From positions 1 to 64,000 of the forward strand of contig JBFLZR010000003.1 of the NCBI GenBank assembly GCA_040756055.1: 64,000 nt of DNA, in the 5' to 3' direction. The translations under genes and the position numbers were made by a program. Position 1 is the first letter of the stretch; each line of letters opens with the position of its first letter. This DNA is from Candidatus Zixiibacteriota bacterium (GTDB taxonomy: Bacteria; Zixibacteria; MSB-5A5; GN15; FEB-12). The notes beneath the pieces are model-generated. The model was not told the origin of the DNA. It made no database searches and saw only the letters and a list, made by a program, of their open reading frames with translations. Positions 1 through 64,000 of this stretch are shown piece after piece.

Positions 1-67
1 AGAATTCAATGGCCTGGCAAATATGACTGGTGAAAGCAGAAAATAAACAGTTTCAGGAGGTTTTGAG

Positions 68-139
68 ATGGTATACGAACTGAAGTTGGAAGAGCTGGAA
101 GCCCGCGTCGCTCCGTCCAAGTACGGCGCCGACGGCTAA
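68..139 (+). CDS. Micro-peptide gene 1 (23 aa), tandem family
   Basis: A 23-codon frame begins at ATG 68, seven bases after a perfect AGGAGG (55-60), and stops with TAA 137-139. The product starts MVYELKLEELEAR and ends APSKYGADG. Two further copies follow at 354 and 617 with almost the same protein, so this is a real gene family and not chance. The first 13 residues would form an acidic amphipathic helix; the tail holds a conserved PSKYG. A perfect terminator follows (179-206). I do not recognise the family. A precursor-peptide layout (helical leader, short conserved tail) is possible, but no modifying enzyme is seen nearby; more copies may lie left of the window. Confidence 0.75.
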   Translation: MVYELKLEELEARVAPSKYGADG

Positions 140-178
140 GTTGCCGGCGGTCTTAAGGACCGGCGAATGAAAGCTTCA

Positions 179-206
179 AGGCAGGATTATCATCCTGCCT
201 TTTTTT
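179..206 (+). terminator. Rho-independent terminator after micro-gene 1
   Basis: An 8-bp perfect stem (AGGCAGGA/TCCTGCCT) with a 6-nt loop is followed by six T residues. It lies 39 bases downstream of the first micro-gene stop. Confidence 0.85.
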
Positions 207-258
207 GTGGCAGGGAGTCGGTGAAAAAGCCTGATGAGTGCAACAAACTCTGTAAGAA

Positions 259-314
259 AGCGGCTCGAAGTCAAATAGGCTAAGTGAAAAGAGCAAATCG
301 GCTACGCAGCCGCT
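259..314 (+). other. Long-range inverted repeat in spacer before micro-gene 2
   Basis: AGCGGCT (259-265) pairs with AGCCGCT (308-314), enclosing the octamer CAAATAGG. The next spacer holds a comparable hairpin (530-558) with the same octamer in its loop. Role unknown; possible leader structure. Confidence 0.3.
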
Positions 315-353
315 CGACGTTCACGCTAGTAAACATTACTAGGAGGTTTTGGA

Positions 354-422
354 ATGGTTTACGAACTGACTTTGGAAGAGTTGGAAGCTCGTATCATCCC
401 GTCCAAGTACGGCGCTGGTTGA
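354..422 (+). CDS. Micro-peptide gene 2 (22 aa), tandem family
   Basis: ATG 354 follows AGGAGG (341-346) by seven bases; the frame ends with TGA 420-422. The protein starts MVYELTLEELEAR and ends IIPSKYGAG. It differs from copy 1 by a handful of residues, while many codons differ synonymously, for example TTG versus CTG and GAG TTG versus GAG CTG, which points to selection on the peptide. The leader (GTAAACATTACTAGGAGG) resembles those of the other two copies, but the downstream terminator is different in sequence. Function unknown; the conserved acidic helix plus PSKYG tail is the only recognisable pattern. Confidence 0.8.
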   Translation: MVYELTLEELEARIIPSKYGAG

Positions 423-464
423 GATACCGGGCACAGAGGCACCTTAGCCTTTACTGTAAATTCC

Positions 465-496
465 AAGGGCAGGATCATCACTCTTGCCCTTTTTCT
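465..496 (+). terminator. Rho-independent terminator after micro-gene 2
   Basis: A stem AAGGGCA/TGCCCTT (465-471 and 485-491), extendable inward by three pairs, is followed by a T-rich run. Its sequence is unrelated to the terminators of copies 1 and 3. Confidence 0.75.
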
Positions 497-529
497 TTTC
501 TCGTCGAAAACATCTCTCCCGGTAAGAAA

Positions 530-558
530 TCCGACTGTGAACAAATAGGGTAGTCGGA
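530..558 (+). other. Hairpin in spacer before micro-gene 3
   Basis: TCCGACT (530-536) pairs with AGTCGGA (552-558). The loop carries CAAATAGG, as does the enclosed region of the previous spacer. Confidence 0.3.
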
Positions 559-616
559 CGAAGTTAATTAAGGTTCCCGGATAACCACGGCAATAAACAC
601 TTTCCGGAGGTTTAAG

Positions 617-685
617 ATGGTCTACGAATTGACACTGGAAGAGCTTGAAGCTCGTATCATTCCGTCAAAGTACGGAACCGGATAA
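617..685 (+). CDS. Micro-peptide gene 3 (22 aa), tandem family
   Basis: ATG 617 follows CGGAGG (605-610) and the frame ends with TAA 683-685. The protein matches copy 2 except for its last residues (PSKYGTG instead of PSKYGAG), although about a dozen codons have changed at silent positions. The leader AATAAACACTTTCCGGAGG is close to that of copy 1 (AATAAACAGTTTCAGGAGG). A terminator follows at 741-768, shared with the convergent kinase gene. This is the last copy; the sequence to the right is ordinary regulatory-gene territory. Confidence 0.8.
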   Translation: MVYELTLEELEARIIPSKYGTG

Positions 686-740
686 GTTTTTTGCACAACA
701 GGGGCGTTGAGCCCTGAGCCCTATCGGATGCAAAAAAGAG

Positions 741-768
741 AGGCAGCCTCAATGGCTGCCTTTTCTTA
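741..768 (+). terminator. Bidirectional terminator between micro-gene 3 and kinase
   Basis: An 8-bp perfect stem AGGCAGCC/GGCTGCCT with a 5-nt loop has TTTT on its right and AAAAAA on its left, so it can end transcription from both the micro-gene array and the minus-strand kinase. Confidence 0.8.
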
Positions 769-789
769 TTTCATTACGAGAACTCGTTT

Positions 790-1995
790 CTATTTCTTCT
801 TCGGCTGGAAACGTGGAAGAGTAAGGGCTATCGTGGTTCCTTCAGAGTATACCGAGCTGGCGACAAGGTCGCCGCGATGCTGCTTGACTATCCTTTTGGC
901 GTGATACAGACCCAGACCGTGACCGCTCTTCTTGGTCGAGAAATGCATATTGAAAATCTTGCCCATTGTCTCCTCGGTCATACCCACCCCGTTGTCGGAT
1001 ATTTCGACTGTCACCTTTTCTCTAAGCTTATCGTAAGATGCTCTTATCTCTATTTCCCTCTTAAGCTCCTGTCCTTCGGCCTGATACTCGACTGCCTTTT
1101 CTTCGATCGCATCGGCGCAGTTGTTCAAAATGTTGAGTAGAACCCGTTGAATCTGACCCACATCCATTTCGAGGTTGGGAATCTCCTGGCTCATTTCGAT
1201 AGTGAAATGTGTTTTCTTAAACCCCGGCTGCATCCTCAGCGAGAATAACAGGTCTTCTATCAAGTGTTTGATATCATAGCTGATATAATCCGGACCGGGC
1301 TCGGAGAAATCAATAAGACTGTCCACGAACTGCCTGATTCTGACGATGTTCTCGGTAACCTTTTGAATGCTGTCTTTGGCCTTAGCGTATTTCTTGCCTT
1401 CGATTTCCCGTTCGGCGTCTTCACTCCCGCGGCTGGCCCCGCGAAGGTACTCCTCGAGTTCTCGGGCTACCGAAGATGCTACCTCTCCTTTGGCCGCGAG
1501 TTTTTCCGAAAGTACAAGATATTTCTCCATGAGGACTTTATCCGTGATGTCCTCGACTGTTATAACCAGCCCGCCGCAATCGACGCCCTTGAGCGGCGAC
1601 ATCCTGATGGATATCACTTTTTCCACGTAGCCGGTGTTGTGGTAATACCTGTCATGAGAATAATCCTCCTGCGTGGACAGGGCGATATTGATCATGTACT
1701 GCCAGCGAGACTGCTCTTTCTCAGGCAGAAGGTCACAGAAAATTGTCGGCGTGGTTCCCCGTGATACCAGGCTCACGCGGTCCCGGTTGATATCAAGTAC
1801 TTCCAACGCGGCGGAATTAATCGCCACAACCTGACAATGACTGTCTATCGCGATGATGCCGACCGGAGTCCTGCTGATAATATCGCTCAGAAGACCGGCT
1901 TCCGCATGATCCGCGGCCGGTAGAGTGTCGTCTTGCCGAGAATGAGCGACTGTTGCCTTTTTCGCCGCCCCGCTTTTTTCCTCAGTTTTGCGCAT
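790..1995 (-). CDS. PAS sensor kinase-like protein lacking the phospho-accepting histidine
   Basis: This 401-residue soluble protein has a PAS domain (about 35-155) and a dimerisation helix pair followed by a complete-looking HATPase_c domain (N box LLNILNNCADAIEE, G1 EISDNGVGM, G2 SGHGLGLYHAKRIV). The dimerisation motif, where kinases of this type read A-H-E-L, reads VARELEEYL, so the histidine is Arg178 (codon CGA). A CAY codon would need two base changes, so a simple sequencing error is unlikely. No membrane segment or receiver domain is present. It may be a pseudokinase, an ATPase switch, or phosphorylated elsewhere. It is the last gene before the bidirectional terminator and sits 91 bases after the DUF4390-like gene. 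Confidence 0.85.
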   Translation of the reverse strand: MRKTEEKSGAAKKATVAHSRQDDTLPAADHAEAGLLSDIISRTPVGIIAIDSHCQVVAINSAALEVLDINRDRVSLVSRGTTPTIFCDLLPEKEQSRWQYMINIALSTQEDYSHDRYYHNTGYVEKVISIRMSPLKGVDCGGLVITVEDITDKVLMEKYLVLSEKLAAKGEVASSVARELEEYLRGASRGSEDAEREIEGKKYAKAKDSIQKVTENIVRIRQFVDSLIDFSEPGPDYISYDIKHLIEDLLFSLRMQPGFKKTHFTIEMSQEIPNLEMDVGQIQRVLLNILNNCADAIEEKAVEYQAEGQELKREIEIRASYDKLREKVTVEISDNGVGMTEETMGKIFNMHFSTKKSGHGLGLYHAKRIVKQHRGDLVASSVYSEGTTIALTLPRFQPKKK

Positions 1996-2086
1996 AGCTG
2001 TGCTCTTCTCCCGGAAAATGCCTTAGTTATATATCGGTAGAAAAGCCGGCTAGATTTAACCAAACTGTCTCGCAGTGGTCGAGTTG

Positions 2087-2725
2087 TTACTGGCGGGGTG
2101 TGATTTCAGACAACAAGAAGTCGCGCGACTTGACTTTCCAGTCTTCGCGGCCGAAATCGGTCAGGTCGAGAAAACCCCTGAAAAGCCACCTGATGGGGGA
2201 CTCACCGGTCGTATCAGCCCGCTCGATATCAGCAAGATTCAGCCCGGTCAGCGAGATACACGTCACAGCGATCTCGACAAAATAGCTTTTGCCCCGCTCG
2301 AGTGAGTCAATGACCGCAAGTCCTATGTTTATGGAATCAACCATGAACTGGTGCAGCCTCGCCAGGGAAAGAAAATTGCGCTCAACAACGCTGTCTGTGG
2401 AAAGGTCAGAAAAGAAGTAATCTTCGGTAACGATACGATAGCCGAACTTGTTAACACCTGTGACCTCGGAAATTTCCCTGGACCCCCAGAACTTTTTGGG
2501 ACGATGCAGCGAGATTGTATACTCAATGGCGTGATCAACGCCCTCCCGCATCAAATCAATCCTTCGAGATGATATCAGCGGAGACAGATTAAGCCAGACT
2601 GTCATCCCGCCGTTGTTGTCGAAAATATCAAAGTTAATGACATCCGGCTCCGATGTCTGCGTCCGTGCCACGGAAGCAAGCATAAGAACCAGAGCGATTG
2701 CCAATAAACAAAACCTGCTGCTCAT
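2087..2725 (-). CDS. Exported DUF4390-like protein
   Basis: The 212-residue product begins with a signal peptide (MSSRFCLLAIALVLMLASVARTQ) and continues with a single domain containing NLSPLIS, EGVDHAIEYTISLHRPKKFW and a C-terminal DLTDFGREDWKVKSRDF. This pattern resembles DUF4390, a small exported domain of unknown function that in beta-proteobacteria is found beside NtrY/NtrX-type genes. Here an NtrY/NtrX-like pair lies just upstream on the same strand, which supports the assignment. It probably acts in the periplasm. The family call is from memory and is moderately secure. Confidence 0.65.
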   Translation of the reverse strand: MSSRFCLLAIALVLMLASVARTQTSEPDVINFDIFDNNGGMTVWLNLSPLISSRRIDLMREGVDHAIEYTISLHRPKKFWGSREISEVTGVNKFGYRIVTEDYFFSDLSTDSVVERNFLSLARLHQFMVDSINIGLAVIDSLERGKSYFVEIAVTCISLTGLNLADIERADTTGESPIRWLFRGFLDLTDFGREDWKVKSRDFLLSEITPRQ

Positions 2726-2752
2726 CGCCGCCCTTACCGGTGGCCGCGCGGA

Positions 2753-4495
2753 TCAGAAAACATGATCCAGGCGCACATAAAATATCGGGTTGTCATCGTA
2801 CGAACGATCCAGTCTTTTGGCCAGACTGATCCGGAAGTCATCCTCGAAATAAACGGCCACCCCCAGATCGTGCTTTACGTCGATTTCACCGCTTAGCTTC
2901 GTTTCATTGGCGATCTGGCCGGCATCCCAGAACAAGGCCAGCGCTGTCTCGACCCGTGGGAACCTGAGTCGATACTCGAGATTGGCCATCCAGAATCGCG
3001 TGCCCATGAATCCCTTGTGATCATACCCCTGCAGGGTTCCCAGGCCACCCAGGAAAAATCTCTTGTACATGGGAAGATATCCATCGCTGCCGCCGTACAT
3101 GACGCGTGATATGACCATCGCGTACCGGTTAATTTTCTGATAACGTCGCAACCCCAAAGTGTACCGGCGATAATCAAAATCGGAATTGAAATTGTCGGAT
3201 GACCATTCCAGGTCCGCGGTAGCGTACCACGCGGAGTGGTCAAAAGGTTCTTCGTCATCGCGCGTGTCCCAGATCACGGAAGAATACCAACTGCCGTTTG
3301 AAGTGGAGTCTATTTCACTAATGCCCGCCGTTCGAAATGGTTCAGATACGGTGGAGAAGTTCTCCGGGAAAAGTTTGCTGCCGCCGAACAGCGACCAAAG
3401 ATGGCGCCGGGCGTCGAGCCATTTGGTGTCCTCAAAGCGGTATCCGGTAAGGAGCGTGAGATGTTTAACCGGATGCGATTTCAAATATAACGTGCCGCCC
3501 TCAGCTTCATAATAGTCGCGGAAGTCTTCGGTGGCCAGAAGCGCGAAGGTGGTGTTCTCGAGGGTGCCCAGCAGCCACGAATCATCTGTAGCCAGCCGCC
3601 GATACAGAGAGCCGCCGACCATGATTGCCGGGTCGCGAAGAAGCGCCTGCTCGGCATCAAAACGATAACGCCATCTTTCCGAGTTGAATCCATAGCCGAT
3701 CTCGGCGGTAACGCTGGGGAGAAGGGAATCAGGATCTTTGTATGAGACTCCGCCGTAAAGCCCCAGGCCGTCAACACGGTCATATGAAATATTAACGAGG
3801 GGATTGAAGTCGCTTGCGTCACGTTCGAAACGCCAGATGCGCTTTATACCGCGCCGGTCGACCTCAAAGGTCTCACCATACACCGAAGCCTCTCCGGCAA
3901 CATCGATACGACCCTTGACAGTGGCGATATCCCCACGGGCCGTCGCTTTCGGGCCGACATAAATATCCCCGAGAATCGAAACGATATCTTTGTTGACCTC
4001 ACCGTAAATTTCAATATTACCAGCGAGCGAAAATATGATGCCCCTGATAAAGTCGCCTTCTTCCACGGTAACCGATCCGCTAATCGCGATAAGATTTCCG
4101 CTACGGAACTCTGTTACCCTGGTCGAATCAGACCTGCGAGAATAAAATGTCACCGTTACCGTGTTGCCGTCCTCGGTGATTCGGCAGTCGGAAATCTTCT
4201 CATACAGGTAGCGCTTGCCGCCCAGCACCAGGCTTGCTTCATCGAACAATACGGTCTTCTCAGACACAATAGTGTTCTTATCAGACTTCAGGCTGCCGCG
4301 AGAGACTGCCAGCGTAGTCAACTCGTCTCCATCAAACGCCCGGATTGTGACATTCTCTTTGTCATAACTGATCTCAAAGTACTCTTCAGAAAGCCGGGTT
4401 ATCTTATAGTCCTTGTAGTCAACGGCAAACATTGGCGAAGCTGCCAGAAGAATCAGAGCCGACATTAACGCAATCACCACGAATGTATTTCTCAT
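2753..4495 (-). CDS. Outer-membrane barrel protein with bactofilin-like N-terminal domain
   Basis: The 580-residue protein starts with a signal peptide. Residues about 140-215 form a run of short parallel-beta repeats (GNIEIYGEVNKDIVSILG, GPKATARGDIATVKG) of the polymer-forming/bactofilin kind. The rest is rich in alternating aromatic strands and ends in an Omp85-like barrel signature: GGLGTLQGYDHKGFMGTRF, then NLEYRLRFP, and a terminal YVRLDHVF. No POTRA repeats are seen, so it is not BamA itself. The ATG at 4495 follows GGAGG by five bases. It lies in the same direction as the NtrX-like gene but 130 bases away, with a perfect palindrome (4561-4575) between them. Function unknown; an envelope-stress role is plausible. 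Confidence 0.7.
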   Translation of the reverse strand: MRNTFVVIALMSALILLAASPMFAVDYKDYKITRLSEEYFEISYDKENVTIRAFDGDELTTLAVSRGSLKSDKNTIVSEKTVLFDEASLVLGGKRYLYEKISDCRITEDGNTVTVTFYSRRSDSTRVTEFRSGNLIAISGSVTVEEGDFIRGIIFSLAGNIEIYGEVNKDIVSILGDIYVGPKATARGDIATVKGRIDVAGEASVYGETFEVDRRGIKRIWRFERDASDFNPLVNISYDRVDGLGLYGGVSYKDPDSLLPSVTAEIGYGFNSERWRYRFDAEQALLRDPAIMVGGSLYRRLATDDSWLLGTLENTTFALLATEDFRDYYEAEGGTLYLKSHPVKHLTLLTGYRFEDTKWLDARRHLWSLFGGSKLFPENFSTVSEPFRTAGISEIDSTSNGSWYSSVIWDTRDDEEPFDHSAWYATADLEWSSDNFNSDFDYRRYTLGLRRYQKINRYAMVISRVMYGGSDGYLPMYKRFFLGGLGTLQGYDHKGFMGTRFWMANLEYRLRFPRVETALALFWDAGQIANETKLSGEIDVKHDLGVAVYFEDDFRISLAKRLDRSYDDNPIFYVRLDHVF

Positions 4496-4560
4496 TTTAT
4501 CCTCCGTTTTACAATGGTAGAAAACAAATACCGTGCCGCAAAGTCAAGTTGTGAATTATC

Positions 4561-4575
4561 AATTGGTTACCAATT
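4561..4575. promoter_or_regulatory. Palindrome, possible operator
   Basis: AATTGGT-T-ACCAATT is a perfect 7-bp inverted repeat with a 1-base centre, lying 66 bases upstream of the barrel-protein start. No clear promoter could be fitted around it. Confidence 0.35.
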
Positions 4576-4625
4576 CCGTCGGCAGTTGACCGTGTTAGAA
4601 ATACACACCCTGACACAAAAACGGT

Positions 4626-5966
4626 TCAATCCTTTTTGAGGCCGAGTTCTTTAATCTTGCGCGAAAGATTGGCCCTATCCACGCCCAATCTGCGAGCGGC
4701 AGCCGAGATATTCCAGTTCTGCTCACGAAGCGTCTGTTCTATCAACTGCCTCTCGAAGCGTCCGAGACTGTCTGCAAGCGACAACTCATCGTCAAACCTG
4801 ACCGGTGGACGTCTTAATGATGAGCGGGTTATCACATCCTCCAGAGCGATCTCCGGTCCGGTGCACAGTATGGTCAGTCGCTCGATTATGTTTTTCAACT
4901 GGCGAATATTGCCCGGGTATTCCAGTGTCGTGAGAAATGCTATCGCCTCAGTCGAAAGTCGCTTTGTGCCACCGGGATCAAACCGCCGAAGGAACTCTCC
5001 CACAAGAGCCGGAATATCGTCCACCCGCTCGCGCAAGGCCGGCACTTCAATTATTAGGACCGATATTCGGTAATAAAGGTCTTCGCGAAACATCCCTTTC
5101 GCGATCAGCTCAGCGAGATTGCGGTTGGTGGCGCAGATGACGCGCACGTTCACCTTTTTTCTATCCGTTGAACCAAGTGTTTCCACCTCGCCTGTTTCAA
5201 GTACTCTAAGTAACTTTGCCTGACATTCCAGGGGAAGATCCCCGATTTCGTCAAGGAACAGCGTGCCGCCATCAGCCATGACGAATTTGCCCGGATAGTC
5301 TCTGACCGCGCCCGTGAACGACCCCTTTTTGTGCCCGAAGAGCTCCGACTCGAAGAGAGTCGCCGGAACTCCGGGACAGTTAACCTTCACGTATGGCTTA
5401 TCGCGGCGAACGCTTTCGAGAAATATCCTGGCGGCCACGAGTTCCTTGCCGGTTCCGTTCTCGCCGGTGACAAGGACGGTGGCGTCGGACGAGGCCACTC
5501 GCGAGATCAAGTCCCGCAGTTTTTTTACTATCCGGGAATCCCCGACAATTCTCGTGTGAGCATCGAGGTCATCAACCATGATATTGCGCTGCCGTTGAGC
5601 GGCTGCCAGCATCAATAGAGATCGAACCGATGAAACAAGCCGCTCCGGTGAAACCGGTTTCTCCAGATAATCAATGGCGCCCAGTTTTACCGCTTTCAGC
5701 GCGGTTGGAATGTCGGTCTGCCCGGAAATTACGAGCACCAGCGGACAATGAGGGTTATCTTTGATGTCACGCAGCAAATCGATGCCTGACTTACCCGGCA
5801 GATTCAAATCGAGCAGCACCAGAGCGTACGAGTCTTTTCCTATGGCACTGAACGCTTCTTCGGCTGTGGCTGCGGTATCACAAGCATAACCCTCATCGCG
5901 CAAAAGTGAGCTGAATGAAAGGGTTATATTGGGCTCGTCATCGACGATTAGAATCCTGTCAGCCAT
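4626..5966 (-). CDS. NtrC/NtrX-family sigma54-dependent response regulator
   Basis: The 446-residue protein has a receiver domain (1-120; acidic pair D9-D10, phospho-acceptor D53 in LLDLNLPG, Lys in EKPVSPE), a sigma54-interaction AAA+ ATPase (about 140-375; Walker A GENGTGKE, Walker B GGTLFLDEIGDLP, R-finger region) and a Fis-type helix-turn-helix at the C-terminus (NISAAARRLGVDRANLSRKIKEL). The sigma54-contact loop reads GSFTGA instead of GAFTGA, a known natural variant. The start overlaps the kinase gene by 8 bases, so the two are translationally coupled; GGAGG precedes the ATG by five bases. It should activate sigma54 promoters on signals from its partner kinase. Confidence 0.92.
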   Translation of the reverse strand: MADRILIVDDEPNITLSFSSLLRDEGYACDTAATAEEAFSAIGKDSYALVLLDLNLPGKSGIDLLRDIKDNPHCPLVLVISGQTDIPTALKAVKLGAIDYLEKPVSPERLVSSVRSLLMLAAAQRQRNIMVDDLDAHTRIVGDSRIVKKLRDLISRVASSDATVLVTGENGTGKELVAARIFLESVRRDKPYVKVNCPGVPATLFESELFGHKKGSFTGAVRDYPGKFVMADGGTLFLDEIGDLPLECQAKLLRVLETGEVETLGSTDRKKVNVRVICATNRNLAELIAKGMFREDLYYRISVLIIEVPALRERVDDIPALVGEFLRRFDPGGTKRLSTEAIAFLTTLEYPGNIRQLKNIIERLTILCTGPEIALEDVITRSSLRRPPVRFDDELSLADSLGRFERQLIEQTLREQNWNISAAARRLGVDRANLSRKIKELGLKKD

Positions 5967-7407
5967 CGCTCCTCCCGAGCGGTATGCTCACCCTTACGGT
6001 GGTACCGGCACCGACGATCGATTCTATTGACAGATCGCCCGACATTTCGCTGACTACTTTCTCGACAATGGCCAGCCCAAGACCGCTGCCCTTTTCTTTT
6101 GTCGTGAAATAAGGTATGCGTGCCGATGCCATTATCTCCGCCGACATGCCCTTGCCGCAATCACGAACCTCGACTATTGCCTTGTCACCGGACACCGATA
6201 ATTTCAGAACAATGGTTGCCCCTTCTGTCGAGGCATCCACCGAGTTTTGCAGCAAGTTATTCATGACTTCGCGGAAATAGGTCGTGTCAACCTTGGCGAC
6301 GATATCTTCAGTGGGGAGTTCGAGCCGGAAGTTAAAACCCGAAAGCATTTCTTCATATAATTTGGCTGTCGTGCTCAGCAGTGAATTGAGACTCGCTCGT
6401 TCCAGATTGGGGGGCGGAAGCTTCGCCAGTTGTGAGAATCGATCAGCGAGTTGCGAGAGATGCTTTATCTCTTCGGAGGCGGCCTTTAGGGGTTCCCGAA
6501 GCCTTTCGTAGTGCTCGGAACCCTCCATGATTTTTTCGATGCGATATAATGACACCATTATGGGTTGAAGCGGGTTTTTCAGTTCGTGCGCGAACCGTCG
6601 GGCAATGTTTCTCCAGGCCGCCACGCGTTCCGTTTGAGCCAGGCGCGCGGTGGTGGTTTTCAACTGCCGGGCCATCGCGTTGAAGTTTTCCACCAGCATC
6701 GCTATTTCGCCAGCACCGGTGGTAGTAATGCTCTGGTCGAAATCACCGGCCGCGATCTTCTTCGATGCTTCACTGAGCCTGATCAGGGGAGAAGCCAGAT
6801 TCTGAGACATCCTCGCCGAGAAATAATAGGCCGCGACGGCGGTAATGATGCCTATCACCACAAGGACTAATGCGGCGAACAGGATATAGTTGGAGATAAG
6901 GTCTTGTTCGATAGCTACCGAAGACTGGCTCGTTTGCACCTGCCGAAGAAGTTCGGCGTACCCCGGACCGTGTATGATTCCGCCGAGAACACTGAAAGTA
7001 TCACCCTCATCAAAACGACAAAACTGGACATATGTCTGTCCGTCAGAAACTATTCCGCTGGAAACGTCGCGCGACGACGCTACCAGTTTTTCGATAAGCG
7101 TATCTGACAACGGAGTGCGGGAGAAGAGCATTTTGTGCCCCGGATCGTCAAAACGCAGCAGAAAATCAAGCCCCCCGACCGTGTCCCGGGCCGTCCACAT
7201 TGATTTCTCCAGTTGAAGCTTGATCCGCGCATAAAGAAAGTCGTTGTAATATCCGGCCAGATCGGTGACCCTGGCGGCTTTGGCGCCGCCGGATGCCAGA
7301 CGTGATTCTGAAGAGAGAAAATAGCCGGTCAGAGCCAGAACTGTGGCCGGAATGAGCGCGAAAAGAAGAAAGAGACGAAATAACTTTTTGCCGAAAGATG
7401 AGTTCAT
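5959..7407 (-). CDS. NtrY-like membrane sensor histidine kinase
   Basis: A start at 7407 (MNSSFGKKLFRLF) is preferred to the longer upstream frame because it begins directly with the first membrane segment and lies four bases after the preceding Nudix gene. The 482-residue protein has a TM helix near 10-30, a periplasmic sensor region, a second TM (about 168-190), HAMP (SPLIRLSEASKKIAAGDFDQ), HisKA with intact histidine (FAHELKNPLQPI) and HATPase_c (N box EVMNNLLQNSVDAS, G boxes DCGKGM and GSGLGLAIVEKV). It is the cognate kinase of the overlapping NtrX-like regulator. The signal sensed is unknown. Confidence 0.9.
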   Translation of the reverse strand: MNSSFGKKLFRLFLLFALIPATVLALTGYFLSSESRLASGGAKAARVTDLAGYYNDFLYARIKLQLEKSMWTARDTVGGLDFLLRFDDPGHKMLFSRTPLSDTLIEKLVASSRDVSSGIVSDGQTYVQFCRFDEGDTFSVLGGIIHGPGYAELLRQVQTSQSSVAIEQDLISNYILFAALVLVVIGIITAVAAYYFSARMSQNLASPLIRLSEASKKIAAGDFDQSITTTGAGEIAMLVENFNAMARQLKTTTARLAQTERVAAWRNIARRFAHELKNPLQPIMVSLYRIEKIMEGSEHYERLREPLKAASEEIKHLSQLADRFSQLAKLPPPNLERASLNSLLSTTAKLYEEMLSGFNFRLELPTEDIVAKVDTTYFREVMNNLLQNSVDASTEGATIVLKLSVSGDKAIVEVRDCGKGMSAEIMASARIPYFTTKEKGSGLGLAIVEKVVSEMSGDLSIESIVGAGTTVRVSIPLGRSDG

Positions 7408-7411
7408 ATGA

Positions 7412-7993
7412 CTATCGACGAAACCGGGCGGTATAGTCGGCGAGAGCCTGAATGTGCGACTCGAAGGCGATCTTTTCCGGAAGGTCATTGAAGCTGAAGA
7501 ATCGTACCTCAGAGGCGTCATCGGAGGCACGCATCTCACCGCCGATAACTTCCCCGAGATACAGCATCAATACCGCGTTGTTTCTGGGGTCGTCATTACC
7601 GGAATAAACCTCGAAAAATGACTTCAGCCTGACTTTTAATCCCGTTTCTTCCTCCACCTCTCTTACGGCCGTTTCCGCCGGGTGTTCGTTCCACTCCATA
7701 AATCCGGCCGGAATGCACCACCAGTCTACTCTGGGTGGATGCGCTCGTCGCACCAGAAGGATCTTGTCGTCTTCGACTATCATGACGCCTGCCGCCGGGA
7801 TCGGGTTGTGATAAAAAACAAAATCGCAGTCGTTATCGGAACACACCAGACGCTGGCGACCATCGAGCATTTCAGGTCTCAATTTGAAGGCACAGAGGGG
7901 ACAGAATGTGTAGCCGGACATCTGCTCTTTGCGTCTGAAAAGTCTTTCAGCATCGAAATTGTCATATTTGTCGGGCATAGCCTTGAAATCCAT
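7412..7993 (-). CDS. Nudix hydrolase with zinc ribbon
   Basis: The 193-residue protein opens with a four-cysteine zinc ribbon (FCPLCAFKL...CSDNDC) and then a Nudix domain with an exact Nudix box, GFMEWNEHPAETAVREVEEETGL (G-x5-E-x7-REVEEETGL). This layout recalls NudC-type and related nucleotide-sugar or NADH pyrophosphatases, which hydrolyse X-linked nucleoside diphosphates using Mg2+. The frame starts inside the end of the SpoIIE-like gene (32-base overlap; an internal ATG at 7978 would shorten it by five residues), so it belongs to the same transcript. Substrate cannot be told from sequence. Confidence 0.88.
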   Translation of the reverse strand: MDFKAMPDKYDNFDAERLFRRKEQMSGYTFCPLCAFKLRPEMLDGRQRLVCSDNDCDFVFYHNPIPAAGVMIVEDDKILLVRRAHPPRVDWWCIPAGFMEWNEHPAETAVREVEEETGLKVRLKSFFEVYSGNDDPRNNAVLMLYLGEVIGGEMRASDDASEVRFFSFNDLPEKIAFESHIQALADYTARFRR

Positions 7994-10229
7994 TGTTGAC
8001 TTTGAGAGCGATTATGGTCGTGTCGTCTTTCGGCGGATAAGTGGGATCAAACGACCGGACATCTTTCAGTATACCGTCGATCAGGGTCTGCGGGTCGTCG
8101 CCTCGGTGCTCCACCACGTACTTACGAATCCTATCCTCGGTGTATTCTTCCTCTTTTTCGTTCATGGCTTCCGATAGCCCGTCAGTGAAGAAGAAAAGCA
8201 CGTCATCTGAGTCGAGTTGAACCGAGTCCGACTGATAGCGCATCATGGGAAGAGCGCCGATTACCGGTCCGCCCGACTTAAGAAGCTGCATCTGGCCGTC
8301 GGATTTCACGAGTATGGGATAATTGTGGCCCGCGTTGGCATAGCAGAAGCTGCCGCTCGCCGTATCGAGCTCGCCGTAGAAGAGAGTGACGTATTTTTCG
8401 GCCGACGACGAATCGACGATTTGCTGGTTCATATTCCTTAATACAAGATCAATGGCGTTTCCGTTGCAGACTTCGCTTCGAAGAATCGCCTGCGTTTGGG
8501 CGATCATCAACGCCGCCGGCATCCCTTTGCCGGAAGCATCGGCGATGACTATGCCGATACGGTTCTCATCGATCTTAACGAAATCGAAAAAGTCTCCTCC
8601 CACGGTTCTGGATGGCGTTGAGTGGGCCGAAATGCGGGCGCACTTCAATTCCGGCGGTCGCGAAGGCAACAGATCGAGCTGAATCTGACGCGCCATGGTG
8701 ACTTCTTCTTGAAGTCGAATGCGCTCCAGGGACTCAACATAGAGGCGCGCGTTTGTCAACGCGGTCACCATCTGATTGGACAGCACACCGAGAAGATTGA
8801 TATCCTCGGATGAATAAGTATAACCCGCCGCCTTGTCAGTCAGCGCCACGAAACCGAGCAGGTGATCAGCGTCTTTCATCGGCAAAATGAGCTTGGTCGA
8901 ACGCTCCTCGAGCAGGGTCGCCAGAGTTGACCCCTCCGCATAATCACTGAGCGAATGGAAATATGTGGGCGTGTCCAAAAGATTTATACCACGCAACATC
9001 AAATCATCGCGAGCCACAACTACCCGCTTGGCGTTGTCCTCGCTCTGGAGCATCACGTATTCGCTGACGTGGTCGTCATACAGGACGAAATAAACCTTCT
9101 CAACCAGAAGAGTCGTCTTAAGGGTTTCCTCAATTATGTTGCGCAGGCGCACGGGGTCAAACAGCGAAATCACCTGACGCGAAAAGCGTTCAATTACATT
9201 ACGATGGTCGGTGCGAGTGCGAATGAAGAGTGAACGGATAAACTCGTCTATCCAGTTGTTTATCGGCTGGAAGAATAGAAGCACCAGGATGATAAAAGCA
9301 TAGCTGATTACCTGTGCCTGTTCGCCGAATATGGGTTCGAGCATCTGCTTCGACTTGACAACGAGCAATACGTACAACCCGACGAGAATGGCCGAGGTGA
9401 TTGAATATATGAATGACTGGCGGAATATCAGGCGGACGTCGAGGAACTGGTATCGTATCGTGGCAAAAATCAATATCCCCGCACCGGCGGCCACGGCAAG
9501 AATCATCAGGACCGATTTAGCGGTGTCCGGAATCGAATATGGCAGGAAAGTCGGGCCGAGGTGAGCTACCAGCAGAAGCCCCAGACCGGCACGGGTTCCC
9601 CACAACACAACTTTGGTTTGGGTGAGCAGCCGCGGGTTGTTAACATATCTTTTCCCCGTTTCGAGAAAATAAATCGCGGCCAAAACATATATGGTGCTCA
9701 CCACCCCGAAAATATTGGTGTCAAAAGACCTGACGTAACTAACCAGCAGATACAACCACGAGACCACCTTCGCGAACGGCTGCAGCACAAGACTGGAGAA
9801 ACCCTCGGTGGTCGTGTCGATTCTGATGTTGCCGAGGAAATCAATCAGATCGTTGAAAAATAGAACGATCAGGACGTGAAGTAGCTGCGGGACGAATATG
9901 ATATAACGCAGGCGAGGATGCCTGAAATCTCTCAGGCGGTCGACCGGGAAAATCCATGAGAACAGCAGAAGCGACGGGAAGAAAAATTCCCATATGTAGT
10001 GAAGCCCGTAAGTAACGCTGTCTTCAAAACTGGCCTGGGATGTGATGGAAATATCGACCATTTTGCCCAGAGCGATGAAGATTGGTCCAAGACCGGCAAA
10101 CAGCAACATGGCTCCCGTAACACGGTTGAGCCGGTTGGAGAAATTGTCACGGGTGATCGTTATGGCCAGAAAGACCAAAAACGCTCCGGTCAAAAAGAAC
10201 AGAAGAGTTTGAAGCAGCTCGACACTCAT
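7962..10229 (-). CDS. Membrane-bound SpoIIE/RsbU-type PP2C phosphatase with GAF domain
   Basis: The 755-residue protein has about eight hydrophobic segments in its first 330 residues, a GAF-like domain (about 365-510) and a PP2C-type SpoIIE phosphatase domain (about 520-745) with MARQIQLDLLPSRPP linker, GGDFFDF and ADASGKGMPAALM metal-binding motifs and a DDVLFFFTDGLSEA motif. RsbU-type enzymes dephosphorylate a STAS anti-anti-sigma factor. The matching STAS protein and an RsbW-type kinase lie immediately upstream, forming a partner-switching cassette; the membrane part and GAF domain are the likely signal inputs. Confidence 0.9.
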   Translation of the reverse strand: MSVELLQTLLFFLTGAFLVFLAITITRDNFSNRLNRVTGAMLLFAGLGPIFIALGKMVDISITSQASFEDSVTYGLHYIWEFFFPSLLLFSWIFPVDRLRDFRHPRLRYIIFVPQLLHVLIVLFFNDLIDFLGNIRIDTTTEGFSSLVLQPFAKVVSWLYLLVSYVRSFDTNIFGVVSTIYVLAAIYFLETGKRYVNNPRLLTQTKVVLWGTRAGLGLLLVAHLGPTFLPYSIPDTAKSVLMILAVAAGAGILIFATIRYQFLDVRLIFRQSFIYSITSAILVGLYVLLVVKSKQMLEPIFGEQAQVISYAFIILVLLFFQPINNWIDEFIRSLFIRTRTDHRNVIERFSRQVISLFDPVRLRNIIEETLKTTLLVEKVYFVLYDDHVSEYVMLQSEDNAKRVVVARDDLMLRGINLLDTPTYFHSLSDYAEGSTLATLLEERSTKLILPMKDADHLLGFVALTDKAAGYTYSSEDINLLGVLSNQMVTALTNARLYVESLERIRLQEEVTMARQIQLDLLPSRPPELKCARISAHSTPSRTVGGDFFDFVKIDENRIGIVIADASGKGMPAALMIAQTQAILRSEVCNGNAIDLVLRNMNQQIVDSSSAEKYVTLFYGELDTASGSFCYANAGHNYPILVKSDGQMQLLKSGGPVIGALPMMRYQSDSVQLDSDDVLFFFTDGLSEAMNEKEEEYTEDRIRKYVVEHRGDDPQTLIDGILKDVRSFDPTYPPKDDTTIIALKVNNGFQGYARQI

Positions 10230-10255
10230 CTCTGAATCGATTGCCTTTTCACTTT

Positions 10256-10678
10256 CTAGTTAAGGCTCTTGGTGATTGTAACGGCAGTACCGCCGGCAAC
10301 ATCACCGAATTCAACGCTGTCCATCAGGTTTCGGACAATAAATATCCCGCGGCCGGCCTCCTTTAGTAAATTCTCGTCCGCAAGGGGATCTTCGATATTA
10401 TGGGGGTCAAAACCACCTCCCTGATCGGTAATGGTGATCGATACCTTACCGCCATTGCGTCCGATCGATACCTGAACCGTCTTTTCGCCCGAGGATTTAT
10501 TTCCGTGGCAGATGGCGTTATTGACGAGTTCGGATACCGATATGGCGATGTCGGCTATCACCGACTCGTCAGCGCCGTATCCCCGCAGAATACCCTCAAT
10601 AAAAACATCTACGTCGGTGAGGTATTCCTGGCTTGACGGTATGGTGATGGTGTCCCCAGATATGATTGGTCTTTTCAT
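10256..10678 (-). CDS. RsbW/SpoIIAB-type anti-sigma serine kinase
   Basis: The start at 10678 (MKRPIISGDTITI) is chosen over a longer upstream frame because AGGAG lies 11 bases before it and homologues begin near here. The 140-residue product is a single GHKL/HATPase_c domain: SVSELVNNAICHGNKSS (N box), ITDQGGGFDP and AGRGIFIVRNLMDSV (G boxes). Proteins of this type bind a sigma factor or other target and phosphorylate the STAS antagonist. It lies between the STAS gene and the phosphatase gene. Confidence 0.88.
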   Translation of the reverse strand: MKRPIISGDTITIPSSQEYLTDVDVFIEGILRGYGADESVIADIAISVSELVNNAICHGNKSSGEKTVQVSIGRNGGKVSITITDQGGGFDPHNIEDPLADENLLKEAGRGIFIVRNLMDSVEFGDVAGGTAVTITKSLN

Positions 10679-10765
10679 TGGGGCAAGCTCTCCTAAAAAA
10701 ACAGGCAGGACTCTGCGAGGCCTACCTGCCAAAATGTGATGTTTCTTCTCAGCTAAACAACATGG

Positions 10766-11104
10766 TTACTTGAATGACCTTACAGCTTCGTCAACGGACT
10801 CGTAGGCCTCAAAAACGGTAACCAGTTTGGTAATTGTGAGCAGCGATTGGATCTTGTCGGTTACATTGGCCAGTTTGAGCTCGCCGTCAGTGTTGCGAAG
10901 AGTGGTGTAGCCGGAGATAAGAATGCCCAGCCCGGTCGAGTTCATCCAATCCACCTGAGATAGGTCGATTACGACCCGCTTTTTGTTCTGCTCTATAAAT
11001 TCGTAAAGCTTATCGTGCAGTAGACTCGCATCTGGCCCCCCCATGATCTTTCCCTTTGGTTCCAAAATCACCACGCCGTCTTGTTCGCGGTCACTGAGTC
11101 TCAT
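10766..11104 (-). CDS. STAS anti-anti-sigma factor (RsbV/SpoIIAA type)
   Basis: The 112-residue protein is a STAS domain with the phospho-acceptor motif WMNSTGLGIL; the serine in NST is the residue phosphorylated by RsbW-type kinases. GGAGG lies seven bases before the ATG at 11104. It is first in the minus-strand run STAS - kinase - phosphatase - Nudix - NtrY - NtrX. No sigma factor gene lies in the cluster, so the final target is elsewhere, or it is not a sigma factor at all. Confidence 0.92.
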   Translation of the reverse strand: MRLSDREQDGVVILEPKGKIMGGPDASLLHDKLYEFIEQNKKRVVIDLSQVDWMNSTGLGILISGYTTLRNTDGELKLANVTDKIQSLLTITKLVTVFEAYESVDEAVRSFK

Positions 11105-11328
11105 ATATCTGCCTCCGATTGCGAGATATTTTAAATACGTTTCGTTCGAATTCTGAGTTCCAACCCGACGGAATTTGGCTGTTTCCGCGGATCAGGACCG
11201 TTGCCCGTAACGCGAAAGCTAAGTCTTTAATTAGCTTATTATTGCCAACAGTGTCAAGACTAATTTAAAGGGCTTCGGTTCCCTCGACAACAAGAACCGT
11301 CGCCACCATAAGGACGAACGAGAACCGT

Positions 11329-11766
11329 TTATCCGGCAACCCTTTTTTGAGTCGGCAAGACCGCCTTCCACTCGAGAGCCTTGGTGGGGCAGAAGTGGGC
11401 GCAGGCCGGATCACCACTGCACAGGTCACATTTGACAACGATGTTGTGCTGTTCATCGAGAATCGCGCAACCAAACGGGCAGGCCGCCACACAGGCCATA
11501 CACCTTACGCACACCTCCTGGTTAAGCTCGATAGCTCCGGTCTGTGGGTTGCGGCGCAAAGCATCAACCAGACACGACTTCACGCAGGAGGCGTCGTCGC
11601 ACTGAAGGCATACCACCGGGACCCACAGGTCTTTATGCCCACCGGCGAGAGGATATATTCGAGTCTGGCCGCGTAAACCATCGACGGCATGCGTGAACGA
11701 GCAGGCTAATTCACAGGTACGGCATCCGGTGCACAAATTCGGTGTTACCATAAACCGGTATTTCAT
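11329..11766 (-). CDS. Four-cluster 4Fe-4S electron carrier (CooF/HycB-like)
   Basis: The start at 11766 (MKYRFMVTPNLCTGC) overlaps the previous stop as ATGA, so a longer upstream frame is rejected. The 145-residue protein carries four cysteine groups (CTGCRTCELAC, CLQCDDASCVKSC, CVRCMACVAACPFGC and CDLCSGDPACAHFC), typical of CooF/HycB/DmsB ferredoxin-like subunits holding four [4Fe-4S] clusters. It is the last gene of the Kor-diaphorase operon and may pass electrons between the complex and another partner. Confidence 0.85.
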   Translation of the reverse strand: MKYRFMVTPNLCTGCRTCELACSFTHAVDGLRGQTRIYPLAGGHKDLWVPVVCLQCDDASCVKSCLVDALRRNPQTGAIELNQEVCVRCMACVAACPFGCAILDEQHNIVVKCDLCSGDPACAHFCPTKALEWKAVLPTQKRVAG

Positions 11767-12539
11767 GATTGTGCCTCCCGTTCCCAGACAGCGATTCGGC
11801 CCATTGTCGTTGCCAGATCCTTGCGGTGACAATCATCACAGAGCGAGAAATACTCGACCGGGATATTCCGCTCCGCGCTCAACCGCTCGGCGAATTCCTT
11901 CGTTATGGTCGGCTTCCCGCACTGGCCACAGGTCATAAGCTCAAAGGTGCGATCCCAGATGGTAAGTTTTGTACCCTTAATCTTGTATTCTATGAAATTC
12001 GTCGGGCAGTTCTTGGCGCACGATAAACACCCGACACAATCCACCGGGGCCTGACGAAGGGGAGGAGCCACCTCCTTGCCGTGTCCGCGCCCGACGGTAG
12101 ATATCGCCTTGAAGCCCATACGATCACATATCCGGGTACAGAGAGCGCACAGGATGCAGTTATTGCCGTCTTTAACCGTTTCATAGCTGGTTTTGATTAC
12201 CCCGTATTCGCCGGCCAATTGAATAATCTCCGGACACTTCGGGTGTCGAGCCAGAAACAGGTCCAGTATCGTTTTGCGAAGTTCGTTTACTTTCGGCGCG
12301 TGCGTATTTACAATCAGACCGGCCGAAACAGGGTAGAGGCACGAAGTCACATAGTCGCACCATCCGTCCCAGGATTCACGGGTAATTTCCACAACGCACA
12401 GGCGACAGGCTCCGAAAGGCTCAACCGCCTCATGGTGACACAGCGCGGGAATGTCTATCTTCTCGCGCCGCAGCACCGACAAAAGCATCTCGCCTTCCTC
12501 GGCCTGAACGATCTTTCCGTTTATTGTCAAACTGACCAT
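11763..12539 (-). CDS. NuoG/HoxU-like iron-sulfur subunit of NADH dehydrogenase module
   Basis: The 258-residue protein matches the N-terminal part of NuoG, as in HoxU and HndD. It has a [2Fe-2S] domain (CHHEAVEPFGACRLCVVE), a His-Cys region (HPKCPE) and two [4Fe-4S] motifs (CILCALCTRIC and CVGCLSCAKNCPTNFI), plus two extra CxxC pairs near the C-terminus (MTCGQCGKP, SLCDDCH) that may bind another metal. No molybdopterin or H-cluster domain follows. GGAG lies five bases before the ATG. It should relay electrons in the diaphorase formed with the two genes upstream. Confidence 0.87.
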   Translation of the reverse strand: MVSLTINGKIVQAEEGEMLLSVLRREKIDIPALCHHEAVEPFGACRLCVVEITRESWDGWCDYVTSCLYPVSAGLIVNTHAPKVNELRKTILDLFLARHPKCPEIIQLAGEYGVIKTSYETVKDGNNCILCALCTRICDRMGFKAISTVGRGHGKEVAPPLRQAPVDCVGCLSCAKNCPTNFIEYKIKGTKLTIWDRTFELMTCGQCGKPTITKEFAERLSAERNIPVEYFSLCDDCHRKDLATTMGRIAVWEREAQS

Positions 12540-12547
12540 TCTATCTC

Positions 12548-14401
12548 CTAACTAACCTCTATAGCGTCGAAGCGACAGATGGCAAAGCAAGCTCCGCACT
12601 TGGTGCACTTCTTCTGGTCAAGTATGTGTACTTTGTCTTTCTTTCCCGTGATGGCGCCGGTGGGGCAGACCGCCACGCAGGCGGTACAACCCGTGCAGCT
12701 GTCCAAAATTTCATATTTTATGAGATCGCGACATACGCCGGCGGGACAGCGTTTGTCCCGAATATGCGCCAGGTATTCGTCTCTGAAAAACTTCAGCGTA
12801 CTCAGCACCGGATTCGGACCTGATTTCCCCAGCCCGCAAAGCGAACCGATAATCACCATCTCCGAGAGTTTCTCGATCTTGTCGAGATCCGACTCTTTAC
12901 CCTTCCCCTGGCAAATCTTATCCGTCAGAGCATGAAGCTGGTACAGACCCTCACGGCAGGGAACGCACTTGCCGCACGATTCGGCTACAAGAAAAGACAG
13001 GAAATAACGGGCGACATCAACCATGCACGTCTTATCATCCATGACAATCATGCCACCCGAACCCATCATCGAACCGGCCTCGGTGAGCGAATCGAAATCT
13101 ACGGGAAGGTCGAGCTGTGAATCGGGAAGACAACCGCCCGATGGTCCGCCGGTCTGAACTGCCTTGAACGGGCGATTATCGATTATGCCCCCGCCGATAT
13201 CGTAAATAATCTCGCGCAGGGTGGTGCCCATGGCAACCTCAATCAAACCGGTGTTGCGGACTTTCCCGACGAGGGAGAAGACTTTCGTTCCCGAGCTTTT
13301 CCTGGTGCCGATACTCTTGAACCAGTCCGCGCCTCTATTTATGATCAGCGGAACATTGACAAAGGTCTCAACGTTGTTCAACACGGTCGGCTGATCATAC
13401 AGCCCCTTTATGACCGACCGGATATACTTGGCTCGCGGCTCACCGACTTCGCCGGCGACAGATTTCATGAGAGCCGATGATTCGCCGCATACGAAAGCGC
13501 CCGCCCCCCGGGCAATATGAATCTCGAACGAAAATCCGGTCCCCAGAATATCGTCTCCGAGCAGACCGGTTTCTTCGCAATCCTTAATAGCCTTGGAAAG
13601 ATGCGTCACCGCCAGCGGGTATTCCTCGCGAACATAGATATATCCCTGCCTCGCGCCAACTGCGAAAGCCGCAATCATCATCCCTTCCAGCACGGCGTGA
13701 GGATCACCCTCCATTATGGAACGATCCATGAACGCGCCGGGATCACCCTCGTCGCCATTACAGATTACATACCGGACATCCGACTCGACATCGCGGCAGG
13801 TACGCCATTTTTTGCCGGCCGGGAATCCACCGCCCCCTCGTCCGCGCAAACCCGACTTCGTGATCTCGTCTATTATCTCATCGGGCGTCATACCGGTCAG
13901 GGCCTTGGCCAGCGCCTGATACCCACCAACGCTGATATATTCCCTGATATCGTTGGCGGCTATCTTGCCGAGATTTCTCAGGGCCAGGCGACGCTGGTGC
14001 GAGAAGAATCCGACATCGTCGTATTTCTCAATCTTTTTGCCGCTCTTCGGCTCGGTGAACAGAAGTGATTCCACTACGTTCTTATTTTCAATCGACTGCT
14101 CAATAATCGCGTCTACATCTTTGGGCTTGACCCTGGTGTAGAAGATTCCCTCGGGTTCGATAATTACCAGCGGACCCTGCTCGCAAAAGCCGTGACAGCC
14201 TGTCTCCTTGATGGCTTCAACCGCGAAATTCTTTATTTCACGTTTATCGAGAGCGCTTTTAAAGGCCTCAACAATCTTCCCGGCTCCGTTGGCAAGACAT
14301 CCCGTACCGCAGCAGACCATCACCTTGCGGGGGTATTTTTTCTGTCCGGCAAGGTACTTATCTCTGACTTTCGCTAATTGCTGTGGGTCTTTTACCTGCA
14401 T
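12548..14401 (-). CDS. NuoF/HydB/HndC-like NADH-binding flavoprotein
   Basis: The 617-residue protein has an N-terminal thioredoxin-like [2Fe-2S] segment (VCCGTGC...ETGCHGFCEQGP), the NuoF core with FMN/NADH-binding glycine motifs (GLRGRGGGGFPAGKKW, CNGDEGDPGAFMDR), the SCGKCVPCREG [4Fe-4S] motif and a C-terminal 2x[4Fe-4S] ferredoxin (CTGCTACVAVCP, CTKCGACFAICR). This long form is found in NAD(P)-reducing and electron-bifurcating hydrogenases and related diaphorases. Here it sits directly beside KorABC and no hydrogenase is present, suggesting NADH:ferredoxin exchange. Confidence 0.93.
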   Translation of the reverse strand: MQVKDPQQLAKVRDKYLAGQKKYPRKVMVCCGTGCLANGAGKIVEAFKSALDKREIKNFAVEAIKETGCHGFCEQGPLVIIEPEGIFYTRVKPKDVDAIIEQSIENKNVVESLLFTEPKSGKKIEKYDDVGFFSHQRRLALRNLGKIAANDIREYISVGGYQALAKALTGMTPDEIIDEITKSGLRGRGGGGFPAGKKWRTCRDVESDVRYVICNGDEGDPGAFMDRSIMEGDPHAVLEGMMIAAFAVGARQGYIYVREEYPLAVTHLSKAIKDCEETGLLGDDILGTGFSFEIHIARGAGAFVCGESSALMKSVAGEVGEPRAKYIRSVIKGLYDQPTVLNNVETFVNVPLIINRGADWFKSIGTRKSSGTKVFSLVGKVRNTGLIEVAMGTTLREIIYDIGGGIIDNRPFKAVQTGGPSGGCLPDSQLDLPVDFDSLTEAGSMMGSGGMIVMDDKTCMVDVARYFLSFLVAESCGKCVPCREGLYQLHALTDKICQGKGKESDLDKIEKLSEMVIIGSLCGLGKSGPNPVLSTLKFFRDEYLAHIRDKRCPAGVCRDLIKYEILDSCTGCTACVAVCPTGAITGKKDKVHILDQKKCTKCGACFAICRFDAIEVS

Positions 14402-14402
14402 A

Positions 14403-14858
14403 TCACTTTACCTTCAGAAGTTTCTTGACGTTGGATACCTTGAGAGAACCATGGTACTTGTCATTCACAATCGCGACCGGCGCCATGGCGCACGCGCCGA
14501 CACAGGCGACCACCTCGATGGTGAACTTGCCGTCCGACGTGGTTTCGCCCGCTTTGATTCCCAGCGAACTCTCAATCTGATCCTGAATCAAACGCGCCCC
14601 GCGAATATGACAGGCCGTGCCAACGCAAATCCGAATAACCGTCTCACCGCGGGGATTCAGGCTGAAGGCGTTGTAAAACGTTGATACCGAGAAGACTTTG
14701 CTCAACGGCACGTTCAGAACCCTCGAAGTCTCCTCGAGCGCTTCACACGGAAGAAATTGAAATTCCTTTTGAATATCCTGCAGCACGGCAATAAGCGATT
14801 CCTGTGACTTGGAATATCGCTCGAATATTTCCGGTAGTTTGCTCATGTCGTGATTCAT
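14403..14858 (-). CDS. NuoE-like thioredoxin-fold [2Fe-2S] subunit
   Basis: This 151-residue protein has the NuoE/HndA pattern: helical N-terminus (LPCEALEETSRVLNVPLSKVFSVSTFY) followed by four cluster cysteines (CVGTACHIRGA and CVGACAMAP). ATGA overlap with korC (14855-14858) and a 1-base gap to the NuoF-like gene show tight co-translation. Together the three subunits form a soluble NADH diaphorase. Confidence 0.92.
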   Translation of the reverse strand: MNHDMSKLPEIFERYSKSQESLIAVLQDIQKEFQFLPCEALEETSRVLNVPLSKVFSVSTFYNAFSLNPRGETVIRICVGTACHIRGARLIQDQIESSLGIKAGETTSDGKFTIEVVACVGACAMAPVAIVNDKYHGSLKVSNVKKLLKVK

Positions 14859-15418
14859 ACTTTTTCCTTCTGAGCCATCAATTCCAGAGCCAGGTCATAC
14901 CCCTGTTTGAGCACAGCGAGATTGATTTTAAGCAGGTCCTTCTTGGCGCCCATCTTATCAACTACGATCTTGTTGACGGTGTCGTATTTTATCACTTTCG
15001 AAGCACCGACAAAAGCTCCGAGCATCACGATATTGGCCGCTTTGGCATTACCCGCCTTCATGGCGATGTCGTTAGCCGGGACCAAAAGCTCGGTGATATC
15101 CTTGCGGTCGGAGGTGAGGTTTATCAAAGAACTGTTGACAACCAGCAGCCCACCGGACTTTATCCGCGGAGCGAATTTCTCAAACGATGGCCGATTAAAC
15201 ACGCACAGCGCCATCGGGTTGTTTATAATCGGAGAGCCGATACGTTCGTCCGAAATGACCACCGTACAATAAGCAGTGCCGCCGCGCATCTCGGGGCCGT
15301 ACGATGGCAACCAGATCACTTTTTTCCCCTCCGCCATGCCGGCGTACGCCAGAAGCTGCCCGGCCGTCATAATCCCCTGACCTCCGAATCCGGCAAAAGT
15401 AACTTCAAATTGCTGCAT
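14855..15418 (-). CDS. korC: 2-oxoacid:ferredoxin oxidoreductase gamma subunit
   Basis: The 187-residue protein has the gamma-subunit pattern: FAGFGGQGIMTAGQLLAYAGMAEGKKVIWLPSYGPEMRGGTAYCTVVISDE at the N-terminus, then a Rossmann-like body. It completes the Kor complex with the beta and alpha subunits upstream and overlaps the NuoE-like gene by four bases. The separate subunits and lengths suit the 2-oxoglutarate type, though other 2-oxoacids cannot be excluded. Confidence 0.9.
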   Translation of the reverse strand: MQQFEVTFAGFGGQGIMTAGQLLAYAGMAEGKKVIWLPSYGPEMRGGTAYCTVVISDERIGSPIINNPMALCVFNRPSFEKFAPRIKSGGLLVVNSSLINLTSDRKDITELLVPANDIAMKAGNAKAANIVMLGAFVGASKVIKYDTVNKIVVDKMGAKKDLLKINLAVLKQGYDLALELMAQKEKV

Positions 15419-15419
15419 T

Positions 15420-16181
15420 CTATGTCTCCGAACTGCCGGGGTCCTTTTTGCAGCCCAGCGGATAGTAAGTCATCATCTTGTCGGCAAGCCAGGCCGTCGC
15501 TTCAGTCGGGGTCATACCCCAGTTGGTGGGACAGGTGGAAAGCACCTCGACCATCGAGAAACATCTGCCTTCAACCTGATAGGTAAACGCCTTCTTTATC
15601 GCGCGCTTGGCCTGAATAATATGCTGCGGGGTATGTACGGCCACGCGCTCAAGATATGCCGGTGTGGCCAGCGAAGAAAGCAGTTCCACCATCCGAATCG
15701 GCTGACCCGTGAGTTCCACATCTCTTCCCGCCGGACTGGTTGTCGTGATCTGCCCCTCAAGAGTGGTGGGAGCCATCTGACCGCCGGTCATCCCATACAC
15801 CGCGTTATTGACGAATATCGTCGTGAATTTTTCACCGCGGTTGGCCGAGTGAATTATCTCACTCATGCCTATCGAAGCCAGATCCCCGTCACCCTGATAC
15901 GTGAACACTATCATGTCCGGCCGAAGTCTTTTAAAGCCGGTGGCCAGTGCCGGAGCACGACCATGGGGAGCCTCGAGAAAGTCGCAGTTGAAATAGTTGT
16001 AAGCCAGCACGGAACATCCAACCGGCGCCACACCAAGCGACCTCTCTCGCACTCCCAGGCTGTCGAGAGCCTCGGCGACCAGACGGTGTATCACGCCGTG
16101 TGTGCATCCCGGACAGTAGTGGGTAATGGTATCTTGAAGAGCTTCCGGTCTGGCAAAAATCGTATTTTCCGTAATTTCCAT
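15420..16181 (-). CDS. korB: 2-oxoacid:ferredoxin oxidoreductase beta subunit (TPP-binding)
   Basis: The ATG at 16181 with GAGG six bases upstream is preferred to a TTG 12 bases earlier. The 253-residue protein shows HYCPGCTHGVIHRLV at its start and the TPP/Mg motif YQGDGDLASIGMSEIIHSANRGE with the FVNNAVYGMTGGQMAPTT segment. It catalyses oxidative decarboxylation of a 2-oxoacid with CoA and ferredoxin, or the reverse carboxylation. It sits one base before korC. Confidence 0.92.
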   Translation of the reverse strand: MEITENTIFARPEALQDTITHYCPGCTHGVIHRLVAEALDSLGVRERSLGVAPVGCSVLAYNYFNCDFLEAPHGRAPALATGFKRLRPDMIVFTYQGDGDLASIGMSEIIHSANRGEKFTTIFVNNAVYGMTGGQMAPTTLEGQITTTSPAGRDVELTGQPIRMVELLSSLATPAYLERVAVHTPQHIIQAKRAIKKAFTYQVEGRCFSMVEVLSTCPTNWGMTPTEATAWLADKMMTYYPLGCKKDPGSSET

Positions 16182-16189
16182 GGCAGACC

Positions 16190-17281
16190 TCAAGCTTTCT
16201 TTTTGGTTTTCGGTTTTCTCTTATCGATCAGCTTCTTTACCTGATCGATAACCTCCTCCGGCGACGGTACAATGCCGCCGGTGCGGCCGTAAAAACTGAT
16301 CGGCTTTCTGCCTAGCACCGCTCGCTCGACATCCTCGCACATCTGAGCCGTGCTCATCTCCACCACGAGAACATCGTCGATATTCTTCTTCGCCGCTTCG
16401 TCGCCGATTTGCTTGAGAGGGAAGGGGAAGAGGCTGATGGGTCGGAACAACCCCACGGAGATGCCTTCTTTTTCGAGCTCATCGATAGCGGTCTGACAAA
16501 TTCTTGCCATGGTGCCGTAGGCGACAATGATAATTTTGTTTTTGGCCGATATCTTATATTGCTCGAAACGAATCTCTTCCTTTTTCATCTGCTCGTATTT
16601 CGCGTGCAGAAGCCAGCTGTTTTTCTCAAGCCCGACCGGATCGAGAAAGAGCGATTTTATGATTACCGGTTTGCGCCCTTTCGCCCCGGTAGCCGCCCAG
16701 TCCTTGGGGGGAAGCTCCGGTTCTTCGTACTTGTCCGGAAATTCCACCGGTTCCATCATCTGGCCGATCATTCCATCGCCTATCAACATTACCGGATTAC
16801 GATACTTGTCAGCCAGGTAAAACGACAGCATCATAAGGTCAACCGCCTCCTGTATGGTCGATGGAGCCAGCACGAGCACCCGATAGTCCCCGTGCCCACC
16901 GGCCTTGGTGGCCTGAAAATAGTCTGATTGCGCCGGAAGGATGCCGCCGAGTCCCGGGCCACCGCGCATGATATTAACTATCACCACCGGCAGTTGCGCC
17001 CCGGCCATGTATGAAATCGCCTCCTGCATAAGGCTGATACCAGGGCTGGATGATGTCGTGAAGACCCTCTTGCCGGTCGAAGAAGCTCCGAAGAGCATGT
17101 TGGCCACCGCCAGTTCGCTCTCGCCCTGCAAGAAGACGCCACCCACCTGGGGCATACGACGGGATAAATACTCGGCTACCTCTGTCTGCGGCGTGATCGG
17201 ATAACAGAAGTAGTTGGTCGCACCCGCCTTCAACGCCGCTTCAGCGATCGCCTCATTACCTTTCATCAGTACTTTCGCCAT
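16190..17281 (-). CDS. korA: 2-oxoacid:ferredoxin oxidoreductase alpha subunit
   Basis: The ATG at 17281 (MAKVLMKGNEAIAEAALKAG) follows AAGGA by eight bases and replaces a TTG five codons earlier. The 363-residue protein has the pyrimidine-binding domain (GATNYFCYPITPQTEVAEYLS, FLQGESELAVANML, SSPGISLMQEAISYM) and a C-terminal transketolase-like domain (VEMSTAQMCEDVERAVLG). It pairs with the beta subunit to form the TPP site. Its stop lies close to the beta start, as expected of one operon. Confidence 0.92.
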   Translation of the reverse strand: MAKVLMKGNEAIAEAALKAGATNYFCYPITPQTEVAEYLSRRMPQVGGVFLQGESELAVANMLFGASSTGKRVFTTSSSPGISLMQEAISYMAGAQLPVVIVNIMRGGPGLGGILPAQSDYFQATKAGGHGDYRVLVLAPSTIQEAVDLMMLSFYLADKYRNPVMLIGDGMIGQMMEPVEFPDKYEEPELPPKDWAATGAKGRKPVIIKSLFLDPVGLEKNSWLLHAKYEQMKKEEIRFEQYKISAKNKIIIVAYGTMARICQTAIDELEKEGISVGLFRPISLFPFPLKQIGDEAAKKNIDDVLVVEMSTAQMCEDVERAVLGRKPISFYGRTGGIVPSPEEVIDQVKKLIDKRKPKTKKKA

Positions 17282-17306
17282 TGGTTCTTCCTTCAATCCC
17301 GGTTAA

Positions 17307-17540
17307 TCAGTAATCAAACAGCGCAAATGAGGTCCCGTGGGTGTGAACCTCGATCGCCACATCAGGGCAGGTGATGGCGCAAATCTTGCAGCCGATACAG
17401 CGGGAGCTGTCTGCCATTTCCGCGTAGAAGTATCCCTTGATACCGATCTGTTTGGACATTCTCAGTATCTGCTGAGGACACGCCTTCACGCACAGCTCAC
17501 AACCTTTACAATGATTCTTATCTATGGTAACGCCGGGCAT
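17307..17540 (-). CDS. korD: 2x[4Fe-4S] ferredoxin subunit of the Kor complex
   Basis: A 77-residue protein (ATG 17540, AGGA seven bases upstream) with two clusters: CKGCELCVKACP and CIGCKICAITCPDVAIEV. It is the delta-type subunit or dedicated ferredoxin of the downstream alpha, beta and gamma subunits, and lies 25 bases before korA. Confidence 0.88.
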   Translation of the reverse strand: MPGVTIDKNHCKGCELCVKACPQQILRMSKQIGIKGYFYAEMADSSRCIGCKICAITCPDVAIEVHTHGTSFALFDY

Positions 17541-17557
17541 TAACAAGTCCTTTATTC

Positions 17558-18304
17558 TTACTTGGTCCCGCTTTGTTTCTTTCTTTCCCAGGGCTTCAAA
17601 AGCGACCGGTTGAGCGCGAGCACCGGCACGTCAATCCTGGCCGGGTCTATTCGCTCGAGCACTTCATCGGTGGCGCTCAAAAACACAATCGGCAAGCCCG
17701 TCTTTTTACTCACCCGGTGAGCCAACTCAAGGCCCGCCAGAATCGTCGCTTCGTCCGTATCATCCATCAAATGGGTGTTGGAAATTATACCCGTGAATTT
17801 CAGACGCGACGAAGTCTCAATCTCTTTTATCATCTTCAAACAGCCATCGACAGTCGATGTAAACGGGCGATTCAGGTTGAGCACCATCAACAGCTCATAT
17901 TCGTCGGGCGTAAAAGCATCCGCCAGGGAACTGAGCACCCTCGCGCCCGCATCATCACCACCCACATCGACGACAGTCGTACCACGGTGTTCTTTTAGTC
18001 TCGATTTTATCTGGGGGAGTATTATCGGAAGGTCGGCATAGAATTGTCCGCCTTTGGGATTGATGGCGTCAATACCCAACTTCTCGAGTTCCGCCGCCGC
18101 TTCTCTGGACCGGAAGTACGGATTGACAATATCGAGGTCCACTATCGCAATCGATTCATCAGGCGTGGCCCGATTAGCGACCAGATAGCGGGCGAGATTA
18201 ACCGAGACCTCGGATTTGCCACTACCATAACCGCCGACTATTATGATAATGCCGGTGGAAACATCTGGAGATCGAAACGCTATCACTAATTCATCCGACA
18301 ACAC
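17558..18304 (-). CDS. P-loop ATPase of unknown role, first gene of the Kor operon
   Basis: The 248-residue protein, apparently starting at GTG 18304, has a Walker A motif IIVGGYGSGKSEVSVNLARY, a DLDIVNPYFRSRE segment and VVDVGGDDAGARVL in a MinD/ParA/SIMIBI-like arrangement, plus LMVLNLNRPFT and ISNTHLMDDT. It lies 17 bases before the ferredoxin gene, so it is probably co-transcribed with korDABC. I do not recognise a named family. Assembly or regulation of the oxidoreductase is an inference from position only. Confidence 0.75.
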   Translation of the reverse strand: MLSDELVIAFRSPDVSTGIIIIVGGYGSGKSEVSVNLARYLVANRATPDESIAIVDLDIVNPYFRSREAAAELEKLGIDAINPKGGQFYADLPIILPQIKSRLKEHRGTTVVDVGGDDAGARVLSSLADAFTPDEYELLMVLNLNRPFTSTVDGCLKMIKEIETSSRLKFTGIISNTHLMDDTDEATILAGLELAHRVSKKTGLPIVFLSATDEVLERIDPARIDVPVLALNRSLLKPWERKKQSGTK

Positions 18305-18481
18305 TGTTTGATAACCTGTCTATTAACCAAAGCAGGATAAGCAATTTAGCGTGCTTTATCAAGGTGCCCCGCCATCATATCCCGACAAAACACCCTAAAA
18401 TTATCCTATTTCATTTCAATATCGATAATATCACGTCTTGGGTCAACAGTCTTTGTGAAAAAAATAACTATGCCATTCAAT

Positions 18482-18510
18482 TTGACACATCTCGAACTGA
18501 CCCGTATATT
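18482..18510 (+). promoter_or_regulatory. Sigma70-type promoter for the 18577 lipoprotein gene
   Basis: TTGACA (18482-18487), 17-base spacer, TATATT (18505-18510), 67 bases before the ATG. It is the best promoter match in this divergent intergenic region. Confidence 0.6.
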
Positions 18511-18576
18511 CGTCAAATATCATAGATTGTAATAAATTAACCGAACACCGAAAAATCAAGCCATTTTAGGGTTTTT

Positions 18577-19452
18577 ATGAAAATGCGCATATCTTGGTCT
18601 GACATCCTGAACACTGTCGTGACAATCGTGCTCTGTCTTACTCTCAACTCCTGTGGAAAGAATGAAGTAGCCGATAAGCAGACAGTAAATGACTTGAAAA
18701 CCGACTCCACGGAGAGTGCCTCCCAGTCAATCAGGGTAGGAGCCGATCTCGATCCCGGCGCTGAGCCAATAGAGGCGGACTATAGCGAATGGCAGGAGAC
18801 GACGGTTGGCATGGTGAAAGTCTTTTACCCGCCGGATCATGCCCATCGAAACAGCATCAGCGGACTGGCGCAGACTTATGGTGGTGCTCTGCGAAGCGCC
18901 TGCCGGTTTCTCGGCATAAACACACTGCCGGATACTCTCTTTGTCTTTTATTATACCGGCCCGGGGCAGGGCAGGGGCATGACGGGTCAACAATATCCCT
19001 TCTACGTTGGTGATACTCTGCATCAATGGCCTCCCTTCGCTCTTGGCACACCGCTTGTAAAATACCTTTTACCGAAATGGCAGTCGGAGCCGACAAAACA
19101 CATTTTCCTCGAACACGGGTTGAAGGCCTTGCTCGATAACTCGGGAACCGATTATCACGCCCGGACTCTTGAAAAGCTCGAAAACGGAACTTTCATGCCC
19201 CTGCGGGAGATGGCTACGGACACCACTTTCAACAGCAATGTAGAAAGAGCCCAGTCGGCGGTCGCCGCCTCGTTTGTCGACTTCGTTGTCTACGTCTACG
19301 GAATGGATAAATTCAAAGAGCTGTGGACCTCGAAAGGAAACTTCGAGGCTGATGTCAAGGCCGTTCTCGGCATCGATATCGATTCGCTGCAGGAGCAATG
19401 GCTGACTACAATAAAACAGGCGGTTGCTCAATCAAAGCAAAGCAATGGGTAA
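18577..19452 (+). CDS. Lipoprotein, peptidase-MA-like fold without HExxH
   Basis: The 291-residue product has a lipoprotein signal (VVTIVLCLTLNSCGKNE, lipobox LNSC). The body (FYPPDHAHRNSISGLAQTYGGALRSACRFLG..., HIFLEHGLKALLDNS, and ends VLGIDIDSLQEQWLTTIKQ) follows the layout of peptidase-MA-like proteins, which normally have HExxH followed by an EG[LI]A helix. Here no HExxH is present, and the remaining helix reads EHGLKALLD, so an inactive or non-peptidase role is likely. It overlaps nothing but is followed closely by the citrate-synthase-like gene. Function unknown. Confidence 0.65.
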   Translation: MKMRISWSDILNTVVTIVLCLTLNSCGKNEVADKQTVNDLKTDSTESASQSIRVGADLDPGAEPIEADYSEWQETTVGMVKVFYPPDHAHRNSISGLAQTYGGALRSACRFLGINTLPDTLFVFYYTGPGQGRGMTGQQYPFYVGDTLHQWPPFALGTPLVKYLLPKWQSEPTKHIFLEHGLKALLDNSGTDYHARTLEKLENGTFMPLREMATDTTFNSNVERAQSAVAASFVDFVVYVYGMDKFKELWTSKGNFEADVKAVLGIDIDSLQEQWLTTIKQAVAQSKQSNG

Positions 19453-19475
19453 AATATAACCTGCCCGGCGGGGGA

Positions 19476-20246
19476 ATGGATATGGCCGATAACAAATGGA
19501 AAACAGCTATTACCGATGCCACCAGGGAAAACATACGGGTACGCGGTTACTCCGTCACGGCTATGATGGAGAAACTGTCCTTTGCCGAAGCAGTATTTCT
19601 GGTTCTCAGGGGTGAGTTACCGTCGAAAGCCGAAGCTGTGATGATGAATGCTATCCTGGTCGCCACCGTAGATCACGGCCCCACGCCCCCATCGGTGCTG
19701 GCCGCTCGCACCTCCATGTCGGGCGGCAACCCTCTGAACGCCGCGATTGCTGCCGGTGTACTTGCGATAGGCGACACTCACGGTGGCGCTATCGAACAGG
19801 CTGCCCGGATTTTGCAGGAGTGGGCGCAAAAAGGGTTGGAAAGCATTGAAGCCGCGAATCAGCTTGTCTCATGGCTCGAGGAAAACAAAAAGCGCATGCC
19901 CGGCTTTGGGCATCAACTCCATGAGCGCGACCCTCGCACAACGAAGTTATTCGAACTGGCGACAACACAGGGCGTAAAAGGCAATCACGTTGAACTATGC
20001 CTTGCTGTCGAAAAGGTTCTGGCGGAGAGGACCGGCCGCGCTTTACCGATAAATATCAACGGTGCCGTTGCGGCGGTTATCTCCGATATGGGCTTCGACT
20101 GGCGTCTGGGAAAGGGGCTGTTCGTCATCTCCAGAGTCCCCGGGCTTGTCGCGCACGCCTACGAGGAGATGACGCGCGAAAAACCGATGCGCAAACTCGG
20201 CCCCACCCCTTTCGAATACGATGGTCCCAAAGAGAGAGATATCTGA
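19476..20246 (+). CDS. Citryl-CoA lyase-like (short citrate synthase family) protein
   Basis: The start is taken at ATG 19476 (MDMADNKWK; an ATG at 19482 is also possible), since the longer frame begins inside the previous gene. The 256-residue protein belongs to the short citrate-synthase superfamily seen in citryl-CoA lyases and the C-terminus of ATP-citrate lyase: THGGA, MPGFGHQLHERDPR and LFVISRVPGLVAHAYEE. Both active-site histidines are present. Where these enzymes usually read P-x-N-I-D-G-A, this one reads PININGAV, so the catalytic Asp is Asn195 (codon AAC). Activity may therefore be changed or lost. The product would split or form citryl-CoA in a TCA-like step. Confidence 0.75.
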   Translation: MDMADNKWKTAITDATRENIRVRGYSVTAMMEKLSFAEAVFLVLRGELPSKAEAVMMNAILVATVDHGPTPPSVLAARTSMSGGNPLNAAIAAGVLAIGDTHGGAIEQAARILQEWAQKGLESIEAANQLVSWLEENKKRMPGFGHQLHERDPRTTKLFELATTQGVKGNHVELCLAVEKVLAERTGRALPININGAVAAVISDMGFDWRLGKGLFVISRVPGLVAHAYEEMTREKPMRKLGPTPFEYDGPKERDI

Positions 20247-20320
20247 AAAGGGTTTTCGTCCGCCCGGTCGTTGCCGGAAAATCCTTGTTATATCTTCAAG
20301 CCCGTCGTATTTTGCCCACC

Positions 20321-21490
20321 ATGGATATAGTCAAAGGCAAAATCGATCAAGCAATCAAGATCCTTGGTGAACTTGAGCTTGACTGCTGGCTGGTTTTCGT
20401 CAGAGAAACCGAAATGGCCTCCGATCCGGTCATGCCTCTGGTGGTCGATCACAGCGTCGTGTGGGAGTCGTTTTTTATCTATACCCGCCACGGCGACGCC
20501 ATAGCGCTGGTAGGTAATTTCGACGAAGAGGATTTCAAAAAGTCCGGTCATTTCACCGAAGTTCTCTCCTATACCGAAGGCGTCAGCCAGGATTTTCGAA
20601 AAATTCTCAACCGGCTCGATCCCGCCCAGATCGCCATCAACTACTCCGTCAACGACTGCGCCGCCGATGGTCTCTCTCACGGTATGTATCTGCAACTCGA
20701 GGGCTATCTCAACAAAACCCCATATATCGAGCGGCTGATATCCGCCGAGCCAATCATCGCGCGCCTGCGTAGCCGTAAACTACCGTCGGAAATAAAACTT
20801 CTGAAAAAGGCCGCCGAGGTGGCCGACGAAGTCTGGCATAATGCCGTGAAGAAGATCCATTCCGGCATGAGCGAAATCGAAATCGCGGCGCTGATCGATG
20901 ACTTGATTGACAAAACAGGCAATGCCCGTTCGTTTGTGACCATCGTGAACGCCGGTGACAAAACTCGCCCCGGTCACTCCAGGCCCACCGGAGCCAAACT
21001 GGCGGGCGGTGATTTGCTGCACGTCGATTTCGGAGTTAAGCACCAGGACTACTGCTCTGATATACAACGCCTGCTTTATGTTAAACGTCCCGGAGAATCC
21101 ACACCACCGGCGGAACTGCTCGAAGCGTTCCAGATGGTCAATGAAATCATCACCGAGACGGCAACAATGTGCAGGCCGGGTGCAAAGGGTTTTGAGATCG
21201 ATGCCCGCGCCAGAGAGATGCTCGAGCAGAACGGCTATGCCGTCTACGAACACGCCCTTGGACATCAACTCGGGCGCAGTGTTCACGATGGTGGAGCGAT
21301 AATCGGGCCGAAATGGGAGCGATACGGCCTTACACCGACAATCCCTCTTGAAGAGAACAATGTTTTTACACTGGAACTCGAAATAATCCTGCCCGGTATC
21401 GGCTGTGTCGGTCTGGAAGAAGACGTAAAAGTTACGGAGAACGGCGCTGTATTCCTCAGCCCCAGACAAATGGAGCTTGCTGTCAAATGA
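20321..21490 (+). CDS. M24 family Xaa-Pro aminopeptidase
   Basis: The coding frame is open far upstream, but the protein homology begins at ATG 20321 (MDIVKGKIDQAI), giving 389 residues. It has the creatinase N-terminal domain and a pita-bread catalytic domain with the five metal ligands: LLHVDFGVKHQDYCSDIQR (two Asp), ALGHQLGRSVHDGG (His), FTLELEI (Glu) and GLEEDVKV (Glu). It should remove N-terminal residues before proline, using two metal ions. No clear Shine-Dalgarno site precedes the ATG. It ends in an ATGA overlap with the next gene. Confidence 0.88.
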   Translation: MDIVKGKIDQAIKILGELELDCWLVFVRETEMASDPVMPLVVDHSVVWESFFIYTRHGDAIALVGNFDEEDFKKSGHFTEVLSYTEGVSQDFRKILNRLDPAQIAINYSVNDCAADGLSHGMYLQLEGYLNKTPYIERLISAEPIIARLRSRKLPSEIKLLKKAAEVADEVWHNAVKKIHSGMSEIEIAALIDDLIDKTGNARSFVTIVNAGDKTRPGHSRPTGAKLAGGDLLHVDFGVKHQDYCSDIQRLLYVKRPGESTPPAELLEAFQMVNEIITETATMCRPGAKGFEIDARAREMLEQNGYAVYEHALGHQLGRSVHDGGAIIGPKWERYGLTPTIPLEENNVFTLELEIILPGIGCVGLEEDVKVTENGAVFLSPRQMELAVK

Positions 21491-22329
21491 GACGAAAACT
21501 TCTCTTGATCATCTGCATCGTGATTGTCGGTTGCTTGGCGTTCGGTTGCGCCCCTAAGCCAATAGTGGAAGAACAACCGACCGTTTGTCTGGCCCGCGAC
21601 CTCGGTGTCGATGTTAACACTCAGACAATGGATGTCCACTGGAAGACAGACTGCGCCAGCTTGATAAGCGGATTTAATATTTATATCAGTGACACCCCCC
21701 TCAATGACAAATACCCCGGCGCCGATCTCCCGGCAATGGTAAAGCCCTTCAATCCGGCTCCATATCCCGGTGATACTAATCCCGATGACGCTGTTGAACA
21801 CTTTATCGCCGATGGGCTTCAGGACGGCAAGAAATACTATGTTTCGGTTCGAGTGGTTATGCCAGATGGAACGGTGTCCAAACCATCCAACGAGGTTGTG
21901 GCTGTCTGCGGCCCAAGCGGTGAGATGGAACTGAGCATCAGATACAAATCCGACCACGATGGTTTTGCGTTCAGTCTCAACGATTATGTGCGCGCCGATG
22001 ACCTCAATAACGACCTGTATTACTTTTCCAAAGACGGCAAAGACTACCTTAACTCACCGGTTAAGCTTGATGGTTTTCTGAAGGCTAATCGCCTTCGCAG
22101 ACTACCCTTCAGGGGAGACTTCAACGATGTCAGGGAGATGCTCAACGGTATAACATCAGAGTCGAATGAAGATCGCCTGGAGGTGAGCAAAGGGGATTGG
22201 ATTCATTTGCAGACGCCGACCGGGGAGAACGCCGTTATCCGGGTTTTAGGGTTTAGCGGTGAGGGTTCAGACCGTAAAATTAGACTATTTTACGCTTTTA
22301 GTCCATATTCGCAGGAAATTCTATTCTGA
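21487..22329 (+). CDS. Lipoprotein with fibronectin type III-like domain
   Basis: The 280-residue protein has a lipoprotein signal (MRRKLLLIICIVIVGCLAFGCAPKP, lipobox AFGC). Residues about 40-150 look like one FnIII-type beta-sandwich (MDVHWKTDCASLISGFNIYIS ... GLQDGKKYYVSVRVVMPDG). The C-terminal half (RYKSDHDGFAFSLNDYVRADD...) is unassigned. ATGA overlap with the aminopeptidase suggests co-translation, but a functional link is not evident. Confidence 0.7.
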   Translation: MRRKLLLIICIVIVGCLAFGCAPKPIVEEQPTVCLARDLGVDVNTQTMDVHWKTDCASLISGFNIYISDTPLNDKYPGADLPAMVKPFNPAPYPGDTNPDDAVEHFIADGLQDGKKYYVSVRVVMPDGTVSKPSNEVVAVCGPSGEMELSIRYKSDHDGFAFSLNDYVRADDLNNDLYYFSKDGKDYLNSPVKLDGFLKANRLRRLPFRGDFNDVREMLNGITSESNEDRLEVSKGDWIHLQTPTGENAVIRVLGFSGEGSDRKIRLFYAFSPYSQEILF

Positions 22330-22381
22330 TCAACCGGATCACGCGCCACCTGTAACGTTTTGCTCAACAAGCGATTATAGC

Positions 22382-22409
22382 TTGACAAAAAGGGGTTTGG
22401 TATTATCTT
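22382..22409 (+). promoter_or_regulatory. Possible promoter for the subtilase gene
   Basis: TTGACA (22382-22387), 16-base spacer, TATCTT (22404-22409). The -35 box is perfect but the -10 is weak. It lies 131 bases before the ATG. Confidence 0.35.
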
Positions 22410-22539
22410 GAGGACAGCACTTTGAACGAAAATACTTCCTCAACGTCTGTATTTCGGGAAATAGATAACCGCCTCCGAATTTGTAGGGTTAAAACCGCCG
22501 GTGTTATTTTGTAAAAACGTAAGAATCAAAGGACTCTTG

Positions 22540-25500
22540 ATGAGAACAGTTGGATGGTCTCTGTTCTGTCTCGCTACTGTTTTTGTCCTGGCGGCTTCAA
22601 CTTTTGCTTCTGGAATAAATGACCAACCCGAAGGTCCGGTTCCGGGTCGATTTATTGTAAAACTTGCTGAGGGCAGGATCCCGGCAGCTATCGCTGCGGC
22701 GCAGGATGATCACGGGAAATTCCGTAAGGCGTTCAGGATGATACCGGATCAGAAACTTGTCGATGGAAACAAGTGGGACAGGTATTACGTTTTTCAATCG
22801 GACGACCCCGGCACTACCGCCGACGAGGTGCTAAAGAAGTTCGGCAGGGACAACGTTGAATACATAGAGCCGGACTATTACGTTCAGTTTCTTGAATTCC
22901 CTCAGGACTCACTTTTTTCCAATCAGTGGTATCTATATAACACCGGGCAGGAGTATCTCGGCATCGAGAGAGTGATTGGCGACGCCAACGATCTGCTGGT
23001 CTACAAAACCGGGACTCCTGATGTGGATGTCAGGCTCGTTGAATACTACACCAATACCCCGACCGACAAAACCGAGGTGGTCGTCGCCATAGTTGATACC
23101 GGGGTTGATTCAAAGCATCCGGAGCTTCAAGGGAAATTCTGGCAAAATCCTGACGAGATCCCCGATAATGGCATCGACGATGACCACAACGGGTATGTCG
23201 ATGACGTGATTGGTTTCGATATCACCGGAGACTACGAGACTCCCCTTGAGCCCATTGGCGACAACGACCCCAACGACCTTATCGGCCATGGCACGCACAT
23301 CGCTGGCATCGTAGCCGCCAGCGCCGACACCAGGGGCATTGCCGGAATTGCTCCCAACGCCAGGATAATGGCAATAAGTATTAACCCCAACACCACGACG
23401 AGTGCCGCTACCGAAGGTATTCTCTATGCGGTCAATTCGGGCGCGAGAATTATTAACGCGAGCTGGGGCACGATCTTCGAGTCATCCATGCTCCGCGAGG
23501 CCCTCGAATTTGCCCGCCTCAATAACGTTTTTGTCAGCATCGCCGCCGGCAATAGCGGCGACAACACTCGCGATTATCCGGCGGCGTATGACTCGTCGTT
23601 CGTGGTTACCGCGGGTGATTCCGATGGCTTCCTTACCCCATTCGCCACCTGGGGAGCGCACATCGATATCGTAGCCCCCGGATTGGATATTCTCTCGCTT
23701 CGCGCCGACGGTACGGATATGTATAGCTCCGTTGAACCGGGTGTGCGAATAATCGGTGATGACTCCCTGTATTATCTCTCCGATGGTTCATCCATGTCCG
23801 CTCCTATGGCCTGTGGAGCGGCCGCGCTGGTGCTCGCGAAAAGCCCCGGTCTTACGGTCGCCGAATTGGAAAATATTCTCCTTGAATCAGCAACGGACAT
23901 GCTCGACCCCTTCAATACTGGCGATAATCTGGTCGGCCCGGACACGTTTTCGGGGCACGGCTATCTGAATATCGATGCTGCCCTGGCGTCGCTTGTCCCC
24001 GGTACTATCGCAATAACGCAACCCGAGCGTTGGCAGAGATATACCACGGCGCTGGAAATCAAAGGAGCCGCCGTCAACAGTTATTCTGGCCCCTGGTATC
24101 TGGAGTATTCGGTGGGGTTCGACGAATATGATTGGCAACCCCTCGCCGACGGGTCCACACTACCGGCGGATTCGGTCCTGTACGTTTTTGACAATCCCGC
24201 CGTTGAAGGACCGGTTTACCTGCGCCTGACCGATTTCTGGGGCAACCAGTATGTCACGGGGTTCTATAACGTTCGTGCCAACACCGTGCGGCTCGATCAC
24301 CCGACCTCTGGTGAAGACGTTCAATACAATGTGGAAGTCAGGGGCTCGATGTTCGGCCCGACATATGATTCACTGAGATTGTATTATGTAAATGGATCGT
24401 CTCCGGTGCTGCTTTTGTCTTCGACCGCTGAGTACTTTGATTCACTGATCTACAACTGGGCGCTTTCCGGAACTGATACCGGTCAGTTCACGCTTTATTT
24501 GCAGGGTTTCTTTGACGGCGAAGAGATAACAGAATCCGCTGATATCCACGTATCCTCGGCCTTTGCCGAAGGCTGGCCTCGAACTCTGGGCGACGTGCCT
24601 GCCCGGTCTCCCGTTAGCGCTGATCTGGACCACGACGGTAGCTGCGAAATTATCCTTGGCACCGCCAGTGGACTGTACGTGTTCCATCCTGACGGAAGCA
24701 TTGTCGACGGTTTTCCGGTGCGTTGCGACGCGGATATGCGCAGTATTCCGGCAGTCTACGATGTCGATCGCGATGGGTACGACGAGATTATATGTACCGG
24801 CGATAGCGGCATCCATGTCTTCAATGGCGATGGGACCTATGCTGAAGGTTGGCCGCGAGACTGCTTCACCGGTGGCATCCCCTATGGATATGGCTACCCC
24901 AACCCGATTGTCGCAAAACTCGGTCTGGCGGAAGACTCGGCGATAGTGATCATCAACACTCTGGGCGAGATTCTTGCCTACGAGTTCAACGGCGATTCTT
25001 ATTTCTATGCCATGGACGGCTTCTTTGCTACTTTTAATCCGCGTATATCGGATTCGTATTCCAAAGGCGGAAGTACATCACCGCTTGTGACAACGGCGGA
25101 TTTGAACGCAGATGGACTGCAGGAGGTTGTCGGTTCCTACTCTGCTTCCGCCCCCTATTGCGGTGTCGGCATATTCGATGGTCGTACCGGACAGCCGGCT
25201 TTCGATCTCGAAGATCCTGTTGTAACCAGAGTGAGGATGGTTTACGGCACGGAATTGGCCGATCTTGACGGCGATTACATCCCGGAAGTCATTACGGCCG
25301 GATACGATGCCGATGTAATCCCTCACATCTGGATAAAGACCCGCGTGTTCGATGACTTTCCGGGTTTTCCCATCGCTCTGCCAGAGATGCAGGGTTGGGT
25401 AGGGTTGTATCCGATATTGGGTGATCTCGACCTCGATGGTATTCCCGAAATTCTCATCTCGTTTCACGAGTATGACATATCGCGCCTGTATATCTTCCGG

Positions 25501-26226
25501 GCCGATGGTACGGCCTACGCGCAGATGTCCGGTATGCCTTTCGGTGTCGCGTTCGCCGACTTCAACGTCTTCGGCGAGCCGATAGTTGCCAATGTCACCG
25601 GCGATGAATACCCCGAAATCATATTCAGGTCCGGTTACCTGCTTCCCAGCACTGGACGTGAACGCCTGTATATTCTCGACCACAATGCCGACCCTGTGCC
25701 TGGCTGGCCCGTCACAACACCGGCTCTGCCTTCTCAGGTCTTTTCGACCAGATTTATTCCGCTTGTCGATGATATCGACGCCGATGGGCTCGTAGATATA
25801 CTTCTGGTCAGCGACAATAACGATTTACTCGTGTGGAATTTCGATGCTCCAAGCGAAGATGGCGCCAATCGAGGTCGCTTTCTGGTCGATAATCTGAATT
25901 CGAACTACTATCGATCGCTCGATATACCGACTTCAACAGACGATCTTCGAACGCTGCTGCCGAACCGGGTGTCTCTGGCGCAGAATTATCCGAACCCGTT
26001 TAACCCGGCCACATCCATTCGCTTTCAATTGCCGGCGAGGTCTCGGGTCGCTCTCGAGGTGTTCAATATCCTGGGGCAGAGGGTAAGCATCCTGCTCGAC
26101 GAAGAACTGCCCGCCGGAACTCATATTGTTGACTTTGACGGCGCGACCCATGCCTCTGGAGTTTACCTCTATCGTCTGAAAACAGATAGTGCCACCCTGA
26201 CTAAAAAGATGGTGATGCTGAAATGA
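22540..26226 (+). CDS. Secreted subtilisin-like protease with VCBS/FG-GAP repeats and sorting tail
   Basis: The ATG at 22540, with AAAGGA six bases upstream, starts a clear signal peptide (MRTVGWSLFCLATVFVLAAS). The 1228-residue protein then has an inhibitor-I9-like propeptide (VPGRFIVKLAEGR), an S8 protease domain with all three catalytic residues (VAIVDTGVD, HGTHIAGI, DGSSMSAPMA), a sandwich region, and about seven Asp-rich calcium-type propeller repeats (for example ADLDHDGSCEIILGT, YDVDRDGYDEIICTG, GDLDLDGIPEILIS). It ends with the sorting tail NYPNPFNPATSIRFQLP...MVMLK. It is probably secreted and surface-attached through this tail. The next gene overlaps by ATGA. Confidence 0.92.
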   Translation: MRTVGWSLFCLATVFVLAASTFASGINDQPEGPVPGRFIVKLAEGRIPAAIAAAQDDHGKFRKAFRMIPDQKLVDGNKWDRYYVFQSDDPGTTADEVLKKFGRDNVEYIEPDYYVQFLEFPQDSLFSNQWYLYNTGQEYLGIERVIGDANDLLVYKTGTPDVDVRLVEYYTNTPTDKTEVVVAIVDTGVDSKHPELQGKFWQNPDEIPDNGIDDDHNGYVDDVIGFDITGDYETPLEPIGDNDPNDLIGHGTHIAGIVAASADTRGIAGIAPNARIMAISINPNTTTSAATEGILYAVNSGARIINASWGTIFESSMLREALEFARLNNVFVSIAAGNSGDNTRDYPAAYDSSFVVTAGDSDGFLTPFATWGAHIDIVAPGLDILSLRADGTDMYSSVEPGVRIIGDDSLYYLSDGSSMSAPMACGAAALVLAKSPGLTVAELENILLESATDMLDPFNTGDNLVGPDTFSGHGYLNIDAALASLVPGTIAITQPERWQRYTTALEIKGAAVNSYSGPWYLEYSVGFDEYDWQPLADGSTLPADSVLYVFDNPAVEGPVYLRLTDFWGNQYVTGFYNVRANTVRLDHPTSGEDVQYNVEVRGSMFGPTYDSLRLYYVNGSSPVLLLSSTAEYFDSLIYNWALSGTDTGQFTLYLQGFFDGEEITESADIHVSSAFAEGWPRTLGDVPARSPVSADLDHDGSCEIILGTASGLYVFHPDGSIVDGFPVRCDADMRSIPAVYDVDRDGYDEIICTGDSGIHVFNGDGTYAEGWPRDCFTGGIPYGYGYPNPIVAKLGLAEDSAIVIINTLGEILAYEFNGDSYFYAMDGFFATFNPRISDSYSKGGSTSPLVTTADLNADGLQEVVGSYSASAPYCGVGIFDGRTGQPAFDLEDPVVTRVRMVYGTELADLDGDYIPEVITAGYDADVIPHIWIKTRVFDDFPGFPIALPEMQGWVGLYPILGDLDLDGIPEILISFHEYDISRLYIFRADGTAYAQMSGMPFGVAFADFNVFGEPIVANVTGDEYPEIIFRSGYLLPSTGRERLYILDHNADPVPGWPVTTPALPSQVFSTRFIPLVDDIDADGLVDILLVSDNNDLLVWNFDAPSEDGANRGRFLVDNLNSNYYRSLDIPTSTDDLRTLLPNRVSLAQNYPNPFNPATSIRFQLPARSRVALEVFNILGQRVSILLDEELPAGTHIVDFDGATHASGVYLYRLKTDSATLTKKMVMLK

Positions 26227-28373
26227 AGTATGTTATTTTGACAATCTGCGTTCTCTTGTTGATAAGCGCGACGGTTCAGGCGCAATATGATACTATCCCG
26301 GATCAGACCATACTGATAAGCAATCTGCAGGATATCGTATTTGTCGATACTTACGCTGTTGCGGTTACCGACCAGGGCGTCGCCAGCTACTTTTACGACG
26401 CGCGATTGGGCCAATTCGTCTTCGAAGAAATAATCTTCATGAATGTCTCCCAGTCTTCGATAAAACTTTATGGGGATATGGTCGCTGTTCAGACAGATTA
26501 CAGTCGCCTTCATCTTATCGATATCTCGGCGCTGCCACATCTTGAATACCTGGGCGAAATTGACTTCGGGGTCTATTTCGCCGACTTCGCTATCAGCGAA
26601 GAAGACATTTATATCTCGATGTGGTTCGACGGTGTCTGGCGCTACCGACTCGATGATTTGAACAACGCCGAATTTATCGATTCCAGCATGATCGGTATTC
26701 TCGCGACACAACTCGAAGTATATGATCAGGACCTTTATGTCCTCGACGAATACAACGGATTGCTTCGCTATGATATTTCCGCCGACGGCTTCGGTGAGTT
26801 CATCGACTACCTTTATGTTCCCCGCCGGCCATCGTCATTTATCAAGCATGACCCGGGCTTCGTGCTGACGCTTTACGACGGTGGAGCGTATATCGGTGAG
26901 TTCTTCCCCGATGGCGCCGAAATAACCGATTCTGTTTATGGAATACCGGCAACTCAGGCCGTATATGCTACCGACTCGCTGCTGGCTTTTGTCTGTGGTC
27001 GAGAACTCGTTTTAACTGAATGTGACGACCTGACCAATTCGAGCTATATAGAGGCGCCCCTCATCCGACCCTACGGTGATCTCTTTCGGGTCGGCAATCA
27101 TGACTGGTTGATTTTACCCGAAATAGACGGTGGCGCCACCATGTTTGACCTCTCCGATTCGGCCAGGCAGGAGCATGCTCTGTATCGCGAAGGACAGATA
27201 ACCTCGATGGAGATATTCGACGGTCGGCTGTTCTTGGGCGGCGTGTCCTCGCCGGTTGATGTTTACCAAATTGGCGCCGATAGCAGGGTCTCATGGGAAT
27301 ACACGATATATGACGAACTCGACAGCGTCGCTCTGATGACTCACAACGGCGATACGCTTCTTCCACTGTACGCCAACATGAACATGGTGGGGTTTGTCTC
27401 TCAGGCTTCAAGTCCGGATTCGTTTTTCCTTGACTATGCCGTCTACGCCAAAGCAGCCGGAGCGAACGACGTCTTTTACATGACAGAGAAGATCAACGAC
27501 CTCCGTGTCCTGCTTGTTTTTCGCGATTATGAGATAATTGTCTGCGGTATCTCGGACTCAGCCACACTGGAAGTCTACAGAACCTGGAACCCGAGCCGCG
27601 AACTGATTCGCTCGGTTGCGGTGAACGGCGACGCAGTTTTTATCGATATGGGCAAGGTCGACCAGGTCAAGTCCTATAAGTTTGATTCCAATTTCGATCT
27701 GCAGGAGATAGCGGGTATAGGTCTTCCGACAGCTTCAGTCAAACTCCTGACCGCGTCTGACCGGTTATTCGTCGTTCAGGCCAATACCTTACAGGTACAT
27801 GATATATCCAACCCCTATGACCTTGACTACCTCGCGACAGTGAACCTGCCATCGGCTATCTATGACCTGGCGGTCGATGGTAACCGGCTCTATTGTGTAG
27901 GCGACGCCGGCATTCTCGTCTATGATATCTCGGAGAACATTCCCGTTCTGGTTCAAACAGGGGGGAGAGGGGCTCAACGGGTGGTGGCGGGTGAAGGCAT
28001 TGTGGCCACCGCGGGTGTCGATGGCGTTTTTATCTATTCTACGGGCTATAATCCGAACGCTTTCACGTCGGTACCGGACAAAAGCGATATGCCGACTGAT
28101 TTCGTGCTCGGACAAAACTACCCCAACCCGTTTAATATGGAAACCGTAATCGCCTACAATCTGCGTCGCGCCGCGAACGTGGAATTGACCGTCTACAACG
28201 TGCTGGGTCAGAAGGTGATTACACTGGTTGACGGGCCGCAATCCGCAGGTCATTATGTCGTCTCGTGGGACGGCACTACTACCGCCAATACGGTTGTCTC
28301 AAGCGGCGTCTATTTCTACCGCCTCACCGCGGACGACTACATTGGCACGAAGAAGATGATGTTGGTCAAGTAG
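26223..28373 (+). CDS. Secreted beta-propeller protein with sorting tail
   Basis: The 716-residue protein has a signal peptide (MKYVILTICVLLLISATVQAQ) and a body of repeated strand motifs such as LYCVGDAGILVYDISENIPVLVQ and LFVVQANTLQVHDISNPYDL, typical of LVIVD-type propellers. It ends with the same sorting tail as its neighbour (QNYPNPFNMETVIAYNL...KKMMLVK). ATGA overlap ties it to the protease gene, suggesting a secreted partner of it. No enzymatic motif was found. Confidence 0.8.
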   Translation: MKYVILTICVLLLISATVQAQYDTIPDQTILISNLQDIVFVDTYAVAVTDQGVASYFYDARLGQFVFEEIIFMNVSQSSIKLYGDMVAVQTDYSRLHLIDISALPHLEYLGEIDFGVYFADFAISEEDIYISMWFDGVWRYRLDDLNNAEFIDSSMIGILATQLEVYDQDLYVLDEYNGLLRYDISADGFGEFIDYLYVPRRPSSFIKHDPGFVLTLYDGGAYIGEFFPDGAEITDSVYGIPATQAVYATDSLLAFVCGRELVLTECDDLTNSSYIEAPLIRPYGDLFRVGNHDWLILPEIDGGATMFDLSDSARQEHALYREGQITSMEIFDGRLFLGGVSSPVDVYQIGADSRVSWEYTIYDELDSVALMTHNGDTLLPLYANMNMVGFVSQASSPDSFFLDYAVYAKAAGANDVFYMTEKINDLRVLLVFRDYEIIVCGISDSATLEVYRTWNPSRELIRSVAVNGDAVFIDMGKVDQVKSYKFDSNFDLQEIAGIGLPTASVKLLTASDRLFVVQANTLQVHDISNPYDLDYLATVNLPSAIYDLAVDGNRLYCVGDAGILVYDISENIPVLVQTGGRGAQRVVAGEGIVATAGVDGVFIYSTGYNPNAFTSVPDKSDMPTDFVLGQNYPNPFNMETVIAYNLRRAANVELTVYNVLGQKVITLVDGPQSAGHYVVSWDGTTTANTVVSSGVYFYRLTADDYIGTKKMMLVK

Positions 28374-28411
28374 GCTGCTATAGCGGCTGCAAAGTTCACG
28401 GAAAAAGTGAC

Positions 28412-29524
28412 TCAGTTGTCAGTGTCCAGTCGTTCCAGTTGCCGAAGATCCACTTCATAATTCAATTCATCACTTCGAAACCCCGAGTCTCCCGTCGGCT
28501 CTATCGGCACCGCTCCGGGGATCCATGAGGCATCGGGAAGAACCGCCCCGACACCCCAATAACTGGTGGGGAAATAAACGGCGGTCAGCACATGGTCCCA
28601 TGTCCGGGCTGTCGCAGGCAGATCATTATTTGCGCGCCCCTCCAATCTGAAAGTGTACGTACCCGCCGACTTGTAGTAAACACGACTAACGAAAGCCGGG
28701 AAATAGTTGACACCTGTATTAACATAACCGGATAGTCCGGCTACGGTGAAATAGGGGTACTGTGTCCCGCCACCCTCGTTTTCGTCAATCTGCACTATCG
28801 CCGTATTGGGCCCAACAGTCCCGCTGAGCATTATGTAACACTTCCCGTAGAGCACGATATAGCCCTTGTCGGGTGTCGTGATTGTGACCGTGGCCAGGTC
28901 CGTCATCGAACCGGTTGTCAATGTCATCAGGTAGATATTCACACTGCCGGCGATACCCGGCTCGGACGCCAGTTCAGTGGCGCTTATGGACGACCCTGGC
29001 AAAACCACCGCGCCATCACCATCGGCGTCGCGAAGTACAATGCGCTCCGTACCCGATGTGTCGACGATCGCCAGCTTTCGTTGGTCGGATGACGTGACGA
29101 TCATTTGGCGGCCACTGGTGTCAGAAACATTCAGGCCCCCGGCCGCCAGCGCGAATGGAGTCGCTAGCAGACGGCTGCGAGGAGCCGCAACAGCGCCGTC
29201 TATTTCGGTCTCAAGGAACAGATTTTCGTTGTCCGTGAACATTCCGGCTGGAAACTCGGTTGTCGAACCGAGTCGGTGCTCGAACAGGCCGGATACCGCA
29301 GTGACTGTCGCCGCTTCAGTCCAGATTGGCTGCCCGCCAACTGAGTCCGCGTATATTCTGAATATTGCGGAGTACTCGCCGTCGTTAACCGGTGTTCCGT
29401 CAGGGCCGGTAATTCGCCCCTGATAGGAAATCAGTGGCTGAATCGCGATGGCAATACCTGACAGCAAAACCAAGCAGGATAACAGTATAAAGCTTCCCGG
29501 ACCAATGGATTGTAGCCTAAACAA
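28412..29524 (-). CDS. Secreted beta-rich protein with C1q/tail-fibre-like stem
   Basis: The 370-residue protein has a signal peptide (FILLSCLVLLSGIAIA) and the repeat-like N-terminal domain SYQGRITGPDGTPVNDGEYSAIFRIY...GGQPIWTEAATVTAVSGLFEHRLGS, common in surface proteins of uncultured FCB bacteria. A linker (SRLLATPFALAAGG) and a terminal beta-sandwich (about 195-340) follow. It lacks the sorting tail of the other secreted proteins. It lies convergently to the propeller gene. Adhesion or fibre formation is a guess. Confidence 0.65.
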   Translation of the reverse strand: MFRLQSIGPGSFILLSCLVLLSGIAIAIQPLISYQGRITGPDGTPVNDGEYSAIFRIYADSVGGQPIWTEAATVTAVSGLFEHRLGSTTEFPAGMFTDNENLFLETEIDGAVAAPRSRLLATPFALAAGGLNVSDTSGRQMIVTSSDQRKLAIVDTSGTERIVLRDADGDGAVVLPGSSISATELASEPGIAGSVNIYLMTLTTGSMTDLATVTITTPDKGYIVLYGKCYIMLSGTVGPNTAIVQIDENEGGGTQYPYFTVAGLSGYVNTGVNYFPAFVSRVYYKSAGTYTFRLEGRANNDLPATARTWDHVLTAVYFPTSYWGVGAVLPDASWIPGAVPIEPTGDSGFRSDELNYEVDLRQLERLDTDN

Positions 29525-29677
29525 ACTGTGACTCCATCAAATAATTGACAGCAACTGCAGTACCTTGACTTGTCCCTGTAATATCGTAGAATCTCCGCTT
29601 TTGCGCAAATGGTATCCTGCAGGCTGTCTTTACCTTGCGCCGGCACCAAAATCGCCGCCGATTGCCCCAGCGCGATG

Positions 29678-29706
29678 TTGACATATCTATCTAAATTATA
29701 TATGCT
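29678..29706 (+). promoter_or_regulatory. Promoter for the DASS transporter gene
   Basis: TTGACA (29678-29683), 17-base spacer, TATGCT (29701-29706), 60 bases before the ATG. Confidence 0.5.
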
Positions 29707-29765
29707 CCGGCGACAAAAAAACTGAAACTGGCGGTTTCGGCCGCTTAATTGTCAAGGTATTAAAA

Positions 29766-31181
29766 ATGGCTCACGAAATAAATTTCGACTCGGATGGCAA
29801 CATCGTCCTGAGGATCAACTGGAAAGCCACACTCAAGGTTTTCATTATCCTGGCCCTCGCTGTTGGCGCCGGGTTTCTGCCCTTGGAGGGTATGACCCTC
29901 GGGGCGAGAATCTGTCTGATGATTTTTGTAGGTGCCGCCGGCCTCTGGGTGACTGAAGCTATTCCGCCCTTCGCTACGGCTATCATGGTTATCGTTCTTT
30001 CTGTGTATCTGCTCGGCACGCCCGGCGGACCTCTTGGCTTGGAACCATCAGGGGTGGAACGCAGCTACCAGATTTTTCTCAACCCCATCGCCAGTCCGGT
30101 CCTGGTCTTGTTTTTTGGTGGTTTCATTCTCGCTGTTGCGGCCACCAAGCATGGCCTCGACGTAAGGCTCGCTAGAGCCTTCGTAAAACCATTCGGAACA
30201 CATCCCAAAATGGTGTTATTGGGCGTGATCTGCATTACAGCCCTGTTCTCCATGTTCATGTCGAACACTGCCACGGCGGCGATGATGATCGCTATCCTGA
30301 CTCCGCTATTCAAGCACTTTGAAGGAAGAGACCCTTTTAAGAAGGCGCTTGTCTTGGCCGTTCCGTTCGCGGCCAACATCGGCGGAATGGGTACACTGAT
30401 CGGCACGCCACCCAACGCTGTGGCCGCCTCGGTATTGGGGCAACTCGGCCATCCTGTCTCCTTTTTGAAGTGGATGGTTATAGCTATGCCAATCGTTATC
30501 ATCATGCTGCTGGTTCTGTGGTACCTCCTGATCAAGATTTTCAAGCCGCGGACCGACCACTTCGAAATGCTCTTCCCGGAAAATCTCAAAATCACATGGG
30601 ATCTCGTAATCGTTGTTGCCACTTTTTCTGTCACCGTATTTCTGTGGCTCACCGAACCTCTGCTCAAGATACCGTCTGCCGTTGTCGCTCTCTTGCCAAT
30701 TATGGTCTTTACCATGTTCGGCATAATCAATCGCGAGGACCTCAGGAAAATAGAATGGCATGTCCTGATACTGGTGGCCGGCGGACTGGCGTTGGGAGTC
30801 GCCATGAAACAATCCGGCCTGTCCGATCTGATTGTCGGATACATCAAATTCATGAAACTGCCTCCATCCGGATTGCTGGTAACGGTCGCTATTTTTGCCG
30901 TTTTTGTCTCGAACTTCATGAGCAACACGGCCGCAGCCAACCTGATGATACCAATCGTCACCTCGCTGGCGGTGGTTTCCCCGGGACTCGGAGCGGTGGT
31001 TGTGGCGCTGGCCTGCTCTCTGTCGATGAGCCTGCCAATCAGCACACCCCCCAACGCCATCGCCTTCGCGACCCAGGCCATCGAAACGAAAGATATGGCC
31101 CGCTATGGAACGCTCGTCTCGGCCTTTGGTATCGTCGTCATGCTGGGGATTCTCTATCTTTTTAGGGGGCTGCTGGATTAG
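29766..31181 (+). CDS. DASS (SLC13) family sodium/dicarboxylate transporter
   Basis: The 471-residue membrane protein has about 11-12 hydrophobic segments and the two signature halves of the divalent-anion:sodium symporter family: MSNTATAAMMIAIL with GTLIGTPPNAVA, and FMSNTAAANLMIPI with ISTPPNAIAFATQ. These SNT loops bind substrate carboxylates and Na+. Typical substrates are succinate, fumarate, malate or citrate. This fits a cell with ferredoxin-linked oxidoacid metabolism, but the exact substrate cannot be told. Confidence 0.9.
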   Translation: MAHEINFDSDGNIVLRINWKATLKVFIILALAVGAGFLPLEGMTLGARICLMIFVGAAGLWVTEAIPPFATAIMVIVLSVYLLGTPGGPLGLEPSGVERSYQIFLNPIASPVLVLFFGGFILAVAATKHGLDVRLARAFVKPFGTHPKMVLLGVICITALFSMFMSNTATAAMMIAILTPLFKHFEGRDPFKKALVLAVPFAANIGGMGTLIGTPPNAVAASVLGQLGHPVSFLKWMVIAMPIVIIMLLVLWYLLIKIFKPRTDHFEMLFPENLKITWDLVIVVATFSVTVFLWLTEPLLKIPSAVVALLPIMVFTMFGIINREDLRKIEWHVLILVAGGLALGVAMKQSGLSDLIVGYIKFMKLPPSGLLVTVAIFAVFVSNFMSNTAAANLMIPIVTSLAVVSPGLGAVVVALACSLSMSLPISTPPNAIAFATQAIETKDMARYGTLVSAFGIVVMLGILYLFRGLLD

Positions 31182-31339
31182 CAATACCAAAAAGACTATA
31201 GGGCGGATAACTGATTAAAAGCGGCGCGTCCGAAAAGCTTCCGGGCGCGCCACGCCATTATTCTGCCAAAAGAATTGCTAAAACCCCGGTTGTTGATTAT
31301 GTTCCCACAATTGATTGAAAAAATTAAGGAATTCAGTTG

Positions 31340-33325
31340 ATGAGCGAGCAATTTGACCCGATTCGAAATAACGAAAATACCAAAAAGAGAATCGGTTACA
31401 TAGAATTCGGCCACGCCAATCCATCCGATTATGAAGCTATCGGCTTTAAGTGCGGCCTCGAGATTCACCAGCAGCTTCTAACTCAGAAGAAACTCTTCTG
31501 CCGCTGTCCGGCCGGGTTGTACCAGAAGGACGGACAATACGATGCCGAGCTTATACGCCATATGCGTCCCACCCTCAGCGAGTTGGGTGAATATGACGGT
31601 ACCGCTCTGATGGAGTTCAGAACTCGCAAGAACATTATCTACCACATCAAAGACGAAACGGCCTGCACCTACGATATCGATGACACCCCGCCCTTTCCCG
31701 TGGACCGCGAGGCTCTGGATATTGCCATCGAGGTGGCTTTGCTCGGGAAGTTGAATATAGTCGGTGAACTTCACATCACCCGAAAACAGTATCTTGATGG
31801 AAGTATCCCTACGGGGTTTCAGCGCACCGCGATTGTAGGAATCGAGGGAGAATTCCCGCTATCAAACAAGAAGATAAGACTCATTCAGCTCAGTATCGAA
31901 GAAGACTCGTGTCGCGAGGTCTCCGACATCGGCCACGAGCGTGTCTATACCACCGACCGCCTGGGAATGCCGCTCATAGAGACCGTTACCTACCCGGATA
32001 TGACTACACCGTTCGAAGCTGCCGAGGCGGGACACTATCTGCGTTTTCTGGCCAGAAGTACCGGTAAGGTTCGTGTCGGTATTGGCGCGGCCAGGCAGGA
32101 TGTGAATGTCAGCGTCACCGGCGGGCAGCGCGTGGAGATCAAAGGTGTCGCTCACATAAGCTGGATCCCCCGGTTGACCCACAATGAGGCGTTCCGCCAG
32201 AGAGCGCTTATTGAAATCAAGAACGAATTGAGCAGCAGGGTCGGCAACCGGGAAAAGTGGCAGACAAACCACCAGTTGATCGATTATGACCTGCTTGATT
32301 CCGGCTTCGAACCTCTGCGCGACGCCCGCACGAGAAACTACAAACTGGTCGCCGTGAACTTGCCGTCCTTTAAGGGGCTTCTATCGTTTTTCCTGCAGCC
32401 CGGCAAGGATTTCGCCGACGAAATCAGTGGACGCCTGAAAGTCATCGCTTGCCTCGAACGCCCCAATATGATCCACTCGGAGCAAGCCGATTTACCCGAC
32501 AAGGTGAGAGGTAAATTCGGCAGGATCGCCGACCTGCTCGGTGCTGATAAGAACGACGCCCAGATAGTCTTGTGGACATCGCACGAAGACCTCAAGACCG
32601 CAATTGAAACCGTCGAGGAACGCTGCCGGCTGGCTTTTGATGGCGTCCTCAATGAAACCCGAAAATCCCTCAGCGACGGCACTACCGTTTTTGAACGGGT
32701 ACTCCCGGGGCCGGACCGCATGTATCCCGACACCGATTCGGCTCCCATCCCGATCACCGAGGAGATGATCGAGCGTAATCGAAAACTGTTGCCCCCCGAT
32801 GTTCACACTCAGCTGGGGCAACTGTGCACCTGGAACGTCCCCTCGGATACCTATCACTATATTCTGAGAAATAACCTCATGCCGGTCATAAGGCGGATTG
32901 TCGACGAGTGCGGCTACCAACCGGTCTTTGTGGCGACAACCTTCGGACATACTCTGAAAAACATCAGCGGAAAACTTGTATCGGCCGATGGTTTTTCGTT
33001 CAACAAGGTATACGGTCTGTTCAAATACGTCCGGGATAATAAACTCGAGAAAGAGATAGTAAGGGAGATGCTTCCGGTAGTCTACGAACATCCGAACATC
33101 CTGTTCGATTCTGTCCTTTCATCGATTGACTACACGAAAAACAGTCGCGACAAAATCCTTTCCCATATCCCGATTTTGAAACAGAAATTCACCGGGCATC
33201 GGCAAGAAAGAGCCCGTGAGGCGGAAATCCGTTGGATTATGGGTTATTTGAGGAAGTGGGCCCTCGGCAATGTTCCGCTCAGAGAACTGCGGTCGATAGT
33301 GGAAAAGGAGCTGTCTAATGACTGA
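31340..33325 (+). CDS. gatE: Glu-tRNA(Gln) amidotransferase subunit E (archaeal type)
   Basis: The ATG at 31340 (AAGGA nine bases upstream) starts a 661-residue protein. It matches GatE, the kinase/transamidase subunit of GatDE: GFKCGLEIHQQLLTQKKLFCRCP at the start, then GKLNIVGELHITRKQYLDGSIPTGFQRTAIVG and QLSIEEDSCREVSD motifs shared with GatB, a central AspRS-like insertion (KGLLSFFLQPGKDFADEISGRLKV...) and a YqeY-like tail. GatE with GatD makes Gln-tRNA(Gln) from Glu-tRNA(Gln). The pair is normally confined to archaea, and bacteria use GatCAB. Length and order resemble archaeal genes. Confidence 0.9.
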   Translation: MSEQFDPIRNNENTKKRIGYIEFGHANPSDYEAIGFKCGLEIHQQLLTQKKLFCRCPAGLYQKDGQYDAELIRHMRPTLSELGEYDGTALMEFRTRKNIIYHIKDETACTYDIDDTPPFPVDREALDIAIEVALLGKLNIVGELHITRKQYLDGSIPTGFQRTAIVGIEGEFPLSNKKIRLIQLSIEEDSCREVSDIGHERVYTTDRLGMPLIETVTYPDMTTPFEAAEAGHYLRFLARSTGKVRVGIGAARQDVNVSVTGGQRVEIKGVAHISWIPRLTHNEAFRQRALIEIKNELSSRVGNREKWQTNHQLIDYDLLDSGFEPLRDARTRNYKLVAVNLPSFKGLLSFFLQPGKDFADEISGRLKVIACLERPNMIHSEQADLPDKVRGKFGRIADLLGADKNDAQIVLWTSHEDLKTAIETVEERCRLAFDGVLNETRKSLSDGTTVFERVLPGPDRMYPDTDSAPIPITEEMIERNRKLLPPDVHTQLGQLCTWNVPSDTYHYILRNNLMPVIRRIVDECGYQPVFVATTFGHTLKNISGKLVSADGFSFNKVYGLFKYVRDNKLEKEIVREMLPVVYEHPNILFDSVLSSIDYTKNSRDKILSHIPILKQKFTGHRQERAREAEIRWIMGYLRKWALGNVPLRELRSIVEKELSND

Positions 33326-34700
33326 TATATTTAAAGGATACAAGGGCAAAGCTCTTGACCTGCTGAAACAGTATAATATCCGCGTCTGGAGCGATACCAC
33401 TGTCAAGACCACACGGGGTGATTTCAACGGAATCGTATTGCCGCGAAGTGAAAACGATGATGACTGGCACATTGTCCTTAAAGTCGCCACCGGCTACAAT
33501 GTCGGTATCGCTGTGGATACGGTCCTCGACATGAAAGAGAAGGGGTACAAGGAAGCCCATTACAAAATACCCGAAAAGGAATTCCCGTTCTCCGAGAAGT
33601 TGCCGAATGTAAAACTGTTCGGAACCGGCGGAACCATTGCCTCGCGTCTCGACTACCGCACCGGCGCGGTTATTCCGGCCTTCTCGCCGGGTGAGCTCTA
33701 TGGCGCTGTTCCGGAACTGGCGGATATCTGCAATTTAACTACCGAAAAACTCTTTGCTGTTTTCAGCGAAAACATGGGGCCGCAACAGTACATGAAACTT
33801 GCGGTTTCTATCGGCAAGGAAATTGAGAAGGGCATCGATGGCATCGTGATTGGGCACGGTACCGATACCATGCACCACACGGCCTCGGCATTGGCCTTCA
33901 TGGTTCAAAACCCACCGGTGCCGATAGTTATGGTTGGCTCACAGCGCTCCTCCGACCGACCGTCGTCCGATGCGGCCCTGAACCTGATGCACGCCACCAA
34001 AACCGCCGCCGAGTCGGATATAGCCGAAGTTATGGTGTGTATGTTCGGCCCGACCTCGGACGAGTACGGACTGCTTCACAGCGGATGTCGCGTGCGCAAA
34101 ATGCACTCCTCCTATCGGTCTACCTTCAGAACGTTGGGAGATATCCCGCTGGCAATGGTCGACCGAAAGAAAATCACCCCGCTGAGACACAACTACAACA
34201 AACGTCGAACCGACAAAAACGTCAAAGTTCAGCCATATTTCGAAGAAAAAGTCGCTCTTGTTTACTATTACCCCAACATGATGCCCGATATCATAGATGC
34301 TCTCGTCGACAATGGTTACAAGGGTATTGTGATTGCGGGTACCGGGCTGGGTCATATAAACAAACCGGTTTATCCGGCGATAGAGCGAGCCACCAAAGCC
34401 GGCGTGGCCATCTATATGACCGTGCAGACACTCTGGGGTTATGTCCACATGTTCGTCTATGATACCGGCCGCGACCTGATGGCCAAGGGTATCATTCCTG
34501 CCGCAAATATGCTCCCCGAGGTTGCCTATATCAAGCTGGGCTGGGCTTTCGGGCAGACAAACGATCTGCAGAAAGTCAAAGAGATTATGCTCACGCCGGT
34601 TTGCGATGAGATAACCGAGCGGGAGCCTTACAACGGCTACCTGGTCTACCAGGGCGGAATTCCCGAGGTAGAAGACTTCCTCAAACGAGTTCACAAGTGA
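33318..34700 (+). CDS. gatD: Glu-tRNA(Gln) amidotransferase subunit D (asparaginase-like)
   Basis: The 460-residue protein overlaps gatE by 8 bases, with AAGGAG seven bases before its ATG. After an SH3-like N-terminal domain it is an asparaginase-type glutaminase: LFGTGGTIASRLDYRTGAV (first catalytic Thr), VIGHGTDTMHHTASALAFM (second Thr-Asp), and VGSQRSSDRPSSDAALNL (Lys-like region). The N-terminal extension separates GatD from plain asparaginases and pairs it with gatE. It supplies ammonia to GatE. This is the companion evidence that the operon is the archaeal-type GatDE. Confidence 0.92.
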   Translation: MTDIFKGYKGKALDLLKQYNIRVWSDTTVKTTRGDFNGIVLPRSENDDDWHIVLKVATGYNVGIAVDTVLDMKEKGYKEAHYKIPEKEFPFSEKLPNVKLFGTGGTIASRLDYRTGAVIPAFSPGELYGAVPELADICNLTTEKLFAVFSENMGPQQYMKLAVSIGKEIEKGIDGIVIGHGTDTMHHTASALAFMVQNPPVPIVMVGSQRSSDRPSSDAALNLMHATKTAAESDIAEVMVCMFGPTSDEYGLLHSGCRVRKMHSSYRSTFRTLGDIPLAMVDRKKITPLRHNYNKRRTDKNVKVQPYFEEKVALVYYYPNMMPDIIDALVDNGYKGIVIAGTGLGHINKPVYPAIERATKAGVAIYMTVQTLWGYVHMFVYDTGRDLMAKGIIPAANMLPEVAYIKLGWAFGQTNDLQKVKEIMLTPVCDEITEREPYNGYLVYQGGIPEVEDFLKRVHK

Positions 34701-34703
34701 TAC

Positions 34704-34737
34704 AGCAAAAGCAGAGGCCGGATAGCCTCTGCTTTGC
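34704..34737 (+). terminator. Terminator-like hairpin after gatD
   Basis: AGCAAAAGCAGAGGC pairs with GCCTCTGCTTTGCT around a short loop just after the gatD stop. It has only a weak T-run, so it may be a processing or pausing hairpin. Confidence 0.5.
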
Positions 34738-34762
34738 TAAAACTTATCAACAGCTGTGACTG

Positions 34763-35041
34763 TTACGGGCCGCAGTATCCGTTGCCGTTACCACCCGGTT
34801 CTTCGATCATCTCGCTATGGCCATATCGCTCAGCGCCTGCCCAGGGGTCCATATAGCGCTCACGATGCGGGTCGTCATTTGATGATCTCAACTGGGGACC
34901 CGGAGGCGGCGGGTCACATGGGGCCAAGCTCTGGTGCGAATCCACCGTGGTACCGGGTCCAACAATGCTGTCGCCTGGACCACTGCAGCCGACTAAGGCG
35001 GCCAGAAGTATTGGTACGGATAAGTAAAAGAGCTTCTTCAT
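34763..35041 (-). CDS. Small Pro/Gly-rich lipoprotein
   Basis: A 92-residue lipoprotein (MKKLFYLSVPILLAALVGCSGPG, lipobox LVGC), with GGGGG nine bases before the ATG. The mature part is low-complexity and hydrophilic (PCDPPPPGPQL, EEPGGNGNGYCGP) with two cysteines that may form a disulfide. No family recognised. Confidence 0.6.
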   Translation of the reverse strand: MKKLFYLSVPILLAALVGCSGPGDSIVGPGTTVDSHQSLAPCDPPPPGPQLRSSNDDPHRERYMDPWAGAERYGHSEMIEEPGGNGNGYCGP

Positions 35042-35195
35042 CAATGCCATCCCCCAAAAATAACGGTGACGCGGTCTGAAAGACGATTATTCCTATCTGT
35101 CTTAAAACTAAGACATTACGCGACAATTGTCAAGAAACTTATCAACCCTTCACCCTCTTCGGGGTTATGACATGAAAGGCAAGATTCCGGGTAAT

Positions 35196-35274
35196 AAAAA
35201 AGGGCCAAGCCTGCGGGGAGGGGAAACAGACTCGGCCCGTTCGAAGCTGTCGGCCGGAGCCGACAGACTTCTGT
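35196..35274 (-). ncRNA. Candidate small RNA with C-rich terminator loop
   Basis: A strong promoter (35281-35309) would start a roughly 75-80 nt transcript here. It holds a first hairpin (TGTCGGC/GCCGACA, 35248-35265) and a 12-bp terminator stem (35202-35238, read on the minus strand as GGGCCGAGTCTG/CAGGCTTGGCCC) with loop TTTCCCCTCCCCG and a T6 run. The loop contains CCTCCCC, complementary to the GGGGAGG-type Shine-Dalgarno sites used in this genome. A second hairpin at 35388-35421 repeats the loop with compensating stem changes. Confidence 0.4.
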
Positions 35275-35280
35275 ATTTAT

Positions 35281-35309
35281 ATTATAATGCGAAAAGCATA
35301 CTTTCTCAA
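35281..35309 (-). promoter_or_regulatory. Promoter for the candidate small RNA
   Basis: On the minus strand, TTGAGA (35304-35309), 17-base spacer and TATAAT (35281-35286). It would fire into the hairpin region at 35196-35274. Confidence 0.5.
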
Positions 35310-35356
35310 TAGTAATATACGAATTTTTTACACTTCTGCGAGTCTTTTTTTTTCAT
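35306..35356 (-). CDS. Possible 16-aa lysine-rich micro-ORF
   Basis: On the minus strand an ATG at 35356, preceded by GAGGGGGTG at good spacing, opens MKKKDSQKCKKFVYYY and then a stop. It lies between two terminator-like hairpins. The strong ribosome-binding site is the only support; the -35 box of the small-RNA promoter overlaps its end. It may be chance. Confidence 0.25.
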   Translation of the reverse strand: MKKKDSQKCKKFVYYY

Positions 35357-35381
35357 GTTTCACCCCCTCTGCGAACGCCAA

Positions 35382-35421
35382 AAAAGCGGCCAGGCCTGCG
35401 GGGAGGGAAACAGACCTGGCC
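35382..35421 (-). terminator. Minus-strand terminator hairpin with conserved C-rich loop
   Basis: On the minus strand an 11-bp stem GGCCAGGTCTG/CAGGCCTGGCC encloses TTTCCCTCCCCG, followed by GC and T6. It may end the 35522 gene or act as the leader terminator of the micro-ORF at 35306. Confidence 0.6.
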
Positions 35422-35521
35422 AAACCAGAGTGTCAATCATTATAGATGATCAAGCAAACTTAATAACCTTAACTTGCGCGAATAGGTTCCCCGCCACCAA
35501 CAATTTTTTTCTGCGCACGGA

Positions 35522-36154
35522 CTACTTTTTCCCCTTGTCCTTACTGCTCTTGGTTTCAGCCTTCCTTGACTCATCGGACTTCTTTTGAGCTTTAGACTTC
35601 TTAATTTTATCGTTGATGGCTATAAAACTCTGTCCTTCCGCTCTCATCTTTGCTACTTCGTCGGCCCTAAGCCCATGATAATCACTGACAAACCTCAGAT
35701 TGACGAAGTTCACTACATCAACATCGGAGAGCGATATTGAACCCCATTCGTTGCGGTGCCGGTGTCTGAAATGGCCATAAGCCTTGCCATACGGCGGTCC
35801 AGGGTCCTTTTCAAACGACACATAGAAGATTTCGGCCGTAAGCCCAAAATGGCGAGTGATTTCCATCCATGTCTTGCCGCTGAGCCGCAAATCCACAACC
35901 ACTGTTGGACTTACCCTGGCTTGCCGGGCGAGGTAAAAAACGACCACAAGATCGTCATCGGAAATCTGTCGCTTTTTGACCACCACCAGGTCTTTTTCAG
36001 GAACATTGTAGTGGCTTCCCACAGCCAGATAGAAATCGGCTATTCTACCATCCTCAATGGAAAGAGCTGCGCTGACGTCAGCGTAAGCCCTGGAACCCAA
36101 AGCAACTAATACCAATGCTACGAATGTGCAAACGATACGAACAAGTTTCATCAT
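35522..36154 (-). CDS. Exported protein with lysine-rich tail, unknown function
   Basis: Two adjacent ATGs (36154 and 36151) follow CGGAGG closely; the product is about 210 residues. A signal peptide (KLVRIVCTFVALVLVALGSRAYA) is followed by a globular region with an internal duplication feel (VVFYLARQARVSPTVVVDLR ... SLSDVDVVNFVNLRFVSDYHGLRADEVAKMRAEG) and a highly charged Lys/Ser tail. No family recognised; no catalytic motif seen. Probably periplasmic. Confidence 0.65.
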   Translation of the reverse strand: MMKLVRIVCTFVALVLVALGSRAYADVSAALSIEDGRIADFYLAVGSHYNVPEKDLVVVKKRQISDDDLVVVFYLARQARVSPTVVVDLRLSGKTWMEITRHFGLTAEIFYVSFEKDPGPPYGKAYGHFRHRHRNEWGSISLSDVDVVNFVNLRFVSDYHGLRADEVAKMRAEGQSFIAINDKIKKSKAQKKSDESRKAETKSSKDKGKK

Positions 36155-36157
36155 CAA

Positions 36158-36540
36158 CCTCCGTGCGCTTTAGCCGCTCAGTCTGTGCTGGATGAGCAGC
36201 CAATTAATCTTTTCTCTTATGTTTTTCGGAATATTCCGAGCCCGAGTTGAGCACTTTGTTGATAGACTTGATTGGGTACTACCTCTCAATACCGGAATAA
36301 TTCTCCCCCAAAAATCTGACAAATTGACAGCGTATGATAGTCAGACATCAGGGAAAGGCACCCGATGCTGCTTTAGGGGCGGTCACGCGGCATCGCCGCT
36401 TTTCCAACACAGGGCAAAACGCAAATTCCGGGAATAAACAAAAATGGCGAATGGTGCAGAAGCCGGGCACTGATCTATTCGTGCGGTAACAATCCGTAAA
36501 AAGGGGGCCAAACAAGCCACCAGGGAACAGGAGAGTAATA
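36158..36540. other. Intergenic region without a supported gene
   Basis: About 380 bases between divergent genes. It contains CACAGGGCAAAACGCAAA, reminiscent of a c-di-GMP riboswitch half, but the conserved hairpin with the GAAA tetraloop is missing, so no riboswitch is called. No other structure is convincing. Confidence 0.4.
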
Positions 36541-37395
36541 ATGAAAAATCGACTATTTGGTATCCTGCCGGTCGCCACAGTTGTGGCTCTGGCCACCATG
36601 GTCTGGGCGTTTCCCAGTGGAAGCAATTTCACGGGTTCCACCGGTGCGCCAGGCGAGAGCGCATGTTCATGCCACGGGAATCTGAATACCGGCCCCGGCT
36701 CAGCGTTCATCTCGGCTCCGGACGGTTATGCGCCGGGGGAGACAATCGACATAACCGTATCGGTGGAAGAAAACGGAAAATCCAGGTGGGGATTTGCTGT
36801 AACCGTACTTGACGGTTCCGATCAGCCGGTGGGACAGATGATGGTTACGGACGGTGCGCGGACGCTGATGACCACCGAAGGCAGCGGGCGGGAATACATC
36901 AAACAAACGTCGACGGGAACCGACGCGGGAACGGCCGACAACACGAGTTGGAGTTTTCAGTGGATGGCGCCGGCTTCAGATGCCGGTCAGGTCACGTTCT
37001 ATCTGGCGGGACTTGCAAGCAACAACGGGGATAACCTGAGTGGCGATAACACCTACACGACCTCGAGGTCGATGCTGGTGACCGATGTGCGTGAGGTCGC
37101 GGTCGGGCAGTTGCCGACTGAAGTGTCCTTGTCCCAGAATTATCCTAACCCCTTCAACCCGACCACAACCATAGAATTCAGCCTCCCGAAGAGAGTAGAG
37201 GTTGAACTGGCCGTTTACAATGTTCTCGGGCAAAAAATCAAGGTTCTGCATAGCGGGGCGCTTGCTGCCGGCACCTACGCTACCGAATGGGACGGCACTA
37301 GAGCAGATGGAGCTGCGATGGCTAGCGGGGTGTATTATTATCGTTTACAGGCCGGCGCTTTTGATGAATCCCGCAAAATGACGCTTGTAAAATGA
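36541..37395 (+). CDS. Secreted Reeler-like domain protein with CxCH motif and sorting tail
   Basis: AGGAG lies seven bases before the ATG. The 284-residue protein has a signal peptide (ATVVALATMVWAFP), an N-terminal FTGSTGAPGESACSCHGN segment and a beta-sandwich (YAPGETIDITVSVEENGKSRWGFAVTVLDGSDQ) like Reeler/choice-of-anchor domains. The cysteines read CSCH, not the CxxCH needed for haem, so metal or disulfide use is more likely. The end is a full sorting tail (QNYPNPFNPTTTIEFSLP...RKMTLVK). Confidence 0.8.
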   Translation: MKNRLFGILPVATVVALATMVWAFPSGSNFTGSTGAPGESACSCHGNLNTGPGSAFISAPDGYAPGETIDITVSVEENGKSRWGFAVTVLDGSDQPVGQMMVTDGARTLMTTEGSGREYIKQTSTGTDAGTADNTSWSFQWMAPASDAGQVTFYLAGLASNNGDNLSGDNTYTTSRSMLVTDVREVAVGQLPTEVSLSQNYPNPFNPTTTIEFSLPKRVEVELAVYNVLGQKIKVLHSGALAAGTYATEWDGTRADGAAMASGVYYYRLQAGAFDESRKMTLVK

Positions 37396-37470
37396 TGCAC
37401 CCGCTGGGGCCTGATCAGCGTTGAACAAAGTCTGCATGTGAGCAAAGTGTGATCCGGGACGAACCACGAG

Positions 37471-38841
37471 CTATTTGAGCAAGAGCATCTTTCTCGAATC
37501 CGCGAAATCGCCGGCCTTTAGACGATAGAGATAAACACCGCTCGCGAATCCGGAAGCGTCCCATGATATCTTATGTTTACCCGCCGACATCGGTTCGTCA
37601 GTGAAGGTAGTCACCTTCTGCCCGGCCATGTTGAAGATCTCCAGTTTGACTCTGGCCGCCGCCGGAAGCTCAAATACTATTTCTGTGGTCGGGTTAAATG
37701 GGTTCGGGTAATTCTGCCCGAGCGAGAATGTCGATGGTACCGGTTCGTCTGCCTGACCCGGTAGATCAGTGTAAGTACAGGAATCGCCGAATGCTCCGAC
37801 CAGCAGTCCACACGGACTGTTCGCGGGGGCGCATGGTGAATAGGTACTTATCGTGAAGTCACCGGCATCCATATCACAGAACATTGGATCGGCCGAGAAA
37901 TTGTCAAAATCGTCGTCAGGCCCAAATCCTTCGTAGTGAAAGTCCTCAACCCCATTACCATAAGCATCGCTGCAACGCACCATCACCGGGTCTGCCCAGA
38001 CATAGCACAGCGTTCCGTACACATCGTTGAACGCCATGATGCAATTTTCTACCGTAGAAGTATCGACTGAGACGGAAGCCGCGGTTGCCGACTCTGCTTT
38101 CGGGAAATTCCACTCGTGGTAAAACCCGGTCTCGTTGCCCACCATAGTGCAATTCTGCACGTGAAACTGGCCCGACCCGATAAACAAGTACACCCCGACG
38201 CTCCCATTGCCGACAACCAGACAATCCATGACCTCGGCCCTAAAGCCATACCATTGGGCATTCCAGTAGAAACCGCACTGACCATTGTATGATATTTCGC
38301 AGTCGCGTATGTCGATCGCTCCCTCATTAGAAGTGATCCCATGACCAGTGTTGTAGGAGACTACACAGTTGTCAATCCGCAACGTGTCATTGGCATACAT
38401 CACGCCATGACAATTATTCTCCGTGATAAGGCAGTACCTGAGGCGCGGCGAGGCGTTCTCGCAACGAACAGCAGCGTCAAAATAGGATCCATCGCCATAA
38501 GCCCCAGAGATCGTAAATCCCTCAATTACCGAAAACTCAGATTCCCCGGAGTGGAGATAAAACGCCCGACGAGGTTGATACTCTGTGGCCGCACAATCGA
38601 TCGTAGTCTGTTCCGCTCCATTGACAGACATCAGATAGACATCCTTGCCGCCAAAATCGATATCCCTGTTACCGTCACCGACATAGTAACCGTCGGTCAC
38701 CAGTACCGTATCATAGCGCGAAGCGGCATTAATACCAGCCTGGATTGTCGGTTGTTCAGAAGGCACCTCTATAATCGACGCTATAGTCGTTGAGGCCAGG
38801 ACCAGCCCTATCAGGCCGCCAAGTGTGGTGAGGTTCTTCAT
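37471..38841 (-). CDS. Secreted right-handed beta-helix protein with sorting tail
   Basis: The start at 38841 (MKNLTTLGGLIGLVLASTTIAS) with AGGGGAG just upstream is preferred to a TTG 18 bases earlier. The 456-residue protein has a signal peptide, a DUF1565/NosD-like N-terminus (QPTIQAGINAASRYDTVLVTDGYYVGD) and PbH1 helix rungs (for example NCVVSYNTGHGITSNEGAIDIRDCEISYNGQCGFYWN), then the sorting tail. Such proteins bind or cleave polysaccharide; no catalytic residues could be assigned. Confidence 0.82.
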   Translation of the reverse strand: MKNLTTLGGLIGLVLASTTIASIIEVPSEQPTIQAGINAASRYDTVLVTDGYYVGDGNRDIDFGGKDVYLMSVNGAEQTTIDCAATEYQPRRAFYLHSGESEFSVIEGFTISGAYGDGSYFDAAVRCENASPRLRYCLITENNCHGVMYANDTLRIDNCVVSYNTGHGITSNEGAIDIRDCEISYNGQCGFYWNAQWYGFRAEVMDCLVVGNGSVGVYLFIGSGQFHVQNCTMVGNETGFYHEWNFPKAESATAASVSVDTSTVENCIMAFNDVYGTLCYVWADPVMVRCSDAYGNGVEDFHYEGFGPDDDFDNFSADPMFCDMDAGDFTISTYSPCAPANSPCGLLVGAFGDSCTYTDLPGQADEPVPSTFSLGQNYPNPFNPTTEIVFELPAAARVKLEIFNMAGQKVTTFTDEPMSAGKHKISWDASGFASGVYLYRLKAGDFADSRKMLLLK

Positions 38842-38880
38842 AACTCCCCTGAAATTCAACTTTGCTTTCTAATTAACGGC

Positions 38881-38908
38881 AATATAACCCTATGCCACTA
38901 AATGTCAA
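38881..38908 (-). promoter_or_regulatory. Promoter for the beta-helix gene
   Basis: On the minus strand TTGACA (38903-38908), 16-base spacer and TATATT (38881-38886), 40 bases before the ATG. A second TTGACA lies about 35 bases further upstream. Confidence 0.5.
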
Positions 38909-39041
38909 ACATATGTCATAAGACTCTAATCCCTTAAATGTCAATAGCTAAAGAACGCGGCGTTCCTGACGAAACATATATTATCCGGTTTGCGATCTAC
39001 CAGCGGGCCGGAAATTAACTGCAAATGGCAGGAGATTTACC

Positions 39042-40751
39042 ATGTTTAAAAGACAAGTTTTGATCGCGGCGGTCGTAGCCGCTCAGATAATGGCCGATTT
39101 CGCCCCGGCCCGTGGACAAACCCAACAGCCGCAAATGGCGCCCCTCAAACCAAAAATCGAGAGAGAATTGCCTCCCGGCAGAGGTTTCATCCCGCCGTTG
39201 AGAGACCTATCTCATCTCGATGGAGCCAGCGCTCAGCTGACGGCGCTACCGACAGCCCTGCCGACCAGTTTCGATTGGCGCACTTCAGGCATGATCACCT
39301 CGGTCAAAAACCAGAGCAGCTGCGGTTCCTGTTATGCTTTCGCGGGGCTCGGTAATCTCGAAGCCTTGATGCTGATTGACGGCGCCGGCACATACGACTT
39401 CTCCGAAAACTACGCCAAGGAATGCAATTTCTATCAGTCCAGTTGTGGCGGTGGCACCTACGAGTATGTCGTCAATCTGTTTTCCCAGCAAGGCGCCGTT
39501 TTGGAGGCGTGCAATCCGTATGTTGCGGCCGATGTCGCCTGCAACAGCAGTTGTCCGAAAATTAAGACCATTCTCGACTGGTGCATCATTTCCGATGACG
39601 CCGTACCAACCGCGACCGACCTCAAGCAGTATATCTACGATCACGGCCCGGTGTACACTACGCTTTATGCCGGCGATGGCGCTGCACCTTCGTGGGAAAC
39701 TGAATACAACAATTACGACGGTTCATACACGCTGTACTACACCGGCACCAATACTCCAAATCACGCGGTTCTGATTGTCGGATGGGATGATGCCCTCACG
39801 CACGCAGGTGGGACCGGTGGCTGGATCGTCAAAAACAGCTGGGGTACCGGATGGGGCGGTACCTGCGGCTACGGTACCGAGAGAGGATATTTTACAATCG
39901 CCTATGGATCGGCGAGTATAGGCAAGTTCTCGTCCTACTCCACGGCATGGCAGGACTACGATGCTACCGGAGAACTTCTGTACTACGATGAGGCCGGCGC
40001 AAGTGCCAACTGGGGTTTCACAAACCCTACCGCCTGGGGACTCTGCGGTTTCACAACCACAATTACCGCCTATCTCAATCGTGTCGAGTTCTGGACGAAC
40101 GATATTACCACTGATGTTGACGTTTATGTTTATGATGATTTTGACGGTAACAGTCCCTCGAACCTGCTTGGCAGCAAGCTCAACCTCTCGTTCACGGAAG
40201 CGGGTTACCACTCGGTGGTGCTGGATTCCCCGCCACTGGTCCCCGCAGGAGAGGACATTTTTGTCGTTGTCAAAATTACCAATGATAGCTACGGAAACCC
40301 GATTTGTGCCGACGGTGACGGATATACGGAAAACGGTCTCACCTACATGAGTCCTACCGGGACCAACGGTAGCTGGTGGGAGATGGGCGCCGGCTACGGC
40401 GTGGATGTGGCCATACGCGCGCGCACCAGCGGTACGATGGATGTTTATGACTCCGAACCCGATCAGCTTCCCACCCAATTCCGGCTTGGCAAGAACTACC
40501 CGAATCCGTTTAATCCCTCCACGATTATCGAGTACTCGCTGACCAGCCGGGCAACGGTTAAGCTGGATGTTTATAATGTTCTCGGGCAGAAGATAAAGAC
40601 TCTCGTAGATGCCACCATGCCCGCCGGCAACCATTCGGTTGTCTGGAATGGCACCGATGATTCCGGCAATCCGGTAGCCTCTGGAATGTATCTCTATCAG
40701 ATTCAAGCCGGAGTCCAGACCGAAACCCGGAAAATGCTCCTGCTCAAGTAA
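39042..40751 (+). CDS. Secreted papain-like (C1A) cysteine protease with sorting tail
   Basis: AGGAG precedes the ATG at good spacing. The 569-residue protein has a signal peptide, a C1A domain (about 80-300) with oxyanion Gln and catalytic Cys in VKNQSSCGSCYAF, His in NHAVLIVGWDD and Asn in VKNSWGTGWGG, then a lectin-like beta-sandwich (about 310-470; DVDVYVYDDFDGNSPSNLLGS) and the sorting tail (NYPNPFNPSTIIEYSL...RKMLLLK). All catalytic residues are present, so it should be an active secreted protease. Confidence 0.93.
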   Translation: MFKRQVLIAAVVAAQIMADFAPARGQTQQPQMAPLKPKIERELPPGRGFIPPLRDLSHLDGASAQLTALPTALPTSFDWRTSGMITSVKNQSSCGSCYAFAGLGNLEALMLIDGAGTYDFSENYAKECNFYQSSCGGGTYEYVVNLFSQQGAVLEACNPYVAADVACNSSCPKIKTILDWCIISDDAVPTATDLKQYIYDHGPVYTTLYAGDGAAPSWETEYNNYDGSYTLYYTGTNTPNHAVLIVGWDDALTHAGGTGGWIVKNSWGTGWGGTCGYGTERGYFTIAYGSASIGKFSSYSTAWQDYDATGELLYYDEAGASANWGFTNPTAWGLCGFTTTITAYLNRVEFWTNDITTDVDVYVYDDFDGNSPSNLLGSKLNLSFTEAGYHSVVLDSPPLVPAGEDIFVVVKITNDSYGNPICADGDGYTENGLTYMSPTGTNGSWWEMGAGYGVDVAIRARTSGTMDVYDSEPDQLPTQFRLGKNYPNPFNPSTIIEYSLTSRATVKLDVYNVLGQKIKTLVDATMPAGNHSVVWNGTDDSGNPVASGMYLYQIQAGVQTETRKMLLLK

Positions 40752-40773
40752 AATGCAGCAAATGACAGTCAAG

Positions 40774-40804
40774 GGACCGGAACTTCGCTTGTTCCGGTCC
40801 TTCA
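40774..40804 (+). terminator. Terminator after the papain-like gene
   Basis: A 10-bp perfect stem GGACCGGAAC/GTTCCGGTCC with a 7-nt loop lies 23 bases past the stop. The following T-run is short. Confidence 0.6.
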
Positions 40805-40845
40805 CTCAGGGTAACTTCCTTTGATTTTCTCGTTGAATAGTATTA

Positions 40846-40874
40846 TTGTCTCAACAGTGACTTTCGTGTATAAT
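40846..40874 (+). promoter_or_regulatory. Promoter for the M1-like peptidase gene
   Basis: TTGTCT (40846-40851), 17-base spacer and a perfect TATAAT (40869-40874), about 100 bases before the ATG at 40975. Confidence 0.55.
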
Positions 40875-40974
40875 ACATGAAATCGCGGGGTAGGGTAAGC
40901 CCGGAAGGACCGGACAGGTTGGCCCGGCGGGCAGTGACATTCGAAAATAGCAGCACTAATCCAAGAGGTCCCAA

Positions 40975-43119
40975 ATGCTTAAGAAATTCTGGTTAATATC
41001 CACAGCCACGATGCTTGCTTCGGCGATTCTGGCGGTCGCGCAAGTGGGGGCTGCCTCCGAAGTCGTTTTTGACAACCACGATATCAAGCTCGTTTTGGAC
41101 GTACCCACTCACAGCGCCACCATCGAAGACAGCGGTCGTATGAACGTAAGTGCCGGTGGAAATATGTTCATGATTGCCGGCGGAGCGAAAATAGAGAATT
41201 TCACGGTCGATGGCCAACCTGTCGAATACGTTTCCGTGAAACTCGCCGACACGGCGACTCTCACGGATAATTATCGAGGTAGTCTTCCGGAAATCGAAGC
41301 CGCTGGCCAGCCGCTACTGGTTTTCTTTGACTGGGGTCAGCAGGCAAACGTGGAGTTCACCATAAAATTCTCGGCCGAGTTTTTCGAAGATGTCGAAAAT
41401 ATCCGGTTCTCCAATGAGAAGGTCGGCACCGAGGTCACGGGCACGATTCTCGATAAGGGGGCCTATCTCAGTTCGGATGCTTACTTTTATCCTCAGGGAA
41501 GTGAAGACCTCGTTGCCTTCAAACTCACAGCCGATGTACCTGAGAAGTGGGAAGCGGTAAGCGATGGCAACAAGCTTTCCAGCGAGACCGCCGGCGGCCG
41601 CAAGGTTCAGACGTGGGGAAATCCATACAAGTGTGATGGCGCTACGTTTTTCGCGTCTCATTTTGAGGTCGGCACTCTTGGCATTGAGGACGGTGTTTCT
41701 GTCACGTGTTATTTCTTTCCCGAGGATGTAGCTCTCATGAACAATTACCTTTCAGCGTCGGCCAACTATATCCGGATGTACAACGACTTGATCGGGCCGT
41801 ATCCGTTCAAAAACTTCAGTGTCGTCGAGAATTTCTTCCCGACTGGCTATGGAATGCCGGGCTGGACTCTTCTGGGTCAGCAGGTTCTCAGGTTGCCGTT
41901 TATCATTCGGACATCGCTCGGTCATGAGGTTCTCCACAACTGGTGGGGCAACTCGGTGTATGTGGACTATGACCGCGGCAACTGGTGCGAAGGAGCCACC
42001 GTCTACGGCGCGGATTACCGCTACAAGCTCAGTGAGGCGCCCGATGAAGCGCTTGATTATCGCAAGGATATTCTCAAGCAGTACATCAGCTATGTCAATG
42101 CCGAGAACGATTTCCCGCTGCGCGCTTTCAAGTCGCGTACCAGCCCCGACACACGGACTATCGGCTACAATAAGGCCATGATGGTCTACCACATGATCGA
42201 AGAGCAGATCGGCTCTGACGCGTTCTTCGCCGCCTGGAAGCTCATTTACAACCGAAACCTTGGCAAAAAAGTCTCGTGGGAGGACTGGATTGCCGCTTTC
42301 GAGGAAACATCGGGTCAGAAGATCTACTACATTATTCCGCAATGGATCGACCGTGCGGGGGCGCCGAAGCTCGATGTGGCCGTTATCGAAAGCAAGCACA
42401 AACCGGAGAAGAAGACTTACGAAGTCAAGCTGCAGCTGGGACAGATGCCGGGCGACAAGTATTTGCTTCAGGTGCCGATACGTTTCTCAGGGACAGATTA
42501 CGTGTTCGATACTACCGTGACGCTCAGGGACGACAAGACTACTTTCAAATTCAAGGTGCCAGACGTTGCGACTTCGGTTGAAGTCGACCCGGATTATCAC
42601 CTTTTCCGCAGGCTCTATCCGGAAGAGGTTGAGCCCGTTGTTTCGGCGATTCTGGGCAATCCGAACAAACAGTTCGTGACGTACAAGGCTGACGATAGTG
42701 TCCGGGCTCTGTTTCGCGTATTTGGAACGAATCTGACCGAAGACTCGGTGTCGGTAGCGTCAGCCGAGATTCTCGCTACGATGGGCGGTGACGAATACGC
42801 GGTGCTTCTGAATCCAAGTGAGGTGCCCGAATATCTCAAGAACTCGGTTATCGTCAAGGGTGACTCTGTCAAAGTGGACGGTGTCAGTTATTCGCGGCTT
42901 GGCCACACGGTTGTAGCGGCCGGGCAGGACCTCGGGCAGGTGAAGAAGTACCTGGTGATAATCACCCACGCCTATCCCGACCTTCCACGGCTGGGGCAAC
43001 TTCTCATGCACTATGGCCGGTATTCTTACCTGGTCTTCAACGGTACGCGCAATGTGGCCAAGGGTCAGTGGAAACCGGAAACCTCCCCGCTCAAAATACA
43101 ACTCACTCAGACCAACTGA
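40975..43119 (+). CDS. Exported M1-like (gluzincin) metallopeptidase
   Basis: The 714-residue protein has a signal peptide (MLASAILAVAQVGAAS), an N-terminal beta-sandwich domain, and a zinc site of the M1 type: HEVLHNWWGN followed about 18 residues later by NWCEGATVY (third ligand Glu). The GxMEN substrate motif of classical aminopeptidases is replaced by GYGMPGWTLLG, so the specificity should differ. A C-terminal helical and beta region (about 480-714) is unassigned. It has no sorting tail and is probably periplasmic. Confidence 0.82.
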   Translation: MLKKFWLISTATMLASAILAVAQVGAASEVVFDNHDIKLVLDVPTHSATIEDSGRMNVSAGGNMFMIAGGAKIENFTVDGQPVEYVSVKLADTATLTDNYRGSLPEIEAAGQPLLVFFDWGQQANVEFTIKFSAEFFEDVENIRFSNEKVGTEVTGTILDKGAYLSSDAYFYPQGSEDLVAFKLTADVPEKWEAVSDGNKLSSETAGGRKVQTWGNPYKCDGATFFASHFEVGTLGIEDGVSVTCYFFPEDVALMNNYLSASANYIRMYNDLIGPYPFKNFSVVENFFPTGYGMPGWTLLGQQVLRLPFIIRTSLGHEVLHNWWGNSVYVDYDRGNWCEGATVYGADYRYKLSEAPDEALDYRKDILKQYISYVNAENDFPLRAFKSRTSPDTRTIGYNKAMMVYHMIEEQIGSDAFFAAWKLIYNRNLGKKVSWEDWIAAFEETSGQKIYYIIPQWIDRAGAPKLDVAVIESKHKPEKKTYEVKLQLGQMPGDKYLLQVPIRFSGTDYVFDTTVTLRDDKTTFKFKVPDVATSVEVDPDYHLFRRLYPEEVEPVVSAILGNPNKQFVTYKADDSVRALFRVFGTNLTEDSVSVASAEILATMGGDEYAVLLNPSEVPEYLKNSVIVKGDSVKVDGVSYSRLGHTVVAAGQDLGQVKKYLVIITHAYPDLPRLGQLLMHYGRYSYLVFNGTRNVAKGQWKPETSPLKIQLTQTN

Positions 43120-43149
43120 TGGTCGCGGAAATAAAAGCACAGTAAAACG

Positions 43150-43180
43150 AGGCGGGAGCCTGAAGGTTCCTGCCTTTATT
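43150..43180. terminator. Terminator between M1-like and rubrerythrin-like genes
   Basis: An 11-bp G.U-containing stem (AGGCGGGAGCC/GGTTCCTGCCT) with TGAA loop has T residues on the right and AAAA on the left, so it can serve both convergent genes. Confidence 0.65.
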
Positions 43181-43646
43181 AATGACGATACTTATGCCAC
43201 TCACTCTCAAGTTTGGCGACATGGGAGTGAGTACCATCTTCCAGCACTTTGCGGACCGCCTGCGCTTCGGATGATGCCGTGTCAAATATGCCGAAGAATT
43301 TCCGCTCGATCATGGCCTTCTCAACATCAAGGGCGGTCGACAGCGCTTCCGGCAGGGGGATAGTCGCACTCCTGGCACGGGCGGCGCTCTGCCGCAGGTA
43401 ATCGATGGAAGTTTTCACGGCGATCGGTTTGAAATTGGCGGTGTTGATGATCTGTTTGCCGCTATCGATTATATCAAGCAGTCGCTTGATGGTATCGGCG
43501 TGTTCGCGTTCTTCTTTGGCAAGGGACTGCCAGTACTCGCGATGGTCCACGTGAAAATTCGCATATGTAGCATACAAATCGCTGATTGCCAACTCATGGT
43601 CGATCAGCATCTGAAGAGCTTCTTTGTCACTTCCTCTGTATTGCAT
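43179..43646 (-). CDS. Rubrerythrin-like di-iron four-helix protein
   Basis: The 155-residue protein is all helical with a ferritin/rubrerythrin-type ligand pattern: DHELAISDLYATYANFH, then LAKEEREHADTIKRLLD, and near the end DVEKAMIERKFF and HVAKLESEWHKYRH. It lacks the rubredoxin domain, as in erythrin-type proteins. It could act in peroxide removal or iron handling. Assignment is by pattern only. Confidence 0.7.
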   Translation of the reverse strand: MQYRGSDKEALQMLIDHELAISDLYATYANFHVDHREYWQSLAKEEREHADTIKRLLDIIDSGKQIINTANFKPIAVKTSIDYLRQSAARARSATIPLPEALSTALDVEKAMIERKFFGIFDTASSEAQAVRKVLEDGTHSHVAKLESEWHKYRH

Positions 43647-43672
43647 GGTCAGAAAGTATCGCAGTTAGAGGG

Positions 43673-43993
43673 TTACATTTGCGGCGTTCCCGAGTGCGAT
43701 TGTTCGTGCTCGAATTCCATCCCGATACCGCCGACCCACGACGTAACGAGATTGAACAGAAACGCCACAATCAGGCTTCCGACGAAACCAATCACACCGT
43801 AGAAAATGGGCAGGAAGATGATTGATCCGACGCCGAAGATTTCTCCGAACAATCCCATATCCTGTGAGCCTCCAAACGCCGATCCAACAACAGCCGCCAG
43901 ACTAAATAGTATGCCGACAAGCAGTCCGAGGATGGCATAAAGGATAGCACTTACTTTGGCCAGCGAAAACGGTTCGATTCGTTTTAGAATCAT
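43673..43993 (-). CDS. Small DUF3566-like membrane protein
   Basis: A 106-residue protein (ATG 43993 after a G-rich site) with KRIEPFSLAKVSAILYAILGLLVGILFSLAAVVG and IIFLPIFYGVIGFVGSLIVAFLFNLVTSWVGGI, two hydrophobic hairpins resembling the DUF3566 transmembrane family. The C-terminal tail is charged and short. It ends 27 bases before the rubrerythrin-like start and may be co-transcribed. Function unknown. Confidence 0.7.
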   Translation of the reverse strand: MILKRIEPFSLAKVSAILYAILGLLVGILFSLAAVVGSAFGGSQDMGLFGEIFGVGSIIFLPIFYGVIGFVGSLIVAFLFNLVTSWVGGIGMEFEHEQSHSGTPQM

Positions 43994-44075
43994 GATTCCC
44001 CCCATGATTTCAAGTTATACTGAATTTTGTACTTTAATCCGCCCTCTGGCAACAAAAAAGGCTGCCTGACTGAAA

Positions 44076-44918
44076 TCATTGACCAAGGAATTTTTCGGTC
44101 GGCTTGCGTTTAGGGGCGGCGATATTTCTTTTCGCGGGATAGCCCACCGGCGTCACGGTCGCCAGGTAATGGGTCTGCGGAATGCCCAGCCGGTCCTTGA
44201 TATCCTCGCGGTCCATGCCGCCCATCCAGCACGTTCCCAGCCCGAAATGCCAGGCCGCAAGCATGAAATGATAAGCGGCGATGCAGGCATCCTGGTCGGG
44301 TCGGCCGGTGATGTTGGAGTCGGCGCAGATGGCTACAGCTACTGGAGCTTTGGCGATTGGGGCCGTACTTGACTGCCGCGTATGCGCAAGCCAGTCAATC
44401 AGGTTGCAGTCGGTTATAATTTTGTAGTAATAGCCCTGGGTGTTGCGCGAGGTAGGGGCGAAACGGCAAATATCGAAGATTTTATTTAATAGGTCGCGGG
44501 GGACAGGCTCAGGGCGGAATTGTCTCACGGAACGACGGGTTAGAAGAAGCTCATCGCCAACGAGGTATCCGCTGACCGGGTCGTTGAAATACTGACACTC
44601 GATAGTGCGGCCATCGGGGTCTTTGGCGAAAAACTGGTAGATATTGTATTTTTCGTTTTCTTTCGGTTCGATTATGGCCGTGTCTTTCAGAACGCTATAC
44701 ATGCGGTCGACTTCGTCCTTGCTCTCGTAGAAGAATGTGAGCATGGCTTCGTTTTCGATTTTGTCGCGTTCGCAGAACCCCAGCAGGAAATTGCCGTGTC
44801 GGAAGATGATACAGTCGTTTTGATCCTGCCAGATTTCGCATCCGATTTTGTCGGTGTAGAAGTCTTTCAGGGGACCGAGGTCTTTCGTTTTCAAGAATAG
44901 TATGCCGCTCATTTTCAC
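44076..44918 (-). CDS. VOC-domain/nitroreductase fusion protein
   Basis: The 280-residue protein joins two usually separate domains. Residues 1-115 form a VOC/glyoxalase-like domain (GILFLKTKDLGPLKDFYTDKIGCEIWQ ... AKDPDGRTIECQYFND). Residues about 120-280 form a nitroreductase-family FMN domain (LLTRRSVRQFRPEPVPRDLLNKIFDICRFAPTSRNTQGYYYKI ... HFGLGTCWMGGMDREDIKDRLGIPQTHYLATVTPVGYPA). Both parts appear intact. It may reduce a nitro, quinone or thiol-conjugated compound. The fusion is unusual. Confidence 0.82.
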   Translation of the reverse strand: MKMSGILFLKTKDLGPLKDFYTDKIGCEIWQDQNDCIIFRHGNFLLGFCERDKIENEAMLTFFYESKDEVDRMYSVLKDTAIIEPKENEKYNIYQFFAKDPDGRTIECQYFNDPVSGYLVGDELLLTRRSVRQFRPEPVPRDLLNKIFDICRFAPTSRNTQGYYYKIITDCNLIDWLAHTRQSSTAPIAKAPVAVAICADSNITGRPDQDACIAAYHFMLAAWHFGLGTCWMGGMDREDIKDRLGIPQTHYLATVTPVGYPAKRNIAAPKRKPTEKFLGQ

Positions 44919-45088
44919 CTCATTCTGTTTTCATTGAAGATAGGCCAATTGTCTTTGAAGCGAAAGTAAAAGCCGGATTTTTTGTCGTATTCGCATGTCA
45001 GTTTGTTGGTTACAGGGATTTGGGTTCGTTTCCCATGCTTTGCATGGTTTTTGCCTGACGTAGTTTGTTGCAGCAGCGCAAACCCAGC

Positions 45089-45227
45089 ATTTGATGAATC
45101 AAATGCCTACCGGCAGCTTGCGTTGTCAAGCCCAAAGCGTGTTTGAGCCTGCCACCCGGCGAAGTGTTTCTGATATTTCCCTGTATTTCATTACTCATCA
45201 TATGATTGCATCGATTTGGGTTCGTTT
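45089..45227. repeat. Intergenic repeat family, copy A
   Basis: About 140 bp with key blocks ATCAAATG, CTACCGGCAG, GCCCAAAGC, TTTGAGCCTGCCACCCGGCG, ATTCATATGATTGCATCGATTTGGG. It is about 80 percent identical to copy B by eye. Confidence 0.7.
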
Positions 45228-45273
45228 CGTTATTTTAAACCCCTCACCCCAACCCTCTCCCTGAGGGCGAGGG
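45210..45273. repeat. Palindromic element, inverted match at 53688
   Basis: The block from GATTTGGGTTCGTTT through CCCTCACCCCAACCCTC and CCTGAGGGCGAGGG recurs in inverted orientation at 53688-53751 with only a few differences. It is a mobile or REP-like intergenic element. Confidence 0.6.
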
Positions 45274-45291
45274 AGGAAGAGAGGTGATGTC

Positions 45292-45432
45292 GCCTTTGAT
45301 AAATCAAATGGCTACCGGCAGCCTTTAATGTCAGGCCCAAAGCAAGTTTGAGCCTGCCACCCGGCGGAGAGTCTGTGAATATTCCCTGTATTTTATTGCT
45401 CGTCATATGATTGCATCGATTTGGGTTCGTTT
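45292..45432. repeat. Intergenic repeat family, copy B
   Basis: A second copy of the 140-bp element, in the same orientation as copy A and about 200 bases away. Only point differences and short indels separate the two. Confidence 0.7.
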
Positions 45433-45682
45433 AGTCATTTTTAGGGATCCTACAAATATGGGTATCAGGTTCGAAGCCGGTTGGCTGCCAGTGCTTAGCA
45501 GTATTTAGCGGTGCGTTATTCGGGCATTTCGTGGCAGAAAGACTCAAGCACGTCGGGCCGATTACATATCCTCGATAAATGATGTCCATACAACAGCAAT
45601 CAGCGGGGATTTTTGCCCTGATGTTGTAGTGAAAGTGCGGGGGGAGCTATGTAGTTATTTCCTGAGAAGGGAGAATACCATC

Positions 45683-46792
45683 TCACTCCCAGGGTGGGTT
45701 CTTGTGCTTTCTCAGGTACTCGAGCCAAGCGTGAATGCCGACTTCACGCACATAAGCCTCCACTCTTCTGAGCCCATCGCCGTAAATGGGATCCCTGCTT
45801 TCCCAAGTTTGAACCCTTAGCATGTTTGTCTCCTCATCCTCATATTTGCTGATTGCCAGTATGCCGGCATACTGGCAGCTTCCTTCAGTAAGTATAGAAG
45901 ACATATTGTGGTCGCCATTTTTGAACAGCCACACATGCATCAACTCGTGGCCCAAGGTCAGAATGAAGTCCTGGCGTGGCATTCCCTTGAGGACAAAGAT
46001 CTCAAAATCTTCGTGTGATATCACTCCGGCTAAAATGGACTCTTTGCGGTAGGAAGTATATCCCGCAGGGTCGTGCGGCATTGCTCCTTTCTGGCTGGTC
46101 AAGCTTGATCGATCTACAAGCCGAAGAGGAATTTTCTTCTCTCTGATTTCAATGCCGTAGGAAGCCAGATCTTCTATTATGTCGGCCATCAGGTCCTCAG
46201 CTTCTTTGATATCATTTACGGCCGATCTGAGACAGAGGCCGCAGACGTGTCTGCCGTCGGGATACGTGGTTCCCTCTCCGGTGGTCTGGGGAGCGATAGG
46301 GCAGCCGCAATATTCGCATATGGGATATTCGTCCCGGTGATGCTTGTGAAGGGTGTTTCCTCGCGGGTCAATTAGATACTTGTCGTAGAGCACTTCCCCG
46401 CACATGGCACAGCGCCGTCCAACGTGGTCATCATAACACTGTTGATGGTAGAGATTGGAGTCGACTTCTATATAATTGCCTTGGATCGGTTCGCCGCACC
46501 AGTCGCATTTGGGGACAAACAACTCAAAATAGCACACGCTATCATATATCTTTCCATTCTCGACATAAACCGGACCATTTTTGAGGTCGCCTCCACAGTT
46601 GGAGCAGAGAAAATGATCGGGATGATAGTATTTACCGTCGAATTCGATCCAATTGGCTTTAGATATTTTCTTGCCGCAATACTCGCAGATCTTATCGCCG
46701 GCATAGGTAGTGAAGGGTATAACCAAGAGTAATCCGAGGGCAATGGTCAGGACCGATGATGAGAGTTTTTTGCGGTTTGTCAGTTGGCTCAT
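45683..46792 (-). CDS. Secreted LIM-domain metallopeptidase, DA1-like
   Basis: The ATG at 46792 (MSQLTNRKKLSSSVLTIALG) is preferred because the earlier start would overlap the tRNA pseudogene. The 369-residue protein has a signal peptide, LIM-type zinc fingers (CEYCGKKI ... YYHPDHFLCSNC ... VCYFE; CDWCGEP ... YHQQCYDDHVGRRCAMC; further CEYCGCP and CGLCLR pairs), a helical linker, and a metallopeptidase domain LTLGHELMHVWLFKNG (HExxH 282-286) with TEGSCQYAGIL (Glu303 as third ligand). The LIM plus HExxH plus EG-CQ order is that of plant DA1 peptidases. A secreted bacterial version is unexpected. Confidence 0.8.
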   Translation of the reverse strand: MSQLTNRKKLSSSVLTIALGLLLVIPFTTYAGDKICEYCGKKISKANWIEFDGKYYHPDHFLCSNCGGDLKNGPVYVENGKIYDSVCYFELFVPKCDWCGEPIQGNYIEVDSNLYHQQCYDDHVGRRCAMCGEVLYDKYLIDPRGNTLHKHHRDEYPICEYCGCPIAPQTTGEGTTYPDGRHVCGLCLRSAVNDIKEAEDLMADIIEDLASYGIEIREKKIPLRLVDRSSLTSQKGAMPHDPAGYTSYRKESILAGVISHEDFEIFVLKGMPRQDFILTLGHELMHVWLFKNGDHNMSSILTEGSCQYAGILAISKYEDEETNMLRVQTWESRDPIYGDGLRRVEAYVREVGIHAWLEYLRKHKNPPWE

Positions 46793-46804
46793 AATTCGGA
46801 AAAT

Positions 46805-46878
46805 ACTTTTCGGCAGCACTCGAACCTGCTACCCTCGGCTTAAAAAACAGATACTTTATCCGTGTGAGCTACGGGGGC
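46805..46878 (-). pseudogene. Decayed tRNA-Arg copy
   Basis: This segment aligns over its length with the intact tRNA-Arg at 49452-49525, but its acceptor 3' strand (CGAAAAG), D stem, anticodon stem and T stem no longer pair well. The anticodon loop now reads TTT instead of TCT. It lies in a ~195-bp duplication with matching flanking sequence. Confidence 0.75.
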
Positions 46879-47000
46879 ACACGTTGTGTGATTTATCGTG
46901 TTTCGGAGGGGAAACAGGCAAACCACGATTCCGCCCGAATGTAAGCTATTTGCCGGGAAATGGTCAAGATACAAAAATGGGGACGGGCAGATGGGGACAT
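46805..47000. repeat. Left copy of the tRNA-containing duplication
   Basis: About 196 bp matching 49452-49646: tRNA region plus 120 bp of its upstream flank, up to GGGGACAT. It includes the tRNA promoter with an 18-base spacer (46938-46967). Confidence 0.75.
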
Positions 47001-47156
47001 CTGCTGCGCACAATAATGGTTGGGAGAGGCTAAAGACGCCGTCAGTTCGCATCTCCAACTTCGTCGGCGACAGGAACTGACGGAACGGGGCCAGCAGACA
47101 AAGTGAGATGGAAAAAGGTTAGCCACCTTGGCCGTAATCGTGTCAAAACTCCGGGC

Positions 47157-47552
47157 TCATGGCTGAACCGTCACGGTTCCTTTCATATCCGGATGGGGAA
47201 TGCAGTGGTAAGGGAAAACGCCGACTGTGTTGAAAGTGTGCGAGTAGGATCGTCCCTGTTGCAGCAGGCCGCTTTCAAGTTCATCGCCGACATCAGAAGT
47301 AACAGTGTGCCCCACATTTTGATTATTTGTCCAGACGACAGTCGTGCCAACGCTAACAGTCAGGTTCGCGGGTGTGAAGGCGAAATTGTCTATAATCACG
47401 GATTCGCTGGTGCCGCCGCCTGAACCGGGCGGAGGCGGATTGGTAGACGGCTCTGTTGGACTACTGTCCCCACTGCAGCCCATGCCGAAAAGCAGTACCG
47501 GGAAAGCAATCATCAGTAACACTTTAAGTGTGTTTAAATAATTATGGATCAT
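47157..47552 (-). CDS. Plastocyanin-like cupredoxin lipoprotein
   Basis: AGGA lies seven bases before the ATG. The 131-residue protein has a lipoprotein signal (FPVLLFGMGCSGDS, lipobox), a Gly/Pro/Ser linker, and a blue-copper domain with all four type 1 ligands: His in NVGHTVT, Cys and His in YHCIPHPDM, and Met in PDMKG. It should carry electrons at the outer or inner membrane surface, and sits beside a DUF5777 barrel and a YceI protein. Confidence 0.9.
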   Translation of the reverse strand: MIHNYLNTLKVLLMIAFPVLLFGMGCSGDSSPTEPSTNPPPPGSGGGTSESVIIDNFAFTPANLTVSVGTTVVWTNNQNVGHTVTSDVGDELESGLLQQGRSYSHTFNTVGVFPYHCIPHPDMKGTVTVQP

Positions 47553-47777
47553 CGCTTGGTCCTCATTTTGTTGGATGTTTGATTAGATATATCCTAAACA
47601 ATGTCTTTTTCGGCAAAGTTCCATTTCAGGGTCTATGTTGTCCTGAATTGGCAGGAGATGACATTCGTATGACATTCGGTCGGTGGCCCGCGCCGGCTTC
47701 AGGTTTAGCACCTCTCGAAAGCGGGCATAGCGCATCAACGCCACAGGCCCTGAAATTCTCGGCTGCCGGATGGAAAC

Positions 47778-48635
47778 TTACCAGAATTTCAAGAGGCGGG
47801 TAATACTGAATCCGAGGTGCCAGTACCGGCCACCGGCGGGATCGTCTGAACCCGCGATATACTGCGACGGGTTCAGCCGGGTGGAGTTTGAAGCTCCCAA
47901 TTTGAAGAAGTGTCCTCCGGTTTCCAATTCAATGCCCCATGACACCGGATCGTGGAGGTAGTCATCGCCGCCAAGCGATGGATCCCACTCGATCATGAAA
48001 CTGAATGACCTTGAGACATAATATTGACCAATGATGCCCAGGGTGAAGATGTCTTCGGTGTCGGCACTACGGACGTTGGAATTGTTCAGGTAGGCCGGTA
48101 CCAGCCCGAGTGCGATTTTCCGGGCAATCATTGTATTGATCATAGCGCGAAGATAGAACTGGAAAGCCCGTGAATCAGTATCCGACAGCCCGAAGACTTC
48201 GGTATTCCAGCCGGTTCCAGCCTGAATCCCGACCAGAAGCGGGAAGGGCGTGCCGATACGTTCGAATAGGCGGGCTTTGAGGTGTAAATCGATATTGTCA
48301 TCAAGATTACCTCGTCCCAGAGCGACTGTCAAGCGATCGGAAATGCCATACGCCAGAGCGAAACGAATTGCCGCGGGACCATCCAATCCGAACAGGACTT
48401 CGTGTCCATCTTTTATAGTCGGGTAGAACCTATGAGCGATCTCGAATTCGAAGGTCTGTCTTCCCAGCATAGAGGCAGTAGGAAGGTTGAAGGCGTGATT
48501 GGCGTGGAACAACTGCGGCGTGTTGGAGGATCCGGGTGTCTGGCGTTTCCATGAGGATTCAGCCGCCTGTACACGGGGAAATGAAGCCACGATCGCAACA
48601 AAAAGCAGGATAGCGGCAATTCTCATTTTTCTCAT
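47778..48635 (-). CDS. DUF5777-like outer-membrane beta-barrel protein
   Basis: The 285-residue protein has a signal peptide (MRKMRIAAILLFVAIVASFPRVQA) and a strand-rich body (FHANHAFNLPTASMLGRQTFEFEIAHRFY, RFALAYGISDRLTVALGRG, FLRAMINTMIA) ending in an aromatic residue pattern expected of an outer-membrane barrel. This matches DUF5777, often near YceI genes. It overlaps the YceI gene by ATGA, so both are co-translated. Function unknown, likely lipid or porphyrin related. Confidence 0.75.
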   Translation of the reverse strand: MRKMRIAAILLFVAIVASFPRVQAAESSWKRQTPGSSNTPQLFHANHAFNLPTASMLGRQTFEFEIAHRFYPTIKDGHEVLFGLDGPAAIRFALAYGISDRLTVALGRGNLDDNIDLHLKARLFERIGTPFPLLVGIQAGTGWNTEVFGLSDTDSRAFQFYLRAMINTMIARKIALGLVPAYLNNSNVRSADTEDIFTLGIIGQYYVSRSFSFMIEWDPSLGGDDYLHDPVSWGIELETGGHFFKLGASNSTRLNPSQYIAGSDDPAGGRYWHLGFSITRLLKFW

Positions 48636-49222
48636 TGCTGATTCTCTTTCGTTGATTTTTTGAGAAAAAAGTCCATAGTGAGACGGATATTCTGATCGAT
48701 TTTCAGAAACATGAGTTTTGGAACCTTAATCCGGTGGTCCTCCAGTCTCACAATGAACTCACCCGTTACGTGGTAACCATCGGGGATGGCCGTTGCTTTG
48801 ACGGTGATCGAGCGCTGCCGGGTGACCCCGTGGAGGTCAAAGGCGCCTGCGCAGTCAATTTCCAGTGTGGAATCAATGTCGTTTTTGACACCGTTAATGG
48901 ATCCCTTGAATGACACGAAGGGATATTTGTCGGTTTCCAGGTAGTTTTCGCGCATGTGGCGGTTTCGCAGCCCGATGCCGGTGTCGAGGTCATCGAGATT
49001 AACCTCGAAATAGAAGCTTCCGCCGGCAGTCGGTGTATCGCCTGCTTCCCACAACACGTAGCCATCGATTTGATCGGTAACGCCTTCGAAGTCTTCCAGC
49101 GGGGCGCTGGAATAGAAGGTAACGTTGTTGTCGGCGTCGCGGTTAACGTGGTATTCCGCGGCTGAGGCAGCTGACGGCTGAGTTGCCATGATGACGACGA
49201 GTAGATTGGTGAGGTATTTCAT
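48632..49222 (-). CDS. YceI-like periplasmic lipid-binding protein
   Basis: The 196-residue protein has a signal peptide ending near ASAAEY and a YceI lipocalin-like domain (YHVNRDADNNVTFYSSAPLEDFEG ... GGSFYFEVNLDDLDTGIGLRNRHMRENYLETDKYPFVSFKG). The NRHMREnYLetdkYPFvsFkG signature is diagnostic. Such proteins bind polyisoprenoids or related hydrophobics in the periplasm. It leads the YceI-DUF5777 pair. Confidence 0.9.
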   Translation of the reverse strand: MKYLTNLLVVIMATQPSAASAAEYHVNRDADNNVTFYSSAPLEDFEGVTDQIDGYVLWEAGDTPTAGGSFYFEVNLDDLDTGIGLRNRHMRENYLETDKYPFVSFKGSINGVKNDIDSTLEIDCAGAFDLHGVTRQRSITVKATAIPDGYHVTGEFIVRLEDHRIKVPKLMFLKIDQNIRLTMDFFLKKSTKENQQ

Positions 49223-49451
49223 GGCACGAATCTCGCGGCTGTTGCTTTTTCGCCTGGCGTTTCGGTGAGGGCGAAGGCAGACAGTTGGCCGGTCCTCCAG
49301 AATAAAGATTGAATCGAGTTCCGCTATTGAGCGGTCTCGGCAATTTGCTTGTGAAACAATTTTTGAGAGGGGTTCGTTCCAACGGCGACGGAATTGGTCT
49401 ATTAAGCGGGCGGCTCTGGCGTTGGAGTCGGATTGAAGCTATCCAAAATAA

Positions 49452-49525
49452 TACCCCCGGCAGGACTCGAACCTGCTACCCTCTGCTTAGAAGGCAGATG
49501 CTCTATCCGGGTGAGCTACGGGGGC
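49452..49525 (-). tRNA. tRNA-Arg(TCT)
   Basis: Minus strand, 74 nt: acceptor GCCCCCG/CGGGGGT, D stem GCTC/GAGC, anticodon stem CTGC/GCAG with loop CTTCTAA (anticodon TCT), T stem GCAGG/CCTGC with TTCGAGT loop. No 3' CCA is encoded. Confidence 0.93.
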
Positions 49526-49586
49526 ACACACTTTGTGTGATTTATCGTGTTTCCGAGGGGAAACAGGCAAATCACGATTCCGCCCG

Positions 49587-49615
49587 AATGTAAGCTATTT
49601 GCCGGAAATGGTCAA
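49587..49615 (-). promoter_or_regulatory. tRNA-Arg promoter
   Basis: On the minus strand TTGACC (49610-49615), 17-base spacer, TACATT (49587-49592), about 61 nt before the tRNA. A GTTTCC/GGAAAC hairpin lies in the leader. Confidence 0.55.
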
Positions 49616-49664
49616 GATACAAAAATGGCAACGCGGATGGGGACATTTGGCGCGCACAGCGCAC

Positions 49665-49693
49665 AAAAAAAAGCCCCCGGAAATCCCGGGGGC
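49665..49693 (-). terminator. Terminator after the 13-haem cytochrome gene
   Basis: On the minus strand an 8-bp stem GCCCCCGG/CCGGGGGC with a 5-nt loop is followed by T8. It lies about 30 bases past the cytochrome stop. Confidence 0.85.
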
Positions 49694-49724
49694 CTTAGCC
49701 TAACTTCAATGAAGCACTGAGACT

Positions 49725-50879
49725 CTATTGAAGAGATAATTTCTGGACATACTCGCCGGGAGGGGCATCCTCGGCCGTCCGGCCATCATCGTGACATCCC
49801 GAACAGTCCGGTTTGTTGGAGTACTTCAGGTCAACGTGGCAGTCGCCGCACTCGAGCTCACCGTGGATTTCGTCGAGCTTAAGCCCGGTGACAACGTGGC
49901 TGAAGTTCTGCTGGTTCCATCCGGCGTGACAGGAAGTACACTGGTTGTTAAGACGCGCGATCTGTTTGCCGGTCGGGTGACAGGCACGGCAGCTCAGGTC
50001 CTTGTGAAAGCGGTTCAACGGCCATCCGGTCGACGCGTGCGAGAAGCCCGGTTTCTCTTTATGGTCGTGGCACTTCGAACAGGCGTCTTTGATGTGGCAG
50101 TCGTTACAGATGGCGTGAATCTCTTCATCCGTTTTCGACGGTCGGGACTGGGCCTGGAGATCGTGGCAGTAGCTGCAGTTTTCTTCTTTGTGGCAGTCCA
50201 CGCAGCGCAGGCCAAACAGGTCTATATGCTGCTGGTGGTGAAGTGTCACTACCGGTCCCTGCTCATAGGGAGTAGTGTAAACTTTCTTGTCGGGAACGGT
50301 TATGACCGGGTGAGAGATACCAATAATATCGGTGGAGTCCATTCCCGGTCTGGCGAGAGCGCCGCCCGGGGTGGGGAGGTGACAGATAATGCACTTGGTA
50401 TCGTGGCTCCATTCACGGTGACAGGAGAGGCACTGACGATGATAGGCTCCTTTTAATGATGGCTGCCTCAGGTTTTCCGGGTTTTTCTCACCGCCGTGGC
50501 AATCGGCGCACGGGGGGATGTGACCGGGAGGGCTGTAATGGTGACAGGTTTCGCAGCCTTTACCCATTTGAGCCATGTCGGCGTGCAGCTTGTGGTTGAA
50601 ATCGACCGGCTGATAAAGGTCACTCAACTCGCCAATCAGAAACGTGTCAGGAGCCTCGGATAAATTGTGCTTGGCGTGGGCGGTCGGCATTCTCAGAGTG
50701 GGACACGGTTTAAGACACATGTCCTGCGCTGTCGGTTGCTCACAGGTGTGACACTCAAGACAGTTGAGCGTGTCGACCTCCTGGTGCTTGGTCTGCTGGG
50801 CGGCTCCCAGAGCGATCATGGCGAAAGCAGCAACCAGGACTACTGTTGTCATTACGAGTCTTATATGTATCTTCTTCAT
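49725..50879 (-). CDS. Multihaem c-type cytochrome (13 CxxCH)
   Basis: The start at 50879 (MKKIHIRLVMTTVVLVAAFAMIALGAAQQ) gives a clear signal peptide and lies just after the NrfD-like gene; an earlier frame from 51089 is rejected. The 384-residue protein has 13 CxxCH motifs (CLECH, CETCH, CADCH, CLSCH, CIICH, CVDCH, CSYCH, CNDCH, CSKCH, CRACH, CTSCH, CGDCH, CSGCH), so 13 haems are expected. It should receive or give periplasmic electrons in the complex encoded by the two preceding genes. A terminator follows. Confidence 0.93.
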   Translation of the reverse strand: MKKIHIRLVMTTVVLVAAFAMIALGAAQQTKHQEVDTLNCLECHTCEQPTAQDMCLKPCPTLRMPTAHAKHNLSEAPDTFLIGELSDLYQPVDFNHKLHADMAQMGKGCETCHHYSPPGHIPPCADCHGGEKNPENLRQPSLKGAYHRQCLSCHREWSHDTKCIICHLPTPGGALARPGMDSTDIIGISHPVITVPDKKVYTTPYEQGPVVTLHHQQHIDLFGLRCVDCHKEENCSYCHDLQAQSRPSKTDEEIHAICNDCHIKDACSKCHDHKEKPGFSHASTGWPLNRFHKDLSCRACHPTGKQIARLNNQCTSCHAGWNQQNFSHVVTGLKLDEIHGELECGDCHVDLKYSNKPDCSGCHDDGRTAEDAPPGEYVQKLSLQ

Positions 50880-50880
50880 T

Positions 50881-52152
50881 TTACTCGGCCCTCGAAAAGT
50901 TGCTGACGTTGATGCGGTCGTCGTGCTTGATATGGTTACCGTTCTCGTCAACCGGGACCGTGATGACCGGGAAGACCATGACGAACGCCCGGTACAACAG
51001 AACCAGGGCGCAGATGAATCCGGCCGTGACGAGAATTTCCATGAACGACGGGAAATAGGTCTTGGTGGCATACAGCGGTTTGTAAGCAATCAAAAAGACA
51101 TTGATACGATTGAGCGCCACCCCGAATACCACCAGAGAAGCCGCCGTGAACAGGCCGCCGACAGTGTTTCGAAGTCGGTGGCTGGCGAGGATAAGTATGG
51201 GCAGCAGGACTCCGCCGACAATTTCGACGAGCCACATGATCGACTGGGTCGACATCTCACTGACATACGGCCAGGCGTTACGGAGAGTGATATCACCAAT
51301 CTTCAGGGCGAAATAGATGCCCAACAGCACCGGTGTGTACCGAGCGATTGATGACAGGACACTCAATTCGGGTTTGAGTTTAAACGAGCGTGAGGCCAGT
51401 ATTGATTCGAATATAACCATCGGGAAACCGACCGATATCGCCGAGAGCAAGAAAAGCAGGGGAGAAATGGGCGTATACCACAGCGGGTGGAGCTTGCTCG
51501 GCACGATAACCATCAGGGTTCCCAGCGACGACTGGTGCAGACACGAGAGCACCACTCCGGCGATAATGAACAGCGAGACGAATCGGCCGAGGGTTTTGTC
51601 GGCAATCGACAGGAATGACTCGATCAGTTTGTTGAAGCCGCCGAGTATACCGGGCAGGTTGACCTTGCCTTTGAAGCGTTCCACCACGATTGGCAGGAAC
51701 TCGATATACAGCACGGTGAGATAGATCATAACGCACATACCGACTTCGAAAAGCACCGAGTTGCCCTGCCAGAAGCCGGGAAGAGCCACGTGCCACATGT
51801 TGTAGTAGCGTCCGAGGTCGGTGAGAACGCCGATAGCCACAAAAGTGTAGCCCAGCAATGCGGTGAGCAGGGCGGGCCTAACGATCACGTGGTATTTTTC
51901 TTTGTGGAAGATATCGGCGAGGGCGGCGGTGGTGAAACCACCGGCGGCCAGAGCCACGCCCGAGGCAACATCGATAGCAATCCAGATACCCCAGGGGTAC
52001 TGGTCATCGAGGTTGGTCACGGCGCCCAGTCCGGCGATAAAGCGGTAGACGAATACCGCCAGGCCGGCAAGCATGATGGCGAAAAGGACCTTGGTGCCGC
52101 TGGTAAAATACGGCGCCTTGATCGGAACAGGAACTTCATGATGGTGTGCCAT
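50881..52152 (-). CDS. NrfD/HybB-like membrane subunit
   Basis: The 423-residue protein has about nine to ten hydrophobic segments in the NrfD/PsrC/HybB pattern (AGLGAVTNLDDQYPWGIWIAIDVASGVALAAGGF near the start; LGRYYNMWHVALPGFWQGNSVLFEVGMCVMIYL). Such subunits move electrons between the quinone pool and an iron-sulfur partner. It overlaps the ferredoxin subunit gene by one base (TAATG) and the cytochrome follows after one base, so all three form one operon. Confidence 0.92.
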   Translation of the reverse strand: MAHHHEVPVPIKAPYFTSGTKVLFAIMLAGLAVFVYRFIAGLGAVTNLDDQYPWGIWIAIDVASGVALAAGGFTTAALADIFHKEKYHVIVRPALLTALLGYTFVAIGVLTDLGRYYNMWHVALPGFWQGNSVLFEVGMCVMIYLTVLYIEFLPIVVERFKGKVNLPGILGGFNKLIESFLSIADKTLGRFVSLFIIAGVVLSCLHQSSLGTLMVIVPSKLHPLWYTPISPLLFLLSAISVGFPMVIFESILASRSFKLKPELSVLSSIARYTPVLLGIYFALKIGDITLRNAWPYVSEMSTQSIMWLVEIVGGVLLPILILASHRLRNTVGGLFTAASLVVFGVALNRINVFLIAYKPLYATKTYFPSFMEILVTAGFICALVLLYRAFVMVFPVITVPVDENGNHIKHDDRINVSNFSRAE

Positions 52153-53048
52153 TATTGATCCTCCTGTCCGTTGTCGGTCTTGCGCAGTGAGTGCATCACC
52201 AATCCCAAAAATCCGTACAGGGCCAGCGGCGGTACGAATGATTTAAAGATACCGTGCTGGATGGTCTCCGTATGCTGCGGAATCGCGTCATCGGGAAGGG
52301 TAGGCAATTCAGTGTTCTTGAAATCGGCCGCCGCGAGATACATCCAGCTGGTCCCGCCGATTTCGGTTTCGCCGTAGACGTGATCTTCATAGCGATCCGG
52401 CTGCATTCTGATGCGGGTATGTCCGAGGTCGATCAGCTCCTGGCGGGTGCCGAAAGTCAGGGCTTCGTTGGGGCATATTGAGACGCAGGCGGGGCGGTTG
52501 CCCTCGTCGAGGTGGCGCTCAATGCAGAAGGTGCATTTGCGCACCTGCGGATTGAGGGCGTTATCGTACTCGTAGGCCGGAATCTGGAAGGGGCAAGCCA
52601 CCATACAGTAGCGGCAGCCGATACATTTCCAGGCTTCGTAAACCACCGGACCGTTGTTGGCCTTGTTGAGGGCGCCGACAATACAGGCTGAGACGCAGGC
52701 CGGTTCGTTGCAGTGCATGCACTGGACCTTCATGGTGTAAGCCTTGCTCGTGGCCGGGTCGCTATACTGATTGACAACCGTGTAGGCTTTTGAGTGGGGA
52801 CGCCGATGTGTTTCGAATACGGATTTGTCCTCGAAAGCCGTAATCGGCTCTGTTGAGAGGGAGTGCTGGTTGTTGCAGGCCCATTCGCACTTGCGACAAC
52901 CGATGCATACGACGGTGTCTACCAGAACGCCGTATGTCGCCCTGCAGTCGAGGACCTCTCCGTCATCTGTTGCAAAGGCGCTGTTGGTGGCAAGGGCGGC
53001 GGAGCTTAACGCAGCAAGTTTGAAAAATTCTCTTCGTTTTAAGCTCAT
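52152..53048 (-). CDS. Tat-exported HybA/HmcB-like 4Fe-4S subunit
   Basis: The 298-residue protein starts with a twin-arginine signal (MSLKRREFFKLAALSSAALATNSAFA). Four cysteine groups follow (CIGCRKCEWACN, CNEPACVSACIVG, CIGCRYCMVACPF, CTFCIERHLDEGNRPACVSICP), giving four [4Fe-4S] clusters, and a C-terminal membrane anchor (FVPPLALYGFLGLVMHSLRK). This is the HybA/HmcB type. With the NrfD-like and cytochrome subunits it resembles a small Hmc-like quinone/periplasm electron complex; no hydrogenase is nearby. Confidence 0.92.
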   Translation of the reverse strand: MSLKRREFFKLAALSSAALATNSAFATDDGEVLDCRATYGVLVDTVVCIGCRKCEWACNNQHSLSTEPITAFEDKSVFETHRRPHSKAYTVVNQYSDPATSKAYTMKVQCMHCNEPACVSACIVGALNKANNGPVVYEAWKCIGCRYCMVACPFQIPAYEYDNALNPQVRKCTFCIERHLDEGNRPACVSICPNEALTFGTRQELIDLGHTRIRMQPDRYEDHVYGETEIGGTSWMYLAAADFKNTELPTLPDDAIPQHTETIQHGIFKSFVPPLALYGFLGLVMHSLRKTDNGQEDQ

Positions 53049-53311
53049 GTTTCTACCTATTTATACCTCTTGATGTTTGACTTCAAAGCAATGAATGTGA
53101 AGGATTTCACATATTTTACTCAATAAAGACCGCATTGTGGGTTGAATTTACCTCGTTAAACGAAATTTGTCAATAAGAACTGGTCGGGTTTGATTGGGAA
53201 ACCGGGGGGCTATTAGCTTCGCGCCTTACCGGTATATCCGCTTTTCAAGCTGCTGACGGGGGGTAGCAGGTTTTTGGCAAGGTTGGGCGGAGACATTTTC
53301 TTGGAATGAAA

Positions 53312-53388
53312 TGGTCGGGGTGAGAGGATTTGAACCTCCGACATCTTGCTCCCAAAGCAAGCGCGCTACCGGGCTGCGCCACACCCCG
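53312..53388 (-). tRNA. tRNA-Pro(TGG)
   Basis: Minus strand, 77 nt including encoded CCA: acceptor CGGGGTG/CACCCCG with discriminator A, anticodon stem CTTGC/GCAAG and loop TTTGGGA (anticodon TGG), T arm with TTCAAAT. Confidence 0.94.
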
Positions 53389-53637
53389 AACAACCGGCCC
53401 CATAATAGTCCAACATGGCGTTTTAGTCAAGGCGAATGTCGGACCGGCGTAAACCGGGCGGAGACGGGAATTGGGGGAAAAGGGCCTTTTCGACAGCAAT
53501 GGCAGATCCTTGGCTATCTGTCGATGGGCGGCAGGCTCAAACCCTGTTTGGGACTGACACTTTCCGTACATTCAGTTGTTCCTATCTGACCGCTGGATTA
53601 CATCCCCGATTTGCGGGACTCGGGAGTTTTCAATGGA

Positions 53638-53665
53638 ATGACGCGATCTTGCCGATCGCATCTGG
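53638..53665. repeat. 28-bp direct repeat, copy 1
   Basis: Identical over 28 bp to 54044-54071. The inner GCGAT...ATCGC halves form a small hairpin. Confidence 0.8.
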
Positions 53666-53687
53666 CCAAACCTAAAACGCCTCTTTC

Positions 53688-53751
53688 CCCCTCGCCCTCT
53701 GGGAGAGGGTCGGGGTGAGGGATTTCAAAAATAATGAAACGAACCCAAATC
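53688..53751. repeat. Inverted copy of the CCCTCACCCC palindromic element
   Basis: Reverse complement of 45210-45273 with a few differences, including AAACGAACCCAAATC at its right edge. Confidence 0.6.
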
Positions 53752-54043
53752 GTGGTAGCGATATGGAGGCGAAAAGAATACTGGGGATTTTTGTGGCAGA
53801 ACCGCTCACGATTATAGTCTTTCGCGGAAGAGGGTTCTGCGACGAAGATTGACTCCGGTACCCCACCTCACAGGTTAGTTTTTCTCGAATCATCTCCCAC
53901 CTGCCGCTGACGCTCTAGGTGGGGTACCATCGTTCAGGAAATCAGGTCTTGTAGGGGTTCAAAATTTTGAACCCCTGCGGTTCAGGCCGCAAGCAAGTTT
54001 GAGCCTGACACCCGTCGAAGACTGGATTCAGTTATTCAACGGG

Positions 54044-54071
54044 ATGACGCGATCTTGCCGATCGCATCTGG
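54044..54071. repeat. 28-bp direct repeat, copy 2
   Basis: Identical to 53638-53665; about 50 bases upstream of the rlmN start. Confidence 0.8.
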
Positions 54072-54123
54072 AGCGCCCATTGGGGCTTGCTAAATGGCGA
54101 ATTTGTGGTAAATTTACGCAACT

Positions 54124-55188
54124 ATGACGAAAATCAACCTGCTCGGATATACTTCCAGCGACCTCGAAAAGCTCATGCTCGAAATGGGCGAAAAGCCCTA
54201 CCGGGGAAAGCAACTGTTCAAGTGGCTCTACAAACACCGTCAGTATGACTTCGAGATGATCTCCGACCTGACCAAGAGGCTCCGCCAGAAACTCGATGAT
54301 TTGTATTATGTTGAAGGTCTCAGGTTGGCGCGCGAGGATGTATCGGCTGATGGTACCCGGAAGTTTCTGTTTGGGCTCGATGACGGCTGCAGTATCGAGT
54401 CGGTGCTTATACCCGAAGAGGATTCGGACCGTCGGACTATCTGCGTGTCCACTCAGGTGGGTTGCGCGCTCGGTTGTATATTCTGCGCGACAGGGTCGAT
54501 GGGTTTCAGCCGCAATTTGACGGTGGGTGAAATCGTGGGGCAGCTTTTGTTTGTCCGGGATAATTTTGGCGAGGACGCGTTTACGAATATTGTCATGATG
54601 GGTATGGGCGAGCCGCTCTTGAATCTTCAGAATGTGGTCGAGGCGGTGAACATAATATCCGCCGGGGATGGGCTTTCGGTGGCGGCCAAGAAGGTTACGA
54701 TATCGACCGCCGGTATCGCCCCGAAAATCGTGGAACTGGCGGATTTGAAACTGAAATCCCGTTTGGCGGTATCATTAAATGCAGCCACCGATGAGAAACG
54801 TTTGAAAATAATGCCGATTGCCAGGTCATATTCCCTCGAGCAGCTTCGCGAAGCGTTGCTTTATTATACCCGTCAGACAAAATCGAGGGTGACGTTTGAG
54901 TATATTCTCTTTGAGGGGTTCAATGACACGAAAGCCGATGTCAAGGCTATCGCGGAGTTTATAAAATCGATACCGTGTAAGATAAATCTTTTGGCGTATA
55001 ATCCGGTTGAGTCGTTGGCGGCGGTCGACGGGCCCCAGTTGCGAAGGCCATCGGACGAGAAAGTGGACTGGTTCGCCAAGCAGCTTTATCCCCGCGCCCC
55101 GGCCGTGACTGTGCGCAGAAGCCGGGGAGTGGATATTAATGCCGCCTGCGGACAACTCGCGGCGAAGCACAAACTGAGGAGCACCTGA
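54124..55188 (+). CDS. rlmN: Dual-specificity RNA methyltransferase RlmN
   Basis: The 354-residue radical-SAM protein matches RlmN throughout: LGYTSSDLEKLMLEMGEKPYRGKQLFKWLYK at the start, the CxxxCxxC cluster motif CALGCIFCATG, GMGEPLLN, STAGIAPKI and RRSRGVDINAACGQLA with the C-terminal catalytic Cys. It methylates adenine 2503 of 23S rRNA and A37 of some tRNAs. No Shine-Dalgarno site is visible before the ATG. It ends in TGATG with the next gene. Confidence 0.95.
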   Translation: MTKINLLGYTSSDLEKLMLEMGEKPYRGKQLFKWLYKHRQYDFEMISDLTKRLRQKLDDLYYVEGLRLAREDVSADGTRKFLFGLDDGCSIESVLIPEEDSDRRTICVSTQVGCALGCIFCATGSMGFSRNLTVGEIVGQLLFVRDNFGEDAFTNIVMMGMGEPLLNLQNVVEAVNIISAGDGLSVAAKKVTISTAGIAPKIVELADLKLKSRLAVSLNAATDEKRLKIMPIARSYSLEQLREALLYYTRQTKSRVTFEYILFEGFNDTKADVKAIAEFIKSIPCKINLLAYNPVESLAAVDGPQLRRPSDEKVDWFAKQLYPRAPAVTVRRSRGVDINAACGQLAAKHKLRST

Positions 55189-56591
55189 TGAGTAGAATTG
55201 TCGTGATGATAACGTTTCTGATCTGGCTGTGCGCCGGAGTACTTTCCGCTCAGGAAGTGAATGTCACCGTCGGTGAGTTGAAAATACCCGGGTTCAAGTG
55301 GGGTGCGCAGCCGGTCCAGCTCACGGTGACCAATAACAGCGACTATATGAAGTTCGTGGTTTCTATCGTGCATGTGGAATTCAGTGAGGCCGACCCGCCT
55401 TATAGTCGCAACGACCGCTTTCATGATCTTGTGCAGCCGGGGATGACCGAGACAATCGAGCCGCTGGTATATATCCCGGGCAGTTATGGTCCGGCGACGA
55501 TAACGATAGATTTTTACGATGTGGTGGATACTCTGGACGCGGTTTCGGCCGGTGAACATATTCTTCACAAGGTGATTGAGGCGGACTTTCCGAAGCCGGA
55601 TACGCTGAAGCAGGTATTTGACACGCGGCTGGTGTTTCCCAGCCGGGTGGAGGAACATCCCTATTTTGAGAGCGAGTTCTCCCGGTTGACGCTCGGGTTG
55701 CTTGCCGAAGGCAAATCGCCGGAGGAGATTCATGAGCTAACCGGCGCGGACCGTCAGTTTGTATTGGAGCAACTTCGGTTTTTTGCCGGGCAGCGTCTTA
55801 TAGTTCAGAAGGAAGATTCCATAGATGTCGCTATTCCTGTGATATCAAAGGAGGAAGGGTCGGTTCAGGCCAAACTTGCCGACCGGGCGGCTCAGTCGCT
55901 GGCGGGGATCATCGCCGGCAATATGCCGGCTTATCGGGCGGTCCTTGACTCGCTTGTCGCGGCCAAGGTTGTTCCGACCGACAGCACTGATGTTCTCGAT
56001 GACGCGGTGGTTTTGTACAAGCCATATCCGGTGGTTACGGCCTTGGTGCTGTGGAATCTGTTGGGAACGCAGTTTATCGCGGGGGGAAATCAGCTGGATA
56101 TGTTCTGGGGATTGGATATCTGTAATTTGCCGAAGATGGAATATCTCTATGCCGCCCCCGAGGGGCCGGAGTATAACGGACGATTTTTTTACGCCTTTCT
56201 TTATGATGGGCGCAACGTGCGGCTGATTTCGAGTAATCATCCGCCCAGGATACTTTGTAGCGGCAATTTCCCTCCGCAGCGCGGCTCCACCGGGGCGGCC
56301 AAATGGAGGCACGATGAGAGTGACCGTCCGGAATATATCATGCTCGACCCGGTTAAGGTGGTTCCGGCACTGGAAACGCTGGCGGCCGGTACATCCGGTA
56401 TAATCGACACCACGCTCCAGCAGGCGCGCAATAACGCCGAGCAATTCGGGCGAGGGGTGGTGACACGCGGATATAAGCTCTGGCTGTGGAACCTGGTGGT
56501 GACAAAGGTGACCGACATACTGATGGAGCAGGGAGTGCTGCCCGATCCGGGAGAAGCTTTATATGTATTCAGTGTGAAGAAAGGAAATTGA
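55188..56591 (+). CDS. Exported protein of unknown function
   Basis: The 467-residue protein has a signal peptide (VMITFLIWLCAGVLSAQEV) and GGAG-type site before the ATG. A beta-rich N-terminal part (VTVGELKIPGFKWGAQPVQLTV) is followed near residues 165-215 by SPEEIHELTGADRQFVLEQLRFFAGQRLI, resembling a winged-helix or SHOCT-like short repeat, and a larger unassigned domain. TGATG coupling to rlmN may be coincidental. No family was recognised. Confidence 0.6.
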   Translation: MSRIVVMITFLIWLCAGVLSAQEVNVTVGELKIPGFKWGAQPVQLTVTNNSDYMKFVVSIVHVEFSEADPPYSRNDRFHDLVQPGMTETIEPLVYIPGSYGPATITIDFYDVVDTLDAVSAGEHILHKVIEADFPKPDTLKQVFDTRLVFPSRVEEHPYFESEFSRLTLGLLAEGKSPEEIHELTGADRQFVLEQLRFFAGQRLIVQKEDSIDVAIPVISKEEGSVQAKLADRAAQSLAGIIAGNMPAYRAVLDSLVAAKVVPTDSTDVLDDAVVLYKPYPVVTALVLWNLLGTQFIAGGNQLDMFWGLDICNLPKMEYLYAAPEGPEYNGRFFYAFLYDGRNVRLISSNHPPRILCSGNFPPQRGSTGAAKWRHDESDRPEYIMLDPVKVVPALETLAAGTSGIIDTTLQQARNNAEQFGRGVVTRGYKLWLWNLVVTKVTDILMEQGVLPDPGEALYVFSVKKGN

Positions 56592-56592
56592 T

Positions 56593-57030
56593 ATGAGGCT
56601 GAGTGTGTCGGTAAAGCTCGCTGTGGTTTTTGCGCTTGTGGTGTCGTTGGTGTGGAGTGGTTGCTCAAAAAAGTCTCCGAAGCGCGACCAGATACCCCTT
56701 TTGAAGGGAAAGATATTCGCTCTGCAGGAAGCGGTTAAGGAGCGCAACCGGGCGGCTATCGACTCGCTGTTGTCGGTTAAGATAATCGATAACGGTCAGA
56801 GTTCGGATTCGCTTCTGAGTTTCGTGTATGGTCCGGACGGCGGATTCGGGTTTGAAAGATTCGGTAATTGCGAGATTCTTTACACGGCCAATAAGGCGCG
56901 CATGGAGTGCTACGTGATGGACTCGACCTCGCAGGAAGACCGTCCGGTCACTTTCTTTATGGCTCTGGAAGATGACATGTGGCTGTTTACCAGTTTTCAG
57001 CAGGGCGGCGGGGAAAAAGACAGCCTTTAA
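56593..57030 (+). CDS. Small lipoprotein
   Basis: The 145-residue protein has a lipoprotein signal (VVFALVVSLVWSGCSKKS; lipobox WSGC) and a compact domain (QIPLLKGKIFALQEAVKERNRAAIDSLLSV ... CEILYTANKARMECYVMD) resembling the NTF2/DUF4440-like fold used by many small envelope proteins. AAGGA precedes the ATG. It follows the 55188 gene by one base and shares its operon. Confidence 0.6.
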   Translation: MRLSVSVKLAVVFALVVSLVWSGCSKKSPKRDQIPLLKGKIFALQEAVKERNRAAIDSLLSVKIIDNGQSSDSLLSFVYGPDGGFGFERFGNCEILYTANKARMECYVMDSTSQEDRPVTFFMALEDDMWLFTSFQQGGGEKDSL

Positions 57031-57044
57031 TGCTTGCGGATTTC

Positions 57045-57080
57045 CAAAAAAAACAGGCGCGATAAGCGCCTGTTTTTTTA
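57045..57080. terminator. Bidirectional terminator between the lipoprotein and ctpA-like gene
   Basis: A 9-bp perfect stem AACAGGCGC/GCGCCTGTT with loop GATAA has A8 on the left and T on the right, ending both convergent genes. Confidence 0.9.
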
Positions 57081-57104
57081 TAGTCCATTGACTCTATTCG
57101 ATTT

Positions 57105-58916
57105 TTACAGCTCGGCCTTTTTCTCGTCGGCTGTGAGCAGCTCCGAATACTCTCCCGGAGTGGAGAGGATCTCGATCGCTTTCGTGATCGTAGGGTCGGA
57201 CTTCAGAACGATCTCTTCGTACACGCCGCGTTCACCGGCGACCGCCGCGACGATTTCACGCTTGATCGTGCGGGTGATATAGTCACGGGATTCGTCGAAG
57301 TCGTCTTCCTTCTCTTTTGCCACCAGCACGCGCAGACTATCAACAGCGCCCTGGAAGATATCCTGGCGGCCTTCGTCCTTGACCTCAGCTTCAAGTTTCT
57401 CGAGGGCAATCTGAAGTGAAGTCTGGTAGTCGAAGTCTTTTTCTTTGATGAACCGGCGGAACTGGCTGACGATATCATCGGTCACCACGAAGTCCGGTTT
57501 GACATCGGGGTGTTCGGAGACATATTTGACGGCGAAGTCAAAGAAGAGCGATTTGCGTTCCAGGTTGATTTCGATGGGTTTCCAGGTTTCGCGCTCGACT
57601 TCGATATCCGGAACGATACCGCCGCCGCCATAGACGACCCTTCCGCCGTTGGTGTAATAGATTTCTTTCTCCGAGACAGTCATGGTGTCCGAGGTTTCGG
57701 CTGAGTCGTCTTCGAGCATATCGGGATGATCATCGAAATTTTTGCCCTGCTTGTCGGCTTTCTGGATGCATCGTCCGGACGGTACGTAATATTTCGCGGT
57801 TGTCAGCTTGAGGGCCATGGAACCGTCGTTGGAAATGTTGAAAATCTGCTGGACGAGTCCCTTGCCGTAGGTATTGGCTCCCACGATCAGCCCGCGGTCC
57901 CAGTCCTGGATGGCGCCGGCAACGATTTCAGAAGCCGAGGCGGTGCCTTCGTCAGCGAGAATGACCAGCGGTTTGTCGGGGGTGAATATAGGGGCGCGAT
58001 CGGAGTAATAGTGACGCTCGCTGCTTTCGAAGCGTCCTTTGGTATAGACAATCTCGCGTCCGCGCTCAAGAAAGAGCTCGGCGGTTTCTTTGGCCTGGTC
58101 GAGAAGGCCGCCGCCGTTGCCCCGAAGGTCGAAAATCAGAGATCCGACATTTTGTTCGTTAAGGGCGGTGACAGCCTCGCGCAGCTCGTGGCTGGTCTCC
58201 TCGGCAAACCGCGACAGACGAACATACCCGATGTTGGTGCCGGGGATGACGCCATAGTAGTTCACGGATTTCAGTTCGATGATGGCGCGTTCGATTTCGA
58301 ATTCCATGAGGTCTTTTATTCCGGCTCTCTGGATCATGAGAACGACACTGGTTCCCGCTTTGCCGCGCATCATGGCGGAAGCATCGGACGAACTCATACC
58401 TTCGGTGGAGACACCATCGATCTCATATATAACGTCGCCGGCGCGCAGTCCACGGCGGTATGCGGGCGTGCCTTCGATAGGGGTAATGATGACGATTCGG
58501 TCGCCGCGACCATCGATCTGCATTCCGAGACCTTCGTACTTGCCGTGGGTTGATTCCATGAGTGCGTCATAGGAGGATTTTTCCATCAGAACCGAAAAGC
58601 GATCGAGGTCCTCGAGCATGCCGACAATACCGGCTTTGATGATTTCCTTGGTGTCGACCTCTTCCATGTACTGGTTGCGAATATTGAAAGCAGTCTGAGT
58701 CAGCTTTTTAACATCGCTGAGAAATGTGTCGCGATCGGACTGATCTGTTTGCTCAGGCTGAACAGGTTCTTCGGTATTAATGTGGACAGTGTCAGCCCAG
58801 AGGACCGGCTCTGCATTGACTTTGGAGGTTTGTACTGCTTCACCCGAACCGACCACCCATATGAGTGCCAGAGCAAATACCGTTATGCCGAATAACTGCA
58901 GCGAATAGCGAACCAT
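57105..58916 (-). CDS. S41 carboxyl-terminal processing protease (CtpA type)
   Basis: GGAGG lies just before the ATG at 58916. The 603-residue protein has a signal/anchor peptide, a PDZ domain (YEGLGMQIDGRGDRIVIITPIEGTPAYRRGLRAGDVIYEIDG), the S41 core with FDLRGNGGGLLDQA, the catalytic Ser/Lys pair in LADEGTASASEIVAGAIQDWDRGLIVGANTYGKGLVQ, and a long C-terminal extension. It should cut the C-termini of periplasmic or envelope substrates. Confidence 0.93.
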   Translation of the reverse strand: MVRYSLQLFGITVFALALIWVVGSGEAVQTSKVNAEPVLWADTVHINTEEPVQPEQTDQSDRDTFLSDVKKLTQTAFNIRNQYMEEVDTKEIIKAGIVGMLEDLDRFSVLMEKSSYDALMESTHGKYEGLGMQIDGRGDRIVIITPIEGTPAYRRGLRAGDVIYEIDGVSTEGMSSSDASAMMRGKAGTSVVLMIQRAGIKDLMEFEIERAIIELKSVNYYGVIPGTNIGYVRLSRFAEETSHELREAVTALNEQNVGSLIFDLRGNGGGLLDQAKETAELFLERGREIVYTKGRFESSERHYYSDRAPIFTPDKPLVILADEGTASASEIVAGAIQDWDRGLIVGANTYGKGLVQQIFNISNDGSMALKLTTAKYYVPSGRCIQKADKQGKNFDDHPDMLEDDSAETSDTMTVSEKEIYYTNGGRVVYGGGGIVPDIEVERETWKPIEINLERKSLFFDFAVKYVSEHPDVKPDFVVTDDIVSQFRRFIKEKDFDYQTSLQIALEKLEAEVKDEGRQDIFQGAVDSLRVLVAKEKEDDFDESRDYITRTIKREIVAAVAGERGVYEEIVLKSDPTITKAIEILSTPGEYSELLTADEKKAEL

Positions 58917-59269
58917 AAATCCTCCGTTTATATTAAAATTCCGTTTTGCAAGGTACGAACATAATCTTTGTTGTCAAGTTTGACTACATCCTGTGTTTAT
59001 ATCGTATCTGTTTGTTAATTATACGCTTACCAAACCCTTCTGTTGCAAATATGTTGCCCGTCGATTGAATATATATTAACCCGATGAATCCTTTCGGCTT
59101 AAGCGGCCACAGCTCACTTCGGGCAGGGCATGGTTGCAGGATTTTGGCCGGCAAATTGTGAATCTCATTTCAACTTGATTTACCGTGTTCATATCACCAT
59201 ACTATAAAACATTGGCGCCGGGTAAATGTTCAAAATGTGCGCACAATCCGCGTCATGGTGCTTATCATG
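58917..59269. other. Intergenic region, no gene seen
   Basis: About 350 bases between divergent genes, AT-rich. It must hold promoters for both, but no convincing pair of boxes was found and no structured element stands out. Confidence 0.5.
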
Positions 59270-60043
59270 TTTAGACGTTCGAAGTTATTTGCGATCATTT
59301 TGAATCTTTTGTTGCCCGGGCTGGGGCATATTTACTGGCGCGAGTATTTGTTCGGGATATTCGTCTTTCTGATAATGCTCATCGCTTCTCTTTTGTTTTT
59401 CGTTTCCTTTTTTCTCTCTGTGTCGCTGTGGGTTTGGCTGTTGATGATGGCGCTCCCAATACTCTTTTATCTATTTACGTTTATCGATCTGGTGCGGGCG
59501 GTGGGGGTAAAACGCGACAAGCTTAAACCGGGGAAGAAATCGGCAGTCATATTTCTGGCGGTGGGGATTGCCTATCAGTTGTTGTCGCCGAGCGCGCCTG
59601 TCAATTTCGGTTTGCAGAACTTTCCGGATGTCTTCGTTTTGAAAGACACCAGTCTCAGTCCTATCCATTCGGAAGGGGCGCTTTTGAAGGCGAGCCGTCT
59701 GGCGTACTCGGTCGATTTCGTCTTTTTGCGCAAGCCGGTTTTGTACGCGCTTCCCGAGCGCTACGATATAGTCCGGTTCCGTGGGGCCGACGGGGGCAAA
59801 CTTAACGGGATCGTTCTGGGTCTGCCCACCGAAGAGGTTGAGATGGCTGATGGCGTGCTGGTGGTGAACGGTCTGCCGGATTTCAGGGAGCCGGCTCACG
59901 GGATGGTGCTTCAGGGTGATTGCCAATTGACATATGTGTCGAGTTACTCTATTTTGGTCGCGACCTTGAACCTTGGACGGGTAGATACCGTATATATGGT
60001 ACCTCTTACGGATGTAGTAGGGGAGGTTAGTAAAGTAATCTGA
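59270..60043 (+). CDS. Membrane protein with degenerate signal-peptidase-I-like domain
   Basis: The start at ATG 59270 (MFRRSKLFAIILNLLLPGLGHIYW) is chosen over an upstream GTG. The 257-residue protein has three or four hydrophobic segments in its first 100 residues (TM2-like LNLLLPGLGHIYWREYLFG), then an S26-like domain: KDTSLSPIHSEGALLKASRLAYS, VRFRG...GIVLGLPTEEVEMADGVLVVNGLPD. In active signal peptidase I the serine motif SMxP is followed by a KRVIGLPGD lysine; here the serine-like position remains but the Lys aligns to Gly, so it may be inactive. Function unknown. Confidence 0.6.
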   Translation, partial: FRRSKLFAIILNLLLPGLGHIYWREYLFGIFVFLIMLIASLLFFVSFFLSVSLWVWLLMMALPILFYLFTFIDLVRAVGVKRDKLKPGKKSAVIFLAVGIAYQLLSPSAPVNFGLQNFPDVFVLKDTSLSPIHSEGALLKASRLAYSVDFVFLRKPVLYALPERYDIVRFRGADGGKLNGIVLGLPTEEVEMADGVLVVNGLPDFREPAHGMVLQGDCQLTYVSSYSILVATLNLGRVDTVYMVPLTDVVGEVSKVI

Positions 60044-60699
60044 TGCGGGTTAAATATATCATTTTCGACCTTGACGGTACCTTGATAGATTCTTCGGATG
60101 GGGTGGTGGCGGCGGTCAATTATTCCCTCAGGCAGATGGGTCAGCCGGAACGAACGGCGGATGACATAAAACCGTTCATAGGCTATTCCCTGCGTCTGAT
60201 GTACCCATCGTTTACGGATGTCCCCTATGAAGAACTTCACCGACACTTTCAGACGAAGGCGGCTGAGACGGTGGTGTCATCGACGGTGGTGCTGCCGGGC
60301 GTTGAAGATACGCTTCGCGATCTGGCCGCACGCGGTTACCGTCTGGCCATCGCTTCGACAAAGATCAAACGGCACATTCAGGGCATAATCGATAAATTCA
60401 ACTGGAAGGACCTGATCAGCGCCTACGCAGGCGGGGATGAGGTCACTCACGTCAAACCGCACCCGGAGATTCTTCTGCTGACCCTAAAACGTCTATCGGC
60501 CAATCCGGATGAGACGGTAGTGGTAGGAGACACCATAAACGATATTGAAGCCGCAAGGATGGTGCCGATGACTTCGGTGGCTGTCAACTCACCATACGGC
60601 GGTACCGAGAGACTTCTAAAATCCAAGCCGGACTTCTTCGTGGAGTCCATAGCAGACGTTCCGGGGATACTAAACAGACTTCAAAAGGAGGCTATATGA
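60043..60699 (+). CDS. HAD-superfamily phosphatase (phosphoglycolate phosphatase-like)
   Basis: The 218-residue protein overlaps the previous gene by TGATG and has the HAD motifs in order: FDLDGTLIDSSDGVV (nucleophile Asp), ASTKIKRHI (Ser/Thr), Lys in HVKPHPEI, and VVGDTINDIEAA (acidic pair). The Gph/PpaX type is suggested by the cap domain and length. The substrate cannot be told from sequence. Confidence 0.88.
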   Translation: MRVKYIIFDLDGTLIDSSDGVVAAVNYSLRQMGQPERTADDIKPFIGYSLRLMYPSFTDVPYEELHRHFQTKAAETVVSSTVVLPGVEDTLRDLAARGYRLAIASTKIKRHIQGIIDKFNWKDLISAYAGGDEVTHVKPHPEILLLTLKRLSANPDETVVVGDTINDIEAARMVPMTSVAVNSPYGGTERLLKSKPDFFVESIADVPGILNRLQKEAI

Positions 60700-61196
60700 A
60701 GCGGATATATGTGCATTCATTCAAGACGGGTCTGGGCACTATTCGGACAGCCGCTACCGACAAGGGCCTGGCTGTCCTATCACTGCCGGGCGAGTCCGAG
60801 AGGCTGTTCAGGGCGAGGGTTCGTCGATATTTCAAAGGCTATGAGGTCAATGAAGGGGGCGCGACCAACCGGGAAACTGAGAAACAGGTGAGGCAATACC
60901 TTGGCGGGAAGCTGAAGCATTTTACGCTCAAGCTGGATATCCAGGGAACCGAGTTTCAGAAGAAGGCGCTTAAGAAAGTGGCGAGTATTCCGTACGGAAA
61001 GACGTCATCGTACGGCGAGATTGCCAGGGCGCTCGGCGCCCCGAAGGCTGCCCGCGCGGTTGGAAGCGCGAATGCCCGTAACAATCTTCCACTCGTCATT
61101 CCGTGCCATCGGGTGGTGGCTTCGAGCGGTCTGGGCGGGTACGGCGGCGGTCTGGCGATGAAAACACAATTGCTAAAGATGGAAGGCGCGATATAA
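60696..61196 (+). CDS. ogt: O6-methylguanine-DNA methyltransferase (Ogt/Ada C-terminal type)
   Basis: AAAGGAGG lies five bases before the ATG, which overlaps the HAD gene as ATGA. The 166-residue protein has GTEFQKKALKKVASIPYGKTSSYGEIARALG and the active-site IPCHRVVASSGLGGYGGGLAMKTQLLKMEG (acceptor Cys in PCHRV). It repairs alkylated guanine by a one-time transfer. The N-terminal part is short, as in Ogt. Confidence 0.92.
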   Translation: MKRIYVHSFKTGLGTIRTAATDKGLAVLSLPGESERLFRARVRRYFKGYEVNEGGATNRETEKQVRQYLGGKLKHFTLKLDIQGTEFQKKALKKVASIPYGKTSSYGEIARALGAPKAARAVGSANARNNLPLVIPCHRVVASSGLGGYGGGLAMKTQLLKMEGAI

Positions 61197-61252
61197 GTCG
61201 CGGCGAAACAGGTTTAACAAAATCGATTTATGGCAGAAAGGTTAAGGGGCAG

Positions 61253-62353
61253 ATGGATCAACGGATAGACAAGCTGGCGAAAGTACTTTTGCATTACTCG
61301 CTGAAGCTGAAAAAGGGGCAATTGGTAAAAATACAGGGAGAGGTAGTAACCCTTCCGCTGCTGAAGGCCATGTTCGCTGAAGCGGTGCGCATTGGCGCAC
61401 ACCCCTTCGTGCGCCTTCTTATACCCGACAATGAAGAGGCGTTCCTGAAGTATGCCGGCGAGGAACAGCTAAGATATCTCTCCCCGATAGTCCGCACCGA
61501 GGTTAACAAGATGGATGCCTATATCCATGTCTGGGGGAGCGAGAATACCCGGTATCTCTCGGCGGCTGATTCCAAAAAGCAGGCTCGAGTGGCCAAATAC
61601 CAGAGACCGCTCAAGGATCGAATAATCAAGAGAATGTCGCAGGGACAGGTTAAATGGGTGGGGACGCAGTTTCCCACGCTGGCCGACGCTCAGGACGCTG
61701 AGATGTCGTTGCGCGACTATGAAGAGTTTGTTTACAGGGCCGGTCATCTCGATGCCGCCGACCCGGTCAAACATTGGCAGAAGGTTCACAGGGAACAGGC
61801 GAGGCTGATAAAGATTCTCAATCGTGTCGACAGGCTTCACATTGAGGCGCCGGACACCGATCTCAAGTTGCGGGTGAAGGGGCGCAAGTGGGTCAATTGC
61901 GCCGGGACCGAGAATTTCCCCGATGGCGAGATATTCACCTCACCCATCGAAGACTCCACCGAGGGTGTTATTCGATTTACCTATCCGGCGGTATACGCGG
62001 GACGCGAGGTCGAGGATGTGAGGCTGGAATTCAAGAAGGGCAAAGTGGTCAGGGAGTCGGCGGCGAAGAATCTGCAATTTCTGACCGACATGCTCAATAT
62101 GGACAAAGGTTCGCGGATTTTGGGCGAGGTTGCGATCGGGACCAATTATGAAATCAAGCGCTTCTCGCGGAACACTCTTTTCGATGAGAAGATTGGCGGG
62201 ACCTGTCATACGGCCGTAGGACACGGTTTTTCCGAGTCCGGAAGCAAAAACAAGAGCAGTCTTCACTGGGACATGGTCTGCAACCTGAAGAAGAATTCTC
62301 AGATCACGGCCGATGGGAAAGTGATTTATAGAAACGGCAAGTTTACCATTTAG
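61253..62353 (+). CDS. M29 family aminopeptidase
   Basis: The start at ATG 61253 with AAGGGG upstream replaces a longer frame beginning inside ogt, giving 366 residues. It shows the M29/thermophilic-metalloprotease layout: KLAKVLLHYSLKLKKGQLVKIQG, ENFPDGEIFTSPIEDSTEGVIRFTYPAVYAGREVEDV, GEVAIGTNYEIKRFSRNTLFDEKIGGTCHTAVGHGF and LHWDMVCNLKKNSQI, which carry the metal-binding Glu/His/Asp residues. It should be a cytoplasmic aminopeptidase. Confidence 0.9.
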   Translation: MDQRIDKLAKVLLHYSLKLKKGQLVKIQGEVVTLPLLKAMFAEAVRIGAHPFVRLLIPDNEEAFLKYAGEEQLRYLSPIVRTEVNKMDAYIHVWGSENTRYLSAADSKKQARVAKYQRPLKDRIIKRMSQGQVKWVGTQFPTLADAQDAEMSLRDYEEFVYRAGHLDAADPVKHWQKVHREQARLIKILNRVDRLHIEAPDTDLKLRVKGRKWVNCAGTENFPDGEIFTSPIEDSTEGVIRFTYPAVYAGREVEDVRLEFKKGKVVRESAAKNLQFLTDMLNMDKGSRILGEVAIGTNYEIKRFSRNTLFDEKIGGTCHTAVGHGFSESGSKNKSSLHWDMVCNLKKNSQITADGKVIYRNGKFTI

Positions 62354-62372
62354 GTTTCGCAGTTACTGAGAT

Positions 62373-62410
62373 GACCCATCTCTCTGCCGGGGGATGGGTC
62401 TTCTTTTATT
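62373..62410 (+). terminator. Terminator after the M29 aminopeptidase gene
   Basis: An 8-bp stem GACCCATC/GATGGGTC (62373-62380, 62393-62400) with a 12-nt loop is followed by TTCTTTTATT. Confidence 0.75.
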
Positions 62411-62753
62411 GGTGCCGCGGGGATGCCTGGCGGCAATCGGCCCGAATTTTTAGCTTCATTGAAAATCTCCAGACAGTGTGGGGTTGTCCCCATACTTTTC
62501 AAAAACCGCCGCCGGTATAGCGGCTGGATCTGACGGCCACGGAGTTCGGGAGGCGCTGGTCAAGTTGTTAGTTTGTAATGGGGTACCTGTTGCGTTCGGG
62601 TAAGTTTCGGTATGGCGGCGGATGGGTATGGGATGTGCTTTAGTCTTTGGTGAGTTAAGCTGAACGGTACTTTAATGACTGGGCGATAGATTAAGGGAAA
62701 AATCCCGCCGGACTGCGGTTTTTAGGCGGGTAGAGTAAAATCGAAAAGAGTGG
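62411..62753. other. Intergenic region before the prepilin gene
   Basis: About 340 bases with no gene. A hairpin CCCGCC/GGCGGG (62704-62709, 62725-62730) lies in the prepilin leader, 24 bases before its ATG. No good promoter was found. Confidence 0.5.
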
Positions 62754-63275
62754 ATGGTGAACATTATGAGAAAGTCAATTTTATCCAATCGCGGCATAAC
62801 ACTGATGGAGATAATGGTTGGCGTGGTGATAATCGGTATAGTGGCCTCAATGGCCGTGCCGCGATTCGCGACCGCCTATGAGCGGATGGAGTTCAATTCC
62901 CGTAACCGGGATATTGTCTCGGCCTTGAGGATGGCCCGTTCGAGGGCGATTACGGAGAAGGAGTTGTACGGGGTTTATTTTGATCCGTATGATATCAGGG
63001 TAGTCCAGTTTCGCAAACACGATGGTTCAGGGGCGCTCAATGACCGCTACGAGGACGGGCTCGATTCGGTTCTGAAGGTTGATACGCTTACGCCGGATAT
63101 GATATGGCTGAGTTCTTCGCTTCTCAATGATGCAGCGGTTTTTAGCCCGAATGGATCTTCGAGCACCGGCGGGGCAATTTTCCCGCTGGCGGTGACCGAG
63201 GATTTTGTGGGGTTAGCGCAGATATCACTTTTGGCCTCGACGGGGCGGGTGAAAACGGAAACCATTATTTTCTAG
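62754..63275 (+). CDS. Type IV prepilin-like protein (GspH/FimT type)
   Basis: The start is ATG 62754; a second ATG at 62766 is possible. The 173-residue protein has a short basic leader and a type III cleavage site followed by a hydrophobic helix, SNRG|ITLMEIMVGVVIIGIVASMAVPRFA, with the conserved Glu at position +5. The body (DIVSALRMARSRAITEKELYGVYFDPYDIRVVQFRKHDG) matches the GspH/FimT minor-pseudopilin group. It is cleaved and methylated by a prepilin peptidase (not in window) and fits the pilM that follows. Confidence 0.88.
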   Translation: MVNIMRKSILSNRGITLMEIMVGVVIIGIVASMAVPRFATAYERMEFNSRNRDIVSALRMARSRAITEKELYGVYFDPYDIRVVQFRKHDGSGALNDRYEDGLDSVLKVDTLTPDMIWLSSSLLNDAAVFSPNGSSSTGGAIFPLAVTEDFVGLAQISLLASTGRVKTETIIF

Positions 63276-63306
63276 TGGCTTAGCAAGCTGATAACTTCTT
63301 TGTGGC

Positions 63307-63335
63307 AACCCCTCCTTCGGGAGGGGTTTCTCTTT
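63307..63335 (+). terminator. Terminator after the prepilin gene
   Basis: A 9-bp perfect stem AACCCCTCC/GGAGGGGTT with a stable TTCG tetraloop and a following T-rich stretch, 32 bases past the stop. Confidence 0.85.
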
Positions 63336-63355
63336 GCAGGTCAAGAAGTTAGGGA

Positions 63356-63398
63356 GGCAAAAGTTTTCGATAAAGGCCAGGGGCTAAAGTTCCGATAA
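63356..63398 (+). repeat. Two short direct repeats in the pilM leader
   Basis: GGCAAAAGTTTTCGATAA (63356-63373) and GGCTAAAGTTCCGATAA (63382-63398) are closely related. TAAAGTT and CCGATAA are the two halves of a FliA-type promoter, but with no spacer between them, so a promoter is not called. Confidence 0.4.
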
Positions 63399-63545
63399 GT
63401 AACTAAGCGATTGATTGGCTCAACCGGATTGTGACAGCCGCCAATACGTAGCCGGGTTTTTTCCCGGATGGTGTTAACTGGCAGATTAATATGACGATAA
63501 TAAACGTAAGAACAAAATAACTCATAAATAAAGAGAATGACTCAT

Positions 63546-64000
63546 ATGCTGTTATCTCGCGGAAAAAAGAGTACGGTTGGTCTCGATATTGGAGCGAATT
63601 CGATAAAGCTGGTCAAGCTCGATCATACGAAGTCGGGTTATGCCGTGTCTGCTATCGGTATTCGCGAATTGCCGCCCGAAGCGATCGTAGCCGATGAAAT
63701 TCGGGATCGCGAAGCGGTCATATTCAATGTCCAGTCGCTAATCGATCAGACCGACCCCAAGATAAAGGATGTTGTCGTCTCAATCTCCGGTCACAGCGTA
63801 ATCACGGATCGATTCAACATCGACAAGAAGTCGGGTGCCGAGGCCGAGCAGGCCATCCTTTTCGAAACCGAGCAGCGTGCTCCGTTTGACATTGACGATG
63901 TCTCGCTGGATTACCATGTCGTAAAGACCGACGATGAGTCCAACAAGATGGATGTGCTGCTGGTCGCGGCCCGCAAAGAGTACTTAAGAATGTATCTCGA
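63546..64000 (+). CDS. pilM: Type IV pilus assembly protein PilM (partial)
   Basis: A frame from ATG 63546 runs off the window (about 151 codons seen). The product starts with an actin-like ATPase motif STVGLDIGANSIKLVKLDH and continues ...VISGHSVITDRFNIDKKSG...AILFETEQRAPFDIDDVSLDYHVV, which matches PilM, the cytoplasmic platform protein that binds the PilN N-terminus. The rest of pilMNOPQ presumably lies to the right. It belongs with the prepilin gene to a pilus cluster. Confidence 0.9.
   Translation, partial: MLLSRGKKSTVGLDIGANSIKLVKLDHTKSGYAVSAIGIRELPPEAIVADEIRDREAVIFNVQSLIDQTDPKIKDVVVSISGHSVITDRFNIDKKSGAEAEQAILFETEQRAPFDIDDVSLDYHVVKTDDESNKMDVLLVAARKEYLRMYL

Follow-up and report, generated by a model that had tools for sequence, protein, structure and literature searches.

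A DA1-like LIM-peptidase protein with an export-like N-terminus in Candidatus Zixiibacteriota and its relatives across bacterial phyla

In plants, DA1 sets organ and seed size, and bacterial LIM-peptidase fusions have reportedly been described by Burroughs et al. 2011. Arabidopsis DA1 has the peptidase motif HEMMHX15EE and is a latent peptidase in whose activation the LIM-like region is involved; the substitution C274Y, at a LIM-like zinc ligand, abolishes peptidase activity, and a cysteine-switch-like mechanism has been discussed by Dong et al. (PMC5322733). In a passage of the same 2017 paper that cites Burroughs et al. 2011, the C-terminal region of DA1 is described as highly similar to predicted proteins of Roseiflexus (PMC5322733), so that the existence of bacterial LIM-DA1 homologues had already been pointed out. 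What we add here is the breadth of the family, its exported character, the modular number of its fingers, and an invariant Cys4 finger next to the peptidase.

The gene considered here lies in the window, by which we mean the whole 64,000-nucleotide stretch of DNA that was analysed, and its host belongs to the phylum Candidatus Zixiibacteriota. It is a minus-strand open reading frame with an ATG start at 46792 and its stop at 45683. The original prediction had described an open reading frame carrying HELMHVW (residues 282–288) and TEGSCQ (residues 302–307) with LIM fingers ahead of them, and all of these are present. The boundaries of the zinc modules were taken from an alignment of 27 homologues, and the parts of the gene are as follows.

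45683–46792, minus strand: LIM-DA1 peptidase gene, 369 aa plus stop; homologues in 44/132 genomes of the phylum
46700–46792, minus strand: signal-peptide-like N-terminus, residues 1–31, from the sequence and the pattern in homologues; heuristic
46517–46687, minus strand: canonical LIM domain, residues 36–92; Pfam LIM match and superposition of the model on LIM structures
46337–46507, minus strand: LIM-like double zinc module, residues 96–152; C96/C99/H116/C119 and C128/C131/H149/H152
46232–46318, minus strand: Cys4 finger adjoining the peptidase, residues 159–187; C159/C162/C184/C187, in 102/102 members
45686–46216, minus strand: DA1-like gluzincin peptidase domain, residues 193–369; Pfam DA1-like match and model aligned to M1 aminopeptidases
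45935–45949, minus strand: HELMH zinc-binding/catalytic motif, residues 282–286; H282, E283 and H286 invariant
45872–45889, minus strand: TEGSCQ third-ligand segment, residues 302–307; E303 and G304 invariant
45782–45784, minus strand: Tyr337 of a YGxGxR motif, invariant; putative role by analogy with gluzincins

The domain order is LIM, LIM-like, Cys4 and an HExxH-X16-E peptidase, with five CxxC-type zinc modules counted N-terminal to the HELMH active site. The whole protein scores 61 bits against the Pfam LIM profile (curated cut-off 22.9); by stretch, residues 36–92 reach 50.9 bits, and the match from residue 96 onward is weak, its 21.8 bits lying just over the cut-off when taken together with its neighbour. 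Residues 36–87 fit the double zinc pattern of LIM (PF00412), C-x2-C-x17-H-x2-H/C-x2-C-x2-C-x(16-21)-C/D-x2-C, and residues 96–152 comprise two single-zinc modules with a linker longer than in a true LIM. The several LIM fingers of the original prediction therefore stand as zinc modules, but are refined to one canonical LIM, a LIM-like pair and one Cys4 finger. The Pfam DA1-like profile (PF12315) matches at 44.7 bits against a curated cut-off of 25 and has LIM upstream of it, in agreement with the order that had been predicted from plant DA1. The HELMH-X15-TE spacing makes this an HExxH-X16-E gluzincin site, a spacing found in 100 of the 114 family members that carry the motif. A chance resemblance is excluded, because the zinc ligands are conserved among relatives of only 23–52% identity. 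Other peptidase families (M78, SprT, BSP, DUF6782) gave weak profile matches in at most five members and were rejected. A search of NCBIfam returned no model for the protein, and when a second LIM protein was sought in the source genome this was the only one found.

Like the plant DA1/DAR ubiquitin-activated peptidases the protein has LIM, then LIM-like, then gluzincin, and it shares with Arabidopsis DA1 the HExMH-X15-[TE]E spacing as well as a DA1-like match over the curated cut-off. Unlike them it is a bacterial protein with an export-like N-terminus and an additional Cys4 module, which makes five zinc modules. The LIM-DA1-like proteins of Roseiflexus are also bacterial and have a CxxC/H-rich LIM-like region before the same peptidase domain, but belong to another phylum, and the likeness is taken from their published description.

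An AlphaFold2 model was made from a 27-row alignment (pLDDT 90.4, pTM 0.77) and compared using Foldseek and VIA-align, and the predicted fold is, with confidence, one of LIM domains plus an M1-type gluzincin domain. Residues 33–94 superpose on LIM domains (VIA-align Z 9.7, rmsd 1.4 Å, 61 residues), and residues 193–369 align to M1 aminopeptidases such as tricorn interacting factor F3 (PDB 1z1w) and E. coli PepN, with which they share the gluzincin fold (VIA-align Z 11.3, 2.7 Å over 152 residues, 14% identity in the aligned region). The M1 enzymes differ in the spacing of the glutamate that is their third ligand, HExxH-X18-E, and in the M1 domains that surround their catalytic fold, and the M1 profile PF01433 gave no match to the protein at E <= 1. 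In LIM fold and zinc-ligand pattern the N-terminal part resembles the eukaryotic tandem LIM proteins PINCH, paxillin and LMO2 (phmmer E 5e-11 to paxillin LIM2/3), although these act as adaptors in the cytoplasm or nucleus and have no peptidase. A sequence search of solved structures matched the LIM part alone, with none combining LIM and peptidase, and a DA1 peptidase was absent among the solved structures matched here.

LIM domains had been supposed to be rare in bacteria, and for the LIM-DA1 proteins this does not hold, as homologues occur in 44 of the 132 genomes of Candidatus Zixiibacteriota, about a third, and in many other phyla. Of the 27 aligned homologues, 26 matched the DA1-like profile (E <= 0.01) and 24 matched LIM. 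A one-motif scan of 84,980 species genomes yielded 91 relatives, with records that include Calditrichota, Fidelibacterota, Latescibacterota, Ignavibacteriota, Nitrospirota, Thermodesulfobacteriota, Armatimonadota, Spirochaetota, Fusobacteriota, Bacteroidota and Eiseniibacteriota. Within the phylum of a cyanobacterial match the family was found in 14 of 292 sampled genomes, and within the class of an Ignavibacteria-labelled match there were strong matches (E below 1e-70) in 13 of 197. The family thus spans over ten phyla besides Candidatus Zixiibacteriota, the individual taxon labels being liable to error since most of these records are metagenome bins. Genome contigs queried with the single protein gave no relatives, while an alignment-based scan of them succeeded. 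No relative was present in viral contigs or plasmids, and a phage or plasmid origin was rejected.

Conservation was followed in 102 distinct members gathered partly via the HExxH motif, a collection that inflates the count for HExxH itself and leaves the cysteines, the positions distant from W288, and Y337 unbiased. Unchanged in all 102 are H282, E283, H286, W288, E303, G304 and Y337, together with the cysteines C131, C159, C162, C184 and C187. The invariance of these residues suggests that the peptidase is catalytically competent, and Y337 is, by analogy with gluzincins, a candidate transition-state residue. Further from the active site, 28 of the 102 have gaps at C63, C66 and C87, in the latter half of the first LIM, that LIM is wholly absent in members L019 and L028, and the CxxC pairs ahead of the active site number from 2 to 13 per member; distal fingers have been gained and lost over the family, in which the distal LIM is often incomplete. 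Set against these variable distal fingers, the invariance of the peptidase-proximal finger indicates that it is as constrained as the active site.

The signal peptide was judged by eye and with a hydropathy heuristic. Residues 1–31 have a basic n-region (RKK) followed by a hydrophobic core and a possible cleavage site, TYA-GD, and this export-like pattern is common to essentially all close homologues. The heuristic assigns an export signal to 89 of the 102 members, with 8 clearly without one and 5 ambiguous, and on the family tree the lack is limited to a few branches and requires about four changes. The members without a signal peptide (L107, L121, L137, L138, L147, L172, L174 and L175) come from Nitrospirota, cyanobacterial-phylum, Fusobacteriota and Bacteroidota records and are presumably cytosolic. 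It is possible that the N-terminus is a signal anchor instead of a cleaved signal peptide. Of the secreted protein originally predicted, the export-like N-terminus stands but full secretion does not, and "exported" is the better word: no C-terminal sorting domain was matched in this protein, which, unlike its papain-like neighbour described below, is for this reason more likely to be periplasmic than fully secreted. It is unusual to find long reduced-cysteine zinc fingers in a compartment other than the cytoplasm, and we have counted this, along with the eight members that clearly lack a signal peptide, against reading the protein as an exported protease.

Two more exported proteases are encoded near the gene, at 39042–43116 of the window. 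One is a papain-like protease that carries both lectin-like and C-terminal sorting domains; the other is M1-like and falls slightly short of the Pfam cut-off, and its gene is also near LIM-DA1 in two genomes of the same genus. tRNA-Arg(TCT) and its flank are present in a degenerate copy (46811–47012; 86–93% identical) directly upstream of the LIM-DA1 gene. An intact copy (49458–49658) lies 2.6 kb from it, separated by genes for a cupredoxin, DUF5777 and YceI, and the pair suggests an old duplication or insertion at a tRNA site. In a same-genus genome the LIM-DA1 gene is preceded, at a distance of about 1.25 kb, by tRNA-Arg(TCT). In the intergenic region 45007–45441 an interspersed repeat with the core TGATTGCATCGATTTGGGTTCGTTTC is present in two or three incomplete copies; the source genome has 58 pieces of it, and it has no Rfam match. 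In the subfamily to which the window's gene belongs, the analysis of gene neighbourhoods gave no conserved partner beyond its own genus, and no conserved neighbour names a substrate. Members of a distant DA1 subfamily (L052, L053, L055–L060, L062) carry the motif HEIxHAW and some six modules of the Cys4 type. Their conserved operon comprises genes for an exported protein (RILIPMDNSQTDHLKAYG...), for a TIM-barrel sugar-isomerase-like protein and for the DA1 protein, to which a PIG-L-type deacetylase is added in several; these products were named by eye.

From the domain order, the conserved active site, the predicted fold and the export-like N-terminus, we propose that the protein is probably a zinc endopeptidase of the DA1-like (LIM-gluzincin) family that is exported and most likely stays in the periplasm. 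In this model the protein would leave the cytoplasm through Sec and fold around six zincs, five structural and one catalytic. The Cys4 finger beside the peptidase would belong integrally to the catalytic unit, the finger stack would scaffold the catalytic domain, and the variable distal LIM modules may bind or position a polypeptide substrate. Envelope proteins would be cleaved without a ubiquitin signal, and activity would be set by substrate presentation or by metal and redox state. The loss of activity in plant DA1 C274Y agrees with fingers that are integral to the bacterial peptidase.

The LIM stack could instead be autoinhibitory, making the protein a latent zymogen that is freed by zinc loss, finger oxidation or proteolytic trimming in the envelope. 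The latency of plant DA1, its activation via the LIM-like region and the cysteine-switch-like mechanism discussed for it (PMC5322733) are in keeping with this, and cysteine-rich fingers would face an oxidising compartment; however, a distal module number as variable as 2 to 13 CxxC pairs, and the members that lack the first LIM altogether, would be odd for a required inhibitor, and every candidate switch cysteine outside the zinc-ligand positions varies between members (C306 is Cys in 73 of 102), so we think autoinhibition unlikely. An envelope zinc-bound scaffold or metal-storage protein that retains the gluzincin fold would fit the wealth of zinc ligands, the lack of a known substrate and of a conserved operon partner in this subfamily, but such a use would not require E283, the zinc histidines, the glutamate ligand or Y337, which are invariant in all 102 members, and we consider it very improbable, notwithstanding that a collection based on HExxH would under-sample members that had lost the motif. 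Nor do we give much more than passing credence to a peptidase of another HExxH family (M78/ImmA-IrrE, SprT-like or M1) with a convergent likeness to DA1, for which the weak M78 match of 11.7 bits and the structural match to M1 might speak. The profile comparison, named beforehand as the point on which the assignment could fall, does not place the peptidase elsewhere. M78 is below its Pfam cut-off and was rejected whereas DA1-like is well above its own, the M1 spacing is X18 and not the X16 of the family, and the LIM order is common to this protein and DA1.

For the exported zinc endopeptidase that we favour, regulation most likely differs from that in plants, as no UIM was matched and no ubiquitin or E2 was found. 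The UIM families gave nothing at E <= 1, in a search whose HMMER filters can miss short motifs, and ahead of the first LIM there is only a 35-residue hydrophobic leader; the search of the source genome for ubiquitin and E2 was uncontrolled, in that no control genome gave a signal. In these respects the protein is unlike plant DA1/DAR, which carries ubiquitin-interacting motifs (UIMs) at its N-terminus, and the plant route of ubiquitin activation most likely does not apply to the bacterial enzyme. We suggest tentatively, as an idea that may well prove wrong, that the LIM-like/Cys4-gluzincin unit arose long ago as a protease of the bacterial envelope, that plant DA1 descends from it as a cytosolic form which gained its UIMs later, and that finger-dependent activation predates ubiquitin control and is mechanically independent of it.

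These results suggest an extracytoplasmic use of LIM domains in roughly one in three genomes of the phylum. For asking how the LIM-like region controls the peptidase of plant DA1, a bacterial relative that is small and has no ubiquitin motifs, and whose peptidase-proximal finger is as invariant as the active site, offers a tractable system; if the bacterial ancestry is true, the bacterial enzyme would be a minimal system for the control of a DA1 peptidase by LIM-like fingers.
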